From positions 1-64,000 of the forward strand of contig NZ_JAIXRZ010000016.1 of NCBI RefSeq assembly GCF_027484945.1: 64,000 nt of DNA, in the 5' to 3' direction. The stretch's first letter is position 1, and each line of letters starts with the position of its first letter. A program made the translations under genes and the position numbers. The notes below the pieces were generated by a model. The model searched no databases. It saw only the letters and a program-made list of their open reading frames with translations, and was not told the origin of the DNA. Source of the stretch: Flavobacterium sp. GTDB taxonomy: Bacteria; Bacteroidota; Bacteroidia; Flavobacteriales; Flavobacteriaceae. Positions 1 through 64,000 of this stretch are shown piece by piece.

Positions 1-2
1 AA

Positions 3-1901
3 CTAATGCTATCACTGTGCGCCATGATAACTTTTCATTCGGTTGCACAAAAAAATATTGACCCCACCCCAGAAGATATTTCAAAATCCAAATCCCTTCG
101 TGAAAAATATTCTAAAGATGATGTTGCTGTTTTATCGAGTTCGGATGATATCCAATTTGACTACAACAAACGTGATGAAAAAGTAACTGTACGATTAAAA
201 ACCCAAGAACATTTAATGAATATCAACCACCGTGCAGATATTCATAAATATGAGTTTTATGACAGCGAATCCAATATTGAATCGTTTGGCATTAAATACC
301 GAAATGAAAAAGTAGCCCCTTTTTCTATTCGAGACGAACAATACAAAGACGACGATTTGTTTTACCATGATGCGCGCGTAAAATATACATCACTCGATTT
401 TCCGGTACAAGGGTATACGTATTATTATGAAATGATAAAAAACTACAACGACATTAAGTATTGTACTACTTTTTATTTTCAAGATGAGTACCCTGTTTTA
501 AAAAAAACCATTACGTTTCGCGTCCCCAACTGGTTAGAATTAGAACTTAAAGAATTTAATTTTAAAGGGTTTGCTATAAAAAAAGAAGTCGTTCAAGAGG
601 GCGAAATCAACAGAATTAGCTACACTTTAGAAGATGCACCTGCTATCTTCAAAGAATCGGATGGTCCTGGGCGATCGTATTTGTATCCCCACATCATGGT
701 ACTAGCTAAAAGTTATACCCAAGGAAACAAAAAAGAAACCTTGTTTAAAACCCATGAAGACTTATACAAATGGTATGCGTCATTGGTGCAATTGATGCAA
801 AATGATCCTGAAGTGCTTCGCCCGAAAGTCAACGAACTAATTGCAAATGCCAAAACAGATGAAGAAAAAATAAAAAATATCTTTTATTGGGTGCAAGATA
901 ACATTCGATATATTGCATTTGAAGACGGAATCGCCGGATTTAAACCCGATGAAGCACAAAGTGTTTTTCAAAAACGATATGGTGATTGTAAAGGGATGGC
1001 CAATTTAATCAAACAAATGTTGGTCTTGGCAGGTTTTGATGCACGACTTACCTGGATTGGAACAAAGCATATTGCCTATGATTACAAAACACCTTCGTTA
1101 AGCGTAGATAATCACATGATTTGTACTTTATTTTACAAAGGGAAACACTACTACCTGGATGGTACAGAAAAATACAATGCTTTTGGTGAATATGCCGAAC
1201 GAATTCAAAATAAAGAAGTGATGATTGAAGACGGCACACGTTGTATTGTTGAGCGTGTTCCCTTGAGCACTGCATCTCAAAATAAAGAGGTTTTTAAAGC
1301 AACATTGGAGTTGGATCAAGAGAAAATGAAGGGAATTTGTAAACGCACCTATACCGGTGAAAGTCGGTCCTATTTTCAAAATGTATACAACCAATTTGAA
1401 TCGTCAGAGAAGAAAGAACTCTTGGATAATTACCTCTCCCATCAAAACAAAAGTATTAAAGTTGAAAATGTAAAAACCTCAAATTTAGAGCATCGTGACC
1501 AACTATTGACAATTGATTATACAATCGATATCAGCAATAAAGTTTCTTCCTTTGACAATGAAATCTATGTGGATTTGGACTTTATGAATGAATACAAAGA
1601 TTTTCAGTTGAAAGACCGGAAGACCGATTTTGAAATGGATTACAAAACCCAATTTGAATCCGATATAACCTTAAAAATACCCCCAGGTTATAAAGTGACT
1701 AAGTTACCAGAGAATATTGCGGTTAAGGAGGAAAATTATGAGATTATGCTTTCCTATACCCTAGAAAATAATTTAATTCAGTATAAAAAACTGTTTCTAT
1801 TTAAAAACGGAACATTAAAAACAACAGAGTTTGAAAATTGGAGAGCGCTCAATAAAAAAATTGCGGAATCCTATAACACATCAATTATCTTAACTAAATA
1901 A
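3..1901 (+). CDS. DUF3857 / transglutaminase-like exported protein (5' partial)
   Basis: Large exported protein with an N-terminal DUF3857 beta-rich region and a central transglutaminase-like (cysteine-protease fold) domain, a pairing common in Bacteroidota. The catalytic triad is visible: Cys328 in YGDCKGMANL, His370 in VDNHMIC and Asp385 in YYLDGTEK (numbered from the ATG at 6). The in-frame codon before that ATG is Leu and no stop is seen, and only a stub of a signal peptide (ending HSVAQ) follows, so the true start most likely lies left of the window. A second DUF3857-type gene starts 5 nt after the stop, suggesting co-transcription. The substrate is unknown; family members are thought to act in the periplasm or at the outer membrane. 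Confidence 0.85.
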   Translation, partial: LMLSLCAMITFHSVAQKNIDPTPEDISKSKSLREKYSKDDVAVLSSSDDIQFDYNKRDEKVTVRLKTQEHLMNINHRADIHKYEFYDSESNIESFGIKYRNEKVAPFSIRDEQYKDDDLFYHDARVKYTSLDFPVQGYTYYYEMIKNYNDIKYCTTFYFQDEYPVLKKTITFRVPNWLELELKEFNFKGFAIKKEVVQEGEINRISYTLEDAPAIFKESDGPGRSYLYPHIMVLAKSYTQGNKKETLFKTHEDLYKWYASLVQLMQNDPEVLRPKVNELIANAKTDEEKIKNIFYWVQDNIRYIAFEDGIAGFKPDEAQSVFQKRYGDCKGMANLIKQMLVLAGFDARLTWIGTKHIAYDYKTPSLSVDNHMICTLFYKGKHYYLDGTEKYNAFGEYAERIQNKEVMIEDGTRCIVERVPLSTASQNKEVFKATLELDQEKMKGICKRTYTGESRSYFQNVYNQFESSEKKELLDNYLSHQNKSIKVENVKTSNLEHRDQLLTIDYTIDISNKVSSFDNEIYVDLDFMNEYKDFQLKDRKTDFEMDYKTQFESDITLKIPPGYKVTKLPENIAVKEENYEIMLSYTLENNLIQYKKLFLFKNGTLKTTEFENWRALNKKIAESYNTSIILTK

Positions 1902-1906
1902 CCGCT

Positions 1907-4066
1907 ATGAAATTCAATCTTTTCCTGGGCCTTTTCCTTTTCAGTTCATGGGTATCTTTTGCTCAAACTCCCGAAGAAATCCGAGATTACATTTGGGGCG
2001 CCAATGATGCCTACAAAAAAGCCAATACGATTCCTGATAAATGGAAAAATGAGTCGGCAGTTATTATTTACAAACACGAACATTACAATTATCATAAATA
2101 CGGGGTTAATGTAACGTATAAAAGTTCGATTCGGAAGCGGATCAAATTATTGGATCAAGCGGCTGTAAAAGAGTTTTCTGAATTTTCTTATCGCGACAAA
2201 TTTTATTCCAACAAAGCATTGGGGTCTTTTTGGCAACGCGGTACAAATTATATTGGGGTAAAAATTGTTAAACCCGATGGAAAAGAAATGGTAATCGATG
2301 CCGATAAAGATTCTAAAGAAGTAAATGGAGAAAAAAAACTTGCGATTCCAAATTTAGAAATTGGTGATATAATCGACTTTTATTTTTATTCTATAGAACC
2401 GTTTAAGTCGGTTTATGATTATACGTTCAAAGCCGTTGAAACACCTTTAGGCGACGTGTATCCTACTTTAGATTTAAAAATTACCTTGAGTACTGAAAAT
2501 GATTTTTTCGTCAATTTCAACACCTACAATGGCGCACCAGAATTAAAAGAAGTGCCTACAGGTAAAAACAGTGAGCGATTTTATGAATTATTGGCAACGA
2601 ATGTTGAAAAAAATGAATTTCCACGTTGGTTCTATCCATTAACAGAACTACCCTGTTATAAGTTTCAAATTATTTTTGCGCGTTCGGGTAAGTTTGAAAA
2701 ATTATCCGATGGTTTTTTGTCTGAAAAAGAACGCGATGTAAAAAAGACCGTGTCCAAAGAAGATGTTTTTGAATACTATAATAAAAAATTCTCCCCATCG
2801 GGCGACTTGGGTCCAATCAATCGATTTTTGAAAAATAAAACCTTTCAATCGGAAGAAGAAAAAATTCGAGCGGTCTATTATTTTTGCCGCCATGAATACT
2901 TTACGCGTTATTTAGAAGCGTTTGTGGTTAATGAAGCAAAAATCATGTACCCTTTTGGTTATTATGGTGTAAATCCTATTTTCTTTCAAGATGAATTGCC
3001 GTTTGTAAATTACTTTATGCAGTTTTTGAAAAAACAAGAAATTGGCTATGATATTATTATTGCCACTCCCCGACATGACGGTTCGATTGACGATTTACTT
3101 ATCCAACAAAACCTACGTAAGTTAATTCGTGTAAACACTCCTACTCCTGTATTTATTGAGTATTTCTCTTCCTATTCAGGTGCAGAACAAGTTGATGCCT
3201 TAATTGAAAACTCGAAAGCTTATGTTTTGGGGATTTCCAATGGGAAAAAAGTAACCGAAGTTAATGCGATAACGTTACCGAGCAGTACCTACAATGACAA
3301 TATTTCAAAAGTAAAAACACAAGTAGAATTACTTGATTTTACAGGTTATAAGGTAAAACGTCAATTGGCTTTTACCGGGCACTTAAAAGAATCAGAACAG
3401 GAGGATCGTTTGGAGTTTTTTGACTATGTCTATGAAGATTATGAAAAATACGGTTCGACCAAATTAATGGACTATGTGCGTAATGAAAAACAGCGTAATC
3501 AATATACTAATGAACTAAACGCATTAATTAACACGTTAAAAGACAAACAAAAAGAATCGTTGAAGGCAAACGTTGAAGGCGAATTTGACGTAAAAGTGGA
3601 AGATTATGGGTTTGCCATTAAAAATACGGGGCGCTTTGGAAAGTCTACACCTTTAGAAGTAGAAGACTCGTTTACGATTGCAAACGAATATGTGAAAAAG
3701 GCTGGCGATAAATATTTATTGGAAATTGGGCGCTTTTTGACTTCTCAAATTGAGATTGATAAAAAAGAAATGGAACGTAAAAACAATATTTATATGAATT
3801 TCCCCCGTTCGTTTGAAAACGAAATCACTTTTATCATTCCCGAAGGGTATAGTGTTTCTGGGTTGGAAAAATTAAATAAAAAAGTAGAAAATGAAACCGG
3901 TGGATTTACTTCCAATGCTGAAATAAAAGGTAATCAATTAATCATCAAGACATTTAAATACTATAAAAACTATTTTGAGCCAAATGCCAACTGGAATAAA
4001 ATGATTCAGTTTTTGGATGCTGCCTATCAGTTCACGCAAGAAAAAGTTTTATTAAAAAAGAACTAA
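1907..4066 (+). CDS. DUF3857-type exported protein, transglutaminase site degenerate
   Basis: 719-residue protein with a clear signal peptide (hydrophobic segment ending VSFAQ, about residue 20). It shares the general plan of the upstream gene: N-terminal DUF3857-like beta region, middle helical domain, and a C-terminal beta region with an IIPEGYSVSGL segment matching IPPGYKVTKL in its neighbour. The middle domain lacks a GDCKG-type cysteine motif and has no obvious His/Asp partners (the corresponding stretch reads YYFCRHEYFTRYLEAF), so it looks catalytically dead or strongly diverged. It probably arose by duplication of the first gene. It is followed directly by an intrinsic terminator and is therefore the last gene of its operon. 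Confidence 0.85.
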   Translation: MKFNLFLGLFLFSSWVSFAQTPEEIRDYIWGANDAYKKANTIPDKWKNESAVIIYKHEHYNYHKYGVNVTYKSSIRKRIKLLDQAAVKEFSEFSYRDKFYSNKALGSFWQRGTNYIGVKIVKPDGKEMVIDADKDSKEVNGEKKLAIPNLEIGDIIDFYFYSIEPFKSVYDYTFKAVETPLGDVYPTLDLKITLSTENDFFVNFNTYNGAPELKEVPTGKNSERFYELLATNVEKNEFPRWFYPLTELPCYKFQIIFARSGKFEKLSDGFLSEKERDVKKTVSKEDVFEYYNKKFSPSGDLGPINRFLKNKTFQSEEEKIRAVYYFCRHEYFTRYLEAFVVNEAKIMYPFGYYGVNPIFFQDELPFVNYFMQFLKKQEIGYDIIIATPRHDGSIDDLLIQQNLRKLIRVNTPTPVFIEYFSSYSGAEQVDALIENSKAYVLGISNGKKVTEVNAITLPSSTYNDNISKVKTQVELLDFTGYKVKRQLAFTGHLKESEQEDRLEFFDYVYEDYEKYGSTKLMDYVRNEKQRNQYTNELNALINTLKDKQKESLKANVEGEFDVKVEDYGFAIKNTGRFGKSTPLEVEDSFTIANEYVKKAGDKYLLEIGRFLTSQIEIDKKEMERKNNIYMNFPRSFENEITFIIPEGYSVSGLEKLNKKVENETGGFTSNAEIKGNQLIIKTFKYYKNYFEPNANWNKMIQFLDAAYQFTQEKVLLKKN

Positions 4067-4072
4067 AAACAT

Positions 4073-4097
4073 AAGCGCCCACAAGGCGCTTTTTTTT
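4073..4097 (+). terminator. Intrinsic terminator of the DUF3857 pair
   Basis: Perfect stem AGCGCC (4074-4079) and GGCGCT (4085-4090) with a 5-nt loop CACAA, followed at once by a run of T. It begins 7 nt after the stop of the second DUF3857 gene. Confidence 0.85.
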
Positions 4098-4231
4098 ATT
4101 GATGATAACATAAACATTTATGTTTTTCTCCACCTATTTACTGGATTCTTTGCTGTTGAACGAAATGCTTTCGACCAAGAATCAAACCGATAAAAAATAC
4201 CGAGTGGAGCTTCCTAAATTGGAAGCTTGAC

Positions 4232-5482
4232 TTAACGATTCAACCACAAGGTTGGGTTGATATAGGTTGCATTTTGAGAAATCATAAACCGAACAACTGC
4301 TTTGCCATCGGCATCTGCTTTTACTTTTCCTAGCGTTTGTTTTGCGCTAATATTGTCACCTTCACTTACCGTAACTGTAGCTAAATTATGGTAAATGGTA
4401 AAGTAATCCCCATGTTTAATCAATACGGCAAACTTATTTCCGATGCGTTGAATTTGAGAAACCTCTCCTTTGAACACCGCACGAACAGAAGCATTGGTAT
4501 CTGTAGTAATATCTACTCCGCTATTGTGAACCATAATCGATTTATATACCGGATGCGGTTGATCACCAAAACCTAAAGTTATAACGCCTCGTTCTACTGG
4601 CCAAGGCAAATGACCTTTGTTCGATTTAAAATTGTCAGCGATAATTTTTCCTTCAGGGGTAAGAACTATTTTGGCAGAAGACTCAATTTTTTTAGTTTCA
4701 GCCACAGTCGTTGTCTTTGGGTTCGCTTTGGCTTTTGCGGCCGCTGCTTTTCGGTTGGCCTCTGCAATTGCTTCCCGAAGTAATTTTTGAATTTGCGCAT
4801 CAATTTTGCGAGACTCCTGTTGTTTTTTCTTGATTTCTGCAGCGATTTGCTTTTTATCTTTTTTTAGACTATTGGCAATTTTTTCTTGCTCTTGACGCTC
4901 CTTTTCTAAATCTTCGCGCTGCTTTTGTTGTTCGGCTAAAAGTTTATCTTTTTCCTCTTTTTGTTTGGTTAGCGTTGTATAATGGTTAACTAGCGCATTG
5001 GATTTGTCTTTAATTTCTTGTCCTTGCATTTTACGGTAGCTCGAATATTGCTTCATGTATTGAAGGCGTTTATAGGCTTGAGTAAAATTTTCCGACGACA
5101 ATAAAAACATTGCGCGACTATGTTGTGAGCGACTTTTATATGATTTTAACACCATATCCGCATAGTCTTTTTTCAATAATTCCAACTCTTTTTTGAGTTT
5201 GTTAATCTCCAATTGGTTGAGATACATATTGTCATTTAAGACGCGGGCTTGTTTGTTGGTCGTGTTAATCAACTTTTCTTTTAATCCTATTTTCTCTTTT
5301 TGAAGCGCGAGTAGTTTCGTTACCGATTTTTCTTTCGAACGCACTTCTTGTAGCATACGCTCTTTTTCAATAATTTCTTCTTGAATTTTAGCTTTGCGTT
5401 GTTCCAATTCATCTTGTGTGAGCTGAGCCATACCCACTGCAGATACCATCAAAAGAAAAAAGGTGAAAATAGGCTGCCTCAT
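4232..5482 (-). CDS. EnvC-like murein hydrolase activator (coiled coil + degenerate LytM/M23)
   Basis: 416 residues: signal peptide (ending GMAQ, about residue 20), a long charged coiled coil (about residues 25-250, rich in K/E/Q), then a C-terminal LytM/M23 fold (about 290-416). The zinc ligands of active M23 peptidases are not preserved: the HxGxD site reads HNSGVD (about 319), the (Y)xHL site reads YHNL (about 364), and the final HFE/HFMI-type strand reads RFMIS (about 398). This fits EnvC/NlpD-type factors that activate amidases during cell separation rather than cleave peptidoglycan themselves (established for E. coli EnvC, inferred here). It is the last gene of the envelope operon, 3 nt after the DUF4292 gene. 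Confidence 0.85.
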   Translation of the reverse strand: MRQPIFTFFLLMVSAVGMAQLTQDELEQRKAKIQEEIIEKERMLQEVRSKEKSVTKLLALQKEKIGLKEKLINTTNKQARVLNDNMYLNQLEINKLKKELELLKKDYADMVLKSYKSRSQHSRAMFLLSSENFTQAYKRLQYMKQYSSYRKMQGQEIKDKSNALVNHYTTLTKQKEEKDKLLAEQQKQREDLEKERQEQEKIANSLKKDKKQIAAEIKKKQQESRKIDAQIQKLLREAIAEANRKAAAAKAKANPKTTTVAETKKIESSAKIVLTPEGKIIADNFKSNKGHLPWPVERGVITLGFGDQPHPVYKSIMVHNSGVDITTDTNASVRAVFKGEVSQIQRIGNKFAVLIKHGDYFTIYHNLATVTVSEGDNISAKQTLGKVKADADGKAVVRFMISQNATYINPTLWLNR

Positions 5483-5485
5483 GTT

Positions 5486-6286
5486 TTATTTTTTTTCTAA
5501 TTCAATACGTTCAAATCCGTCAGGAACATTATAGGGAAACGATAAATCTTCATTGAAGTTAACATTTTTATATTCAACATCAATAAACGTTTTTGCCGAT
5601 TCCAATTGGGCTTCTAAGACCATTTGCAAAGGAAGCAATTTTTCATCGGTTTTGCGGTATTCTGGATAGGTTACTTGCAATGTGCGTTGCAACGTAGGTT
5701 GCTTAATTTCTTGTTTTTTAACCAAGTAATTATCGCTTTCAAAGTAAAAAGATTTATTCACTTCGGGATTATCTTGCGTATATAATTGATACCATTTATC
5801 TGCAATCGCCACTTTGTATTTGCCTTTATGTAAATCTTCAATGGTTTTTCCTAAGAAAATACTTTGTACTTTTTGATAATTTAAATCGGTTCCTAACCAT
5901 TGACTTAAAGCTGAATAATCGCCTTCAAAAAATTTGTTGCCTATTTTATCGTAATACTTTACCGACTCGGGAGTAATTAATGCTTTAGCCATAGTAATTC
6001 CTAAAACCCGAATGATTACCATAATTTTTTCATCTTTTTTCATCCGAATCTCAGCCATCACATTCTGGGATTGATTATCGTCTTGGTATTTGGCTGCGGC
6101 TTTAATCGATAATGTGGAAAAATTTAGGGCGTTTAAATTGTACTTATCGATAATTTGAACTGCTGGTATTTCGTTATCAGAAGCGGTTCCTTCTGAAACA
6201 AGACGAGCTTTGGATTTACACGATTGTAAAACCACTATCCCTGCGGCTAAAAGCACAACAAATTGAATTTTTTTTAGGTATTGCAT
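5486..6286 (-). CDS. DUF4292 family lipoprotein
   Basis: 266 residues with a lipoprotein signal: basic N-terminus, hydrophobic core and lipobox VLQSC with Cys23, so it is probably anchored in a membrane through lipid. The rest resembles DUF4292, a Bacteroidota family with a LolA/LolB-like beta fold; lipoprotein carriage or outer-membrane work is only inferred. Its start codon overlaps the stop of the upstream TPR gene by 1 nt (TAATG), and the EnvC-like gene follows after 3 nt, so the three are translationally coupled. The DUF4292-EnvC pairing suggests a shared envelope role. Confidence 0.8.
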   Translation of the reverse strand: MQYLKKIQFVVLLAAGIVVLQSCKSKARLVSEGTASDNEIPAVQIIDKYNLNALNFSTLSIKAAAKYQDDNQSQNVMAEIRMKKDEKIMVIIRVLGITMAKALITPESVKYYDKIGNKFFEGDYSALSQWLGTDLNYQKVQSIFLGKTIEDLHKGKYKVAIADKWYQLYTQDNPEVNKSFYFESDNYLVKKQEIKQPTLQRTLQVTYPEYRKTDEKLLPLQMVLEAQLESAKTFIDVEYKNVNFNEDLSFPYNVPDGFERIELEKK

Positions 6287-7632
6287 TAGTTCTTTTTGGT
6301 TTTTTCTAAAAGCTGATTGGCCTTTTCAAAATACGCATTTTTATTTTTATGATCTCCTAATCCTGCACTTGCTTCTCCTAATTGCAAGTTGAAATTAATT
6401 TCCAATACGCTATCGTCAACAATAAAATCCAATCCCGATTCCAAAATTTCTTTGGCTTTTTTGAATTGCCGTTGTTGGTTTAAAGCTAAACCGTTGTAAT
6501 AATACAATTGGGGTTGTGTTGGAAATAATTCTAATTGTTCCGATGAAAACTGAAGCACCTTGTCAAATAGCAAACTTTCGGTATAGGCTTGTAATAATAA
6601 TACAATGCCTTCCATGTCTTCTCCATGTGATTTTAGATGCATTTCATAGTATTTAACCGATTTGATCCAATCGTTTTTTGCCTGATAAAACTTTCCGATT
6701 TCTTTGGCTACATTGACTTCTTTATCATCCTCAAAATAGTGAATTGCTTGATCCAATTGCGGTTCAAATTGCGGATTGTTTTTTGTAAAAATCAAAAACT
6801 CATTCAGCATACGATGCTTGATTTTTTTATCTATTTTATCGGTCGCAAATACCCTATTCATTGAACCTACTGCTTTTGCACCATCATTTGCTGTAAGGTG
6901 GTACTTAAATAAACTTACTTGTGCCCATTCAGAAGTTGGGATTTCTTTTTCCAATTGGCGCGCAACTTCCAATGCTTTTTCTTCTTGATTACTCTTTGAA
7001 TACATAAAAATCAAGGCGATATAATTGGACTCGTCTTTTGGAAATTGTTTAATTTTTTCGATCAAATCATTCTTTTCAGGGCCCTGGTATTTAGCATCCT
7101 GTAGGATTTGTGCTTTGTATAACTCACGTTTATCCGACTTCCCAACGGTAGCATTTAACACATTGATTAAGTCCAATGCCTTGTCGTATTGACGGGTAGT
7201 CATGTACAGGGAACAAAGATCTTCTTGATAATCGGACTTGAATTCAATCAACTTTTGGACAATAGTAATCGCGCGATTGTAATCTTTGGTGTCATAACAC
7301 ACATCATACATTCCTACCCATGCCCAACGATTTTTAGGATCTAATTCGGTTACTTTTTTAAACTGATCAAACGCTTCATTGTAGCGTTTCATAAAGTAAT
7401 AATTTTTTCCTTTTTCAAAAAAAATAACAGGATTGTTGGGCTGAATGGTTTCACATTGATCCAATTCCAACAAGGCTTTATCGTAGTTTTCGATACCTTT
7501 TTGTTTTAACGATTCATAATAATGATTTTGAAACGCATCGGGTGCCAATGCCGTATCCTCGGGTTCTTGTGCCCAAAGCATACCGGAAATAAAGATTCCG
7601 ATCAAACCATTAATTACAATTCGCTGTTTCAT
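6286..7632 (-). CDS. Tetratricopeptide-repeat exported protein
   Basis: 448 residues with a signal peptide (ending GMLWAQ, about residue 22) and successive TPR-type helix pairs across most of its length, for example KALLELDQCETIQPNNP, AFDQFKKVTELDPKN and DKVLQFSSEQLELFPTQP. TPR proteins act as scaffolds for protein complexes, here presumably in the periplasm. It lies between the nucleotidyltransferase gene (1-nt gap) and the DUF4292 lipoprotein gene (1-nt overlap), so it is part of the same envelope operon. No enzymatic motif is visible and the partner is unknown. Confidence 0.8.
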   Translation of the reverse strand: MKQRIVINGLIGIFISGMLWAQEPEDTALAPDAFQNHYYESLKQKGIENYDKALLELDQCETIQPNNPVIFFEKGKNYYFMKRYNEAFDQFKKVTELDPKNRWAWVGMYDVCYDTKDYNRAITIVQKLIEFKSDYQEDLCSLYMTTRQYDKALDLINVLNATVGKSDKRELYKAQILQDAKYQGPEKNDLIEKIKQFPKDESNYIALIFMYSKSNQEEKALEVARQLEKEIPTSEWAQVSLFKYHLTANDGAKAVGSMNRVFATDKIDKKIKHRMLNEFLIFTKNNPQFEPQLDQAIHYFEDDKEVNVAKEIGKFYQAKNDWIKSVKYYEMHLKSHGEDMEGIVLLLQAYTESLLFDKVLQFSSEQLELFPTQPQLYYYNGLALNQQRQFKKAKEILESGLDFIVDDSVLEINFNLQLGEASAGLGDHKNKNAYFEKANQLLEKTKKN

Positions 7633-7633
7633 T

Positions 7634-8647
7634 TTATTCTAATACGGAATAATCTCCGATACTGATACTGGTAAAATTCCCATCAAAAGTGGCGTGATTT
7701 CCAATCATGGCATTATCTAAATTAGCATTTTTAATATGCGCATGGGTTTGTACTAAGCTATTTTTAATGGAACTGTTCAACACATGCGTCCCTTTTCCTA
7801 ATGATACATTAGGGCCTACGGTTGCATTAACCAAAATAACGTCATCGGCAATATGACAAGGTGGAATTATTGTACTATTGTCCAATTTCACAGTAGCTGC
7901 AATTAACGATTCTACACCATCTTGGTGTAAAAAGTTTAACATTCGCGTATTGGTTTCAACCGTAACATTTTTGTTACCACAATCCATCCATTCGTCTACT
8001 TTACCTGGTACAAATTTCATGCCTTTTTGCTTCATATTTTCTAAAGCGTCTGTCAATTGATATTCGCCACCTTTAACAACGTTAGTATCGAGCAAGTATT
8101 GTAATTCGGCACGTAAGGTTTCCCCTGATTGAAAATAATAAATTCCGATAATCGCTAAATCCGAAACGAATTCTTTTGGCTTTTCAACAAAATCCACAAT
8201 CTGGTTTTGATCGTTTAATTGTACTACCCCAAATGCACTTGGATCTTCTACTTGTTTCACCCAAATTACCGCATCAGCAGAAGTGTCTAAAGAAAAATCG
8301 GCGCGAAATAATGTATCCGCATAAGCGACAACAAGTGGTCCTGTCATGCTTTCTTTGGCACATAAAATCGCATGTGCCGTTCCTAGGGCTTCGTTTTGGT
8401 AACAAATGGTTCCGCGTGCCCCTAATTTTTCTGCAATGGCGACTAAATCTTCTTCCACTTTTTTTCCAAAATCTTTATGGATAATAAACGCAATCTCATC
8501 AATTTTTTGATTAATTACTTGGGCAATATCTTCTACCAACCGGTGAACAATTGGTTTTCCGGCAATTGGAATTAAGGGTTTTGGCACTGTTAAGGTATGC
8601 GGGCGAAGGCGTGATCCGCGACCAGCCATTGGGACAATAATTTTCAT
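7634..8647 (-). CDS. Sugar-1-phosphate nucleotidyltransferase with hexapeptide C-terminus
   Basis: 337 residues. The N-terminus has the nucleotidyltransferase signature (PMAGRGSRLRPHT, then PKPLIPIAGKP) used to activate sugar-1-phosphates with an NTP. The core has VVAYADTLF for the metal-binding Asp and VEKPKEF for the sugar site. After about residue 250 it continues as a left-handed beta-helix of hexapeptide repeats (VGPNVSLGKGTHVLNSSI), as in GlmU- or GCD1-like enzymes. The exact sugar and nucleotide cannot be told from sequence. It sits in the envelope operon downstream of dut (77-nt gap) and 1 nt before the TPR gene. Confidence 0.85.
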   Translation of the reverse strand: MKIIVPMAGRGSRLRPHTLTVPKPLIPIAGKPIVHRLVEDIAQVINQKIDEIAFIIHKDFGKKVEEDLVAIAEKLGARGTICYQNEALGTAHAILCAKESMTGPLVVAYADTLFRADFSLDTSADAVIWVKQVEDPSAFGVVQLNDQNQIVDFVEKPKEFVSDLAIIGIYYFQSGETLRAELQYLLDTNVVKGGEYQLTDALENMKQKGMKFVPGKVDEWMDCGNKNVTVETNTRMLNFLHQDGVESLIAATVKLDNSTIIPPCHIADDVILVNATVGPNVSLGKGTHVLNSSIKNSLVQTHAHIKNANLDNAMIGNHATFDGNFTSISIGDYSVLE

Positions 8648-8724
8648 TTGTTTTCTATTTAGTATTCCATTTCAAATCGCTTAATCGATAATCATGGTGG
8701 TGTGTTATACAATTTATTTTTTCT

Positions 8725-9159
8725 TTATTTCACTCCGGTACTCCCAAATCCGCCAGCTCCGCGCGAAGTATCCGATAATTGAGACACTTCAATCCAAGTG
8801 GCACGTTCGTGTTTTGCTATGACCAATTGAGCGATCCGTTCTCCGTTTTCAATTACAAAAGGATCTTGGGATAAATTTACTAAAATGACACCAATTTCGC
8901 CACGATAATCGGCATCAACAGTACCTGGTGAATTTAATACCGTAATCCCTTTTTTAGCGGCCAAACCACTTCGAGGACGTACTTGGGCTTCATAACCAAT
9001 TGGTAATTCAATAAACAAGCCTGTTTTTAGTATTGCACGCTCTAAAGGCTGCAATGTAATTGGTTCGTTAAGTTGAGCGCGCAAATCCATTCCTGCAGAA
9101 GCGAGGGTTTCATAAGCTGGCAACTCGTGATCGGATGTATTGATAATCTTAATCTGCAT
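8725..9159 (-). CDS. dut: Deoxyuridine 5'-triphosphate nucleotidohydrolase (dUTPase)
   Basis: Trimeric dUTPase that hydrolyses dUTP to dUMP and pyrophosphate, keeping uracil out of DNA and supplying the dTMP precursor. All five motifs are visible in 144 residues: AGMDLRA (1), [12 protein letters not shown] (2), [14 protein letters not shown] with the catalytic Asp (3), GERIAQLVI (4) and the glycine-rich [10 protein letters not shown] (5) at the C-terminus. The length is normal for a bacterial enzyme. It begins 6 nt after the flippase gene. Its place among envelope genes is a matter of synteny rather than function. Confidence 0.97.
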
Positions 9160-9165
9160 AGTTTC

Positions 9166-10626
9166 TTATTTTTTTCTAAAAATACGGGTGAGTATTTCTT
9201 TTTCACTTTTATAAATAAACAATAAAAAAACAAGTAATAAAAGTACTTTGATAGAATAGTTATCACGAACATAATCCACATAAAAAACTATTGCAGAGAA
9301 CCCAACCGATAAGCCGAGATAACTAAAAATTCGATTAAAATCATAGGGAATCGGATACTTCTTTTTGCCCATGTGATAGGAAATAATCATCATACTGCCA
9401 TAAGCAGCAATAGTGGCTAAAGCCGATCCATAATAACTATATCTTGGAATCAATAGATAGTTTAAAGCCAAAGTAACAAATGCCCCAACAAAAGAGATAT
9501 ACGCCCCGATCAACGTTTTATCAATCAATTTATACCAAACGGAAAGGTTGGTGTAAATGCCTAAAAAGAAATTTGCAAAAACAATTAAGGGTACAACTTT
9601 TATGGCCACCCAGTACGACTCATTAGGCACTAAAAGCAGTTTGAGTAAGTCGATAAAAGCAACTACAAAAAAAGAAATAAACGAACCAAAAATGACAAAA
9701 TACTTTGTGATCGTAGCATAGGTTTGGGGTGCATTTTCATTGCCCGCATGCGAAAAAAAGAACGGTTCGATACCCAACGAATAGGCCGTTCTAAACAGCA
9801 CCATAAACATTCCGATTTTATAGCATGCTGAATATGCTCCAATATCGGCTAATGGAACATGAAACCAATCGAGAAGAATTTTATCAAAATGTTCATTGAT
9901 AGCAAAGGCAACACCAGCCAATAATACCGGATAACCATATCGCATCATTTGTTTCCAAAGCGAAAAATCAAAGTGCCAACGGATTTTGGTATAATTTGGT
10001 AATAAAACTAAAATGGTAGCCAAGCTTGCAATTAGATTTGCTATAAAAATGTAACCGATTTGAAATTCGGGATAATAAATGGTACTGAAAAAACCTTCCG
10101 GATTATCTTTTGCCAAATCTGGTAAAAAAGCCAAAAAGAAAACGCTAAAGAGAATTTGGAGACTAACATTACCAATCTTTATAGCCGCATATTGCATAGG
10201 TTTACGTTCGGCTCGAAGTTGAGCGAAAGGAATGATGGCTAAAGCATCAAAAGCAATAATCCAAATGGAATAGGTTATAAATTCAACAGCAAAACCTGAA
10301 GTATGGGCGAGGGTATTTCGAAACAATAAGGCAATAATTAAAAAGCCTAATGTGGACCAAAATAATGAAATCGTGCTGGTAGATAGTACATTGGCTTTGT
10401 TTTCCTCTTTATTAAAAAAGCGAAAAAATGAGGTTTCCATTCCATACGAAAGAAAAACATTGAAAAAGACTAAATAGGAAAAGATCACCGAAACGATACC
10501 CATTTGACTTTTATCATTTAAATAATAAATATAGAGTGGATTGAGCAAAAAGCTGATAATACGGGGCAGAACGGTTGCCAGACCATAAATCAAGGTTTGT
10601 TTAAAGAGGTTCTTGTACAGACTCAA
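9166..10626 (-). CDS. Polysaccharide flippase (MATE/Wzx-like, MOP superfamily)
   Basis: 486 residues of alternating hydrophobic segments (about 12-14 predicted membrane helices), starting YKNLFKQTLIYGLATVLPRI, the usual opening of the polysaccharide-biosynthesis branch of the MOP exporter superfamily. These proteins flip lipid-linked glycans across the inner membrane. It is the first gene of the envelope operon, with a -7 element 18 nt upstream of its start. A role in moving lipid II cannot be excluded, but the sequence looks more like Wzx than MurJ. A second flippase (41332-42561) serves the main polysaccharide locus. Confidence 0.85.
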   Translation of the reverse strand: MSLYKNLFKQTLIYGLATVLPRIISFLLNPLYIYYLNDKSQMGIVSVIFSYLVFFNVFLSYGMETSFFRFFNKEENKANVLSTSTISLFWSTLGFLIIALLFRNTLAHTSGFAVEFITYSIWIIAFDALAIIPFAQLRAERKPMQYAAIKIGNVSLQILFSVFFLAFLPDLAKDNPEGFFSTIYYPEFQIGYIFIANLIASLATILVLLPNYTKIRWHFDFSLWKQMMRYGYPVLLAGVAFAINEHFDKILLDWFHVPLADIGAYSACYKIGMFMVLFRTAYSLGIEPFFFSHAGNENAPQTYATITKYFVIFGSFISFFVVAFIDLLKLLLVPNESYWVAIKVVPLIVFANFFLGIYTNLSVWYKLIDKTLIGAYISFVGAFVTLALNYLLIPRYSYYGSALATIAAYGSMMIISYHMGKKKYPIPYDFNRIFSYLGLSVGFSAIVFYVDYVRDNYSIKVLLLLVFLLFIYKSEKEILTRIFRKK

Positions 10627-10644
10627 TGCTTCAAAATTTTATAA

Positions 10645-10652
10645 CAAAAATA
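10645..10652 (-). promoter_or_regulatory. Bacteroidota -7 element (TATTTTTG) of the envelope operon
   Basis: Reads TATTTTTG on the - strand, matching TAnnTTTG, 18 nt before the flippase ATG and just downstream of the ATP-synthase terminator. Confidence 0.6.
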
Positions 10653-10670
10653 GCGATAATATGTATGCAA

Positions 10671-10702
10671 AAAAAAGAGTCGACTGCAGCCGACTCTTTT
10701 TT
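10671..10702 (-). terminator. Terminator of the ATP synthase operon
   Basis: Perfect 12-bp inverted repeat: AAAAAAGAGTCG (10671-10682) and CGACTCTTTTTT (10691-10702) with an 8-nt spacer. It lies 16 nt after the atpG stop on the - strand and ends in a T run in both directions, so it could work both ways. Confidence 0.9.
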
Positions 10703-10718
10703 CTATTTATAATCTTAG

Positions 10719-11576
10719 TTAACCTTTCAACGCTTCGGCACCACCAACAATTTCTAAAATTTCATTAGTAATGGCCGCTTGACGAGCTTTGTTGTATGTT
10801 AATTTCAATTGATTTCTCAATTCTGTTGCGTTATCCGTTGCTTTGTGCATTGCTGTCATTCGAGCTCCATGCTCTGCTGCAAATGAATCGCGAATAGCTT
10901 TATATAATTGAGTTTTTAGCGATTTTGGAATTAACGTTAGCACGATTTCCTCTTTCGTAGGTTCAAAGATGTAATCTGAACTAGCCGTTGCTTGTGTACC
11001 GCCTGCTGCTAAAGGGAGAAACTGTTCTGTTTTGATAATTTGTGTCGCCGCATTTTTAAATTGATTGTAGACCAATTCAATTTTATCAAATTCGCCAGCA
11101 GCAAATTTATCCATTAATTCTTGTGCGATTTCAGCAGCATTATCAAAAGTTAAGTTATCAAAAATAGCAGTATTTTCACCCGCAATGGAATTCGTTTTTC
11201 GGAAAGCATCGCCCGATTTTTTACCAATAGTATAAATCGTTACTGCTTTGCCTTTGTAGCTTTCTTCCAACGAGCGGACTTGTTTCACTACATTGGCATT
11301 GAAAGCACCACACAAACCGCGATTAGAGGTGATTGCTACGATGAGCACTTTTTTCACTTCGCGTTGTTGCGTAAAACTTACATCCAAGTTGTCTTCAATT
11401 GAAGCACTCAAATTTTGAAGTAATTCCGTTAATTTTTCTGCATAAGGACGCATGGCTGTAATTGCATCTTGCGCTTTTTTTAATTTTGCGGCTGATACCA
11501 TTTTCATCGCCGATGTTATTTGCATCGTCGACTGAACCGAACTTATCCTGCTTCGAATTTCCTTTAAATTTGCCAT
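10719..11576 (-). CDS. atpG: ATP synthase F1 gamma subunit
   Basis: Central rotor shaft of F1. 285 residues with the N-terminal long helix (NLKEIRSRISSVQSTMQITSAMKMVSAAKLKKAQ) in shortened form starting ANLKEIRSRI, the ITSNRGLCGAFNANV strand, and the C-terminal helix carrying MHKATDNATELRNQLKL and RQAAITNEILEIVGGAEAL. These are the conserved coiled-coil parts that turn inside the alpha3beta3 ring. It is the last gene of atpBEFHAG, separated from atpA by 72 nt that hold a long hairpin, and is followed by a strong terminator. Confidence 0.98.
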   Translation of the reverse strand: MANLKEIRSRISSVQSTMQITSAMKMVSAAKLKKAQDAITAMRPYAEKLTELLQNLSASIEDNLDVSFTQQREVKKVLIVAITSNRGLCGAFNANVVKQVRSLEESYKGKAVTIYTIGKKSGDAFRKTNSIAGENTAIFDNLTFDNAAEIAQELMDKFAAGEFDKIELVYNQFKNAATQIIKTEQFLPLAAGGTQATASSDYIFEPTKEEIVLTLIPKSLKTQLYKAIRDSFAAEHGARMTAMHKATDNATELRNQLKLTYNKARQAAITNEILEIVGGAEALKG

Positions 11577-11590
11577 TTTATATAGTAATT

Positions 11591-11643
11591 AGTAATTAGT
11601 GACTAGTGATTAGTTATTTACTAATCACCAGTTACTGTTCACT
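11591..11643 (-). repeat. Long imperfect inverted repeat between atpA and atpG
   Basis: Arms 11591-11614 and 11620-11643 pair at 19 of 24 positions with two further G-U pairs around a 5-nt loop. The inner 9 bp (GTGATTAGT/ACTAATCAC) are perfect. The left arm also contains a short tandem of TAGTNATTAG-like units. It fills most of the atpA-atpG gap and lacks a following T run, so it is more likely an mRNA-processing or stability element, or a small dispersed palindrome, than a terminator. Confidence 0.75.
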
Positions 11644-11648
11644 TTATA

Positions 11649-13223
11649 TTAATATTTAGCTGCAATCTCTTTCGCTGCATTTTCCAACACATTCGTGATG
11701 GCGTCATCAAATTTACCTGCTTTTAAAGCATCTAAAGTATCGCGATGTTTGCTATTTAAATAGTCTAAGAAATCGGCTTCAAATTCTTTAACTTTATTTA
11801 CAGGAACGTTTCGTAACAAGTTTTTCGAACCTGCGTAGATAATCGCTACTTGATTTTCAACTGTAAACGGATCGTTTACCGATTGTTTTAAGATTTCTAC
11901 GTTACGTTTTCCTTTTTCAATTACATTCAATGTAGCCGCATCCAAGTCAGATCCAAATTTTGCAAACGCCTCTAATTCACGATACTGCGCTTGGTCTAAT
12001 TTTAAGGTACCCGAAACTTTTTTCATCGACTTAATTTGTGCATTACCACCCACACGCGATACCGAAATACCTACGTTAATCGCAGGACGTACTCCAGAGT
12101 TGAACAAGTCTGACTCTAAGAAAATCTGTCCATCTGTAATCGAAATTACGTTAGTAGGAATATAGGCTGATACGTCACCCGCTTGGGTTTCAATGATTGG
12201 TAAAGCTGTTAAAGATCCGCCACCTTTCACGATTGACTTCAATGAATCGGGTAAATCGTTCATGTTTTTAGCGATATCATCATCAGCAATTACTTTTGCC
12301 GCTCTTTCTAATAAACGTGAGTGTAAGTAGAATACGTCTCCAGGATATGCTTCACGTCCTGGTGGTCTTCTTAACAATAAGGACACCTCACGATATGCAA
12401 CTGCTTGTTTAGATAAATCATCATAAACGATTAATGCAGGACGACCTGTGTCACGGAAGTACTCACCGATTGCTGCACCCGCCATTGGAGCATATACTTG
12501 CATTGGCGCTGGATCGGAAGCATTCGCTGCCACAATAGTTGTATAAGCTAACGCTCCTTTTTCTTCTAAAGTTTTAGCAATACCTGCAACTGTAGATGCT
12601 TTTTGACCAACAGCAACATATATACAATATACCGGTTGCCCAGCATCATAAAATTCTTTTTGATTTAAAATGGTATCAATACAAACGGTTGTTTTACCGG
12701 TTTGACGGTCACCAATTACCAACTCTCGTTGTCCTCTTCCAACAGGGATCATTGCGTCTACCGCTTTAATACCAGTTTGTAAAGGTTCATTAACGGGTTG
12801 ACGGAAGATAACTCCAGGTGCTTTTCTTTCCAATGGCATTTCATACAATTCACCAGAGATTGGACCTTTACCATCGATTGGATTTCCTAAAGTGTCTACG
12901 ACACGACCTACAATACCTTCTCCGACTTTCAAAGAAGCAATACGTTGTGTTCTTTTAACCGTTGAACCTTCTTTGATACCTGTAGATGGTCCTAAAAGTA
13001 CCACCCCTACATTATCTTCCTCAAGATTCAATACGATCGCTTCAAGACCGTTATCAAATTGCACTAACTCACCGTATTGTGCATTTGACAAACCATAAAC
13101 GCGCGCGATACCATCACCCACTTCCAATACGGTTCCTACTTCTTCTAGAGAAGCACCCGATTCAAAACCGGTTAATTGTTTTTTAAGGATTGCTGAAATT
13201 TCAGCAGCTTTAATTTCTGCCAT
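11649..13223 (-). CDS. atpA: ATP synthase F1 alpha subunit
   Basis: Non-catalytic nucleotide-binding subunit of F1. 524 residues with an N-terminal beta-barrel domain, a Walker A loop GDRQTGKTT (about residue 170), and the conserved stretches [42 protein letters not shown] (key part LLLRRPPGR) and the Arg-containing [15 protein letters not shown]. The length is normal. It lies 22 nt downstream of atpH. The catalytic beta subunit gene (atpD) and epsilon (atpC) are not in this cluster, as is usual for Bacteroidota where atpDC is a separate unit. Confidence 0.98.
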
Positions 13224-13245
13224 TGTAATATATCTTTATGATGTA

Positions 13246-13773
13246 TTAGTTACTAAATTCTCTTTTCAATTCATTCAATCGACTAGAAACCGATGCATTG
13301 TATTGCAGGTCTCCTATCCGTAATATAAATCCTCCGATTAAGGAAGGATCGACACTGTTTTCCATTGTAATTTTTTTAGACGACATCGCAGCAATTTTAG
13401 TTCTAATTTTTGCTTCTAATTCTGGAGTCATCGGTATTGCAGTGGTCACTTTGGCAATTTCTACACCAATACTTTCATCGTAGAGATGTCCATATTGTTT
13501 AGCAATAGCGCCTAAGATTTCGTATCGTTTATTCGCATACAACAATTGAAACAAGCTTTTTGTTTCGTGTTGTGCGTTTACAAAAATTTCATTCAAAGCA
13601 TTTTTTTTAGCCTCCAATCGTACAACTGGACTTGCTAAAAAAACCTGTAATTCATGGCTTTCGGCTAAAGCCGCCAATACCGACTTCATGTCGTTATTAA
13701 CTGCTTCGGCTTTACCAGAAGTTGAGGCAATGTCTAAAATTGCTTTGGCGTAACGAATCGCTGCTCTTGACAT
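13246..13773 (-). CDS. atpH: ATP synthase F1 delta subunit (OSCP)
   Basis: Stator subunit joining the F1 head to the peripheral b stalk. 175 residues, N-terminal six-helix domain (AAIRYAKAILDIA), conserved C-terminal strand SLIGGFILRIGDLQYNASV followed by SRLNELKREF, which together mark the OSCP/delta family. It sits between atpF (6-nt gap) and atpA, in the standard order. Nothing unusual is seen. Confidence 0.96.
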   Translation of the reverse strand: MSRAAIRYAKAILDIASTSGKAEAVNNDMKSVLAALAESHELQVFLASPVVRLEAKKNALNEIFVNAQHETKSLFQLLYANKRYEILGAIAKQYGHLYDESIGVEIAKVTTAIPMTPELEAKIRTKIAAMSSKKITMENSVDPSLIGGFILRIGDLQYNASVSSRLNELKREFSN

Positions 13774-13779
13774 ATTCGA

Positions 13780-14280
13780 TTAGTTTAGTTTAGCGTCACC
13801 CAACATTTTTTCAACCAATTTGGTTTGTGCTTCTTTGTTGGATAACTCATCTTTTAATAACTTCTCGGCAATTTCTAATGAAAGAGATGCAACTTGATTT
13901 TTCAAATCGGCCATTGCTGCATTTTTTTCGCTTTCAATAGCGGCTTTTGCCTGATTGATCATTTTTTCACCTTGTGCTTGTGCATCAGCTTTTGCATCGC
14001 TAATCATCTTTTCTTTGATTTCGCGCGCTTCTTTCATTAATGCATCACGTTCAGCACGGGCATCAGCCAGCAATTTTTCATTGTCTGACTTTAAATTTTC
14101 CATGTCTTTTTTTGCTTTTTCAGCAGACTCTAACGCATTTTTAATTCCTTCCTCTCTCTCGTTTACTGCATCAAGAATAGGTTTCCAAGCAAACTTTTTC
14201 AATAAAAGAATCAATCCCACAAAAATGAGAACTTGCCAGAAAAATAATCCGAATTCAAACTGATTAATTAATTTATCCAT
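13780..14280 (-). CDS. atpF: ATP synthase F0 b subunit
   Basis: Peripheral-stalk subunit: one N-terminal membrane helix (FGLFFWQVLIFVGLILLL) followed by a long, charged, alanine- and lysine-rich helix to residue 166, with the family marker FAWKPILDAVNEREEGIKNAL. The helix dimerises and binds the delta subunit. The gene is separated from atpE by 80 nt containing a very stable hairpin. Only one b-type gene is present, so the stalk is presumably a homodimer. Confidence 0.96.
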   Translation of the reverse strand: MDKLINQFEFGLFFWQVLIFVGLILLLKKFAWKPILDAVNEREEGIKNALESAEKAKKDMENLKSDNEKLLADARAERDALMKEAREIKEKMISDAKADAQAQGEKMINQAKAAIESEKNAAMADLKNQVASLSLEIAEKLLKDELSNKEAQTKLVEKMLGDAKLN

Positions 14281-14314
14281 GAGGTATATAAATAATTTCT
14301 GTTAAACAATAGAA

Positions 14315-14349
14315 AACAACAGTTACAACCAACCGTTGTAACCGTTGTT
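14315..14349 (-). repeat. Strong hairpin in the atpE-atpF intergenic region
   Basis: Arms 14315-14329 and 14335-14349 match at 14 of 15 positions around the loop CAACC. On the transcribed strand it begins 11 nt after the atpE stop. The following T content is modest (GTTGTTTTC), so it is more likely a partial attenuator or a 3' stabiliser of atpE mRNA than a full terminator. Confidence 0.8.
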
Positions 14350-14360
14350 AATTTTTTGGA

Positions 14361-14564
<204 letters not shown>

Positions 14565-14585
14565 TTAAATTAAACAAATACGTAA

Positions 14586-15761
14586 TTAATGATGTGCTTC
14601 TTCATGATGGTGTTCTTCGTTAGCAGAACCAAAATAAAGAGCGGTTAACATCGTGAAAATATATGCCTGTAAAAAGGCTACTAATATTTCTAAAATTGAT
14701 AAAACAAAAGCCAATCCGAAAGATAGCGAGCTACCAATCCAGCTTTTGAAAATAAACATGATACCAATAATGCTCATAATTACAATATGGCCCGCAAAAA
14801 TATTGGCATACAAACGAATCATTAAAGAAAATGGTTTAATAAACACGCCCAACAATTCGATTGGTGCTAAAACAATTCGCATTAAATAGGGCACTCCAGG
14901 CATCCAAAAAATATGACCCCAGTAACTCTTATTTGCCGTTAAATTTGTAATTAAAAAGGTCAAGATCGCCAATGAAAAAGTTATCGTTAAATTTCCAGTA
15001 ACATTGACTCCTAGAGGCGTTAATCCAAATAAATTTAGAAACAAAACAAAAAAGAAAATGGTCAATAAATAACTCATATACTTTCTATATTTTTTTTCTC
15101 CAATATTAGGAATAGCAATTTCATCTCTAACAAAAACCACCAAAGGCTCGAAAAAACGAACAGCTCCTTTAGGAATGCCGCCATTTTTAGCATACGATTT
15201 TGCTAAACGGCTAAACAACAAAAACATCAACAGGGCCGTAATTATAATAAACAATACACTTTTGGTAATTGAAAAGTCTAAAGGATGTACATTATCGGGA
15301 TGACCAGTTACTTCATTTTCAATAAGTTTTCCTGAAGCATCGGTACGGTAAATTTTACCATCATGATGACTTAACACATAAAATTTTCCATTGGATTCAA
15401 CTACACCATTCTCAGCATGATGAAATTCAGAGGAAGAAAATGCATGAAATCCTTCGTCCCATAATAGTACAGGAAGCGGAAAACCATAGTGCTTGCCTTC
15501 TTTCTCATCAGAGAACAAAGTAAAATCATGGGAATCTAAAACGTGATGATTTATATGATTTTTTATTTGACTACGAATATCTCCTCCGGAATGCGACTCT
15601 CCATGACCTTCAGCATGTCCTTCTTCTGGAGTTGATACCGAAGCTTCTGTGGTGTGCGCAGGTGCAACTTCTCCATGGGTAGTATTAGCGAAAGAAAGAA
15701 AGGGCATAAATGCCAATAAAGCAGCTAGTATTAAGTGGCTTGGTTTTCTAGAAATCACCAT
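14586..15761 (-). CDS. atpB: ATP synthase F0 a subunit with His-rich N-terminal extension
   Basis: Stator half-channel subunit. The C-terminal about 240 residues are a normal subunit a with the essential Arg in SLMIRLYANIFAGHIVIMS and the aqueous-channel helices. Ahead of this are about 150 extra residues: a signal-peptide-like segment (ending FLSFANTTHG), then a His/Glu-rich tract (GHAEGHGESHSGG) and a soluble domain; the protein ends EEHHHEEAHH. Such extensions are typical of Bacteroidota AtpB and their role is not known. It is the first gene of the operon and has a -7 element 38 nt upstream. Confidence 0.96.
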   Translation of the reverse strand: MVISRKPSHLILAALLAFMPFLSFANTTHGEVAPAHTTEASVSTPEEGHAEGHGESHSGGDIRSQIKNHINHHVLDSHDFTLFSDEKEGKHYGFPLPVLLWDEGFHAFSSSEFHHAENGVVESNGKFYVLSHHDGKIYRTDASGKLIENEVTGHPDNVHPLDFSITKSVLFIIITALLMFLLFSRLAKSYAKNGGIPKGAVRFFEPLVVFVRDEIAIPNIGEKKYRKYMSYLLTIFFFVLFLNLFGLTPLGVNVTGNLTITFSLAILTFLITNLTANKSYWGHIFWMPGVPYLMRIVLAPIELLGVFIKPFSLMIRLYANIFAGHIVIMSIIGIMFIFKSWIGSSLSFGLAFVLSILEILVAFLQAYIFTMLTALYFGSANEEHHHEEAHH

Positions 15762-15799
15762 TTTTGATAACGTAATTTTAAGGTTTCTAAAATTTGGTG

Positions 15800-15807
15800 C
15801 AAAGGTA
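15800..15807 (-). promoter_or_regulatory. Bacteroidota -7 element (TACCTTTG) of atpBEFHAG
   Basis: TACCTTTG on the - strand, an exact TAnnTTTG match, 38 nt upstream of the atpB start. It implies the ATP synthase operon can be transcribed separately from the sprE-bactofilin-atpZ genes upstream. Confidence 0.6.
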
Positions 15808-15873
15808 CATCTTTTAGAAAAAAAACAATAGGATTACGATTCTTTTTTGAGATTTTCATTGAAAAATCGTTTT

Positions 15874-16266
15874 TTATGGTTTTTTATTCAATAAATTGAT
15901 TGTTAAAACCGTCTCTAACACAAGAAAATATGCAAAAATTCCATAAAAATTTATTTTTTCAAACCGGCTTTCTGTCGCATAAATAATGGATTTTCCAATA
16001 AAAAAGGCGGCTATCAATTGTATTGACGTTAACACCAGAAACACCATCCCTGTTTGGTCAAAGTTTTTTTTCATTACAAATACTAGAATAATCAGCAAAA
16101 GCAAGGATAAACTTCCAAAAACGAAAAACAAACCTTCAATAGACCAATATTGGTAACTTTTTAGGATTGTAGCCGGTAAAACGTAATGAATTATTTTAGT
16201 AATTAAGTAACCTAAAAAAGTAAACGTTACTGTTTTTTTAAGAACGGATTGTAATTCAGGATTCAT
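15874..16266 (-). CDS. Small four-helix membrane protein (DUF6168-like)
   Basis: 130 residues from the ATG at 16266 (NPELQSVLKKTVTFTF...). The open frame extends to 16320, but that part is antisense-like low-quality sequence inside the AtpZ gene, so I prefer the internal start, which overlaps the AtpZ gene by only 11 nt. Four hydrophobic segments are visible (about 12-30, 45-62, 70-90, 100-120). It resembles the uncharacterised DUF6168 family found next to ATP synthase genes in flavobacteria, in the place where AtpI would lie in other bacteria. A role in c-ring assembly is a guess from position. Confidence 0.7.
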   Translation of the reverse strand: MNPELQSVLKKTVTFTFLGYLITKIIHYVLPATILKSYQYWSIEGLFFVFGSLSLLLLIILVFVMKKNFDQTGMVFLVLTSIQLIAAFFIGKSIIYATESRFEKINFYGIFAYFLVLETVLTINLLNKKP

Positions 16267-16483
16267 TTTTATCCATTTTTTTAACTTGGCGAATAATCGT
16301 ATACATGGCCACAAAAACACCTAATAATGTAAACCCTTTTGTATACCAATGCTGTGACACCCCATATTTTTCATCGAGCCATTGCCCAAAAAATGAAAAT
16401 ATAAAAATAATTGCCCCCATCTGTATGGGCATATTGATTAATGCCAACCAGCGGTTAGGCTGTTTTTTCGGTGACGGCGTCAT
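16256..16483 (-). CDS. AtpZ/AtpI family protein
   Basis: 75 residues with two membrane segments (PIQMGAIIFIFSFFGQWLDE and TLLGVFVAMYTIIRQ) and the family marker GQWLDEKYG. AtpZ/AtpI proteins lie upstream of F0 genes and help assemble the c-ring or bring in Mg/Ca (established for some members, inferred here). Its start lies inside the 3' end of the bactofilin gene (29-nt overlap) and its own 3' end overlaps the next gene by 11 nt, so the block is tightly coupled in translation. Confidence 0.85.
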   Translation of the reverse strand: MTPSPKKQPNRWLALINMPIQMGAIIFIFSFFGQWLDEKYGVSQHWYTKGFTLLGVFVAMYTIIRQVKKMDKNES

Positions 16484-16856
16484 TGGGTTGTAGGTTTTTT
16501 ACATTGGGCTTCATAACGCAGGTTGCCGAAAACTCAGCTCCGGGTTCGACCGCTAATTTCCCGCAAACTACCTCACCTTTAATTACCGCTTTTGTTTTTA
16601 AATTTAACAACTCGGTTACTTGGATTTTACCTTCAAAACGCCCTTCAATATCACAGTTTTTACAAGTAATATCCCCTTTAACACTCCCCGCCGGACCGAT
16701 AACTAACTTTCCTTTGGATTCAAAATTACCCACTAAATGACCATCCAATCGAAAATCAGCAGGTGAAACGATATTTCCTTGAATCGATGTCCCTTCAACT
16801 ATTCGATTCGTTTTTCCTAAAAGATCGGTATACGATTTGGTTTTTTTCTCAAACAT
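16455..16856 (-). CDS. Bactofilin (polymer-forming cytoskeletal protein)
   Basis: 133 residues dominated by a beta-helix of short repeats: RIVEGTSIQGNIVSPADFRL, DGHLVGNFESKGKLVIGPAG, SVKGDITCKNCDIEGRFEGK. This is the bactofilin (DUF583) fold that polymerises without nucleotide into filaments at the membrane. The flanks are short and poorly ordered, as usual. It lies 5 nt downstream of the sprE/porW gene and overlaps the AtpZ gene. A link with gliding or cell shape is possible from the neighbourhood but not shown. Confidence 0.93.
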   Translation of the reverse strand: MFEKKTKSYTDLLGKTNRIVEGTSIQGNIVSPADFRLDGHLVGNFESKGKLVIGPAGSVKGDITCKNCDIEGRFEGKIQVTELLNLKTKAVIKGEVVCGKLAVEPGAEFSATCVMKPNVKNLQPNDAVTEKTA

Positions 16857-16861
16857 AGTTC

Positions 16862-19771
16862 TTATTTTTTTGGGGAATTTCCTGGTGCTGGAGGTAACGC
16901 ATTTTCGGGAGATACATCAGCGCCTTTTGGCTTTATTGTATTTCCAGGCATTGGCGTAATTGTGTTTTCGGGCGTTCCTTTCGGCGCAGCAGGATCACCA
17001 CTTGAAGGAGCTACAGGATCTTCAGCAAATAATTCATCTTTGGTAACCGTTGCCTTATTTTTACCCGGTTCAACAGTTTTTGGAGTGGCTTTTTCGATTT
17101 CAAGTGCGCGTTGTACCGGTACAATGGGTTTATTCAACCAATCGCCACTAACATACGCTTCAAAATTTTTCATGATTTGAACCACTTTATAATTTTCACT
17201 TGAAATAATATAGTATGGGGTAGCAATTTTATAATCCTTAAACTCTTTCAAGATTTGAGCAATGGCTCTTGCATTTTCAACCTTTTGTATACCATGAATT
17301 ACAATAAAATTGCGATCCATTGTGTAAATATCCGAAGATCGAGTCACCTTCTCAATAGTTCGTTCCTTGATATATTGATCGAGCTTTGCGACCATTTTTG
17401 ATGTAGCTTCTGTTAATGGAAAAGCAACAGGATAAAGGATTTTCCATGAGGTTACCGCTTCAGAATTGAAACTTAATGACTCCAAATACGGTAATTTTTT
17501 TTGAATAAACTGTTCCGTAGCTTTTCCTTCTTCTGCATTTGGATAGGTCAGCGCCACATAATTCAACGCTTTCTTATATTCTGCTAAACCAACCAATTTA
17601 CCTTGTAATTGCGCTTTTAACAACTCAAATTTAGGTAACATCTCCTCGCCCGTAAATTGTGCGACGGCTTGATTTATTTTGGGCAATAATTCGCGGTAGT
17701 TTCCAGATTCGAATTCTTTATAAAAAGCATCATAAGTAGCTTCGGGTGTGGATACAATCGTAGGGTCTGAAGCATTACCAGAAAGAATTTGCGCATAACG
17801 AGAATCCGGATAATCGCGAAGAATCCGTTCTTTGATTGGAGGTGCCTTTACCGGTTCGCTAATTTCATATACTTTGTACAACGTATATAAACTTGGCAAT
17901 ACTAATCGTTCTTCAGGATTATTTTTTAATAATTGTTCCAACTTGTTGGCAGAACGTTGGTATTCTTTAAATTTCTCTTTATAAATAACACCCAACTGAT
18001 AATATGCAAAATTGCGCTCTTTAGACAAACTGTCAATTAGGATTGTATTCGTAGGGATTTGTTTGGTGTAAAATGCAGTTGTATAAAGCGGATTTATAGT
18101 TTTTTCGGGGTCCTTTTCATCACTCGTTTCATCACCAACTGGTTCGTCATCATTGGCGTTGGCGCCTTTCGAATTTCCTTTGGAAAAACGCCAATTTTCA
18201 GCATAGGTTCGTTTTCCCCATTTTTTGGTAAAATCCAATTTTCCCAACTCAACTGTTGTTGGATTATAAAAATAAAAGCTGCTAGATTCTGCATTTGTAT
18301 TGATGGGCGCAATTGACTTTTTACCACCATTAACCGGAACAATTTTATCAGATTTTTCTTGAGCTTCATTAGCTGCAATTGCTGCTTTTTCTTTAGCTAA
18401 TTTATCCAACTTCACTTTATTTTCCGCTTCTTGCTTTTTGAGGAAATCAATGTGTTTTTTGAAATATACTTCACGCTCCTCCGCTGACATTGCAGTCAAT
18501 TTCAAGATACTATCATTACGCTGCGCAATTCCTTCAAACTTAATAACATCCTTTAAGTTATCTTTCTTTTTGGAAATTAAACGAAACTCGCGCGATCTAG
18601 GGTTTAACTTCGTTAAGGTGCTGTCATAATATTTACCAGCCGTTACATATCGAGCTTCATTAAAATAAATTTCGCCTAAATTTCGATAATTGGAAGCCTC
18701 CAAATAGGAATCTTTGGATTGTTTTTTAAGGGAGGCATTGTAATGTTTTTTGGCTTGATTTGGCTTTCCTACTTGGTCATAAAACAACCCCATTTGATGA
18801 TTCAAAACATCTAAAAAAGGTCGATTTTCACGGTCTTCCATCAAGTCTTTATATTTCTTTAAAAAGACAAGTGTATCCCCATTTTTAAAATTAAATTGTT
18901 TTGCCTGATGGTTGTGTGCTTGAATAACATATTGACGTGCCGCTTTGCGATTCATATCAATTACTTGTTGGTACATCACAAATGCACTGTCTTTTTGTCC
19001 ACGGGCCTCATACAACTGACCAGTTATAAAACGGTATCTTGATTTTTCTTCGTTGAGCTTAGTGTAGGCTGTAGCTATTCGCAACTTTGCTATTGCACTA
19101 TCGGTTTCTTTTAGATTGATAAATGCTTGGGCTAATGTTGCATTGGCATCGGCATATATTTGATCTTTAAACTTAATTTCTTTGAGTAATTTGCGTAAAT
19201 TATTAACGGCAAGTTCGTCATTTTCAAGGCGCATATTGGTTTTCTCACGCCAAATTTTAACCAAACTAATTTTATCGCTTTTTGGATATTTATACAACAC
19301 ATAATTAAACGCTTCTAAAGCAGGGATAAAACGTTGCTCATAATAGCGGGCCATTCCTAGCATTAAGTGCGCTTCATCCATTTGCGGATTACGTTCTTGC
19401 CCGTCGATATTCATTGCGTGTTTTTGAATCGCTTTGGTGGCCTTGGTCTCTGCCCTGTCAAAATTTGGGTTTTTTGCATCGCCAGGGAGCATTTTATCTT
19501 CTGTAACCTGCATACGTTCTACAGGTAAAACTTCCCAAAAATTATCTACATAATCCTTGCGTAAATCGGTAACCCCCTGATCTAAAGCAAGACCACCATT
19601 ATATAGAATGTTGTATTTCGTACTTAATCGGTGATTTTGTCGGTGTAAAAAGGTATCCTTCTTGGTTGAACAAGCGGCCAAAAGAACCGCAATCAACAAG
19701 AAAAAAATAGCGTATATCGTTGTGGTTTTCAATGCAAAAACGTTTTTGTAACTAACTGCAAATTGTTGCAT
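16862..19771 (-). CDS. sprE: SprE/PorW-type TPR lipoprotein of the type IX secretion system
   Basis: 969 residues. Lipoprotein signal with lipobox LLAAC (Cys34), then the family-typical opening CSTKKDTFLHRQNHRLSTKY and YNILYNGGLALDQG, several TPR units (DEAHLMLGMARYYEQ, AIAKLRIATAYTKLNEEKSR, NYRNLGEIYFNEARY), a charged middle stretch rich in K/E, and further TPR helices. SprE (F. johnsoniae) and PorW (Porphyromonas) are needed for type IX secretion and gliding. The last 80 residues are Pro/Gly/Ala-rich and low in complexity. The symbol rests on recognition of the family opening and of the gene order sprE-bactofilin-atp. Confidence 0.85.
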   Translation of the reverse strand: MQQFAVSYKNVFALKTTTIYAIFFLLIAVLLAACSTKKDTFLHRQNHRLSTKYNILYNGGLALDQGVTDLRKDYVDNFWEVLPVERMQVTEDKMLPGDAKNPNFDRAETKATKAIQKHAMNIDGQERNPQMDEAHLMLGMARYYEQRFIPALEAFNYVLYKYPKSDKISLVKIWREKTNMRLENDELAVNNLRKLLKEIKFKDQIYADANATLAQAFINLKETDSAIAKLRIATAYTKLNEEKSRYRFITGQLYEARGQKDSAFVMYQQVIDMNRKAARQYVIQAHNHQAKQFNFKNGDTLVFLKKYKDLMEDRENRPFLDVLNHQMGLFYDQVGKPNQAKKHYNASLKKQSKDSYLEASNYRNLGEIYFNEARYVTAGKYYDSTLTKLNPRSREFRLISKKKDNLKDVIKFEGIAQRNDSILKLTAMSAEEREVYFKKHIDFLKKQEAENKVKLDKLAKEKAAIAANEAQEKSDKIVPVNGGKKSIAPINTNAESSSFYFYNPTTVELGKLDFTKKWGKRTYAENWRFSKGNSKGANANDDEPVGDETSDEKDPEKTINPLYTTAFYTKQIPTNTILIDSLSKERNFAYYQLGVIYKEKFKEYQRSANKLEQLLKNNPEERLVLPSLYTLYKVYEISEPVKAPPIKERILRDYPDSRYAQILSGNASDPTIVSTPEATYDAFYKEFESGNYRELLPKINQAVAQFTGEEMLPKFELLKAQLQGKLVGLAEYKKALNYVALTYPNAEEGKATEQFIQKKLPYLESLSFNSEAVTSWKILYPVAFPLTEATSKMVAKLDQYIKERTIEKVTRSSDIYTMDRNFIVIHGIQKVENARAIAQILKEFKDYKIATPYYIISSENYKVVQIMKNFEAYVSGDWLNKPIVPVQRALEIEKATPKTVEPGKNKATVTKDELFAEDPVAPSSGDPAAPKGTPENTITPMPGNTIKPKGADVSPENALPPAPGNSPKK

Positions 19772-19896
19772 TTAGTATATATAACGGGTAAAAATACGCT
19801 TCTTTTTGTAAAGTGGAAAAAATTAGATTGTTTTTTAAACCATAACTACTCTAAATAGCATTGCTAACTGGGTTGGATTCTAAATTGTTTTTCTTA

Positions 19897-20595
19897 CTAC
19901 ACGGCAAAGAAATCCTCTAATTCTTTTAAAGTTTCCGGAGAGGTTTGGATGTCTTTTACTACTTCACCTAAGTGTAATGCTACAATTCGGTTACACACTT
20001 CAACGGTATGAACTAAGTCATGACTTGAGACCAATACCGTCACATTGGGGTCGTCGGCTAAATCTTTAATGATTTTTTTTAATCGGTTTACCGTCGTTGG
20101 GTCCAAATTAGCAAAAGGCTCATCTAAAATGACTACTTCAGGATTGCCAATTAATGCAGCAATAATCCCTACTTTCTTTTGATTTCCTTTGGATAAATCG
20201 CGTAAATATTTCTTTTTATTTAAAATTTCGCCATTGAAAAAATCTACATGTTTAGCCAATAAAGCATCAACATCGGCCTTGTTTTGCCCCCGTAATTCGC
20301 CAATGAAATAAAAATATTCCTCAGCCGTTAAATAGCCAATCAAAAAACTTTCATCCAAAAATGCAGCCGTAGTGGGTTTCCACGTCTCGCTAGTATTGAC
20401 TTGAATTCCATTGTTTTTGACATAACCGCTACTCGGTTGGATCAAATCGAGTAACAAACTAAAAAAAGTAGTTTTTCCGGCACCATTATTTCCTACCAAA
20501 CCAAAACTTTGGCCTTTTGGAATGTCTAAATTGGTAATGTCTAGCACTTTTACGCCATTATCGTAAATCTTGGTTAGCTGGTCTACTTGTATCAT
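19897..20595 (-). CDS. ABC transporter ATP-binding protein
   Basis: 232-residue ATPase of an ABC-2-like exporter. Walker A is GNNGAGKTTFF (about 35-45), the signature motif is modified to LSKGNQKKVGI (Lys in place of Gly/Ser at the usual LSGGQ), Walker B is VVILDEPFANLDP and the switch His is in SSHDLVH. The partner permease (DUF5687) is encoded 19 nt upstream. The cargo is unknown. Confidence 0.93.
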   Translation of the reverse strand: MIQVDQLTKIYDNGVKVLDITNLDIPKGQSFGLVGNNGAGKTTFFSLLLDLIQPSSGYVKNNGIQVNTSETWKPTTAAFLDESFLIGYLTAEEYFYFIGELRGQNKADVDALLAKHVDFFNGEILNKKKYLRDLSKGNQKKVGIIAALIGNPEVVILDEPFANLDPTTVNRLKKIIKDLADDPNVTVLVSSHDLVHTVEVCNRIVALHLGEVVKDIQTSPETLKELEDFFAV

Positions 20596-20614
20596 GTAGT
20601 ACGAGTTTTAATTG

Positions 20615-22084
20615 TTATACTTTTTGTTTGTACGCAGCAATCGTTGCGTATTTTTCATTTATATAAATACGTTCAATTTGATTAAATACTTTATCTCGGA
20701 AAGCAAATCCTAAAATACCTGCGGCTGTAACCAACAATACTCCTAAATCTGATGAATAACTATAGTACCCTAAAGCGTATAACATTACGGGGAGCAACAT
20801 TTTGGGTAACGAAATCAACATCGTCTTAGCATTAAATGCCTGTTTATTTCCGAAAACCTGTTGACTCGTTGTTAAATCGATTGGTGTTTTTACAAATGTA
20901 CCACCCAATAAAACGAGATGTGAATTAAATCCCATATTAAAAATGGCTCCAGCTAAAATTAATTTATACACATCCCATCCAAAATACAAATAGAATGTGG
21001 CGATAATCGAAGAAATAAACGTAGCAATCACCATTAGCCACCATTTTGACATCAAATAATCGCGGTATTGAATGTTCTGACTCATCATAAGCGGGTAATA
21101 GGCGCTGTCCCAACTTGGAACAAACTGTCCGAAGGTGAACAGAAATCCACCCGAACAAAATATGGCGCCAAACATTTGAAATGCAGGTGCTTTATAACCC
21201 TCAATTGTGGAAGAATAAAACAATAATCCGTATGCAATAAATAAAAAACTAACCATTAAGGTCGTTCGCGAACGTTTGTTGCGTTTTAACAAGCGTAAGT
21301 CATTTTTCAAAAAGGTTCCCATTGTTCCAAATTGGTTCAACCAGGACAAATCTTCCGTTTTTGCCACCTCTGATTTAGCGGTCAACTGCTCATCCAAATG
21401 CATTTTATTGAAGAAAAAACGAAACGTAGCCCAATATAACAACACCAATAAAAGCAAAGGAATTACTGCCAAAAAGGGATAATCAAATAGCGCCTGAAAT
21501 AATGGAGCTGTCCATTGGGTTAAATCAAAAACCTCATAATACTGTGCCACAGCCGAACCCATAATTAGAATGGCAATCGAATAAAATAGAGCCGCTTTAT
21601 TATTAATCAATAGGTTCACAAAATTGTTGATGTAGATCATTGCCCACATGGCTAGCCACCAACCTAATGCTGATGGTAAGGGTTCTCCATAATACACCAT
21701 CATAATTGTAAATGGCAAAAAGAAAAAGGCATGAAGAATATTGAAAAATGAAAAGAAGGTTTTCCCCAACAGAAAGTGAACAATCGTACTTTTCTTCATC
21801 GGCAAAATCATCATCGGTCTGATATTCATCACGGGCATTTTCTGTAAAAAATAGCGAATGAATAAATCCCCCATCAAATAATAAATCATAGCCTGATTAA
21901 TCGTTTGTACCGGTTGGTAACCCGCTTCTTTTAGAAGAGGATACACCGCCAAGGCCAAAATAAGAAAACAAACAATGAAATAAAGCGCACCAACAGCCAT
22001 TAATATTTTAAGTGCTAAGTTGGTCTGGAACGCAGCCGAACGGCTAAACGATTTCCATTCCAAAGTGAGAAAACGACGAATCAT
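20615..22084 (-). CDS. DUF5687 family ABC permease
   Basis: 489 residues with about 11-12 hydrophobic segments and an opening RRFLTLEWKSFSRSAAFQTN typical of DUF5687, a Bacteroidota permease family that pairs with one ATPase. It probably forms a two-gene unit with the downstream ATPase, working as an exporter of unknown substrate in the inner membrane. No soluble binding protein is nearby. The 258-nt gap upstream of its start gives no clear -7 element. Confidence 0.85.
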   Translation of the reverse strand: MIRRFLTLEWKSFSRSAAFQTNLALKILMAVGALYFIVCFLILALAVYPLLKEAGYQPVQTINQAMIYYLMGDLFIRYFLQKMPVMNIRPMMILPMKKSTIVHFLLGKTFFSFFNILHAFFFLPFTIMMVYYGEPLPSALGWWLAMWAMIYINNFVNLLINNKAALFYSIAILIMGSAVAQYYEVFDLTQWTAPLFQALFDYPFLAVIPLLLLVLLYWATFRFFFNKMHLDEQLTAKSEVAKTEDLSWLNQFGTMGTFLKNDLRLLKRNKRSRTTLMVSFLFIAYGLLFYSSTIEGYKAPAFQMFGAIFCSGGFLFTFGQFVPSWDSAYYPLMMSQNIQYRDYLMSKWWLMVIATFISSIIATFYLYFGWDVYKLILAGAIFNMGFNSHLVLLGGTFVKTPIDLTTSQQVFGNKQAFNAKTMLISLPKMLLPVMLYALGYYSYSSDLGVLLVTAAGILGFAFRDKVFNQIERIYINEKYATIAAYKQKV

Positions 22085-22342
22085 AATTCAGTTACTATTT
22101 TTATGAATTAGTTTGCCCATTCGTGTTTTTGTTACAATTTGGGCGGCCAGGTAAATTAACTGTTCATTATCAATAAATTAAATAGCTGAAGTAATCTGTT
22201 TCATTGCATTGATAAGACATATTTAGCAAAAAAGACAACTGCTATAGCGTGAAATAATAAATGACTCCGTTCGTATTTTAATGATCAAATAGGAATCGGT
22301 AGAGCTACCAATTTTTAAACCACTGTAGAATTTTGAAATAAA

Positions 22343-23101
22343 CTATAGATTTTTAATAATCATATGCAAAATTTCTAATGAAATTAGAGCAATTAATAAT
22401 ATAAACACCCATTTTCTAGTGTTTTCTTTCACGGCAAATTTACTTCCAATATAGCCGCCAAAATAACTTCCAACAGCTAAACAACCGCCATAATACCAAT
22501 TAACATTGTCATTTAGTGCAAATAAACATAAAGATACAAAGCTGAAAATTAAACATAAAGCACTCTTTGTTGCGTTAGCTTCAATAAAATCAATTCCAAG
22601 ATGAAGCATTAAGGAAAACAAAATAAAAGTAGCGGTGTCAAGTACAATAATTCCTCCCCATATACCCAATAAACAAAAAAGTAAATAACTAACAATCGTT
22701 ATTTTTGTTTGAGTATTATTTTTTTTAAGTGAAAGGTTTCTAAATTTTATTATTGCAATAGTAAGTGAGACAAACAATGCGATAATAATAATTTTACTTA
22801 TCGCTTTAGCGGGCAAATCTTCAACAAACAAAACGCCCAAAACAGTTCCAATGACAAGGGGTATTGCTAATAGAATTGTTTTTCTCCAATTTATTAATTT
22901 TTTCTTATGAAATTGTATTGTCGACGACAAAAATCCGACGAATACAGGAACTCTATTAGTCGCGTTGGCTATATTAGGTGGAATACCAAATGAAATTAAA
23001 AGGGGTAATGTTACCGCAGAACCGCTGCTGATTACAGTATTCAAAAACCCGCCGAGTAAACCGGCTACCAGTAAAAATAGAGCGTCCCAAAACATATTCA
23101 T
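22343..23101 (-). CDS. Sulfite exporter TauE/SafE family permease
   Basis: 252 residues from ATG 23101 (NMFWDALFLLVAGLLGGFLNTV). The open frame runs back to 23197, but those 32 residues are lysine-rich and do not fit the family, which begins directly with the first membrane helix. The Gly-rich first helix and NATNRVPVFVGFLSSTIQF repeat element place it in TauE/SafE, transporters of sulfite, sulfoacetate or other organic anions. About eight membrane helices. It is more AT-rich and more A/T-ending in codons than its neighbours by eye, and stands alone between unrelated genes, so it may be an acquired gene. Confidence 0.8.
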   Translation of the reverse strand: MNMFWDALFLLVAGLLGGFLNTVISSGSAVTLPLLISFGIPPNIANATNRVPVFVGFLSSTIQFHKKKLINWRKTILLAIPLVIGTVLGVLFVEDLPAKAISKIIIIALFVSLTIAIIKFRNLSLKKNNTQTKITIVSYLLFCLLGIWGGIIVLDTATFILFSLMLHLGIDFIEANATKSALCLIFSFVSLCLFALNDNVNWYYGGCLAVGSYFGGYIGSKFAVKENTRKWVFILLIALISLEILHMIIKNL

Positions 23102-23227
23102 AAATAAAAGATTGAAGTAAAAAATTGTTGTTAAAAGTATTGTTTTTTGTATTGTAATTATAATTTTTAAATTCAATTCTTTTTTTCTCCCGCGCATTTA
23201 AGCTTATAACTTTTGACATACTCTTTG

Positions 23228-23235
23228 TACCTTTG
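23228..23235 (+). promoter_or_regulatory. Bacteroidota -7 element (TACCTTTG)
   Basis: Exact TAnnTTTG match 16 nt upstream of the PaaE-like reductase start. A TTTTGAC sequence lies upstream, but at only 12 nt it is too near to be a standard -33 partner. Confidence 0.6.
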
Positions 23236-23251
23236 CCAAAAATTTTTATAA

Positions 23252-24298
23252 ATGGCTACTTTTTACAAACTCGTTATAAAAGAAATCCAACGTGAAACAG
23301 AAAAAGCAGTTTCCATTGCTTTTCATGTTCCAGAAGAATTACAAGCAAACTATGCTTTTATCGCAGGACAATATGTAACCCTAAAACTCACTCTAGACGG
23401 ACAAGATATTCGCCGCGCCTATTCTATTTGTTCTGCCCCAAAAAGTGGTGAATTACGAATAGCCGTAAAAGCAGTGAAATTTGGTTTGTTTTCCCAATTT
23501 GCAAACAGCAACTTAAAGGTAGGCGATGTATTAGAAGTAAGTCTTCCCGAAGGAAAATTTACATTTGAGCCCAAAGTCGACAGGCAACGTAACTATGCAG
23601 CTTTTGTAGCGGGCAGTGGAATTACTCCTGTACTATCAATTTTAAAAACAGTTTTGGAAAACGAACCTCAAAGTTCGTTTGTTTTAGTTTACGGTAATAA
23701 ATCGGCTGCTGAAACCATTTTTCACAATCAATTACAACAGTTACTCAACCAATATATAGGTCGTTTCTTTGTACATTATGTTTTTAGTCAAACGAATGAA
23801 AGTGAATTATTTGGCCGTATTGATAAATCAGTTGTCAATTTTGTATTGTATAACAAACATAAAGAAAAAGAGTTTGCTAAATTCTATTTGTGTGGGCCCG
23901 AAGAAATGATTACTACTGTTTCCGACAATTTGAAAACGCATGCAATTCCCGAGAAAAATATCCATTTCGAATTATTCACAACTGCTTCAGAGGGTGGTTC
24001 AGCCCCTAATGGAATGGGGCATACGCAAATTACCTTAACGGTAGATGATGAAGAAACTACGTTTGAAATGAGTCAGCAACAAACCATCTTAGAAGCCGCT
24101 TTAAAACATGGAATTGATGCGCCCTATTCATGCCAAGGAGGAATTTGCAGCAGTTGTTTGGCGCGCGTTAAAAAAGGGGAAGCGACCATGAAGAAAAATT
24201 CAATTCTTACCGATGGAGAAGTTGCAGAAGGGTTAATTCTAACTTGTCAAGCGCATCCCACCACTCCAGAAATTGTAGTAGATTTTGATGACATTTAA
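23252..24298 (+). CDS. PaaE-like ferredoxin-NADP reductase with C-terminal 2Fe-2S domain
   Basis: 348 residues in the order FAD domain (RRAYSICSAP, the Arg-Tyr-Ser FAD-binding motif near residue 54), NAD(P) domain (AGSGITPVLSIL), and plant-type ferredoxin domain with Cys294, Cys299, Cys302 and Cys332 (C-x4-C-x2-C-x29-C). It passes electrons from NAD(P)H through FAD to the cluster and on to a partner oxygenase. It is closest in plan to PaaE of the phenylacetyl-CoA epoxidase, but paaABCD are not in the window, so its partner is unknown. It has its own -7 element and no co-directional neighbours. Confidence 0.93.
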   Translation: MATFYKLVIKEIQRETEKAVSIAFHVPEELQANYAFIAGQYVTLKLTLDGQDIRRAYSICSAPKSGELRIAVKAVKFGLFSQFANSNLKVGDVLEVSLPEGKFTFEPKVDRQRNYAAFVAGSGITPVLSILKTVLENEPQSSFVLVYGNKSAAETIFHNQLQQLLNQYIGRFFVHYVFSQTNESELFGRIDKSVVNFVLYNKHKEKEFAKFYLCGPEEMITTVSDNLKTHAIPEKNIHFELFTTASEGGSAPNGMGHTQITLTVDDEETTFEMSQQQTILEAALKHGIDAPYSCQGGICSSCLARVKKGEATMKKNSILTDGEVAEGLILTCQAHPTTPEIVVDFDDI

Positions 24299-24301
24299 AA
24301 T

Positions 24302-25354
24302 TTAATTGCCAAAGTGTTCGCCTAGCTGAATCTTAATCTTTTGGAGGATTTGTTCCGGTGTAATGGTTCGCATAGCATTTTCATAGCCCGAAACCTCTCG
24401 GTTTCCATAAACAGAAGTGGGTAAAAAGGGATACTGCTCCCGATCTGCAGTGAGGCAATTCGAATCGGGCTGTCCATAAGGTGCAAATCCGGCATAAGGA
24501 TGGGTTGCTCCCCAAAGGGTAATTGTATTTACCCCATACAAAGCTGCCAAATGCGCATTACCACTATCCATTGAAAGCATCAAGTCCAAATTGGAAATGA
24601 GTTCTAATTCATGTTCAAACGACACTTTATTGGCCATGTTTATACAATTAGGACCCAAAAGCGTCATTTTTTCCAAAATCGCAGCCTCATGACGGCCTCC
24701 TCCAAAAAGAAAGACTTGAACCTCTAGATTGGCAAGACCTGCTACTACATGTTGCATCAAATCTTCGGGATACGTTTTTGACGAATGATGCGCAAAAGGA
24801 GCAATTCCAATCCAAGGTTTGGATTTTGTAGGAGTTATTTCAAGCATCGATTGGGATAAATTATGTTTAGGCAAAAAATAATTCGCGCTAAACTTGATTG
24901 GAAAACCCAATTTTTCAAATGTATCCACATGACGAAGCGTCATTGGTTTTAAGGGTGCTATTGATTTGAGTTTTAACCGAGTTAACTGTTTTTTTTCTTG
25001 ACGGCCTTTATCGGTAAATGCCGTTTTCTTGCCATGAATTAAAAATAAAAAACGGAGCATTTTTGAGCGTAACACATTATGTAAATCGGCTATTGCATCA
25101 ACACCTAATGCTTTTAAATCACGATACAATCGAAAAATTCCTAATAATCCTTTGTGCTTATGGTTGGTGTGCACCGACAGAAATTGAACCCCAGGAATTT
25201 GTTGAAATAGCGGTTTAAAAAAAGGGCGGGATACAACGGTAATTTTAACTTCGGGATGTTGTTGTATTAGTGCCAAAAGCACGGGAATAGTCATGGCAAC
25301 ATCGCCCATGGCAGAAAGTCGAATTACCGCAATATGTTTGCTTTTTTTACCCAA
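24302..25354 (-). CDS. Glycosyltransferase family 9 (ADP-heptosyltransferase-like)
   Basis: 350 residues. N-terminal VIRLSAMGDVAMTIPVL and C-terminal LMLSMDSGNAHLAALYGV followed by TLWGATHPYAGFAPYG are the GT9 hallmarks: the GD near the N-terminus and the DSG motif that binds the nucleotide-sugar. GT9 enzymes add heptose to the lipopolysaccharide core at the inner leaflet. It abuts the DUF4254 gene with no gap (stop then start), so the two are one transcription unit. The actual sugar is not certain. Confidence 0.93.
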   Translation of the reverse strand: MGKKSKHIAVIRLSAMGDVAMTIPVLLALIQQHPEVKITVVSRPFFKPLFQQIPGVQFLSVHTNHKHKGLLGIFRLYRDLKALGVDAIADLHNVLRSKMLRFLFLIHGKKTAFTDKGRQEKKQLTRLKLKSIAPLKPMTLRHVDTFEKLGFPIKFSANYFLPKHNLSQSMLEITPTKSKPWIGIAPFAHHSSKTYPEDLMQHVVAGLANLEVQVFLFGGGRHEAAILEKMTLLGPNCINMANKVSFEHELELISNLDLMLSMDSGNAHLAALYGVNTITLWGATHPYAGFAPYGQPDSNCLTADREQYPFLPTSVYGNREVSGYENAMRTITPEQILQKIKIQLGEHFGN

Positions 25355-25960
25355 TTACTTTTTTTGCTGATACAACACGGGATTTAAGTCTTCGTCGTTG
25401 TACATTTTCATTTGTTTATACACTTTCATGTATTTATCCCCATTCGCAATGTCGGTTAACAATTCACTAATGGAAGTGAACATATCACTTTTTTGATCGA
25501 GTAATACTTGTAACTTCTCTTGACATTTAGCGCGGTGGTCAATCGAAGCATCCGGGCGGGTTGCTTCTTCGTTCATGTGATAAATCTTTAAAGCCAAAAT
25601 AGAAAGACGATCAATAGCCCAAGCGGGACTTTCGGTATTAATTTTTGCATCCGACTTAATTGAAACATCTTTATATTTTTGTAAAAAATAGCTGTCGATA
25701 TATTCCACCATATCGGTACGCACTTGATTAGAAGCATCTATTTTACGCTTTAAATCCAACGCAGCTATCGGATCGATTTGGGGGTCACGGATAATATCTT
25801 CATAATGCCATTGAACGGTATCTACCCAGTTTTTTGCATACAATAAATATTCGATAGAACCCTTTTCATATGGGTTTAAGGTAGGTTGGTAAACATCATC
25901 GATAACGTGATAATCGCGAATACACTGTTCGAAAATTGGAAATGCAAATTGTGCAAACAT
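25355..25960 (-). CDS. DUF4254 domain protein
   Basis: 201-residue all-helical soluble protein of the DUF4254 family, which is almost always encoded next to a GT9 gene in Bacteroidota, as here. Conserved-looking stretches include DTVQWHYEDIIRDPQIDP and SPAWAIDRLSILALKIYHMNEE. No signal peptide or membrane segment. The function is unknown; the neighbour suggests a part in lipopolysaccharide core assembly. A -7 element is located 17 nt upstream of the start. Confidence 0.85.
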   Translation of the reverse strand: MFAQFAFPIFEQCIRDYHVIDDVYQPTLNPYEKGSIEYLLYAKNWVDTVQWHYEDIIRDPQIDPIAALDLKRKIDASNQVRTDMVEYIDSYFLQKYKDVSIKSDAKINTESPAWAIDRLSILALKIYHMNEEATRPDASIDHRAKCQEKLQVLLDQKSDMFTSISELLTDIANGDKYMKVYKQMKMYNDEDLNPVLYQQKK

Positions 25961-25977
25961 AGAATTGATTTTTTTTG

Positions 25978-25985
25978 CAAAGATA
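25978..25985 (-). promoter_or_regulatory. Bacteroidota -7 element (TATCTTTG) for DUF4254-GT9
   Basis: TATCTTTG on the - strand, 17 nt from the DUF4254 start; matches TAnnTTTG exactly. Confidence 0.6.
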
Positions 25986-26025
25986 GTTTTTAAACCGTTA
26001 CTTTGAAATACAAATCATTGGTCGT

Positions 26026-26679
26026 ATGCACATCCATTATATTTCAGAAAACCCGAGTATTTTGAATCATTTCTTGGCTCAAATTCGTGAAGTTACGATT
26101 CAAAAAGACCAAATGCGCTTTCGAAAAAACATGGAGCGTATAGGGGAAATTATGGCGTATGAATTGAGTAAAACATTAACCTACAAAGCAATTGAAGTTG
26201 AAACGCCTTTGGGCATAAAACAAACCTCAGCGCTTGCAGAAAATGTTGTTTTGTGTTCGATACTTCGAGCAGGATTAGCACTTCATACAGGGTTTACAAA
26301 CTTTTTTGACGCGGCAGAAAACGGATTTGTCTCGGCTTACCGGCATCATTATAACAATGATGATGCATTTGAGATTCTAGTTGAATACCAAGCAACTCCC
26401 CCTATTGATGGTAAAACAATAATTCTAATAGACCCTATGTTAGCTACGGGCCAATCGATTGTTGCGGTTTTAAACAAAATGCATCTGGAGCATAAACCCA
26501 AAGAAGTTCATATTGCTGTTGCAATTGCTGCTCCAGAAGGAATTGCCTATTTGCAAGAACATCTTCCAGAAAATTACCATCTATGGGTGGCTGCATTGGA
26601 TGAAAAACTTAATGAAAAAAATTATATCGTACCCGGATTGGGAGATGCCGGCGATTTGGCATTCGGTATTAAATTATAA
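26026..26679 (+). CDS. upp: Uracil phosphoribosyltransferase
   Basis: Pyrimidine salvage enzyme that makes UMP from uracil and PRPP. 217 residues. The PRPP loop DPMLATGQS begins at residue 136 and the uracil-binding C-terminus reads YIVPGLGDAGDLAFGIK, both diagnostic. The usual form has DPMLATGGS, so Gln replaces one loop Gly. It is transcribed towards the DUF6427-like gene and overlaps its 3' end by 6 nt. Confidence 0.96.
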   Translation: MHIHYISENPSILNHFLAQIREVTIQKDQMRFRKNMERIGEIMAYELSKTLTYKAIEVETPLGIKQTSALAENVVLCSILRAGLALHTGFTNFFDAAENGFVSAYRHHYNNDDAFEILVEYQATPPIDGKTIILIDPMLATGQSIVAVLNKMHLEHKPKEVHIAVAIAAPEGIAYLQEHLPENYHLWVAALDEKLNEKNYIVPGLGDAGDLAFGIKL

Positions 26680-27603
26680 CTGACTAAAAAAGCCAACCAA
26701 CCCACAACAAAAAGTAATAAACAAGATGAGTTCCTGTTGGAATTTATTTTGCATATATTCAATGCTATTGGTCGCCAAAACAGCCATTGGAAAAATCATA
26801 AATACGAGTAATTCATTACTTTTTGGAATTGAAATTGCAAATACTATTCCTCCAAAAACAGTAGCAAAAATAATTTTTTTGTAGGATGCCTGAAGATTTA
26901 AAGGTTTATTCGTTAGTGTAATCATTGCAGGAATAAAGAAAAAAAATACGGCTACTGCAAACATAGAAAAAGCGATATTTTCATATTGATTTTGAAAGTA
27001 ATCCAACTTGTAATTAATCATTTCTTGTGCCAGATAATGGGAGACGGTTCCCGGTGCAAAACACAGTGAATAGGCAATAAATATTAAGCTGGTAATAAAA
27101 ACGGCCACAAAAGGAATCAACCAATTTCTAAAATCTCGTGAAACGTGAAAAATAATTGAAATATAGACTAGTAAAATAAATATTAAAGTCCAAAACTGGA
27201 AGATACTAGCAATCAAAATCCAAAGAGTGGCATCAAATATTTTTTCTTTAGGTGCTTTTAAGGTTTGTAATGAAACCAATCTTCGTAGGGCTAATAAGAT
27301 GAAAAAATTAGCCAATAACAAGCGTAAATTCCCAAATAGCTTAGGAAAAAATAACATGAAAATTAAAAAAAAGTAAAGCGTATAGGAGCTGTCTTTGGTT
27401 AAAGTATTTTTTTTTACAATAAAATTGGACAAGAAAAGAGAGGCAAAAACGAGAATCAAAGTTCCTATTTTCTCCGATAGGTCCAGCCATCCTTCAAAAG
27501 CTAATCCTACATGAAACTGATATAAAAAATAAAACACCAAGGTCGCCAAAACGATCAGCGAATAATTAATTGGTGTAGATTTTTTAAAAATACTTGTAAT
27601 CAT
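26674..27603 (-). CDS. Polytopic membrane protein (DUF6427-like)
   Basis: 309 residues with about 10 membrane segments, including repeated Phe- and Leu-rich stretches and a loop RDFRNWLIPFVAVF. It resembles the DUF6427 family, which in flavobacteria sits between upp and purD as here; the role is unknown. It is divergent from the small downstream protein at 27652 and shares a 3' overlap with upp. Confidence 0.75.
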   Translation of the reverse strand: MITSIFKKSTPINYSLIVLATLVFYFLYQFHVGLAFEGWLDLSEKIGTLILVFASLFLSNFIVKKNTLTKDSSYTLYFFLIFMLFFPKLFGNLRLLLANFFILLALRRLVSLQTLKAPKEKIFDATLWILIASIFQFWTLIFILLVYISIIFHVSRDFRNWLIPFVAVFITSLIFIAYSLCFAPGTVSHYLAQEMINYKLDYFQNQYENIAFSMFAVAVFFFFIPAMITLTNKPLNLQASYKKIIFATVFGGIVFAISIPKSNELLVFMIFPMAVLATNSIEYMQNKFQQELILFITFCCGLVGFFSQL

Positions 27604-27615
27604 GAGGATATTTTA

Positions 27616-27623
27616 TACTTTTG
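27616..27623 (+). promoter_or_regulatory. Bacteroidota -7 element (TACTTTTG)
   Basis: TACTTTTG, a TAnnTTTG match, 28 nt upstream of the small membrane protein gene at 27652. Confidence 0.55.
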
Positions 27624-27651
27624 TGCATGTAAATATAATACTTGTTTAAAA

Positions 27652-27891
27652 ATGAAAGCATTTTTTGAAGCAATACAATCACTTTTTGTAGACTTTTTAT
27701 TTATTCCTCATGACGCATTACGCACATTGGAATTAAAAGGATATTGGGGATGGTGGGGCGCCAACATTATCAACTGGGTTGCCATCATTATTTGTGGATA
27801 TTACTTAGTTTACTGGTGTAAGCAATTGACAATTCACCAAAAAAATAACGAAGAAAACCAAGATACAACGGCTCACTCGTTCTTAAAATAA
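27652..27891 (+). CDS. Small one-helix membrane protein (DUF6341-like)
   Basis: 79 residues with an amphipathic N-terminus (FFEAIQSLFVDFLFIPHDALR), a Trp/Gly-rich stretch (GYWGWWGANIINW) running into a membrane helix (VAIIICGYYLVYWC), and a polar tail. This matches a small flavobacterial family seen between DUF6427 and purD (DUF6341). It has its own -7 element. Its 3' end overlaps the purD 3' end by 9 nt (convergent). Function unknown. Confidence 0.75.
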   Translation: MKAFFEAIQSLFVDFLFIPHDALRTLELKGYWGWWGANIINWVAIIICGYYLVYWCKQLTIHQKNNEENQDTTAHSFLK

Positions 27892-29157
27892 GTCGAAGCC
27901 AATATCTTTTCTAAAATACATCTTATCAAAATGGAGTTGATCTATATTTTGGTAAGATTTTTTTATGGCTTCTTGATACGTTGCCCCATAGGAAGTGACC
28001 GCCAATACGCGACCTCCATTGGAAACAACTTGTCCCGCTTCTGTTTTTGTACCCGCATGAAAAATGATGGAATTCTCTACTTTATCTAAGCCTGAAATTA
28101 CCTTCCCTTTTTCGTAATCCTCAGGATATCCCCCAGAAACAACCATTATTGTGGTAGCGCTTCGCGGATCAATTTCCAAATTAAATGCTTCTAATTTCTC
28201 CGAAGCAACTGCTTGAAACAATGCGACAAGATCCGACTGTAATCGAGGCATAACCACTTCGGTTTCGGGATCACCCATTCGAACATTGTATTCAATCACA
28301 TACGGATCGTCACCGACTTTAATCAATCCAATAAATACAAACCCCTTGTATTCAATGTTCTCGCTCTGTAGTCCGGCAATCGTGGGTTTTACAATACGGT
28401 TCTCTACTTTTTCCATAAATGCTGCATCAGCAAATGGAACGGGCGAAACCGCTCCCATCCCGCCTGTATTTAGACCGGTGTCACCTTCGCCAATGCGTTT
28501 ATAATCTTTTGCTGTGGGAAGTATTTTATAACTTTTGCCATCGGTCAACACAAAACAGCTTAACTCAATACCACTTAAAAATTCTTCGATAACTACTTTA
28601 GCGCTGGCTGCACCAAATTTTGCGTGAACCAACATTTGTCGAAGCTCGTTTTTAGCTTCTTCCAAATCAGAGAGAATCAAAACGCCTTTTCCTGCGGCTA
28701 ATCCATCGGCTTTTAAAACATAAGGCGGTTCCAACGTTTGTAAAAAAGTGCAACCTTGTTCAACGGTTTCGGGTGTAAAACTAGCATAACGGGCCGTTGG
28801 AATGTTGTGCCGCACCAAAAACTGCTTCGCATATTCTTTACTTCCCTCTAGTTGTGCGCCTTCTTGCGACGGACCGATAACCGGTATGTTTTTTAATTCC
28901 AAATCTTGTTTAAAATAATCATAAATGCCGTTAACTAAAGGGTCTTCGGGACCTACAACAACCATATCTACCTGATTTTCAATACAAAATGATTTCAAGC
29001 GGTCAAAATCATTAGGATTAAGATCAACATTAGTTGCAATAGTATCCGTCCCAGCATTTCCTGGTGCTACATACAATTTTGAACAATGTAAACTTTGAAT
29101 CATTTTCCAAGCAAGCGCGTGTTCTCTGCCACCTGAACCAAGAAGTAATATCGTCAT
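27883..29157 (-). CDS. purD: Phosphoribosylamine-glycine ligase (GAR synthetase)
   Basis: ATP-grasp ligase of purine synthesis: joins glycine to phosphoribosylamine to give GAR. 424 residues from ATG 29157 (TILLLGSGGREHALAWK). The open frame reaches back to 29256, but the family begins exactly at this MTILLLG, and a -7 element (29204-29211) lies between the two starts. Seen: the N-terminal GSGGREHA loop, ATP-grasp residues in KADGLAAGKGVLI, GEGDTGLNTGGMGAVSP, and EYNVRMGDPETEVVMPRL. The neighbours are unrelated to purines. Confidence 0.97.
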   Translation of the reverse strand: MTILLLGSGGREHALAWKMIQSLHCSKLYVAPGNAGTDTIATNVDLNPNDFDRLKSFCIENQVDMVVVGPEDPLVNGIYDYFKQDLELKNIPVIGPSQEGAQLEGSKEYAKQFLVRHNIPTARYASFTPETVEQGCTFLQTLEPPYVLKADGLAAGKGVLILSDLEEAKNELRQMLVHAKFGAASAKVVIEEFLSGIELSCFVLTDGKSYKILPTAKDYKRIGEGDTGLNTGGMGAVSPVPFADAAFMEKVENRIVKPTIAGLQSENIEYKGFVFIGLIKVGDDPYVIEYNVRMGDPETEVVMPRLQSDLVALFQAVASEKLEAFNLEIDPRSATTIMVVSGGYPEDYEKGKVISGLDKVENSIIFHAGTKTEAGQVVSNGGRVLAVTSYGATYQEAIKKSYQNIDQLHFDKMYFRKDIGFDLF

Positions 29158-29203
29158 GTTGTGTTGTGTTTTTTCCAAGCTAATTTTGGAAATCGTTGTG
29201 CTG

Positions 29204-29211
29204 CAAAAATA
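29204..29211 (-). promoter_or_regulatory. Bacteroidota -7 element (TATTTTTG) for purD
   Basis: TATTTTTG on the - strand, 46 nt upstream of the preferred purD start and inside the longer open frame, which supports the shorter protein. Confidence 0.55.
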
Positions 29212-29276
29212 GGTTCTTTTTAAGTTTCGTAAAAGGCTATATTTAAAAAGTTTCACAATGCTAGTGCCGAATTTAT

Positions 29277-29284
29277 TATTTTTG
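29277..29284 (+). promoter_or_regulatory. Bacteroidota -7 element (TATTTTTG) opening the polysaccharide locus
   Basis: TATTTTTG, a TAnnTTTG match, 16 nt upstream of the GTG start of the CapK-like gene. Confidence 0.55.
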
Positions 29285-29300
29285 ATGAAAATTCAATCCG

Positions 29301-30611
29301 GTGTTTCGACTATTTGATTTATCCCTTCGCATAAATGGTTTTCCCATAGTAAACGCTATCCGAGAATTCTCAAAAATTAAAGCAATTCTTCCCGAAAATT
29401 ATTCAGATTATTTATCCGAAAAAAAGAAAGCAATAGTTGCATATCATTTACAACACAATCCATTATATCGTGATTTAATTCAGGACAAGACCAATTTGAA
29501 TTGGGAAACATTGCCTGTAATGACTAAAAAACATTTTCAAAAACCTTTAGCAGAACGTTTGTCTGATGGCTATGTGGTGAAAAATGTATACGTCAATAAA
29601 ACATCGGGGTCAAGCGGTGATCCTTTTGTCTTTGCTAAAGATCCCTTTGCACATGCACTAACGTGGGCAAATATTTTTGATAAATTTGGGTCCTATGGAA
29701 TTGATTTTAATCGGTCCTATCAAGCCCGATTTTATGGTATACCCTTAGACCCTTTAGGATATGCTAAAGAACGCATAAAAGACTTCTTAAGTCATCGGTA
29801 TCGGTTTCCTATTTTTGATTTGTCCGACAAGGTTTTAGATCGGGTTCTAACCGCTTTTTGCCATAAAAAATTTGATTACATCAATGGGTATACCAGTTCA
29901 ATTGTTTTGTTTGCGAAATTTTTACAACACAAAAACATTGTCTTAAAAACCGTTTGTCCAACTTTAAAATGTTGCGTAGTCACCTCAGAAATGCTATTTC
30001 CGGAAGATAAAGTGTTGTTGGAAAAACAATTGGGGATACCCATAATAAATGAATATGGAGCCTCTGAATTGGATTTAATTGCGTTTCAAAATCTTGAAGG
30101 AGAGTGGCAAGTGAATTCAGAAACTTTATTTGTGGAGATTCTGGATGAAAATAACAACGTTTTACCCTATGGTCAAGAAGGTCGTGTAGTCATTACATCG
30201 CTATACAACAAAGCACATCCTTTTATTCGCTACGATATCGGTGATATCGGTGTTTTAGACGAAAAAAGCACACCTCAAAAACCGATTCTTAAAACGTTAA
30301 TTGGTCGCACTAATGATATTGCCGTTTTGCCTAGTGGAAAAAAAGCTCCGGGGCTTACCTTTTATTATGTGACAAAAAGCATCATTGAAGACGATGGAAA
30401 TGTGCAAGAATTTGTAATTAAACAAACCAAAATTGATACTTTTGAAATCGAATACGTGAGTAAGATAGCCTTAAGTGAACTTCAGATCAAAGGGATTGAA
30501 AAAGCAATTGAGACCTATCTTGAACCCGGATTAACGTTTCATTTTTCGCGAAAAGAAAAATTAGAACGAAGTAAAAGTGGGAAATTAAAGCAATTTATTT
30601 CCTTTATATAA
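29301..30611 (+). CDS. CapK-like adenylate-forming enzyme (phenylacetate-CoA ligase family)
   Basis: 436 residues. The adenylation loop TSGSSGDPFVFAKD (about 100-114), EYGASELDLIAF and the hinge region RYDIGDIGVL mark the ANL superfamily, in the PaaK/CapK branch. CapK-type proteins occur in capsule loci and may activate an acyl group for a sugar. GTG start: an in-frame TGA at 29286-29288 leaves no upstream ATG. The location at the head of a polysaccharide locus favours CapK over phenylacetate breakdown. Confidence 0.85.
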   Translation: MFRLFDLSLRINGFPIVNAIREFSKIKAILPENYSDYLSEKKKAIVAYHLQHNPLYRDLIQDKTNLNWETLPVMTKKHFQKPLAERLSDGYVVKNVYVNKTSGSSGDPFVFAKDPFAHALTWANIFDKFGSYGIDFNRSYQARFYGIPLDPLGYAKERIKDFLSHRYRFPIFDLSDKVLDRVLTAFCHKKFDYINGYTSSIVLFAKFLQHKNIVLKTVCPTLKCCVVTSEMLFPEDKVLLEKQLGIPIINEYGASELDLIAFQNLEGEWQVNSETLFVEILDENNNVLPYGQEGRVVITSLYNKAHPFIRYDIGDIGVLDEKSTPQKPILKTLIGRTNDIAVLPSGKKAPGLTFYYVTKSIIEDDGNVQEFVIKQTKIDTFEIEYVSKIALSELQIKGIEKAIETYLEPGLTFHFSRKEKLERSKSGKLKQFISFI

Positions 30612-30634
30612 ACCAAAATAATACTATTCATTCG

Positions 30635-31162
30635 ATGCCTATGCAAACTCCTATGCGCCCAAATGAAATGGTGCTGGATAAAATTTACTTTATCCGGGGC
30701 CAGAAAGTACTGTTGGATCGTGATTTAGCCCAACTCTACGGAATTGAAACGAAACGATTAAAAGAAGCTGTAAAGCGAAATCGATCTCGATTTCCTGAAG
30801 ATTTTATGTTTATTTTAACTGATAATGAATTTCAAGAATGGAGGTCGCAATTTGCGTCTTCCAAATCATTAAAGATGGGTTTACGCCATGCGCCAATGGC
30901 TTTTACCGAGCATGGTATTTTAATGCTCTCAAGTATAATTCATTCGGATCAAGCGGTTTCCGTAAACATACAAATCATGCGTTTGTTTACACAAATGCGG
31001 CAGTGGATTTTAGAACATTCCGATTTACAGCATAAAATCCAACAATTGGAACAAAAAGTGGATAACCACGACAAAAATATAGAATTGGTATTTTCGTATT
31101 TGGATGAATTGAGCGAAGCACAACCGGAACCCACACGAAAACCCATCGGTTATAAAAATTAG
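30635..31162 (+). CDS. ORF6N domain protein (phage-type regulator-like)
   Basis: 175 residues. The N-terminal about 90 residues match the ORF6N domain: LDKIYFIRGQKVLLDRDLAQ, LYGIETKRLKEAVKRNRSRF and AFTEHGILMLSS. ORF6N and KilA-N domains come from phages and mobile DNA and bind DNA. The C-terminal part is a helical coil (HKIQQLEQKVDNHDKNIEL). It is inserted between the CapK-like gene (23 nt) and wecB (3 nt), so it is likely co-transcribed. A regulatory role in the locus is possible but unproven. Confidence 0.88.
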   Translation: MPMQTPMRPNEMVLDKIYFIRGQKVLLDRDLAQLYGIETKRLKEAVKRNRSRFPEDFMFILTDNEFQEWRSQFASSKSLKMGLRHAPMAFTEHGILMLSSIIHSDQAVSVNIQIMRLFTQMRQWILEHSDLQHKIQQLEQKVDNHDKNIELVFSYLDELSEAQPEPTRKPIGYKN

Positions 31163-31165
31163 ATT

Positions 31166-32257
31166 ATGAAAATTACTATCGTAGCTGGCGCGCGACCTAA
31201 TTTTATTAAAATTGCTCCTATTATTCGAGCCATCGAAAGCAAACAACGTGACGGTGTATTGCTCTCGTATCGCTTGGTACATACAGGGCAACACTACGAT
31301 AAAAACCTCAGCGATACATTTTTTGAAGAATTAAATATCCCAAAACCCGATGCAAATCTTGAAGTAAAAAGCGGCTCACAATCAGAACAAACGGCAAATA
31401 TCATGGTAGCTTTTGAAAAAGAACTGCTAGCCCACCCTACGAATTTGGTTGTTGTGGTTGGTGATGTCAATTCAACTATGGCATGCGCATTAGTTGCTAA
31501 AAAAATGAATCTAAAAGTTGCTCACGTTGAGGCCGGAATTCGTTCGGGTGATATGACGATGCCGGAAGAAATCAACCGAATTGTAACCGACAGTATTACC
31601 GATTATTATTTTACAACCTCATCCTTAGCCACTTCAAATTTAATTGGTTATGGTGCACATCCAACCGATGTTCATTTTGTGGGTAATGTGATGATTGATA
31701 CCTTATACCAAAATAAAAGTCGCTTTCAACAACCTGATTTTTGGTCAAAATATAAATTAGAAAAAGCAACATATATTATTCTAACATTACACCGGCCCGC
31801 TAATGTAGATGAAGAAGATTCTCTTGTCCAATTACTGCAAGGTATTGATCGATTATCTAATGGGAAAAAAATCATTTTTCCGGTTCATCCCCGAACCAAA
31901 GCTATTTTAGGGGAACGGCAACTGAATACGCCCAACATCATATTTATTGAACCACAAGGATACCTTAATTTCATGTATTTGGTAGCCAATAGTTTTGCGG
32001 TTATTACCGATAGCGGAGGAATTTCTGAAGAAACAACGGTATTGGGTATTCCGTGTTTTACTTTACGAAACAATACCGAACGTCCTGAAACCATAACCGT
32101 TGGAACCAATTACTTAGTGGGCACAAAAATTGAAAGTTTGATACACATATATACCTCATTTTTGGAAAACGGACTAAAAGCAGCCGGAATTCCAGAATTA
32201 TGGGATGGACGAGCTGCAGAACGTATTGTGGAAATTTTAGTACAAAAAGACCTGTAA
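31166..32257 (+). CDS. wecB: UDP-N-acetylglucosamine 2-epimerase (non-hydrolysing)
   Basis: Interconverts UDP-GlcNAc and UDP-ManNAc for surface glycans. 363 residues with HTGQHYDKNLSDTFFEEL, the acidic HVEAGIRSGDMTMPEEINR loop, LTLHRPANVDE and TDSGGISEETTVLGIP, all typical of the WecB/MnaA family. The first ATG follows the ORF6N stop by 3 nt; its own stop overlaps the next start (TAATG). The partner WecC (UDP-ManNAc dehydrogenase) is absent from the window. Confidence 0.95.
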   Translation: MKITIVAGARPNFIKIAPIIRAIESKQRDGVLLSYRLVHTGQHYDKNLSDTFFEELNIPKPDANLEVKSGSQSEQTANIMVAFEKELLAHPTNLVVVVGDVNSTMACALVAKKMNLKVAHVEAGIRSGDMTMPEEINRIVTDSITDYYFTTSSLATSNLIGYGAHPTDVHFVGNVMIDTLYQNKSRFQQPDFWSKYKLEKATYIILTLHRPANVDEEDSLVQLLQGIDRLSNGKKIIFPVHPRTKAILGERQLNTPNIIFIEPQGYLNFMYLVANSFAVITDSGGISEETTVLGIPCFTLRNNTERPETITVGTNYLVGTKIESLIHIYTSFLENGLKAAGIPELWDGRAAERIVEILVQKDL

Positions 32258-33441
32258 TGCAAGAAATACTCATTATTTCTAATTATTATCCCCCCGAAAA
32301 AGGGGCGGCAGCCAATCGTATTGAACAAATGGCTTTGCAACTCCAAAAAAACAAGTATTCGGTTTCCGTAGTCTGTCCATTGGGAAATTACCCTAAAGGG
32401 GCATTGTTTCCAGAATACAAAGGGAAATTTTCGGTAACTGAAAATCAAAACGGTATTCGTGTAAAGCGCCTTTGGATTTATCCAAGTAATAGTAAAAATA
32501 AGGCCAAGCGCTTGTTGTCTATCGTATCTTTTGCAACGGTGTTAGTGCTTTATTTACTCTTTAAAAAAACACCGAAGAAAGTAGTCGTACAATCGCCCCC
32601 CTTATTACTTTCCTTCTTATCGGTTGCAGTACTTTCTTTAAAAAAGAAAAAAATGATATTAAATGTATCCGATTTATGGCCAATGGCTGCTTTAGAGCTC
32701 AATGCTTTAAAAAAAGGGTCCCTTTCGCACAAAGTTTCATTATTTATGGAACGGTTTATCTATAAAAATGCAACCGTGGTATTGGGTCAGTCACAAGAAA
32801 TATTGGATCATATCTACACCCTATTTCCAAATAAAATCGGATTTTTATACCGTAATTACCCCGATCTTGATGGAAAGCAATTAGCGCTTACAACAAGTAC
32901 TGAATCAAAAATAAAAATTTTTTATGCCGGCTTATTGGGTGTAGCTCAAGGTGTTGATGCCTTGTGTCAACATATAAAATTGGAAAATACTCTAATTGAA
33001 TTGCACATCTTTGGGGATGGAGCTGAAAAAAAAGAAATCGAAGACTATTTAAAGCATCACCCAAATCAGCCTATTTTTTTTCATGGAATGATAGACCGAA
33101 ATACGTTGCATTCAACCTTGAAGTCCTTTGATATTGCCATAGTTCCTTTAACTACAAGAATATATGGTTCGGTACCTTCTAAAATTTTTGAATATGGAAG
33201 TTTGGGCTTTCCAATACTTTATTTTGGAGGCGGTGAAGGCGAGACAATTGTAGAAGAGTATGATTTAGGATGGGTAGTGCCCGTTGGAGATTATACTGCT
33301 TTAAATGCACAAATTCAAGAAATCAATCGGCTTTCTAAATCGGAAATCAATCAAAAAAAGTCGCTAATATTTAGAAAAACTCAAGAGGTTTTTGATATTC
33401 AACAGCAAGTGAAAACCTTAATTGATCAAGAGGTGTTTTAG
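32257..33441 (+). CDS. Glycosyltransferase family 4 type
   Basis: 394 residues from ATG 32257 (QEILIISNYYPPEKGAAANR). The open frame begins at 32200, but that part is out of phase inside wecB; the TAATG junction decides the start. It has a GT-B plan: N-terminal acceptor domain with YYPPEKGAAANRI, a C-terminal nucleotide-sugar domain with VPSKIFEYGSLGFPILYF and the acidic GEGETIVEEYDLGW. The sugar added is unknown. It runs into the 3' end of the convergent sugar-phosphate transferase with a 4-nt overlap. Confidence 0.85.
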   Translation: MQEILIISNYYPPEKGAAANRIEQMALQLQKNKYSVSVVCPLGNYPKGALFPEYKGKFSVTENQNGIRVKRLWIYPSNSKNKAKRLLSIVSFATVLVLYLLFKKTPKKVVVQSPPLLLSFLSVAVLSLKKKKMILNVSDLWPMAALELNALKKGSLSHKVSLFMERFIYKNATVVLGQSQEILDHIYTLFPNKIGFLYRNYPDLDGKQLALTTSTESKIKIFYAGLLGVAQGVDALCQHIKLENTLIELHIFGDGAEKKEIEDYLKHHPNQPIFFHGMIDRNTLHSTLKSFDIAIVPLTTRIYGSVPSKIFEYGSLGFPILYFGGGEGETIVEEYDLGWVVPVGDYTALNAQIQEINRLSKSEINQKKSLIFRKTQEVFDIQQQVKTLIDQEVF

Positions 33442-34799
33442 TAGGCTTTTTCTTCTCCTTTAAAAATATTGATAACCGTTTGAAAAATAATTTTAATATC
33501 CATTACAAACGACCAGTTTTCAATGTAAAATACATCGTATTTAATACGATTAATCATGTCCTCATCGGTCTCAATTTCACCACGAAATCCCTTAACTTGA
33601 GCCAAACCTGTAATCCCAGGTTTTACATACAAACGCACCATGTATTTTTTGATTTTGGTGGCATAGGCTTTATTTTGTGACCAAAGGTGTGGTCGTGGCC
33701 CTACAACAGACATGTCCCCTAAGAAAACATTAAAAAATTGAGGTAATTCATCAATACTCGTTTTTCGCATAAAACGTCCCATACGTGTAACCCGCGGATC
33801 ATTTCGAGAAGCTTCCTGTTCTGTATTCAAATTTCTATGCATTGAACGAAACTTATAGCAGAAAAACTCTCGTTCATCTAAACCCGGACGCCCTTGAACA
33901 AAGAAAATAGAACCCCTTGATTCGATCAAAATCAGTAATCCAATTATGGGTGTTAACCAGGAAAGAACAAATACAATAACTATTGAGGAAAACAAAATGT
34001 CAAATGCCCGTTTAAATCCTTTAACTAAAGGGTCATGCAATGAGGTTTTTTGAAGCGATAATACCGGGAACAACTCGTAATAATCAATCTTCAAGTTTTT
34101 CGTCAAAATATCTTTTGTGTCTGGAATAAACTTGATTGTTTTTAAATTTTCATCTGCAAATTGAATCAAATCTTTTATTTTCTCATTCGAAATTTCATTC
34201 AAAGAACAATAAATTTCATCTATACGGTTTTCTAAAACATATTGCTTTACCTCTTCAACTCTACCCCGTATCTCTAGTCCTTGTTTCTTATCGGAAAAAA
34301 ATCCAAAAAAACGATACCCGTAATCTTGGCGCGTTTCAAAAACCTCTTTTAGATTTAGGGCTTCATTCGTATACCCAATTATAATCGCTGAACGAAAATT
34401 ATTATGGGTTAGTAATCGGTATTTTTTTAAATAATAAAAGAAAAAATATTTAAAAGCAGTAATGATAACAAAGCTTATCGATAAAAACCAAGCAATAGCA
34501 TTTCCACTAAAAACCGTAGTTTTTGCAAAAGGAAAAAAAGCGATAACCACCAATAAGAAAATGGTCGATTGCTTAAGTAATTTTGAAATGATTTCTACCG
34601 GTGATGTAAAGCGATAGACTTCATAAAATCGAACTAAAATTGCGATGAAAAACCAAGCAAAAATTTGATATGGAATATAGTACGTAAAATCGACGTATAA
34701 ATTGCTAAAAAAGTAGATGCTAAGTGCATTCACTACTAGTAAATCCAGTAGTATACTTATAGGGCGAATATATTTGGAATATCGTCCGGTATGATGCAC
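33438..34799 (-). CDS. Undecaprenyl-phosphate sugar-1-phosphate transferase (WcaJ/WbaP-like)
   Basis: Initiating enzyme of the repeat unit: moves a hexose-1-phosphate to the lipid carrier. 453 residues with four to five N-terminal membrane helices, a soluble Rossmann-like linker (SAIIIGYTNEALNLKEVFE), then the catalytic bacterial sugar-transferase domain (about 260-453) with FCYKFRSMH, MRKTSIDELPQFFNVFLGDM and SVVGPRPH. The sugar (Glc, Gal or another hexose) is not clear from sequence. It is the last gene of the long - strand polysaccharide run. Confidence 0.93.
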   Translation of the reverse strand: MHHTGRYSKYIRPISILLDLLVVNALSIYFFSNLYVDFTYYIPYQIFAWFFIAILVRFYEVYRFTSPVEIISKLLKQSTIFLLVVIAFFPFAKTTVFSGNAIAWFLSISFVIITAFKYFFFYYLKKYRLLTHNNFRSAIIIGYTNEALNLKEVFETRQDYGYRFFGFFSDKKQGLEIRGRVEEVKQYVLENRIDEIYCSLNEISNEKIKDLIQFADENLKTIKFIPDTKDILTKNLKIDYYELFPVLSLQKTSLHDPLVKGFKRAFDILFSSIVIVFVLSWLTPIIGLLILIESRGSIFFVQGRPGLDEREFFCYKFRSMHRNLNTEQEASRNDPRVTRMGRFMRKTSIDELPQFFNVFLGDMSVVGPRPHLWSQNKAYATKIKKYMVRLYVKPGITGLAQVKGFRGEIETDEDMINRIKYDVFYIENWSFVMDIKIIFQTVINIFKGEEKAY

Positions 34800-34812
34800 T
34801 TTTTAACTAATT

Positions 34813-35796
34813 TTAGTGAATATAATTTTTAAAATCTTTGTGTTCTTCGCGTAATAACTCTTCGGATGAAAGCGATTTAAAATACGCATAGGTTTTTTGC
34901 ATCCCTTCGGAACGACTTACTTTGGGTTCCCAGCCCAAAATTTCTTTTGCTTTAGTAATATCGGGTTGACGTTGCAATGGATCATTAACCGGAAGTGGAT
35001 GGTATACCACTTTTTGATTGGTTCCAGTTAGTTTAATGATTTCTTCTGCAAAGTCGCTAATGGTGATTTCATCGGGGTTGCCAATATTAACAGGCAAATG
35101 ATAATCGGATAAAAGCAAACGAAATATTCCCTCTACTTGATCGGTTACATAGCAAAAGGAGCGTGTTTGACTACCATCGCCAAAAACGGTTAAATCCTCA
35201 CCGCGTAAGGCTTGACCTATAAAGGCGGGGATTACTCGTCCATCATTGAGTCGCATTCGGGGGCCATAGGTGTTGAAAATGCGTACAATACGAGTCTCTA
35301 CACCATGAAATGTATTGTAGGCCATCGTAATGGATTCTTGAAAGCGTTTAGCTTCGTCATATACTCCCCTCGGACCAATAGTATTTACGTTTCCGTAATA
35401 ATCTTCAGTTTGTGGATGAATTAATGGATCTCCATATACTTCTGAGGTCGAGGCAATTAAAATACGTGCTTTTTTTACCCGTGCCAATCCCAATAAATTA
35501 TGAGTGCCCAACGAGCCAACTTTAAGGGTTTGAATAGGTATTTTTAAGTAATCTATCGGACTTGCAGGTGATGCAAAATGAAGAATATAATCTAAATTAC
35601 CAGGCACATGAACAAATTTGGTCACATCATGGTGATAAAACTCAAAGTTTTTTTCTTTAAATAAATGTTCAATGTTTTTTAAATCACCAGTAATTAAGTT
35701 ATCCATTCCGATTACAAAATACCCTTCTGCTAAAAAACGATCACATAAATGGGAACCTAAAAAGCCCGCTGCACCGGTGATTAATATTCTCTTCAT
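34813..35796 (-). CDS. UDP-glucuronate decarboxylase (UDP-xylose synthase) type SDR
   Basis: 327 residues. NAD-binding [14 protein letters not shown], the STSEVYGDP strand, and the catalytic pair in [11 protein letters not shown] (Tyr...Lys) with the typical [14 protein letters not shown] context separate this from RmlB-type dehydratases. It would turn UDP-glucuronate into UDP-xylose or a 4-keto intermediate. It sits 13 nt before the sugar-phosphate transferase gene and overlaps the O-antigen ligase gene by 4 nt. A UDP-glucose dehydrogenase is not seen nearby. Confidence 0.9.
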
Positions 35797-37106
35797 ACGT
35801 TACTTTCAGTTTCCTTATGGGCTAAGGAATTATAAATACAATAGAACAGGGTGAAAAATAAGACTCCCCGTTGTCGCGACAAAAATGACTCGGTCAAAAA
35901 TAAGCTTATAATCAATATTGCAAAAGAAAAATGAACGAAATCTTTACGATTAATAGCTGTTTTTAAATTTACTAAGACCATTACAATGCATAGTAGGAAA
36001 CCAAAAACACCAATCTCTGCAAAAAATTGAATATATTGGTTGTGGAAATTAAACACATCATAACCTTCATACAATTGGTAAGCAATGCGTTTTTGTTTAA
36101 TTTTTAAATCTGTTGCATTGGCACCATAACCTGTGAACCATTTCCCGTCTTCTTGCATCATTTCTTTAAAAATTCGAAGCTGATAAACCCGAAGTGCAGT
36201 CCCAGGAAAAAAATCATTTTTATTAAAAACAGGCCGATTCCAGGCATCTTTAATTGAAACATTAAATACTTTTTCTGTAGGTTTTCCTATATCTTGATTA
36301 ATAGAAACCGCTTCTGTATTGGATGCAATTTCCAAGTAAAAACGCTCTTTTACCTTTCCTGAAAAGATAACGCCAATGGATAACAAACCTATAAAAACAG
36401 TCCATTTCAGACGTTTCGAAAGTTGATTTCTAAATAAATAATAGGTTCGAAAAAGTGCCAAAATAAAAAATAGCACAATGATATTTTTAGACGATAATAA
36501 TACAATACATAAGGCTAGAATTCCCATTGAAAAATAGTCCCAAAGTGTACGCTTTATCTTTTCCAAAACCATAAAAAACCCAAGTGCTAAATACAAAGAA
36601 ACGTGAATCGCATTAAGGTCGTTTGTAACTAATTCATGGTAAAAAAACACATGAGTAGATCCAGTAATACCGTATTTAATTGCTGCTTTTAACAACCAAA
36701 AAAGGGCATAAAATGTATACCCAAACACATATCCGTTTTTTACTTTTTGTAGTGCATTTTCGTTTTCCAATCTATGCCAAAAAAACACCAGTGGAAAAAG
36801 AAGTAAGGGAATTTGTTTGCTTAATGCTGAAATGGTTAACGAAGGGGTTATGCTCCAAAAATAAGACACGGCTATTCCAAAATACAAAACGATAGGAATC
36901 CATAACGATTTGGAATTTTGAAAGGCTCCTTTAGGATAAAAAATAATCCCATAAACAACCAAAATAATAGCTGCAATACTACTAAATATATACGGTAAAG
37001 GAAGCGTTAATAAAACCAGGAGGACTAAATAGGCAAACGAATTTTGGTGAAGATCAAGGCTTACCTTTTTCCATACATTCTTCAAATAATTGTAGATATT
37101 CACCAT
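35793..37106 (-). CDS. O-antigen ligase/polymerase-like membrane protein (Wzy/WaaL family)
   Basis: 437 residues, about 11-12 membrane segments with one large periplasmic loop (about residues 225-340), the plan of the Wzy_C / O-antigen ligase family. Its loop contains [19 protein letters not shown] and then [12 protein letters not shown], where the His/Glu pair is common in the family. The start at 37106 overlaps the preceding glycosyltransferase by 53 nt; no later Met fits before the first helix, so either the overlap is real or an alternative non-ATG start is used. Polymerase or ligase cannot be told apart. Confidence 0.82.
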
Positions 37107-38154
37107 TTATTTTCTCCCAATTGAACTGATGTACAATCGCTTCGTAGTTGTTTTTTATAAAGTGCAAGTTATCACTTTTTTTGGCACTTTTAAGAATATG
37201 AGCGACATCTTTCGGAGTGGAGAAGAAATAGGCATTCTCTTTTAATACGCCTTTATTAAAATCATTATTGTGAGCCGCAATTAAAGCTTGGGAAGCCATT
37301 GCTTCCAATAATGATGGATTAGTACCGCCAACGGAATGCCCATGGAAATACAAATTACAGTGGTAGCGTAAATTATTTAAATGTTCCAAATTATAGATAC
37401 CACCCATAAATCGGATGTGAGCATAATTTGCATAACGATTTTTTAAGTACGTTCCATACTTCGTTTCGTGTTTTCCAACAACTAATATGGGAGTTGTGTC
37501 ACCACTTTCGACGACGCCATCCAAAACTATTTGAAAATTGTTTTCAGGCTCAAAACGCGCCATAATCATATTATAATTTCCTGCTTCTACCGCATAGTTT
37601 TTCAAAAAACTTGCATCGGGATTGTTAAATGGGTAGGCGCCATAGGCAATATAGGTAGATTCTTTGTTGTACCGCTGCTTCAAAAACTTTTGAATACCCA
37701 ATGAATCTGAAACCAAATAATCGCTACTAAAAGCAGCCAGACGCTCAGCAAATTTCAAAAATTGTTGTACTAGAGGGTTATATTTGGATCGCTTCCACTC
37801 AATTCCATCCATATTGGTGATGATAATTGGTTTTTTGGGAAGCAAGAAAAACCAAATCGAATTACTTGTATAACCCAATTGTAATACGATATCAAAATCA
37901 CGTTTTCGAGCATCTTTTATACAATTGTAATCGTATATAAATTGCCCAAATGTTCCCAATTTATATTCGGGATCGTATTGATGAATAATATGCACTCCAT
38001 GAAAAGTTTTCTCTTGAAATTGATGATCATGGGAATTATAACAGTATACCTCATGCCCTTTTTCAACCAAGTAAACCGAAAAAAATTCAGCAAATTGCTC
38101 AAATCCTCCGTAATAATTGGGTATGCCGCGGGTTCCAAGTATAGCTATTTTCAT
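37054..38154 (-). CDS. DUF1972-type glycosyltransferase (family 4)
   Basis: 366 residues. Opening ILGTRGIPNYYGGFEQFAE is the DUF1972 signature found with rhamnosyltransferase-like enzymes, followed by a GT-B donor domain with GGTNPSLLEAMASQALIAAH and the glutamate in the E-x7-E-like stretch. It has a -7 element 19 nt upstream (38174-38181), so it can start a transcript that includes the O-antigen ligase, the decarboxylase and the sugar-phosphate transferase genes. Confidence 0.88.
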   Translation of the reverse strand: MKIAILGTRGIPNYYGGFEQFAEFFSVYLVEKGHEVYCYNSHDHQFQEKTFHGVHIIHQYDPEYKLGTFGQFIYDYNCIKDARKRDFDIVLQLGYTSNSIWFFLLPKKPIIITNMDGIEWKRSKYNPLVQQFLKFAERLAAFSSDYLVSDSLGIQKFLKQRYNKESTYIAYGAYPFNNPDASFLKNYAVEAGNYNMIMARFEPENNFQIVLDGVVESGDTTPILVVGKHETKYGTYLKNRYANYAHIRFMGGIYNLEHLNNLRYHCNLYFHGHSVGGTNPSLLEAMASQALIAAHNNDFNKGVLKENAYFFSTPKDVAHILKSAKKSDNLHFIKNNYEAIVHQFNWEKINGEYLQLFEECMEKGKP

Positions 38155-38173
38155 GCAAAATATTATTTCGTTG

Positions 38174-38181
38174 CAAAAATA
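38174..38181 (-). promoter_or_regulatory. Bacteroidota -7 element (TATTTTTG)
   Basis: TATTTTTG on the - strand, 19 nt before the DUF1972-type glycosyltransferase start. Confidence 0.6.
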
Positions 38182-38213
38182 GGGGTTTTACGGTATAAAA
38201 AATGATTTTCTTC

Positions 38214-39371
38214 TTAAGAAAGCTGTTCAAAAAGCTGTTCAAAAGCTTGGGTATAGCTTTGAATAGAGAAATGATTAAGCGCACGGATTTTGCCTGCTTC
38301 ACCCATGGTCTTAACTTTTTCTGGATTCAGTAGTAGCGTTTGCATGGCGTTTGTCAATGCTGGAATATCGGCAGGGGGAAACAAAAATCCAGTTTGATTA
38401 GACACAACAATTTCTGTCAATCCACCATGATTAGAAGCAATAACCGGTTTTCCAGCTAACATGGCTTCAACAGCGACCAAGCCAAAGGGTTCCGGTTCGG
38501 TTGAAGGAACTAATGCAATATCTATGGCTGCCCAAAAGGAATGTATGTTTTCTTGAAATGGAATTTGAAACACTTGGGTTTGTAATCCATACTGACGAAT
38601 TGCTGTTTGTAATGTTTCCTCAAAATGCTCTTGATTGGGTGGAGCTGAACCAATAAACAATAATCGGGAATTCGGAAATTCTGACGCAATAGGCACAAAG
38701 GCTTCCAAAGCAGTGAGCTGTCCTTTCCAACGGCTAATTCTTCCGACTAAAGCAAAAACCCTATCGGTAGTTTTAGCATGAAAATAGCGTTCCCTAATTT
38801 CCATTTTTTCAGCTTCAGAAACAGGGTTAGGTGTTTCCAATCCGTTGTGAATAACACTGCTTTTTGGGGTTAAAGGGGCTGTGGCATTCCAAAAATCAGC
38901 GGTAGCTTTTGAATTGTAAACGATTTTGGTAGTCGATTTGAGTGCTAATAATTTTCCAAACGTTTTTTTAAAAATTCCAGGAGATTCTATAATTTCATGG
39001 ACATGCCATACGTGAGGGATTTGTAACTTTTTAGCAGCAAATACACCCAATAAAACGGCCAATGTGTTGGAATAAATTAAATCGAAATGGTGTTGCGCGT
39101 GAAGCTTTTTAACCGTTGCTAATCCCGTTTGAATATCTTTAATAAATCGAATAAGGTTCATTGGAGTAACCATTTTTCGATACAATTTCAAAACGGGTGT
39201 GATATGAACTTCTGCTTGACAAGCCTCTAAAGCAGGGCGCAAAGGGCCGTCAAAAGGAAGCAATACAACAATTTTATACTGTTGTGGATTCAGGTTTTTA
39301 ATCAATGCTAGTAAGGTTTTATCAGAACCATACAATTCGGCCGCTTGGTGAATAAACAATAGGGTTCTCAT
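38214..39371 (-). CDS. Glycosyltransferase family 4
   Basis: 385 residues in a GT-B plan. N-terminal FIHQAAELYGSDKTLLALI (acceptor domain), HVWHVHEIIESPG in the centre, ALVGRISRWKGQLTALEAF at the start of the donor domain, and EPFGLVAVEAMLAGKPVIAS with the conserved E-x7-E pair near the C-terminus. The sugar is not known. Its start overlaps the end of the polymerase-like gene by 4 nt. Confidence 0.92.
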   Translation of the reverse strand: MRTLLFIHQAAELYGSDKTLLALIKNLNPQQYKIVVLLPFDGPLRPALEACQAEVHITPVLKLYRKMVTPMNLIRFIKDIQTGLATVKKLHAQHHFDLIYSNTLAVLLGVFAAKKLQIPHVWHVHEIIESPGIFKKTFGKLLALKSTTKIVYNSKATADFWNATAPLTPKSSVIHNGLETPNPVSEAEKMEIRERYFHAKTTDRVFALVGRISRWKGQLTALEAFVPIASEFPNSRLLFIGSAPPNQEHFEETLQTAIRQYGLQTQVFQIPFQENIHSFWAAIDIALVPSTEPEPFGLVAVEAMLAGKPVIASNHGGLTEIVVSNQTGFLFPPADIPALTNAMQTLLLNPEKVKTMGEAGKIRALNHFSIQSYTQAFEQLFEQLS

Positions 39372-40597
39372 GATTTTTGTTGTACTAATTGATTTTTATA
39401 AGCAAACAAAAATCCGATGAGCAATGATTTAGAATCTAATAAATTGTAAACCCCCATGAAGACCCAATTGGATAAAACTAAAAACACCCCGGTTCCAATA
39501 AAAAGTAATTTTAAGGTATACAGCTCCTTTGTGTTAGAACGCGGATTATAGAGAAAGAAAAAAATAGTGATAAAATAAATACACAAACCAAAAATACCTG
39601 TTTTCAACAATACCGTCATAAAACCGTTGTGTAATATTGAAATTTGTCGAAGTTCCATATCACCTAAATACACTTTCTGCTTCAAGTCAACTTGAGAGCC
39701 AATGCCCTCTCCAAACCACCAAGTTTCATTATGACTTAACTGTTGAGCCGTGCGAATATTTTCATACGATCGGTAATTATCATTAAAATCTTTCCAATCA
39801 TCACGGTTAATTTTGGTACTAAAAGCTTCACCAGGAGCCATCTTGATTTTGTATAAAAACTCATCCAAACCGTCTCCATTGCGCTGTGGATTATAATAAT
39901 ACACCGCTGTATATCCCACGATAATGGATACAAACAGCGTTGTGATAATTTTCAAGGAACGTTTGTTTAAAATTAAATACCCTTTCATTCCTATGAATAA
40001 AATGGCAAATTGAAGAAAATTTGTTCGTGCTAAATAAAAGAAACTAGAAACGCCTAGTAAAAGTAAAAAGTTTCGCCGTTGTTTTGGAGTTAAACCAAGA
40101 TCAAACTGCTTATTAAAAAGTAAAAACAATAAAGCATATACTTCGTAATCATTAAAATATCCGCCATATTCACGAATCTCTCGAACATTTGCCGCTCCAT
40201 GAAAAACAAATCCATAAGCCACCATAACCAAGTGAATACAGGCCATTGCAACACCTGAATTTACCAAAAATCGGAACGGTTTTTCAATCCCTTTTTGAAA
40301 TAATTGATACCCTATTAGCAAACCTAAAACGGGTTTCATCATATAGGTAATGTCACGAACGGTATAGTAAAGTGAATAATCAAAAAAACGGCCAACAACA
40401 AACCCTAAGAGCAAAAGAAAGACAAATATTCCCCAATAGGATATAAACTCTTTGGAATAACTTTTACGAAGAGAAATAATTGCTACGACTAGCCAAATTA
40501 AAAAGGAAATTTCGTAATTGTTGAAATACGGAACAATCACGCAAAGGGAAAACAATAGTTGATGTAATGAACTAATTTTATTCTTTGGCGTCATCAT
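39368..40597 (-). CDS. Second O-antigen polymerase-like membrane protein
   Basis: 409 residues with about 10-11 membrane segments and a large loop (about 225-310) holding AQQLSHNETWWFGEGIGSQ, after which SILHNGFMTVLLKTGIFG resembles the terminal segment of Wzy-type polymerases. The protein is only weakly like the one at 35793-37106, so the locus has two candidate polymerase/ligase enzymes. The start overlaps the acetyltransferase gene by 20 nt. Confidence 0.8.
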   Translation of the reverse strand: MMTPKNKISSLHQLLFSLCVIVPYFNNYEISFLIWLVVAIISLRKSYSKEFISYWGIFVFLLLLGFVVGRFFDYSLYYTVRDITYMMKPVLGLLIGYQLFQKGIEKPFRFLVNSGVAMACIHLVMVAYGFVFHGAANVREIREYGGYFNDYEVYALLFLLFNKQFDLGLTPKQRRNFLLLLGVSSFFYLARTNFLQFAILFIGMKGYLILNKRSLKIITTLFVSIIVGYTAVYYYNPQRNGDGLDEFLYKIKMAPGEAFSTKINRDDWKDFNDNYRSYENIRTAQQLSHNETWWFGEGIGSQVDLKQKVYLGDMELRQISILHNGFMTVLLKTGIFGLCIYFITIFFFLYNPRSNTKELYTLKLLFIGTGVFLVLSNWVFMGVYNLLDSKSLLIGFLFAYKNQLVQQKS

Positions 40598-41270
40598 AAA
40601 CCCTTTTGATTACTTTGGCTGGCACGCCCCCAATAACACAATTGTCTGGATATACGCCATTTACAACAGCTCCAGCAGCAATAACGCAATTAGAGCCAAC
40701 TTGGCAACCGTCTAAAAAAGTGACTTTTGCACCCACCCATACATTATTACCGATTTTTATACCTTTTGAAGTTACTCCTTGTAATCGAATGGGTACATTC
40801 GGATCGGAAAAATTATGATTCTCCGAATGAAAGCTAACATAAGAACCCATGATTACATGATCCCCGATTTCGATACCTCCTGCGGCACCAAATTCAGTAA
40901 ACATTCCAACAGCAGAATGATTTCCCATTTTTAATCCTACACCAAATTTGGAAAAATGACTCGTCGAACTCAAAGTTGAATACGCCCCTATTTTTACACA
41001 ATCTCCTAAAACAATGGGGTGGCTTGAATAACCATCTAAAATACAGTGATGATCAATGGTTACACTTTGTCCAAATTGAATATTCCCAACATTAAGAAAC
41101 GACGTATGGTTACCTACAAAAACTTTTCGCCTGGTTTTAAGCAAACCGCGAACCAACATAATAAAGCGTTTGTAGAGGGTACAATAAAACAACCCAGAAG
41201 GTATTCGAGGGTCAATTTGATAGTCTTTACCGGATTTATTCAATAATTTTTGAAAAATTGTTTTAATCAT
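40578..41270 (-). CDS. Left-handed beta-helix acyltransferase
   Basis: 230 residues mostly of hexapeptide repeats (IEIGDHVIMGSYVSF, IKIGNNVWVGAKVTFLDGCQ, VGSNCVIAAGAVV) ending in VIGGVPAKVIKRVY, the closing signature of the maltose-O-acetyltransferase-like group. It probably moves an acetyl group from acetyl-CoA to a glycan hydroxyl or amino group. The first about 60 residues lie ahead of the helix and are not recognised. It is the first gene of its run, with a -7 element 30 nt upstream. Confidence 0.9.
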   Translation of the reverse strand: MIKTIFQKLLNKSGKDYQIDPRIPSGLFYCTLYKRFIMLVRGLLKTRRKVFVGNHTSFLNVGNIQFGQSVTIDHHCILDGYSSHPIVLGDCVKIGAYSTLSSTSHFSKFGVGLKMGNHSAVGMFTEFGAAGGIEIGDHVIMGSYVSFHSENHNFSDPNVPIRLQGVTSKGIKIGNNVWVGAKVTFLDGCQVGSNCVIAAGAVVNGVYPDNCVIGGVPAKVIKRVYDDAKE

Positions 41271-41300
41271 TACTGATGGGAAAGCCTGGTTAGTTCATTT

Positions 41301-41308
41301 CAAAGGTA
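41301..41308 (-). promoter_or_regulatory. Bacteroidota -7 element (TACCTTTG)
   Basis: TACCTTTG on the - strand, 30 nt upstream of the acyltransferase start; the flippase gene ends 23 nt further upstream. Confidence 0.6.
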
Positions 41309-41331
41309 CACTTTTTAAGCAAATTACGGAT

Positions 41332-42561
41332 TTATTTCATCTGAAGTCGATCTTTTAAATACCAAGAAAAAAGTATTATGGTCATCATTTCGGTTGCGAT
41401 TAAGACCCAAAAAACACCGCGAATTTGGAAAAATGGGATACTAATAGCGATAAGAAGCGTGCTAAAAACCACTAAAATCATCGTAGTACGGGTATAAACA
41501 CGCTGCATACCATACCCCAACAACAATTGTTTTAAGGGAATAGAAAGCGCCATAAGTAACGGAACCCAAATACCCCACTGTAATAAGTCGGCGGTTTTGT
41601 AAATAGATGATTTTGTAAAAAAAGAAACCACCCATTCAGAAAATAAATACAAGAAAGCCATTGAACCCGCAATAAAGCAGAAATTCATGCCGTTAAAACT
41701 TTTCCAATAACGCATAGCTTCTCGAGTATTTGTTTCAATTAGGTAACAGACCCTTGGATAGACAAAATTGAAAAAAAGTAAAATGTAAGTTTTAAAAATA
41801 ACTATGATTTGCTCAACAATTCGGAACTGTCCTGCCAAGAAACTCGATCCGAAATACCCTAATAATACAATCGGAGAATACATTTGCAAAGACACAAAAA
41901 TCTGTGAGGTAAATAATGAAAAATTATTCTTCAAAAGGGTTTTAATATTGTTTTTTTGAAAATCTTCCCAAGAGAAATGATACTTTTTAAAACAATAAAT
42001 TAGAATTATTCCATAAGCCATTATATTGGCTATTCCCCAAAATAAATTGACATAAATATAATCCGAAGGCGATTGAATACATCCAAAAATTAATAGTAAG
42101 TATACTAATTTGGAACCAATAGTCATTAGAGTAATTCGGGTAAAGTCTTCTAAACCCTGTAACAACCACGTTGGATTTAACAATTGACCTAAAAGAATCG
42201 GTATTCCTAAAAAAAATAGTGCGCGCTCCTGATTAAAAAAAGGAAATAGCACAACAACACCCATAAAAATAAGCGTTGTCAAAACAAAAAGAACTGCTTT
42301 AGTTCCTAATGTCGTGGCAAAAATGGCATTTCGTTTTTCGGGATGATCGCGATGAACTGCCATTTCTTTAACGGCAGAAATGTCTGTTCCATAGTCAATA
42401 AATACCATCAAGAAAAAAGCAATCGCCATTCCAATGCTAATTTTGCCATAATTGGCTACACCACATTGAAGCACCAAATAAGGCACAACCAGAAGAGGTG
42501 TGACCAAATTGAATAATTGGCCAATACCATAGATCGAAAGTTGTCGGAGTTGTTTTTTCAA
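41332..42561 (-). CDS. Oligosaccharide flippase (Wzx-like)
   Basis: 409 residues with about 12 membrane segments and the opening KKQLRQLSIYGIGQLFNLVT, GVANYGKISIGMAIAFFLMV and DYGTDISAVKEMAVHRD typical of the polysaccharide-transport branch of the MOP superfamily. It is the likely exporter of the lipid-linked repeat unit made by this locus. It stands 54 nt from the preceding lipoprotein gene, across a strong terminator. Confidence 0.9.
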   Translation of the reverse strand: MKKQLRQLSIYGIGQLFNLVTPLLVVPYLVLQCGVANYGKISIGMAIAFFLMVFIDYGTDISAVKEMAVHRDHPEKRNAIFATTLGTKAVLFVLTTLIFMGVVVLFPFFNQERALFFLGIPILLGQLLNPTWLLQGLEDFTRITLMTIGSKLVYLLLIFGCIQSPSDYIYVNLFWGIANIMAYGIILIYCFKKYHFSWEDFQKNNIKTLLKNNFSLFTSQIFVSLQMYSPIVLLGYFGSSFLAGQFRIVEQIIVIFKTYILLFFNFVYPRVCYLIETNTREAMRYWKSFNGMNFCFIAGSMAFLYLFSEWVVSFFTKSSIYKTADLLQWGIWVPLLMALSIPLKQLLLGYGMQRVYTRTTMILVVFSTLLIAISIPFFQIRGVFWVLIATEMMTIILFSWYLKDRLQMK

Positions 42562-42572
42562 AATCGAAGGAT

Positions 42573-42603
42573 AAAAAAACCATAAGATAAAGCTTATGGT
42601 TTT
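42573..42603 (-). terminator. Terminator after the lone lipoprotein gene
   Basis: 11-bp perfect stem (42576-42586 with 42593-42603, AAAACCATAAG/CTTATGGTTTT) and a 6-nt loop. On the - strand it is followed by a run of T, about 12 nt after the lipoprotein stop. It isolates that gene from the flippase. Confidence 0.85.
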
Positions 42604-42615
42604 ATTCGGAATTTT

Positions 42616-43173
42616 TTATTTTTTTCCTATAGTAATTTCTTTAATTTTTTTATTCAATTCATCCGTAGGATAGAAATATGGTGTCTTATATTCAGCACCT
42701 TTTTTTACAATTTTCAAAGCGCCTATTTTTGAATCAATGCTTGCAGAAAATTCATTCTCATTATTGATAAAATACTTGAAAAATTCGGTTCCTGCAATCG
42801 TAATTTCTCTATTTTCATAACCGATTTTTATTCCAAATACTTTTACAGTATCTTGTGCTTTATTCATACCGAAATCAAATCGGATATTGGTTGGGAATCG
42901 ATCTTCGCGTAATTTAAATGAAATTGTTTCTTTCGTGTTCTCCCCTTTTGTGCCGGCCCATGTAGCATTTTCTGCCGTAAAATTTATGGAATTATCTTCG
43001 GTGTAATACAATGCAAAATCATCTTTTTGAGTGGCCTGAACATCTACATCAGCATAAAAATAGTTTTTTATTTCTTTTTGTTCTTTTTGGGGATCCACTT
43101 GATCATCTTGGTTTTCATTTTTACAAGAATAAAATAATGCAGCGCAAGCGAATAGTAAAAATAACGTTCTCAT
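42616..43173 (-). CDS. Lipoprotein of unknown function
   Basis: 185 residues with a lipoprotein signal and lipobox LFYSC (Cys17), then an acidic Gln/Asp/Glu linker. The rest is beta-rich and mostly hydrophilic, with no recognised domain. It stands alone: 313 gene-free bases upstream and a strong terminator downstream, inside a polysaccharide locus but in neither of its operons. Its link to the locus is unknown. Confidence 0.8.
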   Translation of the reverse strand: MRTLFLLFACAALFYSCKNENQDDQVDPQKEQKEIKNYFYADVDVQATQKDDFALYYTEDNSINFTAENATWAGTKGENTKETISFKLREDRFPTNIRFDFGMNKAQDTVKVFGIKIGYENREITIAGTEFFKYFINNENEFSASIDSKIGALKIVKKGAEYKTPYFYPTDELNKKIKEITIGKK

Positions 43174-43486
43174 TAGAATTAAAATTTGGGTAAAATTATA
43201 TCTTTTTTCGAATTATTAATTTTTTTAATCTATTGAATTGTGATAGAACCATTTGTTTTAAAAATAAATATAAAGGCTTTTAAACTCCTTTACTAAATAA
43301 ACTCAATGAGTGCCAAAATTTTTCTCTTGTAGGTAACTAAAAATCCTATTATAAGTTTTCGGAATGTGCAACTAAAACTTGAACAGTCATTATATACGGG
43401 AGTTAAGAGCAACACTAGAGGGTTTACCCATACTTTCAAGAAATAAATTGCTATTTATTCATTTTGATTGCCGATTGCTTCAATTT
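43174..43486 (-). other. Gene-free interval upstream of the lone lipoprotein gene
   Basis: 313 bases, AT-rich. I see no coding frame, no exact TAnnTTTG element on the - strand and no clear RNA gene; only a weak AT-only inverted repeat (AATAAAT/ATTTATT) near 43445. It separates rfbD from the lipoprotein gene. Confidence 0.5.
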
Positions 43487-44341
43487 CTATGTGAGCAACG
43501 CGCGTAAACTATCCTGCCATTCGGGGATGGTTAGCTTCATCACCTTTTTAATTTTCGATTTATCTAAAACACTATAGGCTGGACGTTTTGCAGGGGTTGG
43601 AAATTGGGTCGTTGGAATGGAATGTACCGGTATATTGACACCTTTTAATTTAAAAATAGCTACGGCAAAATCATACCAACTACATTGTCCTTCATTGCTG
43701 TAATGATAGATTCCATAGGAAGGATTTTCGGTGGTAGCGTCATAAAGCATGCACGACACAATTGCTTTGGCTAAATCAACTGCATTGGTTGGGGTTCCTA
43801 TTTGATCACTAACAATAGATAATTCACTTCGTTCAGCTGCTAAACGCAACATGGTTTTCATAAAATTTGCTCCAAATTGAGAATACACCCAAGCAGTACG
43901 AAGGATATAAAAGTTGTTGCAAAATTGCTTTACCGCTTGTTCACCCTGCCATTTTGTTGTTCCATAAACGCCTAGAGGATGTGTTGAATCATCTTCTTGA
44001 TACGGGCTTTTTTTTGTGCCATCAAACACAAAATCGGTCGAAATGTGAATTAAAACGGTTCCCTGCTTGGCACAGGTTTTTGCAAGGTTTTCGGGACCCA
44101 AACCATTCACTAAAAAAGCTTTATCCGGTTCTGATTCCGATTTATCAACGGCCGTATAAGCTGCTGTATTGATACAATAATCCGGTTGGTAATGTTGAAA
44201 TGCCTTTTGAACGGACTCGATTTGGGTTATGTCCAACGTTGATGAATCATAAAACACCCATTGCAATTGGGGATAATTTACGGCAATATATTGCAAGGAT
44301 TGGCCGAGTTGACCGTTAGAACCGGTGACTAAAACTACCAT
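43487..44341 (-). CDS. rfbD: dTDP-4-dehydrorhamnose reductase
   Basis: Last step of dTDP-L-rhamnose synthesis: reduces dTDP-4-keto-L-rhamnose with NAD(P)H. 284 residues with GSNGQLGQSLQ at the N-terminus (nucleotide binding), STDFVFDGTKKSPYQEDD and the catalytic Tyr-Lys pair in GVYGTTKWQGEQAV. It overlaps rfbC by 7 nt in the order rfbA-rfbC-rfbD. Confidence 0.96.
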   Translation of the reverse strand: MVVLVTGSNGQLGQSLQYIAVNYPQLQWVFYDSSTLDITQIESVQKAFQHYQPDYCINTAAYTAVDKSESEPDKAFLVNGLGPENLAKTCAKQGTVLIHISTDFVFDGTKKSPYQEDDSTHPLGVYGTTKWQGEQAVKQFCNNFYILRTAWVYSQFGANFMKTMLRLAAERSELSIVSDQIGTPTNAVDLAKAIVSCMLYDATTENPSYGIYHYSNEGQCSWYDFAVAIFKLKGVNIPVHSIPTTQFPTPAKRPAYSVLDKSKIKKVMKLTIPEWQDSLRALLT

Positions 44342-44886
44342 ACTTGCCGTGCGTTTTTCAATAAAGGGAGGTGTTGGTCTTTTTCAGAAATCAATAACGA
44401 ATCGAGAGGAAACTCCCAATTAATCCCTATTTCAGAGTCATTAAACGCAATTCCGCCTTCACTTTCTTTGTTGTAAAAATTATCACATTTGTAAAAAAAC
44501 GTGGCTGTTTCACTCAAGACCAAAAACCCGTGTGCAAATCCACGAGGGACAAACAATTGGCGTTGATTCTCTGCAGTCAAATGTACCGCAACATGTTTGC
44601 CATAGGTGGTTGATTCAGGTCGAATGTCTACCGCAACATCCAAAACTTCTCCTTGAATGACGCGCACTAATTTCGCTTGAGCATGTTCACCACATTGATA
44701 ATGCAGTCCGCGCAATACTCCTTGAGAAGAAAAAGATTGATTATCTTGAACAAAATGCACCGCTTGACCCGTAATTATTTCAAAGGTTTTTTCGTTGAAA
44801 CTTTCCATAAAATAACCGCGTTCATCACGAATTACTTTTGGTTCTAAAAGTACACAACCTGATAATCCAGTTTCAATAATTTGCAT
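44335..44886 (-). CDS. rfbC: dTDP-4-dehydrorhamnose 3,5-epimerase
   Basis: 183-residue cupin enzyme, third step of dTDP-L-rhamnose synthesis. Conserved DERGYFMESFN, VQDNQSFSSQGVLRGLHYQ with the catalytic His, and FVPRGFAHGFLVLSE. The length is normal. A 1-nt gap separates it from rfbA. Confidence 0.96.
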   Translation of the reverse strand: MQIIETGLSGCVLLEPKVIRDERGYFMESFNEKTFEIITGQAVHFVQDNQSFSSQGVLRGLHYQCGEHAQAKLVRVIQGEVLDVAVDIRPESTTYGKHVAVHLTAENQRQLFVPRGFAHGFLVLSETATFFYKCDNFYNKESEGGIAFNDSEIGINWEFPLDSLLISEKDQHLPLLKNARQVW

Positions 44887-44887
44887 G

Positions 44888-45751
44888 CTATTTGGATAAT
44901 ATCGAAATTAAATGGGTTCCATAGCCACTTTTAAGTAACGGTTGAGCAATTTCATTCAACTGAGCGGCAGAGATAAAGCCCATTTTGTATGCAGCTTCTT
45001 CAATTGCCCCAATTTTCAGTCCTTGCCGATCTTCAATCACTTGTACAAATTGCCCTGCTTGCATTAATGATGGGAATGTTCCCGTATCTAACCAAGCTGT
45101 TCCGCGGTCAAGGATGCTAACCTTCAATTTTCCGCGTTTTAAATATTCTTTGTTTACGTCGGTAATTTCCAATTCACCTCTGGGGCTGGGCTGAATATTT
45201 GCTGCAATTTCTATTACCGAATTATCATAAAAATAAATCCCAGGTACCGCATAATTGGACTTTGGTACAGTAGGTTTTTCTTCAATCGAAAGTACATTGC
45301 CCTCTTGGTCAAAATCAACTACTCCATAGCGTTCTGGATCATGCACATGATAGGCATAAATAATTCCCCCGTCAGGATCATTATTTGCTTGTAATAATTC
45401 GGCTAAACCCGTTCCGTAAAAAATATTATCACCCAAAATCAAGGCGACCTTGTCATCTCCTACAAAATCACGACCAATAATAAATGCTTCTGCTAAACCG
45501 TTTGGGTGTTCCTGTACTGCATATTCAAAACGACAACCTAAACGTTTACCATCACCCAGTAATTGTTGAAATAGGGGTAAGTCGTGTGGCGTTGAAATGA
45601 TTAATATCTCCCGAATTCCTGCCCACATTAAAGTAGAAAGTGGGTAATAAATCATGGGTTTGTCATAAATAGGCATCAACTGTTTAGAAACAGCCAATGT
45701 TAAAGGGTGCAATCGGGTTCCTGAACCTCCCGCTAAAATAATGCCTTTCAT
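44888..45751 (-). CDS. rfbA: Glucose-1-phosphate thymidylyltransferase
   Basis: First step of dTDP-L-rhamnose synthesis: glucose-1-phosphate plus dTTP to dTDP-glucose. 287 residues with [20 protein letters not shown], the [11 protein letters not shown] active-site strand, [20 protein letters not shown] and [10 protein letters not shown], matching RmlA of normal length. Its partner RfbB is not in the window. Confidence 0.97.
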
Positions 45752-45752
45752 T

Positions 45753-46727
45753 TTAAATTGTTGCTTTTCGTTGTTTGTAAAACTTTATCATAAATGAACC
45801 AAAACCAAAAAGGAAAAAGAATAATAATGGTAATGCAAATTTCATTTTCCCGTTTACACCATCCTTGTTTTTAATATTAGAAACCACAGAATTGTCTTTA
45901 ACAATTTTATCTAAATTTACCAAGTCCAAACGCAAACTACCTTGCTCTCGAATAAGTGTTTCTTTGGTTTTAATAACATCATTCATTTGCGTGTTTTCGT
46001 TATAGTAGACCAATTTATCACTTTTCTGAGAACCATTAATCGAACTGGATACACCATTTAAAAAACTATTGATTTGACGAATTAAGGAATCATTTTCTGT
46101 CATTTTTACGTCAATGTTGTGCAAATATTCCTTTTGCATCTTTCTAAAATAATCGGAATCATTTAAAAACGTTAAAATCGGATCTATGGTTGCCGCACGA
46201 TCGGTTACTCCTTTTGTGGTAAACGTAATTTGGTGAAAAGGATAATTTTTACTCGTCATATTTTCCTTAACGATTTTTTTTAAATCACCGTCTTCGGCAA
46301 ATAAGCGCAATAATTCAAAATTTTGGGTGTTATTTTCAATGAATTTATAAACATCGGTAATCGGTAAAATTTCAATTTCTGTCAATGTTTTTGGTTTTTT
46401 AACGCCAACGACATTTTTTAAAAACAAGGTGTCTCCTTCATTTATTCTCGAATTAAGTAATTCAATTTTTGAATACAAATAATCGGTAGAGGCATAGTTT
46501 GGACACACGATGATTTTATGATCATACATTTTAATTTTTGAATCCATATAATATCCTAATCCTCCTCCTAGAATACCTAATATCGAGAACACAATGATAT
46601 TTCGACGAATAAAAAATAAAGCTCGGAAAACAGAAAGAACAATGCGTTCAAAGAAAGAGCCTATTTTCTTTGAAATTTGACTCAAATCAATTTCGTTTCC
46701 GTCTACGGGTTGTGGTGTTGTACTCAT
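45753..46727 (-). CDS. Wzz-like chain-length / polysaccharide co-polymerase protein
   Basis: 324 residues with one membrane helix near the N-terminus ([19 protein letters not shown], about 42-60), a large periplasmic middle with coiled segments, and a second helix near the C-terminus ([20 protein letters not shown]) before a short basic tail. This two-helix frame is the Wzz/PCP plan, though it lacks a clear Wzz Pro-rich motif, so it is assigned by topology and neighbours. It follows DUF6909 by 4 nt and precedes rfbA by 1 nt. Confidence 0.7.
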
Positions 46728-46731
46728 GCTA

Positions 46732-48420
46732 TTATAGATTAAAGAGTTGTTCTAATATTTTAATGGTAATCAAATACGTCGGCTTTACCCCTGTGGTTCC
46801 CAAACCACCAGAAGCTAAAGTGCTTCCTGTCTCTAAAGGATTATCAGAAGCATAATACGCATAACGAACTTTTACATTGGGATTGATACTTTTTCGAATT
46901 CGAGACGCCGATTGAATCGCTTTTTGATAATATGCGCCCTCCATTTCCAAACCAATTGCACCCCATGTCGATTCATGGAAAAATTTTAATAAATCTTTAT
47001 TTTGCAATGAAGTGCCCAATACGGTAATCATTGAACCAGAATATACCGGTATGCCATGTCCTTCAAAAAGTTCTTTAGTCAATTCATTTTCAAATGGGTA
47101 GTTATCTGCTGTACCTTCATTGATATGGGCATTAGGAATCATAATATCTCCTTTTCCGCCCTCAAGAATGCCGGCTTTACCCATAATTGAAATGGATTCT
47201 ACATTCAACAAAATCTTATCTTTCTTTGACTTATAGGGTTTTAAAAGTTCGTCTATGGTTTCAAAAGCCTGTTCGCCAAAAGCATAATCCATAACAATTA
47301 TTACCGGAAACTCTCCTTGAATTTTTGTATTGGGAAAATTCGATTTTTTCCAGTCAATTTTTTGCGTATCAAATAACTGTACATCGATATTTGTTCCTGA
47401 AGTATCCGGTAAAGCAATCATTCCGTTTTTTAGAGCAAAAGCTTCAACCTTTTTGCGTAATTCTTTATTTTCAGCTGCGCTTAAATCTTCATATAGTGCA
47501 TAATCCGATTGGTCTTTGTACTTTGTTCCTAAAGCAGCTTGCGCATAGATAGAGTTCATCACACTATGCATATTAGCGCTTATAATATGAATTGGACGCG
47601 AAATTAATCCGTTTTCATCCAAAGTTCGTTTAATCGTGTTAGCCCAAATTTCTCCATGAATATGATGCCCCAAACGTTCGCGTAAAATAGGGCTGAAAGT
47701 AATAGTACGTTTGTTATTGTGCACAATTTCTTCTATTGCCAATTTACCTAACCAATACACTACATGAATCAATCGATCGGGTTTTTCGGGTATAGCAAAG
47801 GCATCATAAATCGACATCACCTCTGAAAAACTTCGCCCTAAAACATTGGCAGCATGAGAAATTGCTACCTCTTTTTCATTTTGAGTTAATTTTTTGCCTT
47901 GCAAAACCACTTCTTCTATTTTTTCCCAATCGCGGGTCACCTCAACAGCAACATCATCCAGCAAGACGCGATCCTTAATTTTATGGGATTCGATAAATAT
48001 AAATGTTAAGTGGGTTAAAATATCATAGATGTCTGAACGGCCGCGTGTAATTTCCACATTCATTTGTTCATCATCAATACGATAACAATTGCGTCGGCGT
48101 TTTGGAGGAATTATCGGCGTAAAATGGGATTTTGAATAGCCCTCATCAGAAGTTAGGTTAATATATCGGCATTCTTCTATACCTATTGGTAAACGTTCAA
48201 TAACGTATAACAATCCATTTAGCTCTACTTTTTCATCGGCAATACTGCCATAAATTTCGGGACGAAGCTGCAATAAAGCTTCTCGTAATGTATCACCAGA
48301 AACACCCATTGGTTTATAAAAACCTCGGTTGAAAAGGTGGCGCATGGTAATGTACAGTCGCTCGATAGCCGCCGAGGACTCTTGCGCTCTTGAGCGCGAA
48401 ATATTTTTAATTTCAATCAT
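46732..48420 (-). CDS. DUF6909-like protein with nucleoside-phosphorylase-like C-terminus
   Basis: 562 residues from ATG 48420 (IEIKNISRSRAQES). A longer frame begins at TTG 48444, but that codon lies within a -7 element, so the internal ATG is preferred. The N-terminal half (about 1-290) is helical and unassigned. The C-terminal half (about 370-560) ends with GLEMEGAYYQKAIQ then YYASDNPLE, similar to the EMEGA and ISD loops of MTA/SAH nucleosidases and purine phosphorylases. DUF6909 is a flavobacterial family with no known function that I am aware of. It leads the rfb operon. Confidence 0.7.
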   Translation of the reverse strand: MIEIKNISRSRAQESSAAIERLYITMRHLFNRGFYKPMGVSGDTLREALLQLRPEIYGSIADEKVELNGLLYVIERLPIGIEECRYINLTSDEGYSKSHFTPIIPPKRRRNCYRIDDEQMNVEITRGRSDIYDILTHLTFIFIESHKIKDRVLLDDVAVEVTRDWEKIEEVVLQGKKLTQNEKEVAISHAANVLGRSFSEVMSIYDAFAIPEKPDRLIHVVYWLGKLAIEEIVHNNKRTITFSPILRERLGHHIHGEIWANTIKRTLDENGLISRPIHIISANMHSVMNSIYAQAALGTKYKDQSDYALYEDLSAAENKELRKKVEAFALKNGMIALPDTSGTNIDVQLFDTQKIDWKKSNFPNTKIQGEFPVIIVMDYAFGEQAFETIDELLKPYKSKKDKILLNVESISIMGKAGILEGGKGDIMIPNAHINEGTADNYPFENELTKELFEGHGIPVYSGSMITVLGTSLQNKDLLKFFHESTWGAIGLEMEGAYYQKAIQSASRIRKSINPNVKVRYAYYASDNPLETGSTLASGGLGTTGVKPTYLITIKILEQLFNL

Positions 48421-48441
48421 TAAATTCTTTTTACTAACCCA

Positions 48442-48449
48442 CAAAGGTA
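48442..48449 (-). promoter_or_regulatory. Bacteroidota -7 element (TACCTTTG) of the DUF6909-rfb operon
   Basis: TACCTTTG on the - strand, 21 nt upstream of the preferred DUF6909 ATG; it overlaps the first codon of the longer open frame and argues against that start. Confidence 0.6.
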
Positions 48450-48461
48450 GTGATTTTGGTG

Positions 48462-49343
48462 TTAGTTCGATAAAACCAAGTTAATTGCGGGTTCAAAAAT
48501 TGTGAACTTTTGTTGAGTACTCCCCGCTTCAGTGGGTGTTTTTTTAACCCATTTTCCAGCGCTATAAACAAATTGTGCCTCCGATTCTACATAACAATAA
48601 AGAATAAATGGATAATAGGTTCGTTGCGTACGTTGAATCCCTGAATTTGGATCGGTCACTGTTTTTTCTACTTTATTTTGTTCAATTAATAATTTCTCGT
48701 AACCCACAAATAAACCCGACTTAGGCATTACTAAATTATAATCAGAAATATCGATTTTCATATGGGTTACACCACTTTTAACTAAAATGATTAGCTCTTT
48801 TTTTAGGAGTTCAGTGCCCGGAAAGCCGTTTTCATCTACTCCATAAAAATGCAGTTTGATTAAGGCGCCGTCGATTCGGCTATCGGTTTGAATTCGAACT
48901 TTTTTAATGTATTTCGTTTTTCTATAGGAGTCAAAATAGGGGAAAAACTTAGTTTCAATTTTAGGACCATTATCAAATGCTTGATAGGTTGTGTTTTTTC
49001 GAATACCAATTTCAAGTTCTTTAGTAAATTTTTGACCCGCTAGCGTAACTTCTTGTAAAATATAGGATTCGGGTTGCATCAATACAGTACCGGCTGATGC
49101 CAAAGGCACTCTTTTTCTTTGATAACCTACCGAAGTAAACACCAAAAAAGCACCTTTTCCTGTATACGGAAGGTTAAATACCCCATTCGCCTCGGTAGTG
49201 CCTGCAATTTGTTCGCCTTCGACCCAGATATTAACATACGGAATGGGTTCGCCTGAAATACTGTCTTTGACGACGCCTTTGATTTGTGAAAACGCAAATT
49301 GGCTAACAATTAAAAAAATCCAAATCAGTCTTTCTTCTTTCAT
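48462..49343 (-). CDS. Exported protein with carboxypeptidase-like regulatory (CarboxypepD_reg) domain
   Basis: 293 residues. Signal peptide (IFLIVSQFAFSQ, about residue 20), then a CarboxypepD_reg-like beta sandwich from about 22 to 105: KGVVKDSISGEPIPYVNIWV and GTTEANGVFNLPYTGKGAFL. These domains often begin TonB-dependent outer-membrane proteins, but here there is no plug or barrel, and the rest is a beta-rich region of unknown fold. It ends a three-gene run that starts with the small anchored protein at 50848; its start overlaps the GH3 stop by 4 nt. Confidence 0.82.
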   Translation of the reverse strand: MKEERLIWIFLIVSQFAFSQIKGVVKDSISGEPIPYVNIWVEGEQIAGTTEANGVFNLPYTGKGAFLVFTSVGYQRKRVPLASAGTVLMQPESYILQEVTLAGQKFTKELEIGIRKNTTYQAFDNGPKIETKFFPYFDSYRKTKYIKKVRIQTDSRIDGALIKLHFYGVDENGFPGTELLKKELIILVKSGVTHMKIDISDYNLVMPKSGLFVGYEKLLIEQNKVEKTVTDPNSGIQRTQRTYYPFILYCYVESEAQFVYSAGKWVKKTPTEAGSTQQKFTIFEPAINLVLSN

Positions 49344-50848
49344 CTTTCTTCTTTTATTTCAAAAAACTGAGCTATTGTTCTGTCGTTACTTAATCGGGGT
49401 AGTTTATTTTGACCCCCTAGTTTTCCGATAGATTTCATATAGGCTTGAAAACCATTTTTTGGAACTTTGGTAATGACTAATGTTCGCAACACATTACCCC
49501 TAATTAAATCGTCATAATAGACGTTTTGTTTGCGCATAGCGGCATCGATTTTCAACGCAAAATCTGCTAAACTATCGGGTTGTTCCGACACTTCGGAATC
49601 AAACTCAATAAACCATTCGTGATACGGCAAACCTTCGTTTGGAGTGATTTGGGGTACGACTGTAAATTCGTTTACGCGAATATTGGTTCCTTCCATCGCT
49701 TCTTTTAAAGCGGATTCGACTTCTTTACCAATAACATGTTCGCCAAAAGCCGAAATAAAATGTTTTATACGGCCCGTTACAATTACCCGGTAAGGATTTA
49801 AACAGGTAAATTCTAAAGTATCCCCAATATTATAAGCCCAAAGACCGGCATTCGTCGAAATAATTAAAACATAATTGACACCTAATTCTACTTCGCCTAT
49901 AGTATAACGTTTGGGGTTTTCATTGAAAAATTCAGTTGCTTTTATAAATTCATAGAAAATTCCTGAATTCAAGAGCAGTAACATTCCTTTTTCTTTTTGC
50001 GAATCTTGGTAGGCAAAAAAACCTTCCGAAGCCGGAAACAACTCAATAGAATCGACTTTACGTCCAATTAAATTCTCAAATTTTGCTCGATACGGTTCGT
50101 AATTAACCCCGCCGTAAATAAATAATTGGAAGTTTTTAAAAAGGCTTCCAACCGGTTGATTTGCTCTTTCTTTTAATTTTTCAAAATACATTTGCACCCA
50201 AGACGGAATTCCCGAAATAACCGTCATGTTTTCATTGATGGTTTCATCCACAATGGCATTGACTTTGGTTTCCCAATCTTCAATACAATTGGTTTTCCAA
50301 CTCGGCATACGGTTTTTTTGTAAATATTTCGGAACAAAATGTGCTACAATACCAGATAATCTTCCGAGTTTAATTCCATTTTTTTCTTCCAAAATGGGAC
50401 TTCCTTGTAAAAAAATCATTTTACCAGAAACAAAATCAGCAGTTCCTGTTTCGTGAATATAATTTAGAATAGCGTTTCGTGCGGCTTGAATATGAAACGG
50501 AAGAGATTCTTTGGTTAATGGAATATATTTTGCTCCCGAAGTCGTACCCGAAGTTTTAGCAAAATACAAGGGCTTTCCTTTCCAAAGTATATTTTCTTCC
50601 CCATGCACCACACGATGAATATAAGATTTTAATTGCTCGTAATCCCGAATAGGTACCCGTTTCGAAAAATCAGAATGGGTTTGAATCTGTTCAAAATGAT
50701 GATCTTTCCCAAAAACGGTTGATTGTGCATTCGCAATTAATTCACGAAATACTTTTTGTTGGGTTTCAACCGGATTTTGTGCCCATTTTTGAGTGTCATT
50801 AAAGACTTTTTGAGCAAAAAGTTTAGCTACAAATGATTTTAATGCCAT
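49340..50848 (-). CDS. GH3-family adenylating enzyme
   Basis: 502 residues. In plants GH3 enzymes join auxin or jasmonate to amino acids through an acyl-adenylate; bacterial members occur widely in Bacteroidota and their substrates are unknown. Seen: the phosphate loop KTSGTTSGAKYIPLT (about 97), the SEGFFAYQDS core, NTNAGLWAYNIGDT-like region (written STNAGLWAYNIGDTLEF) and HVIGKEVESAL. It overlaps the carboxypeptidase-like gene by 4 nt and the upstream small gene by 1 nt. Confidence 0.92.
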   Translation of the reverse strand: MALKSFVAKLFAQKVFNDTQKWAQNPVETQQKVFRELIANAQSTVFGKDHHFEQIQTHSDFSKRVPIRDYEQLKSYIHRVVHGEENILWKGKPLYFAKTSGTTSGAKYIPLTKESLPFHIQAARNAILNYIHETGTADFVSGKMIFLQGSPILEEKNGIKLGRLSGIVAHFVPKYLQKNRMPSWKTNCIEDWETKVNAIVDETINENMTVISGIPSWVQMYFEKLKERANQPVGSLFKNFQLFIYGGVNYEPYRAKFENLIGRKVDSIELFPASEGFFAYQDSQKEKGMLLLLNSGIFYEFIKATEFFNENPKRYTIGEVELGVNYVLIISTNAGLWAYNIGDTLEFTCLNPYRVIVTGRIKHFISAFGEHVIGKEVESALKEAMEGTNIRVNEFTVVPQITPNEGLPYHEWFIEFDSEVSEQPDSLADFALKIDAAMRKQNVYYDDLIRGNVLRTLVITKVPKNGFQAYMKSIGKLGGQNKLPRLSNDRTIAQFFEIKEER

Positions 50849-51354
50849 TATTTAGTACCTTTTTTGGGAGCTTTTTTTTTAGTGGTGTTTTCTTCCGCTT
50901 GTACTTCTTTTCGTAATTCTAGTTCTTTTTCACTAGGGGTCAATTGTAGGTCGGGTAAGGTATCTACATCAATAGCCAAAATAGAGTCTTTGTTAACTTT
51001 TGCATACGCTAAATTTCCATTTAAAACCTTTTGAATCGATTGTAGATAGGCTTCGTTTTTCTTGATAGCAAATTCTAATGAATCCGACTTTAAAGCCAAT
51101 TCTGTTGCATTGCGTTTTAATTCCGTTGATGGATAGCCCGGAATATATTCGCGAAGAGGAGTAAAAGCAATGATAAATGTTGTGATGAAAATAATAACAA
51201 TAGCCCCTACACCCACAACAACAAATACATTCATCAATGTGAGGCGTAATGAAAAAAGTTCTTCGAAAGTTTCATCATTTAAAATAACCAACCTGTTTTT
51301 GGTAAACAAGTGTTTTTTGAGACGTTCCTTTTTTTTCAATTTTTTGGGCACCAT
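50848..51354 (-). CDS. Single-pass membrane protein with coiled coil (M23-peptidase-like N-terminal region only)
   Basis: 168 residues. A basic N-terminus (KKLKKKERLKKHLFTKNR) and VILNDETFEELFSLRL precede one membrane helix (about 40-64), then TPLREYIPGYPS and a periplasmic helix rich in K/E. This layout is that of the N-terminal part of Bacteroidota M23 peptidases, but no M23 domain follows, so the protein stops after the coiled coil. It is the first gene of the GH3 run and is divergent from tatA. The function is unknown. Confidence 0.75.
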   Translation of the reverse strand: MVPKKLKKKERLKKHLFTKNRLVILNDETFEELFSLRLTLMNVFVVVGVGAIVIIFITTFIIAFTPLREYIPGYPSTELKRNATELALKSDSLEFAIKKNEAYLQSIQKVLNGNLAYAKVNKDSILAIDVDTLPDLQLTPSEKELELRKEVQAEENTTKKKAPKKGTK

Positions 51355-51372
51355 AAACCAAATATCATTTCA

Positions 51373-51389
51373 CAAATATAACAAATGTA
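51373..51389 (-). promoter_or_regulatory. Two overlapping-range -7-like elements (TATATTTG and TACATTTG)
   Basis: On the - strand TATATTTG (51373-51380) and TACATTTG (51382-51389), both TAnnTTTG, 18 and 27 nt upstream of the gene ending at 50848. One or both could serve it. Confidence 0.45.
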
Positions 51390-51468
51390 GTGGGAGTAAA
51401 GAGTGGATAATTAACGAACTTTAACGTGAAATCTTAGCGATAATTCTCATCCCGATACTTTTTTTATT

Positions 51469-51476
51469 TACCTTTG
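51469..51476 (+). promoter_or_regulatory. Bacteroidota -7 element (TACCTTTG) for tatA
   Basis: TACCTTTG, exact TAnnTTTG match, 47 nt upstream of the tatA ATG. Confidence 0.6.
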
Positions 51477-51523
51477 TCTTAATAATTTAATTAAAAACTG
51501 CGAAAGCATAAAATTTCTATACT

Positions 51524-51700
51524 ATGGGAAGAATGGGACCAACCGAATGGATCATCATTTTAATCGTTGTTTTACTTTTATTTGGAGGTAAAAAAATTCC
51601 GGAATTAATGAAAGGTTTGGGCGCGGGTGTAAAAGAATTTAAAGACGCCGCCAAAGGAGAAGAAAAAGCTAAAGAAGAGTCCAAAGAGGAAATAAAATAA
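51524..51700 (+). CDS. tatA: Twin-arginine translocase subunit TatA/TatE
   Basis: 58-residue protein. It has one membrane helix ([20 protein letters not shown]) with the diagnostic FGGKKIPEL hinge, followed by the amphipathic helix [17 protein letters not shown] and a short KE-rich tail, exactly the TatA plan. TatA forms the pore ring of the Tat system that exports folded proteins with RR signal peptides. TatC is not adjacent. It has its own -7 element and its own terminator, so it is a single-gene transcript. Confidence 0.92.
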
Positions 51701-51809
51701 AATTTCGCTCTACACTAACGCTTTATTGTTCTCCTTAACGAAACGATTAAAGATAGTAAGAGCTTTTATCTTGTTTCGTTTCCAAATTCCGCTATTACAA
51801 AATATAACA

Positions 51810-51836
51810 ATCACCGCAATTTGTGGTGATTTTTTT
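51810..51836 (+). terminator. Intrinsic terminator after tatA
   Basis: ATCACC (51810-51815) pairs with GGTGAT (51825-51830), lengthened by inner pairs, and is followed by seven T. The rest of the 225 bases between tatA and tex shows no gene. Confidence 0.75.
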
Positions 51837-51925
51837 ATGCTGTGGTAACCTTACCAAAAGAAACCTTTTTTACTAGCAGCTGCAGCTTTAAATGATTATT
51901 CCGTTATTCTACCTTTGTAAAAAAT

Positions 51926-54058
51926 TTACAATAGCATTGTTAACTGAATGCGTTTTCTTGCTTCATCAACCTCAACTACTTTAACTTGAACGTGTTGGTG
52001 CATCTTTACCACTTCATTCACATCGGCAACATAACCTTCTTTGAGTTGCGAAATATGAACCAAGCCACTTTCTTTAATTCCGATATCTACAAAACACCCA
52101 AAAGCAGTAATATTGTTAACAATTCCAGGTAAAATCATTCCAGACCGTAAATTTTGAATTGTTTTTACATTGGGATCAAATTCAAAAACTTTGACAGCTT
52201 TACGAGGATCTAAACCGGGTTTTTCCAATTCTTTAATGATATCCTTAATCCCTAAAACCCCTGTCGTTTCATTAATATAATTTTCGGGTTTAAGCTGGGC
52301 TATTTTTGATTTATTCGCAATTAATTCAGAAATATTGATGCCTAAATCTTTAGCCATTTGCGTGACTACTTGATACGATTCTGGATGGACGGCCGAATTG
52401 TCTAGAGGATTTTTACCGTCTTTAATTCGAACAAAAGCCGCAGCTTGTTGAAATGCTTTATCCCCTAAACGCGGAACTTTCTTTAACTGATTCCGATCTT
52501 CAAACGGACCGTTTTCCGTACGAAATTTGACGATATTTTCAGCTATTTTCTCCCCTATTCCACTCACATAACTCAGTAAGGATTTACTTGCGGTATTAAT
52601 ATTTATTCCAACCGCATTCACACAACGAATTACCGTATTGTCTAGCTCTTCTTTTAGTTTGGTTTGGTCAACATCGTGTTGGTACTGCCCTACGCCTATC
52701 GATTTTGGATCAATTTTTACCAACTCTGCCAAGGGATCACACAAGCGTCGGCCAATTGAAACTGAACCGCGAACGGTAACATCATAATTTGGAAACTCTT
52801 CACGCGCAATTTTACTGGCCGAATAAACCGACGCGCCTGCTTCAGAAACCACAAATACTTGAATAGGTTTGTCAAAGGCGATTTTTTTTATAAAAAACTC
52901 CGTTTCGCGACTTGCAGTTCCGTTCCCGATAGAAATGGCTTCTATTTGATAAGCATTGACCATCGATTTAATTTTTTTCATGGCCATTGTCGTTTCATTT
53001 TGGGGCGCGTGTGGATAAATGGTTTCATTGTATAACAAATCGCCTTGTTCATCAAGACACACAACTTTACAACCGGTTCGGTAACCCGGATCAATTGCCA
53101 ACACACGTTTTTCACCAAGGGGCGGCGCCAACAATAATTGGCGTAAATTTTCAGAGAAAACTGCAATCGCTTTAGTATCCGCTTTTAATTTGGCTTCTTG
53201 AAGGGTTTCGTTGGAAATAGCTGGCTCAAGTAATCGTTTGTAGCTGTCTTTTATTGCTAATTCTAGTTGGATTCTTGTTTCATTATTACGTTTGATAATA
53301 GCTTGTTGAATAAAATCAATAGCCTCAGCTTTTTCAATTGAAAGCGATAATTTAAGGCAACCCTCAGCTTCTGCACGCAGCATAGCCAATAAACGATGGG
53401 AAGGTGCTTTTGAAATCGGTTCAGACCAATCAAAATATTGGACATATTTCTGGGCATTTTCTTCGGCTTCTTCTCCCTTTGCCACTTTGGTTGTAATGAT
53501 TCCTGAACGTTGAAACATTCGACGAAGATTTTTACGGACATACAAATTTTCATTAACCCACTCAGCAATAATATCGCGGGCACCTTGTAACGCCTCATCT
53601 TCGTTGGTTACAATAGCGGTTAAATACTTCGATGCTAAATACTCTACATCTTCAGTATTTTGGGACATAATAATTTTTGCTAAAGGCTCAAGCCCATTTT
53701 CGCGTGCTACATCGGCTTTGGTTTTCTTTCTCTTTTTATAAGGTAAATACAAATCTTCGATTTCCTGGAGGTCGAAACTGTTCTCTATTTTGGCTTTCAG
53801 GTCCGGACTCAATTGTCCTTGTTCTTCAATCGAGTTCAAAACACTTTCCTTGCGTTTCAAAATTTCGTTATACTGTTTATTGAGTTTGGCGATAGCTTCA
53901 ATGGCCACTTCATCCAAATTACCCGTTTTATCCTTACGATAACGGGCAATAAAAGGAATGGTACAATCTTCGGAAAGGAGTTGGAGTGTGGCTTCAATAC
54001 CTTTGATTCCTGAAACAGGAAGTTGTAATTGATTTTGAATAAACTGAATAGATGTCAT
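51926..54058 (-). CDS. tex: Tex family RNA-binding transcription accessory protein
   Basis: 710 residues from ATG 54058 (TSIQFIQNQLQLPVSG, the normal family start); the open frame reaches 54151 but the added 31 residues are hydrophobic and unlike the family. Domains in order: N-terminal helix-turn-helix-like region with IPFIARYRKDKTGNLDE, the YqgF/RNase-H-like core (AIDPGYRTGCKVVCLD), tandem helix-hairpin-helix (LLSYVSGIGEKIAENIVKFR), and a C-terminal S1 domain (GIVNNITAFGCFVDIGI). Tex binds RNA and influences transcription and stress tolerance in several bacteria. Confidence 0.95.
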   Translation of the reverse strand: MTSIQFIQNQLQLPVSGIKGIEATLQLLSEDCTIPFIARYRKDKTGNLDEVAIEAIAKLNKQYNEILKRKESVLNSIEEQGQLSPDLKAKIENSFDLQEIEDLYLPYKKRKKTKADVARENGLEPLAKIIMSQNTEDVEYLASKYLTAIVTNEDEALQGARDIIAEWVNENLYVRKNLRRMFQRSGIITTKVAKGEEAEENAQKYVQYFDWSEPISKAPSHRLLAMLRAEAEGCLKLSLSIEKAEAIDFIQQAIIKRNNETRIQLELAIKDSYKRLLEPAISNETLQEAKLKADTKAIAVFSENLRQLLLAPPLGEKRVLAIDPGYRTGCKVVCLDEQGDLLYNETIYPHAPQNETTMAMKKIKSMVNAYQIEAISIGNGTASRETEFFIKKIAFDKPIQVFVVSEAGASVYSASKIAREEFPNYDVTVRGSVSIGRRLCDPLAELVKIDPKSIGVGQYQHDVDQTKLKEELDNTVIRCVNAVGININTASKSLLSYVSGIGEKIAENIVKFRTENGPFEDRNQLKKVPRLGDKAFQQAAAFVRIKDGKNPLDNSAVHPESYQVVTQMAKDLGINISELIANKSKIAQLKPENYINETTGVLGIKDIIKELEKPGLDPRKAVKVFEFDPNVKTIQNLRSGMILPGIVNNITAFGCFVDIGIKESGLVHISQLKEGYVADVNEVVKMHQHVQVKVVEVDEARKRIQLTMLL

Positions 54059-54264
54059 TGTTACAAGAAATTCTAAAAAGTTAAATGTACGGGTAAAAAA
54101 CAAAACGTGAAAAAGAATGTTCTGATTATAGTTGGAAGTTTTTACGAACAATAATTGGTGTAAGCGATAGCGAAATTATTGGCGTTGATTCTATTTAGAA
54201 CAAAAAAGCAAGTTGCTATAAACCTAGCTCGAGCATCCACAAAGTTTAAAAATTGAATTGTCAA

Positions 54265-54594
54265 TTAATAAACTGGCGTCGCGTTTTGGTAAATTTCCAA
54301 CCCCCAGTGAACATAAAGGTAACCCACAGGAATGTTTAACAACATTATTCCCCATGTTTGAAGAATTTTTGCTTTAAATCCATTTTGTGTGGTGAAAATT
54401 TGAAGTAACCGTACCGCAAAATAAGTATTTAAAAAAAACATTGAAATAATGTAAAATAACGATAAATAGATTACACCGCCAATGGGATTTAGATAATACC
54501 ACAACATCAAAATTGAGCCAAAAACAAATGTAATTAGCGCAATAAATCGCGCTGCGCGTATAACTTTGGAAACCGATTGGAGTTGGTTAAGCAT
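54265..54594 (-). CDS. Small membrane protein of unknown function
   Basis: 109 residues with three membrane segments (about 18-36, 40-62, 78-98) and no recognised domain. It is encoded 4 nt after rpiB and is likely translated from the same mRNA. It is 206 nt from the tex start. No function can be given. Confidence 0.7.
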   Translation of the reverse strand: MLNQLQSVSKVIRAARFIALITFVFGSILMLWYYLNPIGGVIYLSLFYIISMFFLNTYFAVRLLQIFTTQNGFKAKILQTWGIMLLNIPVGYLYVHWGLEIYQNATPVY

Positions 54595-54598
54595 TTTA

Positions 54599-55027
54599 TT
54601 AACACGTTATTTTTTGTACACGGGCTTGATGACGTCCGCCCTCAAAAGAGGTTTTTAAAAAGGTATCTACCATTTCCAATGCTTGAGGAATTGCTGTAAA
54701 TCGAGCAGGAATACTAATAATGTTTGCATTGTTATGTTGGCGGGCAAGAGCGGCTATTTCTTTTGTCCAACATAAAGCGGCGCGAACTCCTTCATGCTTA
54801 TTCACAGTCATATTAATTCCATTTCCAGAACCACAAATTACGATTCCAAAATCAACGTTTCCACGGGCAACATCCATCGCAACAGGATGTCCAAAATCAG
54901 GATAGTCTACACTGTCAAAAGTATCGGTGCCATAATTGATAACTTCGTGTCCTTGAGCTGATAAAAATTCAACGAGTGCTTTTTTATAATCGGGTCCGGC
55001 GTGGTCATTGCCAATTGAAATTTTCAT
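54599..55027 (-). CDS. rpiB: Ribose-5-phosphate isomerase B
   Basis: Interconverts ribulose-5-phosphate and ribose-5-phosphate in the pentose phosphate pathway. 142 residues of the LacAB_rpiB fold: IGNDHAGPDYKKAL, GTDTFDSVDYPDFGHPV and the active-site Cys in GIVICGSGNGINMTVNKHEGVRAALC. A -7 element lies 22 nt upstream of the start. Confidence 0.96.
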   Translation of the reverse strand: MKISIGNDHAGPDYKKALVEFLSAQGHEVINYGTDTFDSVDYPDFGHPVAMDVARGNVDFGIVICGSGNGINMTVNKHEGVRAALCWTKEIAALARQHNNANIISIPARFTAIPQALEMVDTFLKTSFEGGRHQARVQKITC

Positions 55028-55709
55028 GCGGTTGTATAGGTTGTTTGTACAAAGTTAGCGAATTAAGATTTTGGACACCTACAATCCTTAATAAAATCTT
55101 TTGAAAGCAACATTGTTATATAGTATTATTATAAAAATTAAAGAAGGGATTATTTTATTTAAGGTAAATAAAAAAACAGTACTAAATTTATGTAATATAT
55201 TGAAAATCAATATTATAATAAAAATAAAAAATATCTTGTTAATAGTAATTTACAATGTACTGATTTTCAGGTAACTTTAAATTAACATTGGATGTTAATA
55301 AATTTGAATAGAAAATTAGAACTTTCTTTAAGACGATAACAAATTTTTATAAGGTAAAATTAAACGCTGAAAACCAAATAAAGTTATTGGATTTTTTTGT
55401 AAAATTATTGACACAAAAAAGTAACTTTTCAACAGAAATTAACCTAAAAAGTTTTCAAAAATCTAGGATGTTTTTTTTTGTTGACAACTGTTAATAAATT
55501 CAGAAAATTAGTTTATTTTTAAAGATTTAGCTTCGTGAAAAAGTGTTAATATCAATGTATAATTAGATAAAAGTTTTAAATAAAAGAGCAACCATAAAAG
55601 TTTTCATCATTATTAACACCCTATTATAATCATCATAAAATTTTAAAAATTAATATTTATAAATGTTGTTTTTAAATCGTGTTGAAAACATTCCAATTTT
55701 AAATAATTT
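55028..55709. other. Candidate replication origin: AT-rich gene-free interval with TGTTAATA cluster
   Basis: 682 bases without a gene and very AT-rich. TGTTAATAA is found exactly at 55293-55301 and 55489-55497 and inverted (TTATTAACA) at 55610-55618. Near copies are TGTTAATAG (55237-55245), TGTTAATAT (55544-55552) and TTATTGACA (55405-55413). These differ by one base from the relaxed DnaA-box form TTATnCACA. The interval lies where gene direction changes from mostly - (left) to mostly + (right). It also carries the rpiB promoter at its left edge. Origin function is inference; there is no dnaA gene in the window. Confidence 0.45.
55050..55057 (-). promoter_or_regulatory. Bacteroidota -7 element (TAACTTTG) for rpiB
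   Basis: TAACTTTG on the - strand, 22 nt upstream of the rpiB ATG. Confidence 0.55.
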
Positions 55710-55943
55710 TTATACGATTGATAAGGGATTGTTTAGATCTTCTAGTAATTGTAGGGTTCGTTCTTTATTTTCTGGATGTACTTTGAGTTTAATACCGCCT
55801 AAAGCAATACTTGCAAAAGGATCAATAGAAACGATTGTTTCATTTTCAAAATAATAAGGAATAGATTCACGTTCCAATACTGTTTTTAAAATATACAGTT
55901 CTTGAGGGAGTTGAAAAATTGCAACAGTAATCATAGCATTCAT
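55710..55943 (-). CDS. DUF2007 family small protein
   Basis: 77 residues resembling DUF2007 (putative signal-transducing protein, ferredoxin-like small fold): VAIFQLPQELYILKTVLERE, ENETIVSIDPFASIALGGIK and KVHPENKERTLQLLEDL. DUF2007 is a small family of unknown role. It has only a weak -7-like site upstream (TACCTTTA, 55961-55968). It separates the proposed origin interval from rnr. Confidence 0.8.
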   Translation of the reverse strand: MNAMITVAIFQLPQELYILKTVLERESIPYYFENETIVSIDPFASIALGGIKLKVHPENKERTLQLLEDLNNPLSIV

Positions 55944-56073
55944 AAGTAACCTATTTTTTTTAAAGGTAAATGAAAATAAAAAAAGTAAATGTTATTTTCC
56001 TATTAAAACTTAAGAATATAGCTAAGGAACTGAATAGTATTTTGTAATTTTCAACCGTAAAAGAAAATGAAGT

Positions 56074-58254
56074 ATGCCTAAAAAACCAAAAAAGCTCGGG
56101 AAAAAAAAACATAATTTTTCTGAAAAAATATTTAAAATAATCGCTAATAATCCCAATAAACCATTTAATTACAAGCAAATAGCCGCTATTTTAGAATGTG
56201 ATGATACTAAAAGTCGTAATGAAATAATTAAAGACCTAAAAATTTTAGCATCTCAAAAGTTAATTACTGAAGTTGCCCCTGGTAAATATTTAGTTGAAAG
56301 TAATAATCAAGAATATTATGAAGGAATTATCGATATGACTTCACGTAAGACCGGTTATTTTGTTTGTGATGCGTTGGATGACGATGTTTTTATTCCTTTT
56401 ATGAATTTGAACCATGCTTTACATGGTGATCGGGTTAAAGTTTATATTTATAATAAACGCTCTTCCCGAAAAACAGAAGCAGAAGTAGTTGAAATTCTTG
56501 AACGTTCGAAAGTTGAATTTGTTGGGGTTATTGATATCCAAAAGAATTTTGGTTTTGTTACTACGGCTAATGCAAAAATGTATACCGATATTTTTATACC
56601 AAAAAATAAATTGAATGATGCCCAACACGGTGATGTGGTATTAGTTCGATTGGAAGATTGGCCAAAGAAAGCAGATTCTCCTCTAGGAACGGTAGTTAAA
56701 GTCCTTGGTAAACCCGGTGAACACGATACAGAAATTCATGCAATTTTAGCTGAATACGGACTTCCTTACGATTTTCCAATTGAAGTAGAAGCATTTGCAA
56801 ATAAAATAGATACTTCAATTACTGCAAATGAAATTGCTAAGCGGAGGGATATGCGAGATATTTTAACCTTTACTATCGATCCTAAAGATGCAAAAGACTT
56901 TGATGATGCTTTATCGTTTCAAGTTTTACCCAATGGAAATTATGAAATAGGGATTCATATTGCAGATGTATCGCATTATGTAAAAGAAGGAACTATTTTA
57001 GATGATGAAGCATTTAAACGGGCTACTTCAGTATACTTAGTTGATCGTGTAGTACCCATGCTACCTGAAGTACTCTCTAATTTTGCTTGTTCACTTCGTC
57101 CACATGAAGAGAAATATACGTTTTCAGCGGTTTTTGAACTAAATGATAAAGCTGAACTAGTACAGCAATGGTTTGGACGAACTGTTATATATTCAGATCA
57201 GCGTTTTTCTTATGAAGAAGCGCAATATATAATTGAAACAAAATCCGATTTAATTCCAGCAAAAATAGCTTTAACTGGTTCGGATTATTCCGTTCCAAAT
57301 CCTATTGTAGAAGCTGTATTAAAATTGGATGCTTTGGCTAAAATTATGCGTCAAAAACGAATGGCAGCTGGAGCGATTTCTTTTGATAAAGTTGAAGTAA
57401 AATTTAATTTAAATGAAAACGACGAACCGATAGGTGTTTATTTTAAACAGGCGAAAGAAGCTAATTTTTTAATTGAAGAATTCATGTTATTAGCCAATCG
57501 AAAAGTTGCTGAATTTATAGGTAAACAAAAGAAAACCTTTATTTATCGAATTCACGATGAACCAAATGAAGATAAATTAATTGGTTTACAGTCGATTATA
57601 TCAAAATTTGGCTATTCGATTAATTTTAAAACCAAACATACCATTTCAAAATCTTTGAATGACCTATTGGTTGAGGTTCAGGGTCGAAAAGAACAAAATT
57701 TAGTGGATACTTTAGCTATTCGTGCCATGAGTAAAGCGCGTTATTCTACTGAAAATATTGGCCATTATGGTTTAGCTTTCGATTACTACAGTCATTTTAC
57801 TTCACCTATTCGGCGTTATCCCGATGTAATGGCGCACCGTTTATTGCAACATTATTTAGATGGAGGAAAAAGTGTAAATGAAGAGGAATTTGAAGAAAAA
57901 TGTGAGCATTCTACTGATCGAGAAATTTTAGCTGCCAATGCCGAACGTGATTCTGTAAAATATATGCAGGTTAAATACATGAAAGATCATATGGATGAAG
58001 AATTTTTAGGCGTAATATCCGGGGTTACTGAATGGGGAATTTATGTTGAAATTATTGCAAATAAATGTGAAGGAATGGTTCGTATACGTGATATCAAAGA
58101 AGATTATTATGTTTTTGATGAAAAACAATATGCGTATATTGGTGAAATGTATAAAGGTTTATTACAATTAGGTGACGAGGTTTATGTTAAGGTGAAAAAT
58201 GCAGATTTAGTTAAAAAACAACTCGATTTTACCTATTTACGGAAAAATGAATAA
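56074..58254 (+). CDS. rnr: Ribonuclease R
   Basis: 3'-to-5' exoribonuclease that degrades structured RNA. 726 residues: N-terminal winged-helix/cold-shock part (YKQIAAILECDDTKSRNEII), two OB cold-shock domains (about 80-230), the RNB catalytic core with DPKDAKDFDDALSF (about 269-282, acidic metal ligands) and the YSHFTSPIRRYPD strand, and a C-terminal S1 domain. It opens a three-gene + strand run leading away from the candidate origin. Confidence 0.97.
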   Translation: MPKKPKKLGKKKHNFSEKIFKIIANNPNKPFNYKQIAAILECDDTKSRNEIIKDLKILASQKLITEVAPGKYLVESNNQEYYEGIIDMTSRKTGYFVCDALDDDVFIPFMNLNHALHGDRVKVYIYNKRSSRKTEAEVVEILERSKVEFVGVIDIQKNFGFVTTANAKMYTDIFIPKNKLNDAQHGDVVLVRLEDWPKKADSPLGTVVKVLGKPGEHDTEIHAILAEYGLPYDFPIEVEAFANKIDTSITANEIAKRRDMRDILTFTIDPKDAKDFDDALSFQVLPNGNYEIGIHIADVSHYVKEGTILDDEAFKRATSVYLVDRVVPMLPEVLSNFACSLRPHEEKYTFSAVFELNDKAELVQQWFGRTVIYSDQRFSYEEAQYIIETKSDLIPAKIALTGSDYSVPNPIVEAVLKLDALAKIMRQKRMAAGAISFDKVEVKFNLNENDEPIGVYFKQAKEANFLIEEFMLLANRKVAEFIGKQKKTFIYRIHDEPNEDKLIGLQSIISKFGYSINFKTKHTISKSLNDLLVEVQGRKEQNLVDTLAIRAMSKARYSTENIGHYGLAFDYYSHFTSPIRRYPDVMAHRLLQHYLDGGKSVNEEEFEEKCEHSTDREILAANAERDSVKYMQVKYMKDHMDEEFLGVISGVTEWGIYVEIIANKCEGMVRIRDIKEDYYVFDEKQYAYIGEMYKGLLQLGDEVYVKVKNADLVKKQLDFTYLRKNE

Positions 58255-58273
58255 TTAAATTCCCTTTTATAAA

Positions 58274-58939
58274 ATGAAAAAAGTTGTTCTAATCGTTTTT
58301 TTAATTAGTACTGTTGCAATAGCTCAAATTGAAAGGAGAGTTGGTGATTTTACCAAGGTTACTGCTTTTGATAAAATTGATGTATTGTTAATTCCTGCAA
58401 GTGAAAATAAAGTAATACTTACAGGAAGCGGCGCCGAATCTGTTGAAGTTATTTTAAAAAATAATGAATTAAAACTTCGGATGCCAATTACACAATTATT
58501 ATCAGGCGATGCTGTTTCTGCTACCGTTTATTTTACGCGTCTTGAAGCTGTAGAAACAAATGAAGGTTCTTATTTAGGTTGTGATTCAGTTGTAAAATCT
58601 ACTTCCTTTGAAATAATTGCAAAAGAAGGTTCTAAAATTAGAATGAATCTTGAGGTTTATTTATTAAAAGCCCGAACAGCTAATGGATCTGTTGTAATGG
58701 TTACGGGTAAAGCTAAAAATCAGGATGTAATTTTTAATTCAGGTGGAATTTATCAAGCAGATCGATTGCTCACTGAACAAACAATGATAACCGGAAATGC
58801 GGGAGGTGATGCCTTGATTTATGCTTCAGAATTAGTTGATGCAAAAATTAGAGCAGGGGGAACCATTTTAATTTATGGAAATCCAAAACAGATTAATGAA
58901 AAAATAATAGCTGGAGGCACTATCCGACAAATAAAATAA
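58274..58939 (+). CDS. GIN-domain (DUF2807) exported protein
   Basis: 221 residues with a signal peptide (VVLIVFLISTVAIAQ) and a repetitive beta-structure rich in short strands (ITAFDKIDV-like FTKVTAFDKIDVLLIPASEN, LKARTANGSVVMVTG, SGGIYQADRLL, IRAGGTILIYGNPKQI), the GIN/DUF2807 pattern, a putative auto-transporter-like adhesin domain. The function is unknown. It follows rnr by 19 nt and is probably co-transcribed. Confidence 0.85.
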   Translation: MKKVVLIVFLISTVAIAQIERRVGDFTKVTAFDKIDVLLIPASENKVILTGSGAESVEVILKNNELKLRMPITQLLSGDAVSATVYFTRLEAVETNEGSYLGCDSVVKSTSFEIIAKEGSKIRMNLEVYLLKARTANGSVVMVTGKAKNQDVIFNSGGIYQADRLLTEQTMITGNAGGDALIYASELVDAKIRAGGTILIYGNPKQINEKIIAGGTIRQIK

Positions 58940-59027
58940 AAAACCTTTACTAAAGAAGTTAAGCTAATTTTTGAATTTTATAGGAACATAAATATTATTC
59001 TTTTATAATTTAAATCAGTTATAATTC

Positions 59028-59738
59028 ATGCTAAACGATATACTTGCTGCGATTCCATGGGGATTTTTATTAGCTTTTACTATTGGCCCTGTATTTTTTG
59101 TTCTTTTAGAAACCAGTATAACCAAAGGTTTTCGTGCAGCTATGGTATTTGATACCGGAGTAGTGTTTAGCGATTTTATTTTTATTCTAATTGCATATTT
59201 TAGTACAAATCAAATACTAGAAAGATTAAAAGATGATCCAGCATTGTTTGTTTTTGGTGGAATTCTAATGTTGGTTTATGGTATTGTATCTTTTATTAAT
59301 GAGAAAAAAAGCTTCCAAAAACAACAAGAAGTTGAACTTGTTGAAGAGGATAATATTCAGAAAAACAATTATTTAGGATTATTTTTTAAAGGCTTTTTTT
59401 TAAATTTCATCAATATTGGTGTCTTGGCTTTTTGGATGGGTATAATTATTGTATTTGGCCCTAAATTAAATATGGATACTAACCGAATTTTTATATTTAT
59501 TACTTCGATTATCATTAGCTATTTTGCGGTAGATGTATTAAAAATTTTAGTAGCTAAACAATTAAAATCCCGATTAACACCGAAGAACATCTATAAAATT
59601 AAGCGTGTCATAAGTGTTATTTTAATGATTTTCGGTAGTTTTTTAATCATGCAAGGATTTTTTCCAAAAGAAAAAAAAATGATTGAGCAGCGTTTAGGAA
59701 TCCGAAAACCCCATGAAAGTACTTTAAATTCTAAATAA
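59028..59738 (+). CDS. LysE-family transporter
   Basis: 236 residues with six membrane segments; the N-terminal IPWGFLLAFTIGPVFFVLLE and TSITKGFRAAMVFDTGVVF are hallmarks of LysE/RhtB exporters, which carry amino acids or related small molecules out of the cell. The substrate is unknown. A charged linker (EVELVEEDNIQKNN) lies between helices 3 and 4. An 88-nt gap separates it from the GIN protein gene. Confidence 0.88.
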   Translation: MLNDILAAIPWGFLLAFTIGPVFFVLLETSITKGFRAAMVFDTGVVFSDFIFILIAYFSTNQILERLKDDPALFVFGGILMLVYGIVSFINEKKSFQKQQEVELVEEDNIQKNNYLGLFFKGFFLNFINIGVLAFWMGIIIVFGPKLNMDTNRIFIFITSIIISYFAVDVLKILVAKQLKSRLTPKNIYKIKRVISVILMIFGSFLIMQGFFPKEKKMIEQRLGIRKPHESTLNSK

Positions 59739-59783
59739 TATTATTTTAAATTTTCGGAACCAGTTTACAATTTATCAATAAAA

Positions 59784-59809
59784 AAAACCTCCCGTTTCTG
59801 AGAGGTTTT
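59784..59809 (-). terminator. Terminator between tRNA-Cys and the LysE-type gene
   Basis: Stem AAAACCTC/GAGGTTTT (59784-59791, 59802-59809) with a 10-nt loop. On the - strand it is followed by eight T and so ends the tRNA-Cys transcript; it could also stop the + strand LysE-type transcript. Confidence 0.75.
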
Positions 59810-59813
59810 GCAG

Positions 59814-59884
59814 AGGCATCGCCCGGATTCGAACCGGGGTACGCGGTTTTGCAGACCGATGCCTAGCCGCTCGGCCACGACGCC
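59814..59884 (-). tRNA. tRNA-Cys (anticodon GCA)
   Basis: 71-nt cloverleaf on the - strand: acceptor GGCGTCG pairing with CGATGCC (one G-U), D-arm with GGCTAGGC, anticodon loop CTGCAAA (GCA) on stem CGGT/ACCG, and T-loop GGTTCGAATCC. The discriminator base U is typical of tRNA-Cys. Confidence 0.97.
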
Positions 59885-59977
59885 TTTTTTCTGGTGAGCA
59901 AATATAAGATAAAAAAAAAACAAAAAACAAATCGCAAGCTTCAATTCACTTAAAATACCTATCGTAATGAATTGAAT

Positions 59978-60337
59978 TTAGTTTCGGTATTCTTCCATTT
60001 CAATCGTTACTGCTTCTACATCACCACCAATGGGTGGATTTAGTTTAGCAACTGCTAATAAAATACGCGAAACAGCTGGTATTTCACTAAAAATTCGTTG
60101 AATGATTCGATGGGCCACATGTTCAAGTAATTTTGAACGAACTGCCATTTCTTCTACCACTATTCGATTTAATAAAACATAATCAACTGTATCCGCCAAT
60201 TCATCAGATTCAGCCGATTTACGTAAGCCAGTCTTAACTTCTAAATCTACACGGTAATCACTACCAATCTTTGCCTCTTCAGATAAACAACCGTGATATG
60301 AATAGGTACGGATATTGTTTAATTTGATGGTTCCCAT
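59978..60337 (-). CDS. folB: Dihydroneopterin aldolase
   Basis: 119-residue enzyme of folate synthesis: splits dihydroneopterin into hydroxymethyldihydropterin and glycolaldehyde. Family features: the start IKLNNIRTYSYHGCLSEEAKIG (cut to TYSYHGCLSEEAKIG) with the conserved Tyr-His-Gly, DTVDYVLLNRIV, LLEHVAHRIIQ and KLNPPIGGDVEAVTIE. The length is normal. It is divergent from glnS. Confidence 0.95.
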   Translation of the reverse strand: MGTIKLNNIRTYSYHGCLSEEAKIGSDYRVDLEVKTGLRKSAESDELADTVDYVLLNRIVVEEMAVRSKLLEHVAHRIIQRIFSEIPAVSRILLAVAKLNPPIGGDVEAVTIEMEEYRN

Positions 60338-60401
60338 TACAAATTGCTTTAAGTTTCGGGTTTCAGGTTACTTCCATAAACTTAAAACCAAAACCTTTTT
60401 A

Positions 60402-60409
60402 TATCTTTG
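60402..60409 (+). promoter_or_regulatory. Bacteroidota -7 element (TATCTTTG) for glnS
   Basis: TATCTTTG, exact TAnnTTTG match, 19 nt upstream of the glnS ATG. Confidence 0.6.
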
Positions 60410-60428
60410 CTAAAATTAAGAAATTTCT

Positions 60429-62114
60429 ATGTCAACCGAGGAAAAATCACTCAATTTTATCGAACAAATCATCGAAGAAGATTTAGCAAGTGGATTATCA
60501 AAAGATAAGCTTCGATTTCGTTTTCCACCCGAACCTAATGGTTATTTACATGTGGGTCATGCGAGTGCAATCTGCTTAAATTTTGGATTGGGTTTAGATT
60601 ATAACGCACCTGTAAATTTACGTTTTGATGATACAAATCCCTCAAAGGAAGAGCAAGAATATGTTGATGCGATAAAACATGATGTAGAATGGTTGGGCTT
60701 TCAATGGGATCGGGAATGTTATGCTTCTGATTATTTCCAGCAACTTTATGAGTGGGCTGTTGCATTGATTCAAAAAGGGAAAGCCTATGTTGATAGTCAA
60801 ACTTCTGAAGAAATGGCTAAACAAAAGGGGACACCTACACAACCGGGTACCGATTCTCCTTTTCGCAATCGATCTATCGAGGAAAATTTAGATTTATTTA
60901 CCCGAATGAAAAAGGGTGAATTTCCAAAAGGAACACATGTTTTACGTGCAAAAATTGATATGAATTCGTCCAACATGTTAATGCGTGACCCTATTATTTA
61001 TAGGATTATGCATGAACATCACCATCGAACAGGAAATGATTGGTGTATTTATCCTATGTATGATTGGGCACACGGAGAAAGTGATTATTTAGAACAAATT
61101 TCTCACTCTCTTTGTACGCTTGAATTTTTACCCCATCGCGAGTTGTATGACTGGTTTTTGGATCAAATTTATGACAACTCCTTAGTGCGTCCAAAACAGC
61201 GCGAGTTTGCTCGTAGAAATTTATCGCATACGGTAGTTTCTAAACGTAAATTATTGCAATTGGTTGAAGAAAAATATGTTTCGGGTTGGGATGATCCTCG
61301 CATGAGTACTATCTCTGGAATGCGTCGAAGAGGATATCCACCTATGGCGATTCGTAATTTTGCAAAAACTATTGGCATTGCTAAACGAACCAATTTAATC
61401 GATGTTTCATTATTAGAATTTTGTGTTCGTGAAGAATTAAATAAGTCAGCTGATCGAGTGATGGCGGTTTTAAATCCAGTTAAATTGTTTATAACCAACT
61501 ATCCAGAAGACCAAGAAGAGTGGTTGGATGCCGAAAACAATCCGGAGGCAGAAGCAATGACCTACCGTAAAGTACCTTTTACTAGAACATTATATATAGA
61601 ACGAGAGGATTTTAAAGAAGATGCTGATAAAAAGTTTTTCCGCTTAACCTTAGGTACTGAAGTTCGATTAAAAAATGCCTATATTATTAAAGGTGAGCAT
61701 GTAGTAAAAGATTCCGATGGGAATATTCTAGAAATCCATTGTACGTATGATGCCGATAGTAAATCAGGAAGCGGTTCTGAAGCTAGTATGCGTAAGGTTA
61801 AAGGTACGATTCACTGGGTATCGATTCAACATGCAATTCAAGCCGAAGTAAGGATTTATGATCGTTTATTTACGCATGAAAATCCTGATGGCGATAAAGA
61901 AATCGATTTTAAAACCTATATCAATCCTCATTCATTACAAGTAATAACCGGCTATATGGAACCGAGTTTAAAATCGGCTAAAGTGGGTACTCAATATCAA
62001 TTTCAACGGTTAGGGTATTACTGTGTAGATTCTGATTCCTCTTCTGAAAAATTAATTTTTAATAAAACTGTCGGTCTTCGAGACACCTGGGCAAAAATTG
62101 AACATAAAGAATAA
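60429..62114 (+). CDS. glnS: Glutamine-tRNA ligase
   Basis: Class I synthetase that charges tRNA-Gln. 561 residues. HIGH is present as HVGH (41-44) within PPEPNGYLHVGHAS, and KMSKS as VVSKRKL. The acceptor-binding and anticodon-binding beta-barrels follow. Direct glutaminylation suggests that tRNA-Gln is charged directly, though GatCAB cannot be ruled out. It is likely a single-gene transcript. Confidence 0.96.
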   Translation: MSTEEKSLNFIEQIIEEDLASGLSKDKLRFRFPPEPNGYLHVGHASAICLNFGLGLDYNAPVNLRFDDTNPSKEEQEYVDAIKHDVEWLGFQWDRECYASDYFQQLYEWAVALIQKGKAYVDSQTSEEMAKQKGTPTQPGTDSPFRNRSIEENLDLFTRMKKGEFPKGTHVLRAKIDMNSSNMLMRDPIIYRIMHEHHHRTGNDWCIYPMYDWAHGESDYLEQISHSLCTLEFLPHRELYDWFLDQIYDNSLVRPKQREFARRNLSHTVVSKRKLLQLVEEKYVSGWDDPRMSTISGMRRRGYPPMAIRNFAKTIGIAKRTNLIDVSLLEFCVREELNKSADRVMAVLNPVKLFITNYPEDQEEWLDAENNPEAEAMTYRKVPFTRTLYIEREDFKEDADKKFFRLTLGTEVRLKNAYIIKGEHVVKDSDGNILEIHCTYDADSKSGSGSEASMRKVKGTIHWVSIQHAIQAEVRIYDRLFTHENPDGDKEIDFKTYINPHSLQVITGYMEPSLKSAKVGTQYQFQRLGYYCVDSDSSSEKLIFNKTVGLRDTWAKIEHKE

Positions 62115-62124
62115 TTTACTTAAG

Positions 62125-62152
62125 AAAGCCCTCCATTCAAGTGGGTTTTTTT
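62125..62152 (+). terminator. Weak terminator after glnS
   Basis: AAAGCCC (62125-62131) can pair with GGGTTTT, with one G-U, across an 11-nt loop, followed by a T run. The stem is short, so confidence is moderate. Confidence 0.4.
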
Positions 62153-62332
62153 GGGTATTAGATTTTCTTATACAATTTATAGAAAATATCATTATTAACT
62201 ATTAAAAACAACCTAAATAAATCCTTTTTCCAGCGTTTTTAAAGACAAGCAACCTAAGTGTATAGTTTTACCATAGAAACCTCAGCAAATCGCTTTATTT
62301 GGATTTTTTACTTTTAATGGTTGCTATAAAAT

Positions 62333-62358
62333 AAAAAAAAAGAGGGAATACCTCTTTT
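62333..62358 (-). terminator. Terminator of the SPFH gene
   Basis: Perfect 8-bp stem AAAAGAGG/CCTCTTTT (62338-62345, 62351-62358) with loop GAATA; on the - strand it is followed by a run of T. It lies 12 nt after the SPFH stop. Confidence 0.85.
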
Positions 62359-62370
62359 CTTATTCTAATA

Positions 62371-63348
62371 TTATTTTGATTCAGAGGTGTCACTCGGATT
62401 GTAATCTAAAGAAGATTTATTTTCCGACCCTTTCACTTTCTTCTTTTGATTTTTTATTTGCTCCCCAATTTGATTACTTGCTGCAAAGCTTGCTACCATG
62501 TTATTTAACATATCTGTAGATGCTTGTGGAGAATTGGGTAATAAAATCAAATTACTGTTGGTGTCTGCTCCAATAGCTTGTAGTGTGTCATAATGTTGGG
62601 TTACAACAATTAGTGCAGATGCCTCTTGCGAATTGATTCCAACATTGTTTAAGACTTCAACACTTTCAACCAAACCTTTAGCGATTTCTCTTCGTTGATC
62701 TGCAATACCTTGCCCTTGTAAACGTTTGCTTTCTGCTTCTGCTTTTGCTTTTGCTACAATACGAATTCGTTGTGCTTCAGATTCAAATTCGGCAGCAACT
62801 TTCTCCCGTTCTGCCGCATTAATTCGATTCATTGCATTTTTTACTTGAATATCCGGATCAATATCGGTAACCAATGTATTAATAATATCATAACCATATG
62901 CCATCATTGCTTCGTTTAATTCGCGTTTAACCGCAATAGCGATATCGTCTTTTCTTACAAATACATCATCTAAAATTAATTTAGGTACTTCGGCGCGAAC
63001 AACATCAAACACATATGCAGTTATTTGATCGTGAGGAAATTCTAATTTATAAAACGCTTCATAAACATGCTCTTGAATTACCTTAAATTGAACAGAAACC
63101 TTCATTTTCACAAACACATTATCTTTGGTTTGTGTTTCAATAATTACATCCAATTGTTGAATACGTAAATTCACTCGACCTGCAATCCGGTCAATTACGG
63201 GTATTTTCAATTGAAGACCCGAATTACGAATACTGTGAAATTTACCGAAACGCTCAACAACAACTGATGTTTGCTGTTTTACCGTAAAAAAACCAGCCAA
63301 AAAAATAAAAAGTCCGAAGACAGAAAGAATAATGAGAATAGGATCCAT
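62371..63348 (-). CDS. SPFH/band-7 domain protein (stomatin-like)
   Basis: 325 residues: one N-terminal membrane helix (ILIILSVFGLFIFLAGFF), then the SPFH domain (about 30-210: VVVERFGKFHSIRNSGLQLK, AYVFDVVRAEVPKLILDDVF, AEREKVAAEFESEAQRIRIV), then a helical tail and a polar C-terminus. Such proteins form membrane-bound rings or microdomains. No NfeD partner is adjacent, which would have given a clear subfamily. The role here is unknown. Confidence 0.9.
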   Translation of the reverse strand: MDPILIILSVFGLFIFLAGFFTVKQQTSVVVERFGKFHSIRNSGLQLKIPVIDRIAGRVNLRIQQLDVIIETQTKDNVFVKMKVSVQFKVIQEHVYEAFYKLEFPHDQITAYVFDVVRAEVPKLILDDVFVRKDDIAIAVKRELNEAMMAYGYDIINTLVTDIDPDIQVKNAMNRINAAEREKVAAEFESEAQRIRIVAKAKAEAESKRLQGQGIADQRREIAKGLVESVEVLNNVGINSQEASALIVVTQHYDTLQAIGADTNSNLILLPNSPQASTDMLNNMVASFAASNQIGEQIKNQKKKVKGSENKSSLDYNPSDTSESK

Positions 63349-63390
63349 ACTATTTTTTTAAAATTAGTTATTTATTATACGGCAATACTG

Positions 63391-63398
63391 TATGTTTG
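63391..63398 (+). promoter_or_regulatory. Bacteroidota -7 element (TATGTTTG)
   Basis: TATGTTTG, a TAnnTTTG match, 16 nt upstream of the start of the beta-barrel gene at 63415. Confidence 0.55.
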
Positions 63399-63414
63399 TT
63401 ACAAAATTTTTATA

Positions 63415-64000
63415 ATGAGAACTATAGTTGTATTATTTTCCGTACTCTTTAGTGTATTTTCCACAGCACAATACGGATACCGTGATGGTAATCGAATAGG
63501 TATTTCTGGTGGAATTTCACAATGTACTATGTTTACCTCAAGTTTTGATACCAAAGCAGGAAATGGATTTGCAGGTGGGCTATCAGTGCGCGGAAATTAT
63601 TATAACAATTGGAGTATGATTTACGGTATGCAGTTTTTCAATAGTCGGTTTTCACTGGGTAAAGATGGCTTAAATACAAGAGCAACAGAATTTAGTTTAC
63701 AAGGTGTTCAAATCCGTTTGTTGTTAAGTTATAATCTTGTACAAAACCATGTTTCATTAGACTTTGGTCCTGTTTTACAAGTGAATGGTAAATTAGCCGT
63801 AAACGGAGCCAATGAAAATAATCGTATTAAATATAATTCTGAAACAGCAACCGGAATTTATGCAAAAGACATCGTAGATGTTTCCAAAATAGGGGGAGCG
63901 ATGCATTTTGGACTATCAGCAGGCTCTAAAACCGTTCGATTATTGCTATTTTACCAGTACGGTTTTACGAATTTGTTCAACGAACTTAATAAAAATGCAA
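63415..64000 (+). CDS. Outer-membrane beta-barrel protein (3' partial)
   Basis: Open from ATG 63415 to the window end (195 codons, no stop). Signal peptide RTIVVLFSVLFSVFSTAQ, then alternating strands with many Gly, Tyr and Phe (NRIGISGGISQCTMF, LSVRGNYYNNWSMIYGMQFF, FSLQGVQIRLLLSYNL, VSLDFGPVLQVNGKL). This is the look of PorT-like or outer-membrane beta-barrel families of Bacteroidota. The C-terminus is beyond the window, so the family cannot be fixed. Confidence 0.8.
   Translation, partial: MRTIVVLFSVLFSVFSTAQYGYRDGNRIGISGGISQCTMFTSSFDTKAGNGFAGGLSVRGNYYNNWSMIYGMQFFNSRFSLGKDGLNTRATEFSLQGVQIRLLLSYNLVQNHVSLDFGPVLQVNGKLAVNGANENNRIKYNSETATGIYAKDIVDVSKIGGAMHFGLSAGSKTVRLLLFYQYGFTNLFNELNKNA

Follow-up and report, generated by a model that had tools for sequence, protein, structure and literature searches.

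Where does replication of this Flavobacterium chromosome begin? The question is raised by a gap without genes between rpiB and rnr in the window, a 64,000-nucleotide stretch of one contig in a 2.28-Mb draft genome of 73 contigs. The original prediction took this gap as the chromosomal origin, oriC. Our analysis supports that assignment with a cluster of boxes, a conserved core, and a GC-skew minimum located at the element itself in a closed genome of the same genus (G194). The core is mostly single-copy and has a conserved position and orientation, the skew switches at the site, and dnaA is located elsewhere. We conclude that the gap is very likely oriC.

The gap was described as 682 nt long, AT-rich and gene-free, and this is what we found between the start of rpiB at 55027 (-) and the next open reading frame (-). 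The predicted divergence of gene direction is also present. Among open frames of at least 150 codons, 38 are on the - strand and 8 on the + strand to the left of the gap, and 5 are on the + strand and 1 on the - strand to the right. The interval proposed for the origin, 55230-55620, is correctly located, but its right end is too short, as the conserved core and the AT-rich tract reach about 55669. The 77-codon frame at the gap boundary gave nothing in a Pfam search at E 0.001, and a DUF2007 label for it is not supported by Pfam. The least stable 60-mer of the window begins at 55193, also inside the gap. Together with the third least stable, it predicts an AT-rich unwinding element beside the boxes, as expected for an oriC. 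Coordinates of the features are listed in the table.

Table. Features of the putative origin region and its flanks (positions in the window)
Feature	Position	Strand	Basis
rpiB, ribose-5-phosphate isomerase B, flanking gene	54599-55027	-	Pfam PF02502, E 2.6e-57
Gene-free gap, very likely holding oriC	55028-55709	none	Open reading frames; 80% AT; GC-skew switch
Box TGTTAATAG, one mismatch	55237-55245	+ (canonical reading on -)	8-mer TGTTAATA conserved in relatives
Exact box TGTTAATAA	55293-55301	+	9-mer search
Box TGTCAATAA, one mismatch	55405-55413	-	9-mer search of the gap
Exact box TGTTAATAA, conserved ACAACTGT just before it	55489-55497	+	9-mer search
Box TGTTAATAT, one mismatch, 67 nt before the core box	55544-55552	+	By eye, comparable + to - spacing in several relatives
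Conserved core: box TTATTAACA (55610-55618), NN, CTATTATAATCATCAT, AT tract	55606-55669	+	Sole match of model R1 in its own genome, E 9.1e-6 (own sequence among the 45 used to build R1)
Exact box TGTTAATAA, the core box (reads TTATTAACA on +)	55610-55618	-	9-mer search
Candidate DNA-unwinding element adjoining the core box	55619-55669	+	Third-lowest stability in the window for the 60-mer at 55606
Possible degenerate third box TGTTGAAAA, 70 nt past the core box	55680-55688	+	By eye; weak
77-codon open reading frame, gap boundary	55710-55943	-	Six loci of five other genomes have a 48-56% identical stretch between rpiB and rnr
rnr, ribonuclease R, flanking gene	56074-58254	+	Pfam RNB, E 1.7e-110

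The gap was predicted to contain three exact and three one-mismatch copies of TGTTAATAA. All six are present where they had been placed and span 55237-55618, about 380 nt. A fourth exact copy at 54596 (-) overlaps the end of rpiB, outside the gap. When the gap (cut as 689 nt) was dinucleotide-shuffled 2000 times, TGTTAATAA occurred 0.10 times on average and never three times. The 8-mer TGTTAATA is found five times versus 0.21 expected, in agreement with the earlier estimate of well under one chance copy. Such a cluster of putative DnaA boxes, recognized by sequence, is expected at a bacterial oriC. Some 9-mer is present three times in 32% of the shuffles. Considered by itself, a repeat chosen post hoc is therefore weak evidence, and the weight rests on conservation in relatives. 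The complete list of exact 9-mers in this genome contains 47 copies of TGTTAATAA in 2.28 Mb, and the gap holds the densest group of them. The relaxed 9-mer TGTTRATAR is found at 138 places in this genome and at 266 in G142. We also observed that TGTTAATAA is rarer in this genome than its reversed control (47 versus 106), as though the chromosome avoided boxes elsewhere than at the origin. A box pair with fixed spacing matches this genome only at the gap. Of 23 genomes, only 3, this one included, have the pair at the rpiB gap and 4 have it elsewhere, and it was dropped as a general signature. A + box about 71 nt after a - box is seen in a number of relatives, which lends weak support to the possible box at 55680.

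The boxes are conserved upstream of rpiB in relatives. RpiB is present in 144 of 149 family genomes, including this one. The first comparison used the 30 loci with the best RpiB scores (29 relatives and this genome) and 1500 nt upstream of rpiB. In this set, TGTTAATA is found 70 times versus 7.0 expected, in 24 of the 30 genomes, TGTTGATA 28 times versus 2.8, and ACAACTGT 19 times versus 1.4, in 16 of 30. Adding 18 closed genomes brought the set to 48 gaps, two other closed-genome stretches being removed because they duplicated loci already in the set. The first 900 nt of these gaps contain 145 TGTTRATA boxes (144 with full flanks), and three gaps have none there. Exact TGTTAATAA is present 50 times in the first 700 nt of the other 47 gaps, in 31 of them. 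The same count averages 3.9 in shuffles, with a largest value of 10, and is 6 in the reversed control. Loss of the 9-mers in relatives with the same gene order had been named as a possible refutation; they are conserved. A second set consisted of the 80 relatives with the best RpiB matches (75-85% identity), mostly titled Flavobacterium and possibly overlapping the family genomes. It includes four loci from one Flavobacterium paronense assembly and five with less than 500 nt upstream. Box density is 2.8 per 800 nt in 75 of these loci versus 0.25 in 689 other pieces, and in 14 of the 75 the 800 nt upstream are devoid of boxes.

Alignment of 45 of the 48 gaps revealed a core of about 65 bp, composed in the window of the box TATTAACA, NN, CTATAATAAnCATCATT and a T/A tract (55606-55669). 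In the alignment, TATTAACA is followed by two free bases, CTATAATAA, CATCATT, and T-rich and then A-rich tracts. Three gaps that scored below -10 bits (G107, G073 and G023) were excluded. In G107 and G073, the core is located 1.9 and 2.3 kb upstream of rpiB. The aligned core box is TTATCCACA in 1 and TATTCACA in 3 of the 45 gaps. Given these four relatives, TTATTAACA is best read as the DnaA box of this lineage.

We searched 149 family genomes for the core with the sequence-only model at E<=0.001; the 45 positives used in model building are among them. The core is present in 122 genomes, with exactly one match in 116 of the 122. In 111 genomes it is located 274-649 nt upstream of rpiB (median 434 nt), with one orientation in all. 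Among held-out genomes, it is found in 77 of 104. Of these 77 cores, 66 are less than 1.5 kb and 5 are 1.7-2.8 kb upstream of rpiB, all in the same orientation. In the remainder, 4 are on a contig other than that of rpiB and 2 are in genomes where rpiB was not found. A single site per chromosome that is kept in relatives is expected for oriC. No core was found in 27 of the 149 genomes; stricter filters apply to this count, and several of these genomes are incomplete. Among the 80 best RpiB relatives, the core was found at E<=0.01 in 42, always upstream of rpiB and on the expected strand, and was not found at this threshold in 38. An order-wide draw of 119 genomes, some of them already searched, gave 22 matches. 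Seven of these are in other families, and rpiB adjoins four of the seven.

Several genomes deviate from this pattern. The closed genome G023 has no core at rpiB or genome-wide and no boxes just upstream of rpiB. Its rpiB and mnmG are about 322 kb apart, and only two close box pairs are found in 20 kb around mnmG. The origin in G023 (L034, L146) appears to have moved or diverged. In G130, a core-like match at C1:588495-588549 lacks a skew switch, and neither rpiB nor rnr is found within 60 kb of it; the real origin gap may be at the end of contig C4, which is reached 441 nt upstream of rpiB. The F. paronense assembly (L202, L208, L209 and L210) contains rpiB with the core four times on three contigs: two opposed copies on a 19.6-kb contig, one on a 15-kb contig and one on a 3.2-Mb contig. 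These are probably redundant origin contigs. Three loci titled Rhizobium, Nitrotoga and Chitinophaga (L199, L218 and L239) have a Flavobacterium-like rpiB contig and are likely mislabelled or contaminated bins.

GC skew provides a second line of evidence. A minimum elsewhere had been named as a possible refutation. Because this genome is divided among 73 contigs, skew was read over 84 kb of its own contig, not as a curve of the whole chromosome. The minimum is at 53,937, 1.1 kb from the gap, and skew is predominantly negative on the left side and predominantly positive on the right. Cumulative skew over the 120 kb read in G194 reaches its minimum at 2,547,347, inside the 57-bp element at 2,547,319-2,547,375. 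The sign is as expected in 18 of 18 sampled stretches (two touching the core were set aside), and it changes at the core and about half a chromosome away. In the closed genome G142, the minimum at 2,498,827 is in the rpiB gap and box cluster, 92 bp from the core match at 2,498,919, and 18 of 19 stretches have the expected sign (one was set aside). The sign is as expected in 9 of 10 stretches in G131, and the minimum in G061 is at most 0.7 kb from the gap centre. A skew minimum and leading-strand switch, as expected for oriC, is therefore found at the site, but the signal varies among relatives. In G123, skew is weak and locally reversed, and 6 of 10 stretches fit. The minima in G071 and G125 are 12 and 26 kb past rpiB, the latter at the edge of the stretch read, and that in G144 is displaced from the core by 12 kb. 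The skew of G080 becomes positive at the core, but its lowest value in the 120 kb read is found 55 kb away. When 10 kb on each side was compared in 20 closed genomes (one right side being only 0.9 kb long), skew was higher on the right in 16 and truly changed from negative to positive in 6, a noisy result.

The original prediction considered the absence of a nearby dnaA not unusual, and this is the case. The single dnaA of this genome encodes all three Pfam domains and is carried by a different contig (C70). All 23 closed relatives of the family have dnaA 0.7-2.0 Mb from the origin site. An origin adjacent to dnaA, where it is usually sought, is not found here: dnaA is distant in 22 of 22 closed relatives and in G194. 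Its distance from rpiB is 0.40-0.96 of the half-chromosome in the 22 (one chromosome length is rounded) and 0.42 in G194. In all of these, dnaA is in the outer 60% of the arm. This placement looks non-random and might be relevant to dnaA dosage over the cell cycle. An origin at dnaA itself was considered and rejected: a single box is present within 700 nt upstream in 3 of 23 loci, some of which start at a contig end, and there is no cluster. In 7 of 22 closed relatives, dnaA is within 1.1 kb of base 1 of the record, as if it marked the origin. A Lutibacter record is described in the available text as cut at dnaA (PMC5219744).

Other explanations of the gap were weighed against these data. In two Flavobacteriaceae genomes, Ori-Finder places oriC beside mnmG, according to the passages available (PMC11278836, PMC12843772). 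The gene is 6-56 kb from rpiB in 20 of the 21 closed relatives that have it, and is at 69612 on the contig studied here. That the origin lies beside mnmG, 15 kb to the right, and that the rpiB gap is merely nearby is nevertheless very improbable. In G061, G071 and G125, skew has one sign at mnmG and across nearly all of the approximately 50 kb to rpiB, and fades or changes at rpiB or beyond. The rpiB side therefore fits better. The skew minimum of G142 and G194 falls at the rpiB gap. Within the stretches read, the boxes at rpiB form the densest cluster in G142 and on the contig studied here and tie for densest in G061 and G071; they do not stand out in G125. In addition, a figure legend in PMC11278836 labels mnmG as ter, contradicting the text of that paper in the part available, and the intergenic region picked by Ori-Finder could be the same one.

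The repeats might instead be transcription factor sites or promoter parts for rpiB or rnr, since the gap is upstream of rpiB and, beyond the small open frame, of rnr, and intergenic repeats are often operators. We regard this as highly unlikely. Two genomes in which no rpiB was found, G080 and G144, retain the core, which is therefore not just an rpiB control site. Its distance from rpiB is 1.7-2.8 kb in five genomes, and rnr lies over 5 kb away in G121. A control site also leaves the chromosome-wide skew switch unexplained. An Rfam search of the gap found no family at its cut-off; the best, Lnt RNA, scored 25.5 bits versus 55 and was taken as chance. The cluster known as datA is composed of boxes that titrate DnaA. 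A similar titrating cluster, or chance repeats in AT-rich DNA, could produce boxes unrelated to firing, and the frequency of triple 9-mers in the gap shuffles is in keeping with chance. Either reading is extremely improbable given that 122 of 149 genomes have the core, 111 at one place and in one orientation, and given the skew minimum.

With the gap as oriC, we infer that DnaA binds there, that the DNA is unwound there and that replication fires from it. DnaA from the distant gene would bind the cluster of lineage-type boxes in the rpiB-rnr gap, TTATYAACA (TGTTRATAA on the opposite strand). It would spread from the core box at 55610-55618 over the adjoining CTAT...CATCAT stretch and open the T/A-rich tract at about 55619-55669. 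The helicase would be loaded at the opened tract, and two forks would depart in opposite directions.

The recognition helix of DnaA is RDHATV in 23 of 23 genomes, and the aligned solved DnaA 8btg, which we take to be that of B. subtilis, has RDHTTV. Residues 432-435 are among those contacting bases, and threonine is usual at 435, according to the available text of PMC5043019. The alanine at 435 may pair with the change in the box. These features could form a lineage-specific unwinding module in Flavobacteriaceae origins, TTATYAACA-NN-CTATAATAA-n-CATCATT-(T/A tract). In this proposal, DnaA with RDHATV (alanine for the base-contacting threonine 435) would read A at box position 6, and a CAT-phased stretch would replace GAT trios. 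The proposal implies a joint change of box and initiator at an origin kept beside rpiB-rnr and away from dnaA. We offer the proposal tentatively, as possible rather than probable.

Flavobacteriaceae is a large environmental family, and a dnaA at the start of a record is misleading, being far from the origin. The searchable core allows the origin to be located in draft genomes too. Coverage-based growth rates, strand-bias studies, origin plasmids and DnaA-box studies therefore become possible. Among the literature matches listed, the box is not described as a DnaA box in Flavobacteriaceae and no rpiB-side origin is given for the family; DoriC may hold a predicted entry. Experimental origin mapping for Flavobacteriaceae is also absent among the matches listed.

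Blattabacterium, another member of the Bacteroidota, has no DnaA boxes and no dnaA, according to the available text of PMC2768785. The Ori-Finder predictions share the chromosome region with our site, but the rpiB-rnr gap is tens of kb from mnmG in several genomes; dnaA is described as at odds with the GC-skew plot in the part of PMC11278836 available. Putative DnaA boxes in oriC of Mycoplasma hominis, M. arthritidis and M. mobile also include TTATTAACA, in the available text of PMC2751442. Unlike the site described here, Mycoplasma oriC is upstream of dnaA; the lineage is unrelated, and the likeness noted is in the box. The core resembles the BUS, a DnaA-box with DnaA-trios (PMC8287927, as far as its available text goes), in that a box is followed by a short trinucleotide repeat and an AT tract. 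The BUS prefers 3'-GAT-5' in that text, whereas the repeat here is (CAT)n-like. The BUS rule of at least three NAN trinucleotides within 16 bp of a box holds in 34 of 45 cores versus 46% of control positions. Compared to oriC of E. coli and B. subtilis, with their TTATCCACA boxes, the gap has the same clustered 9-mers in both orientations with an AT-rich tract alongside, the same GC-skew minimum and the same divergent gene direction. It differs in its box, which is TTATYAACA (position 6 changed from C to A) in most members, and in its location: dnaA is 0.7-2.0 Mb off in closed relatives, and the neighbours are rpiB and usually rnr.
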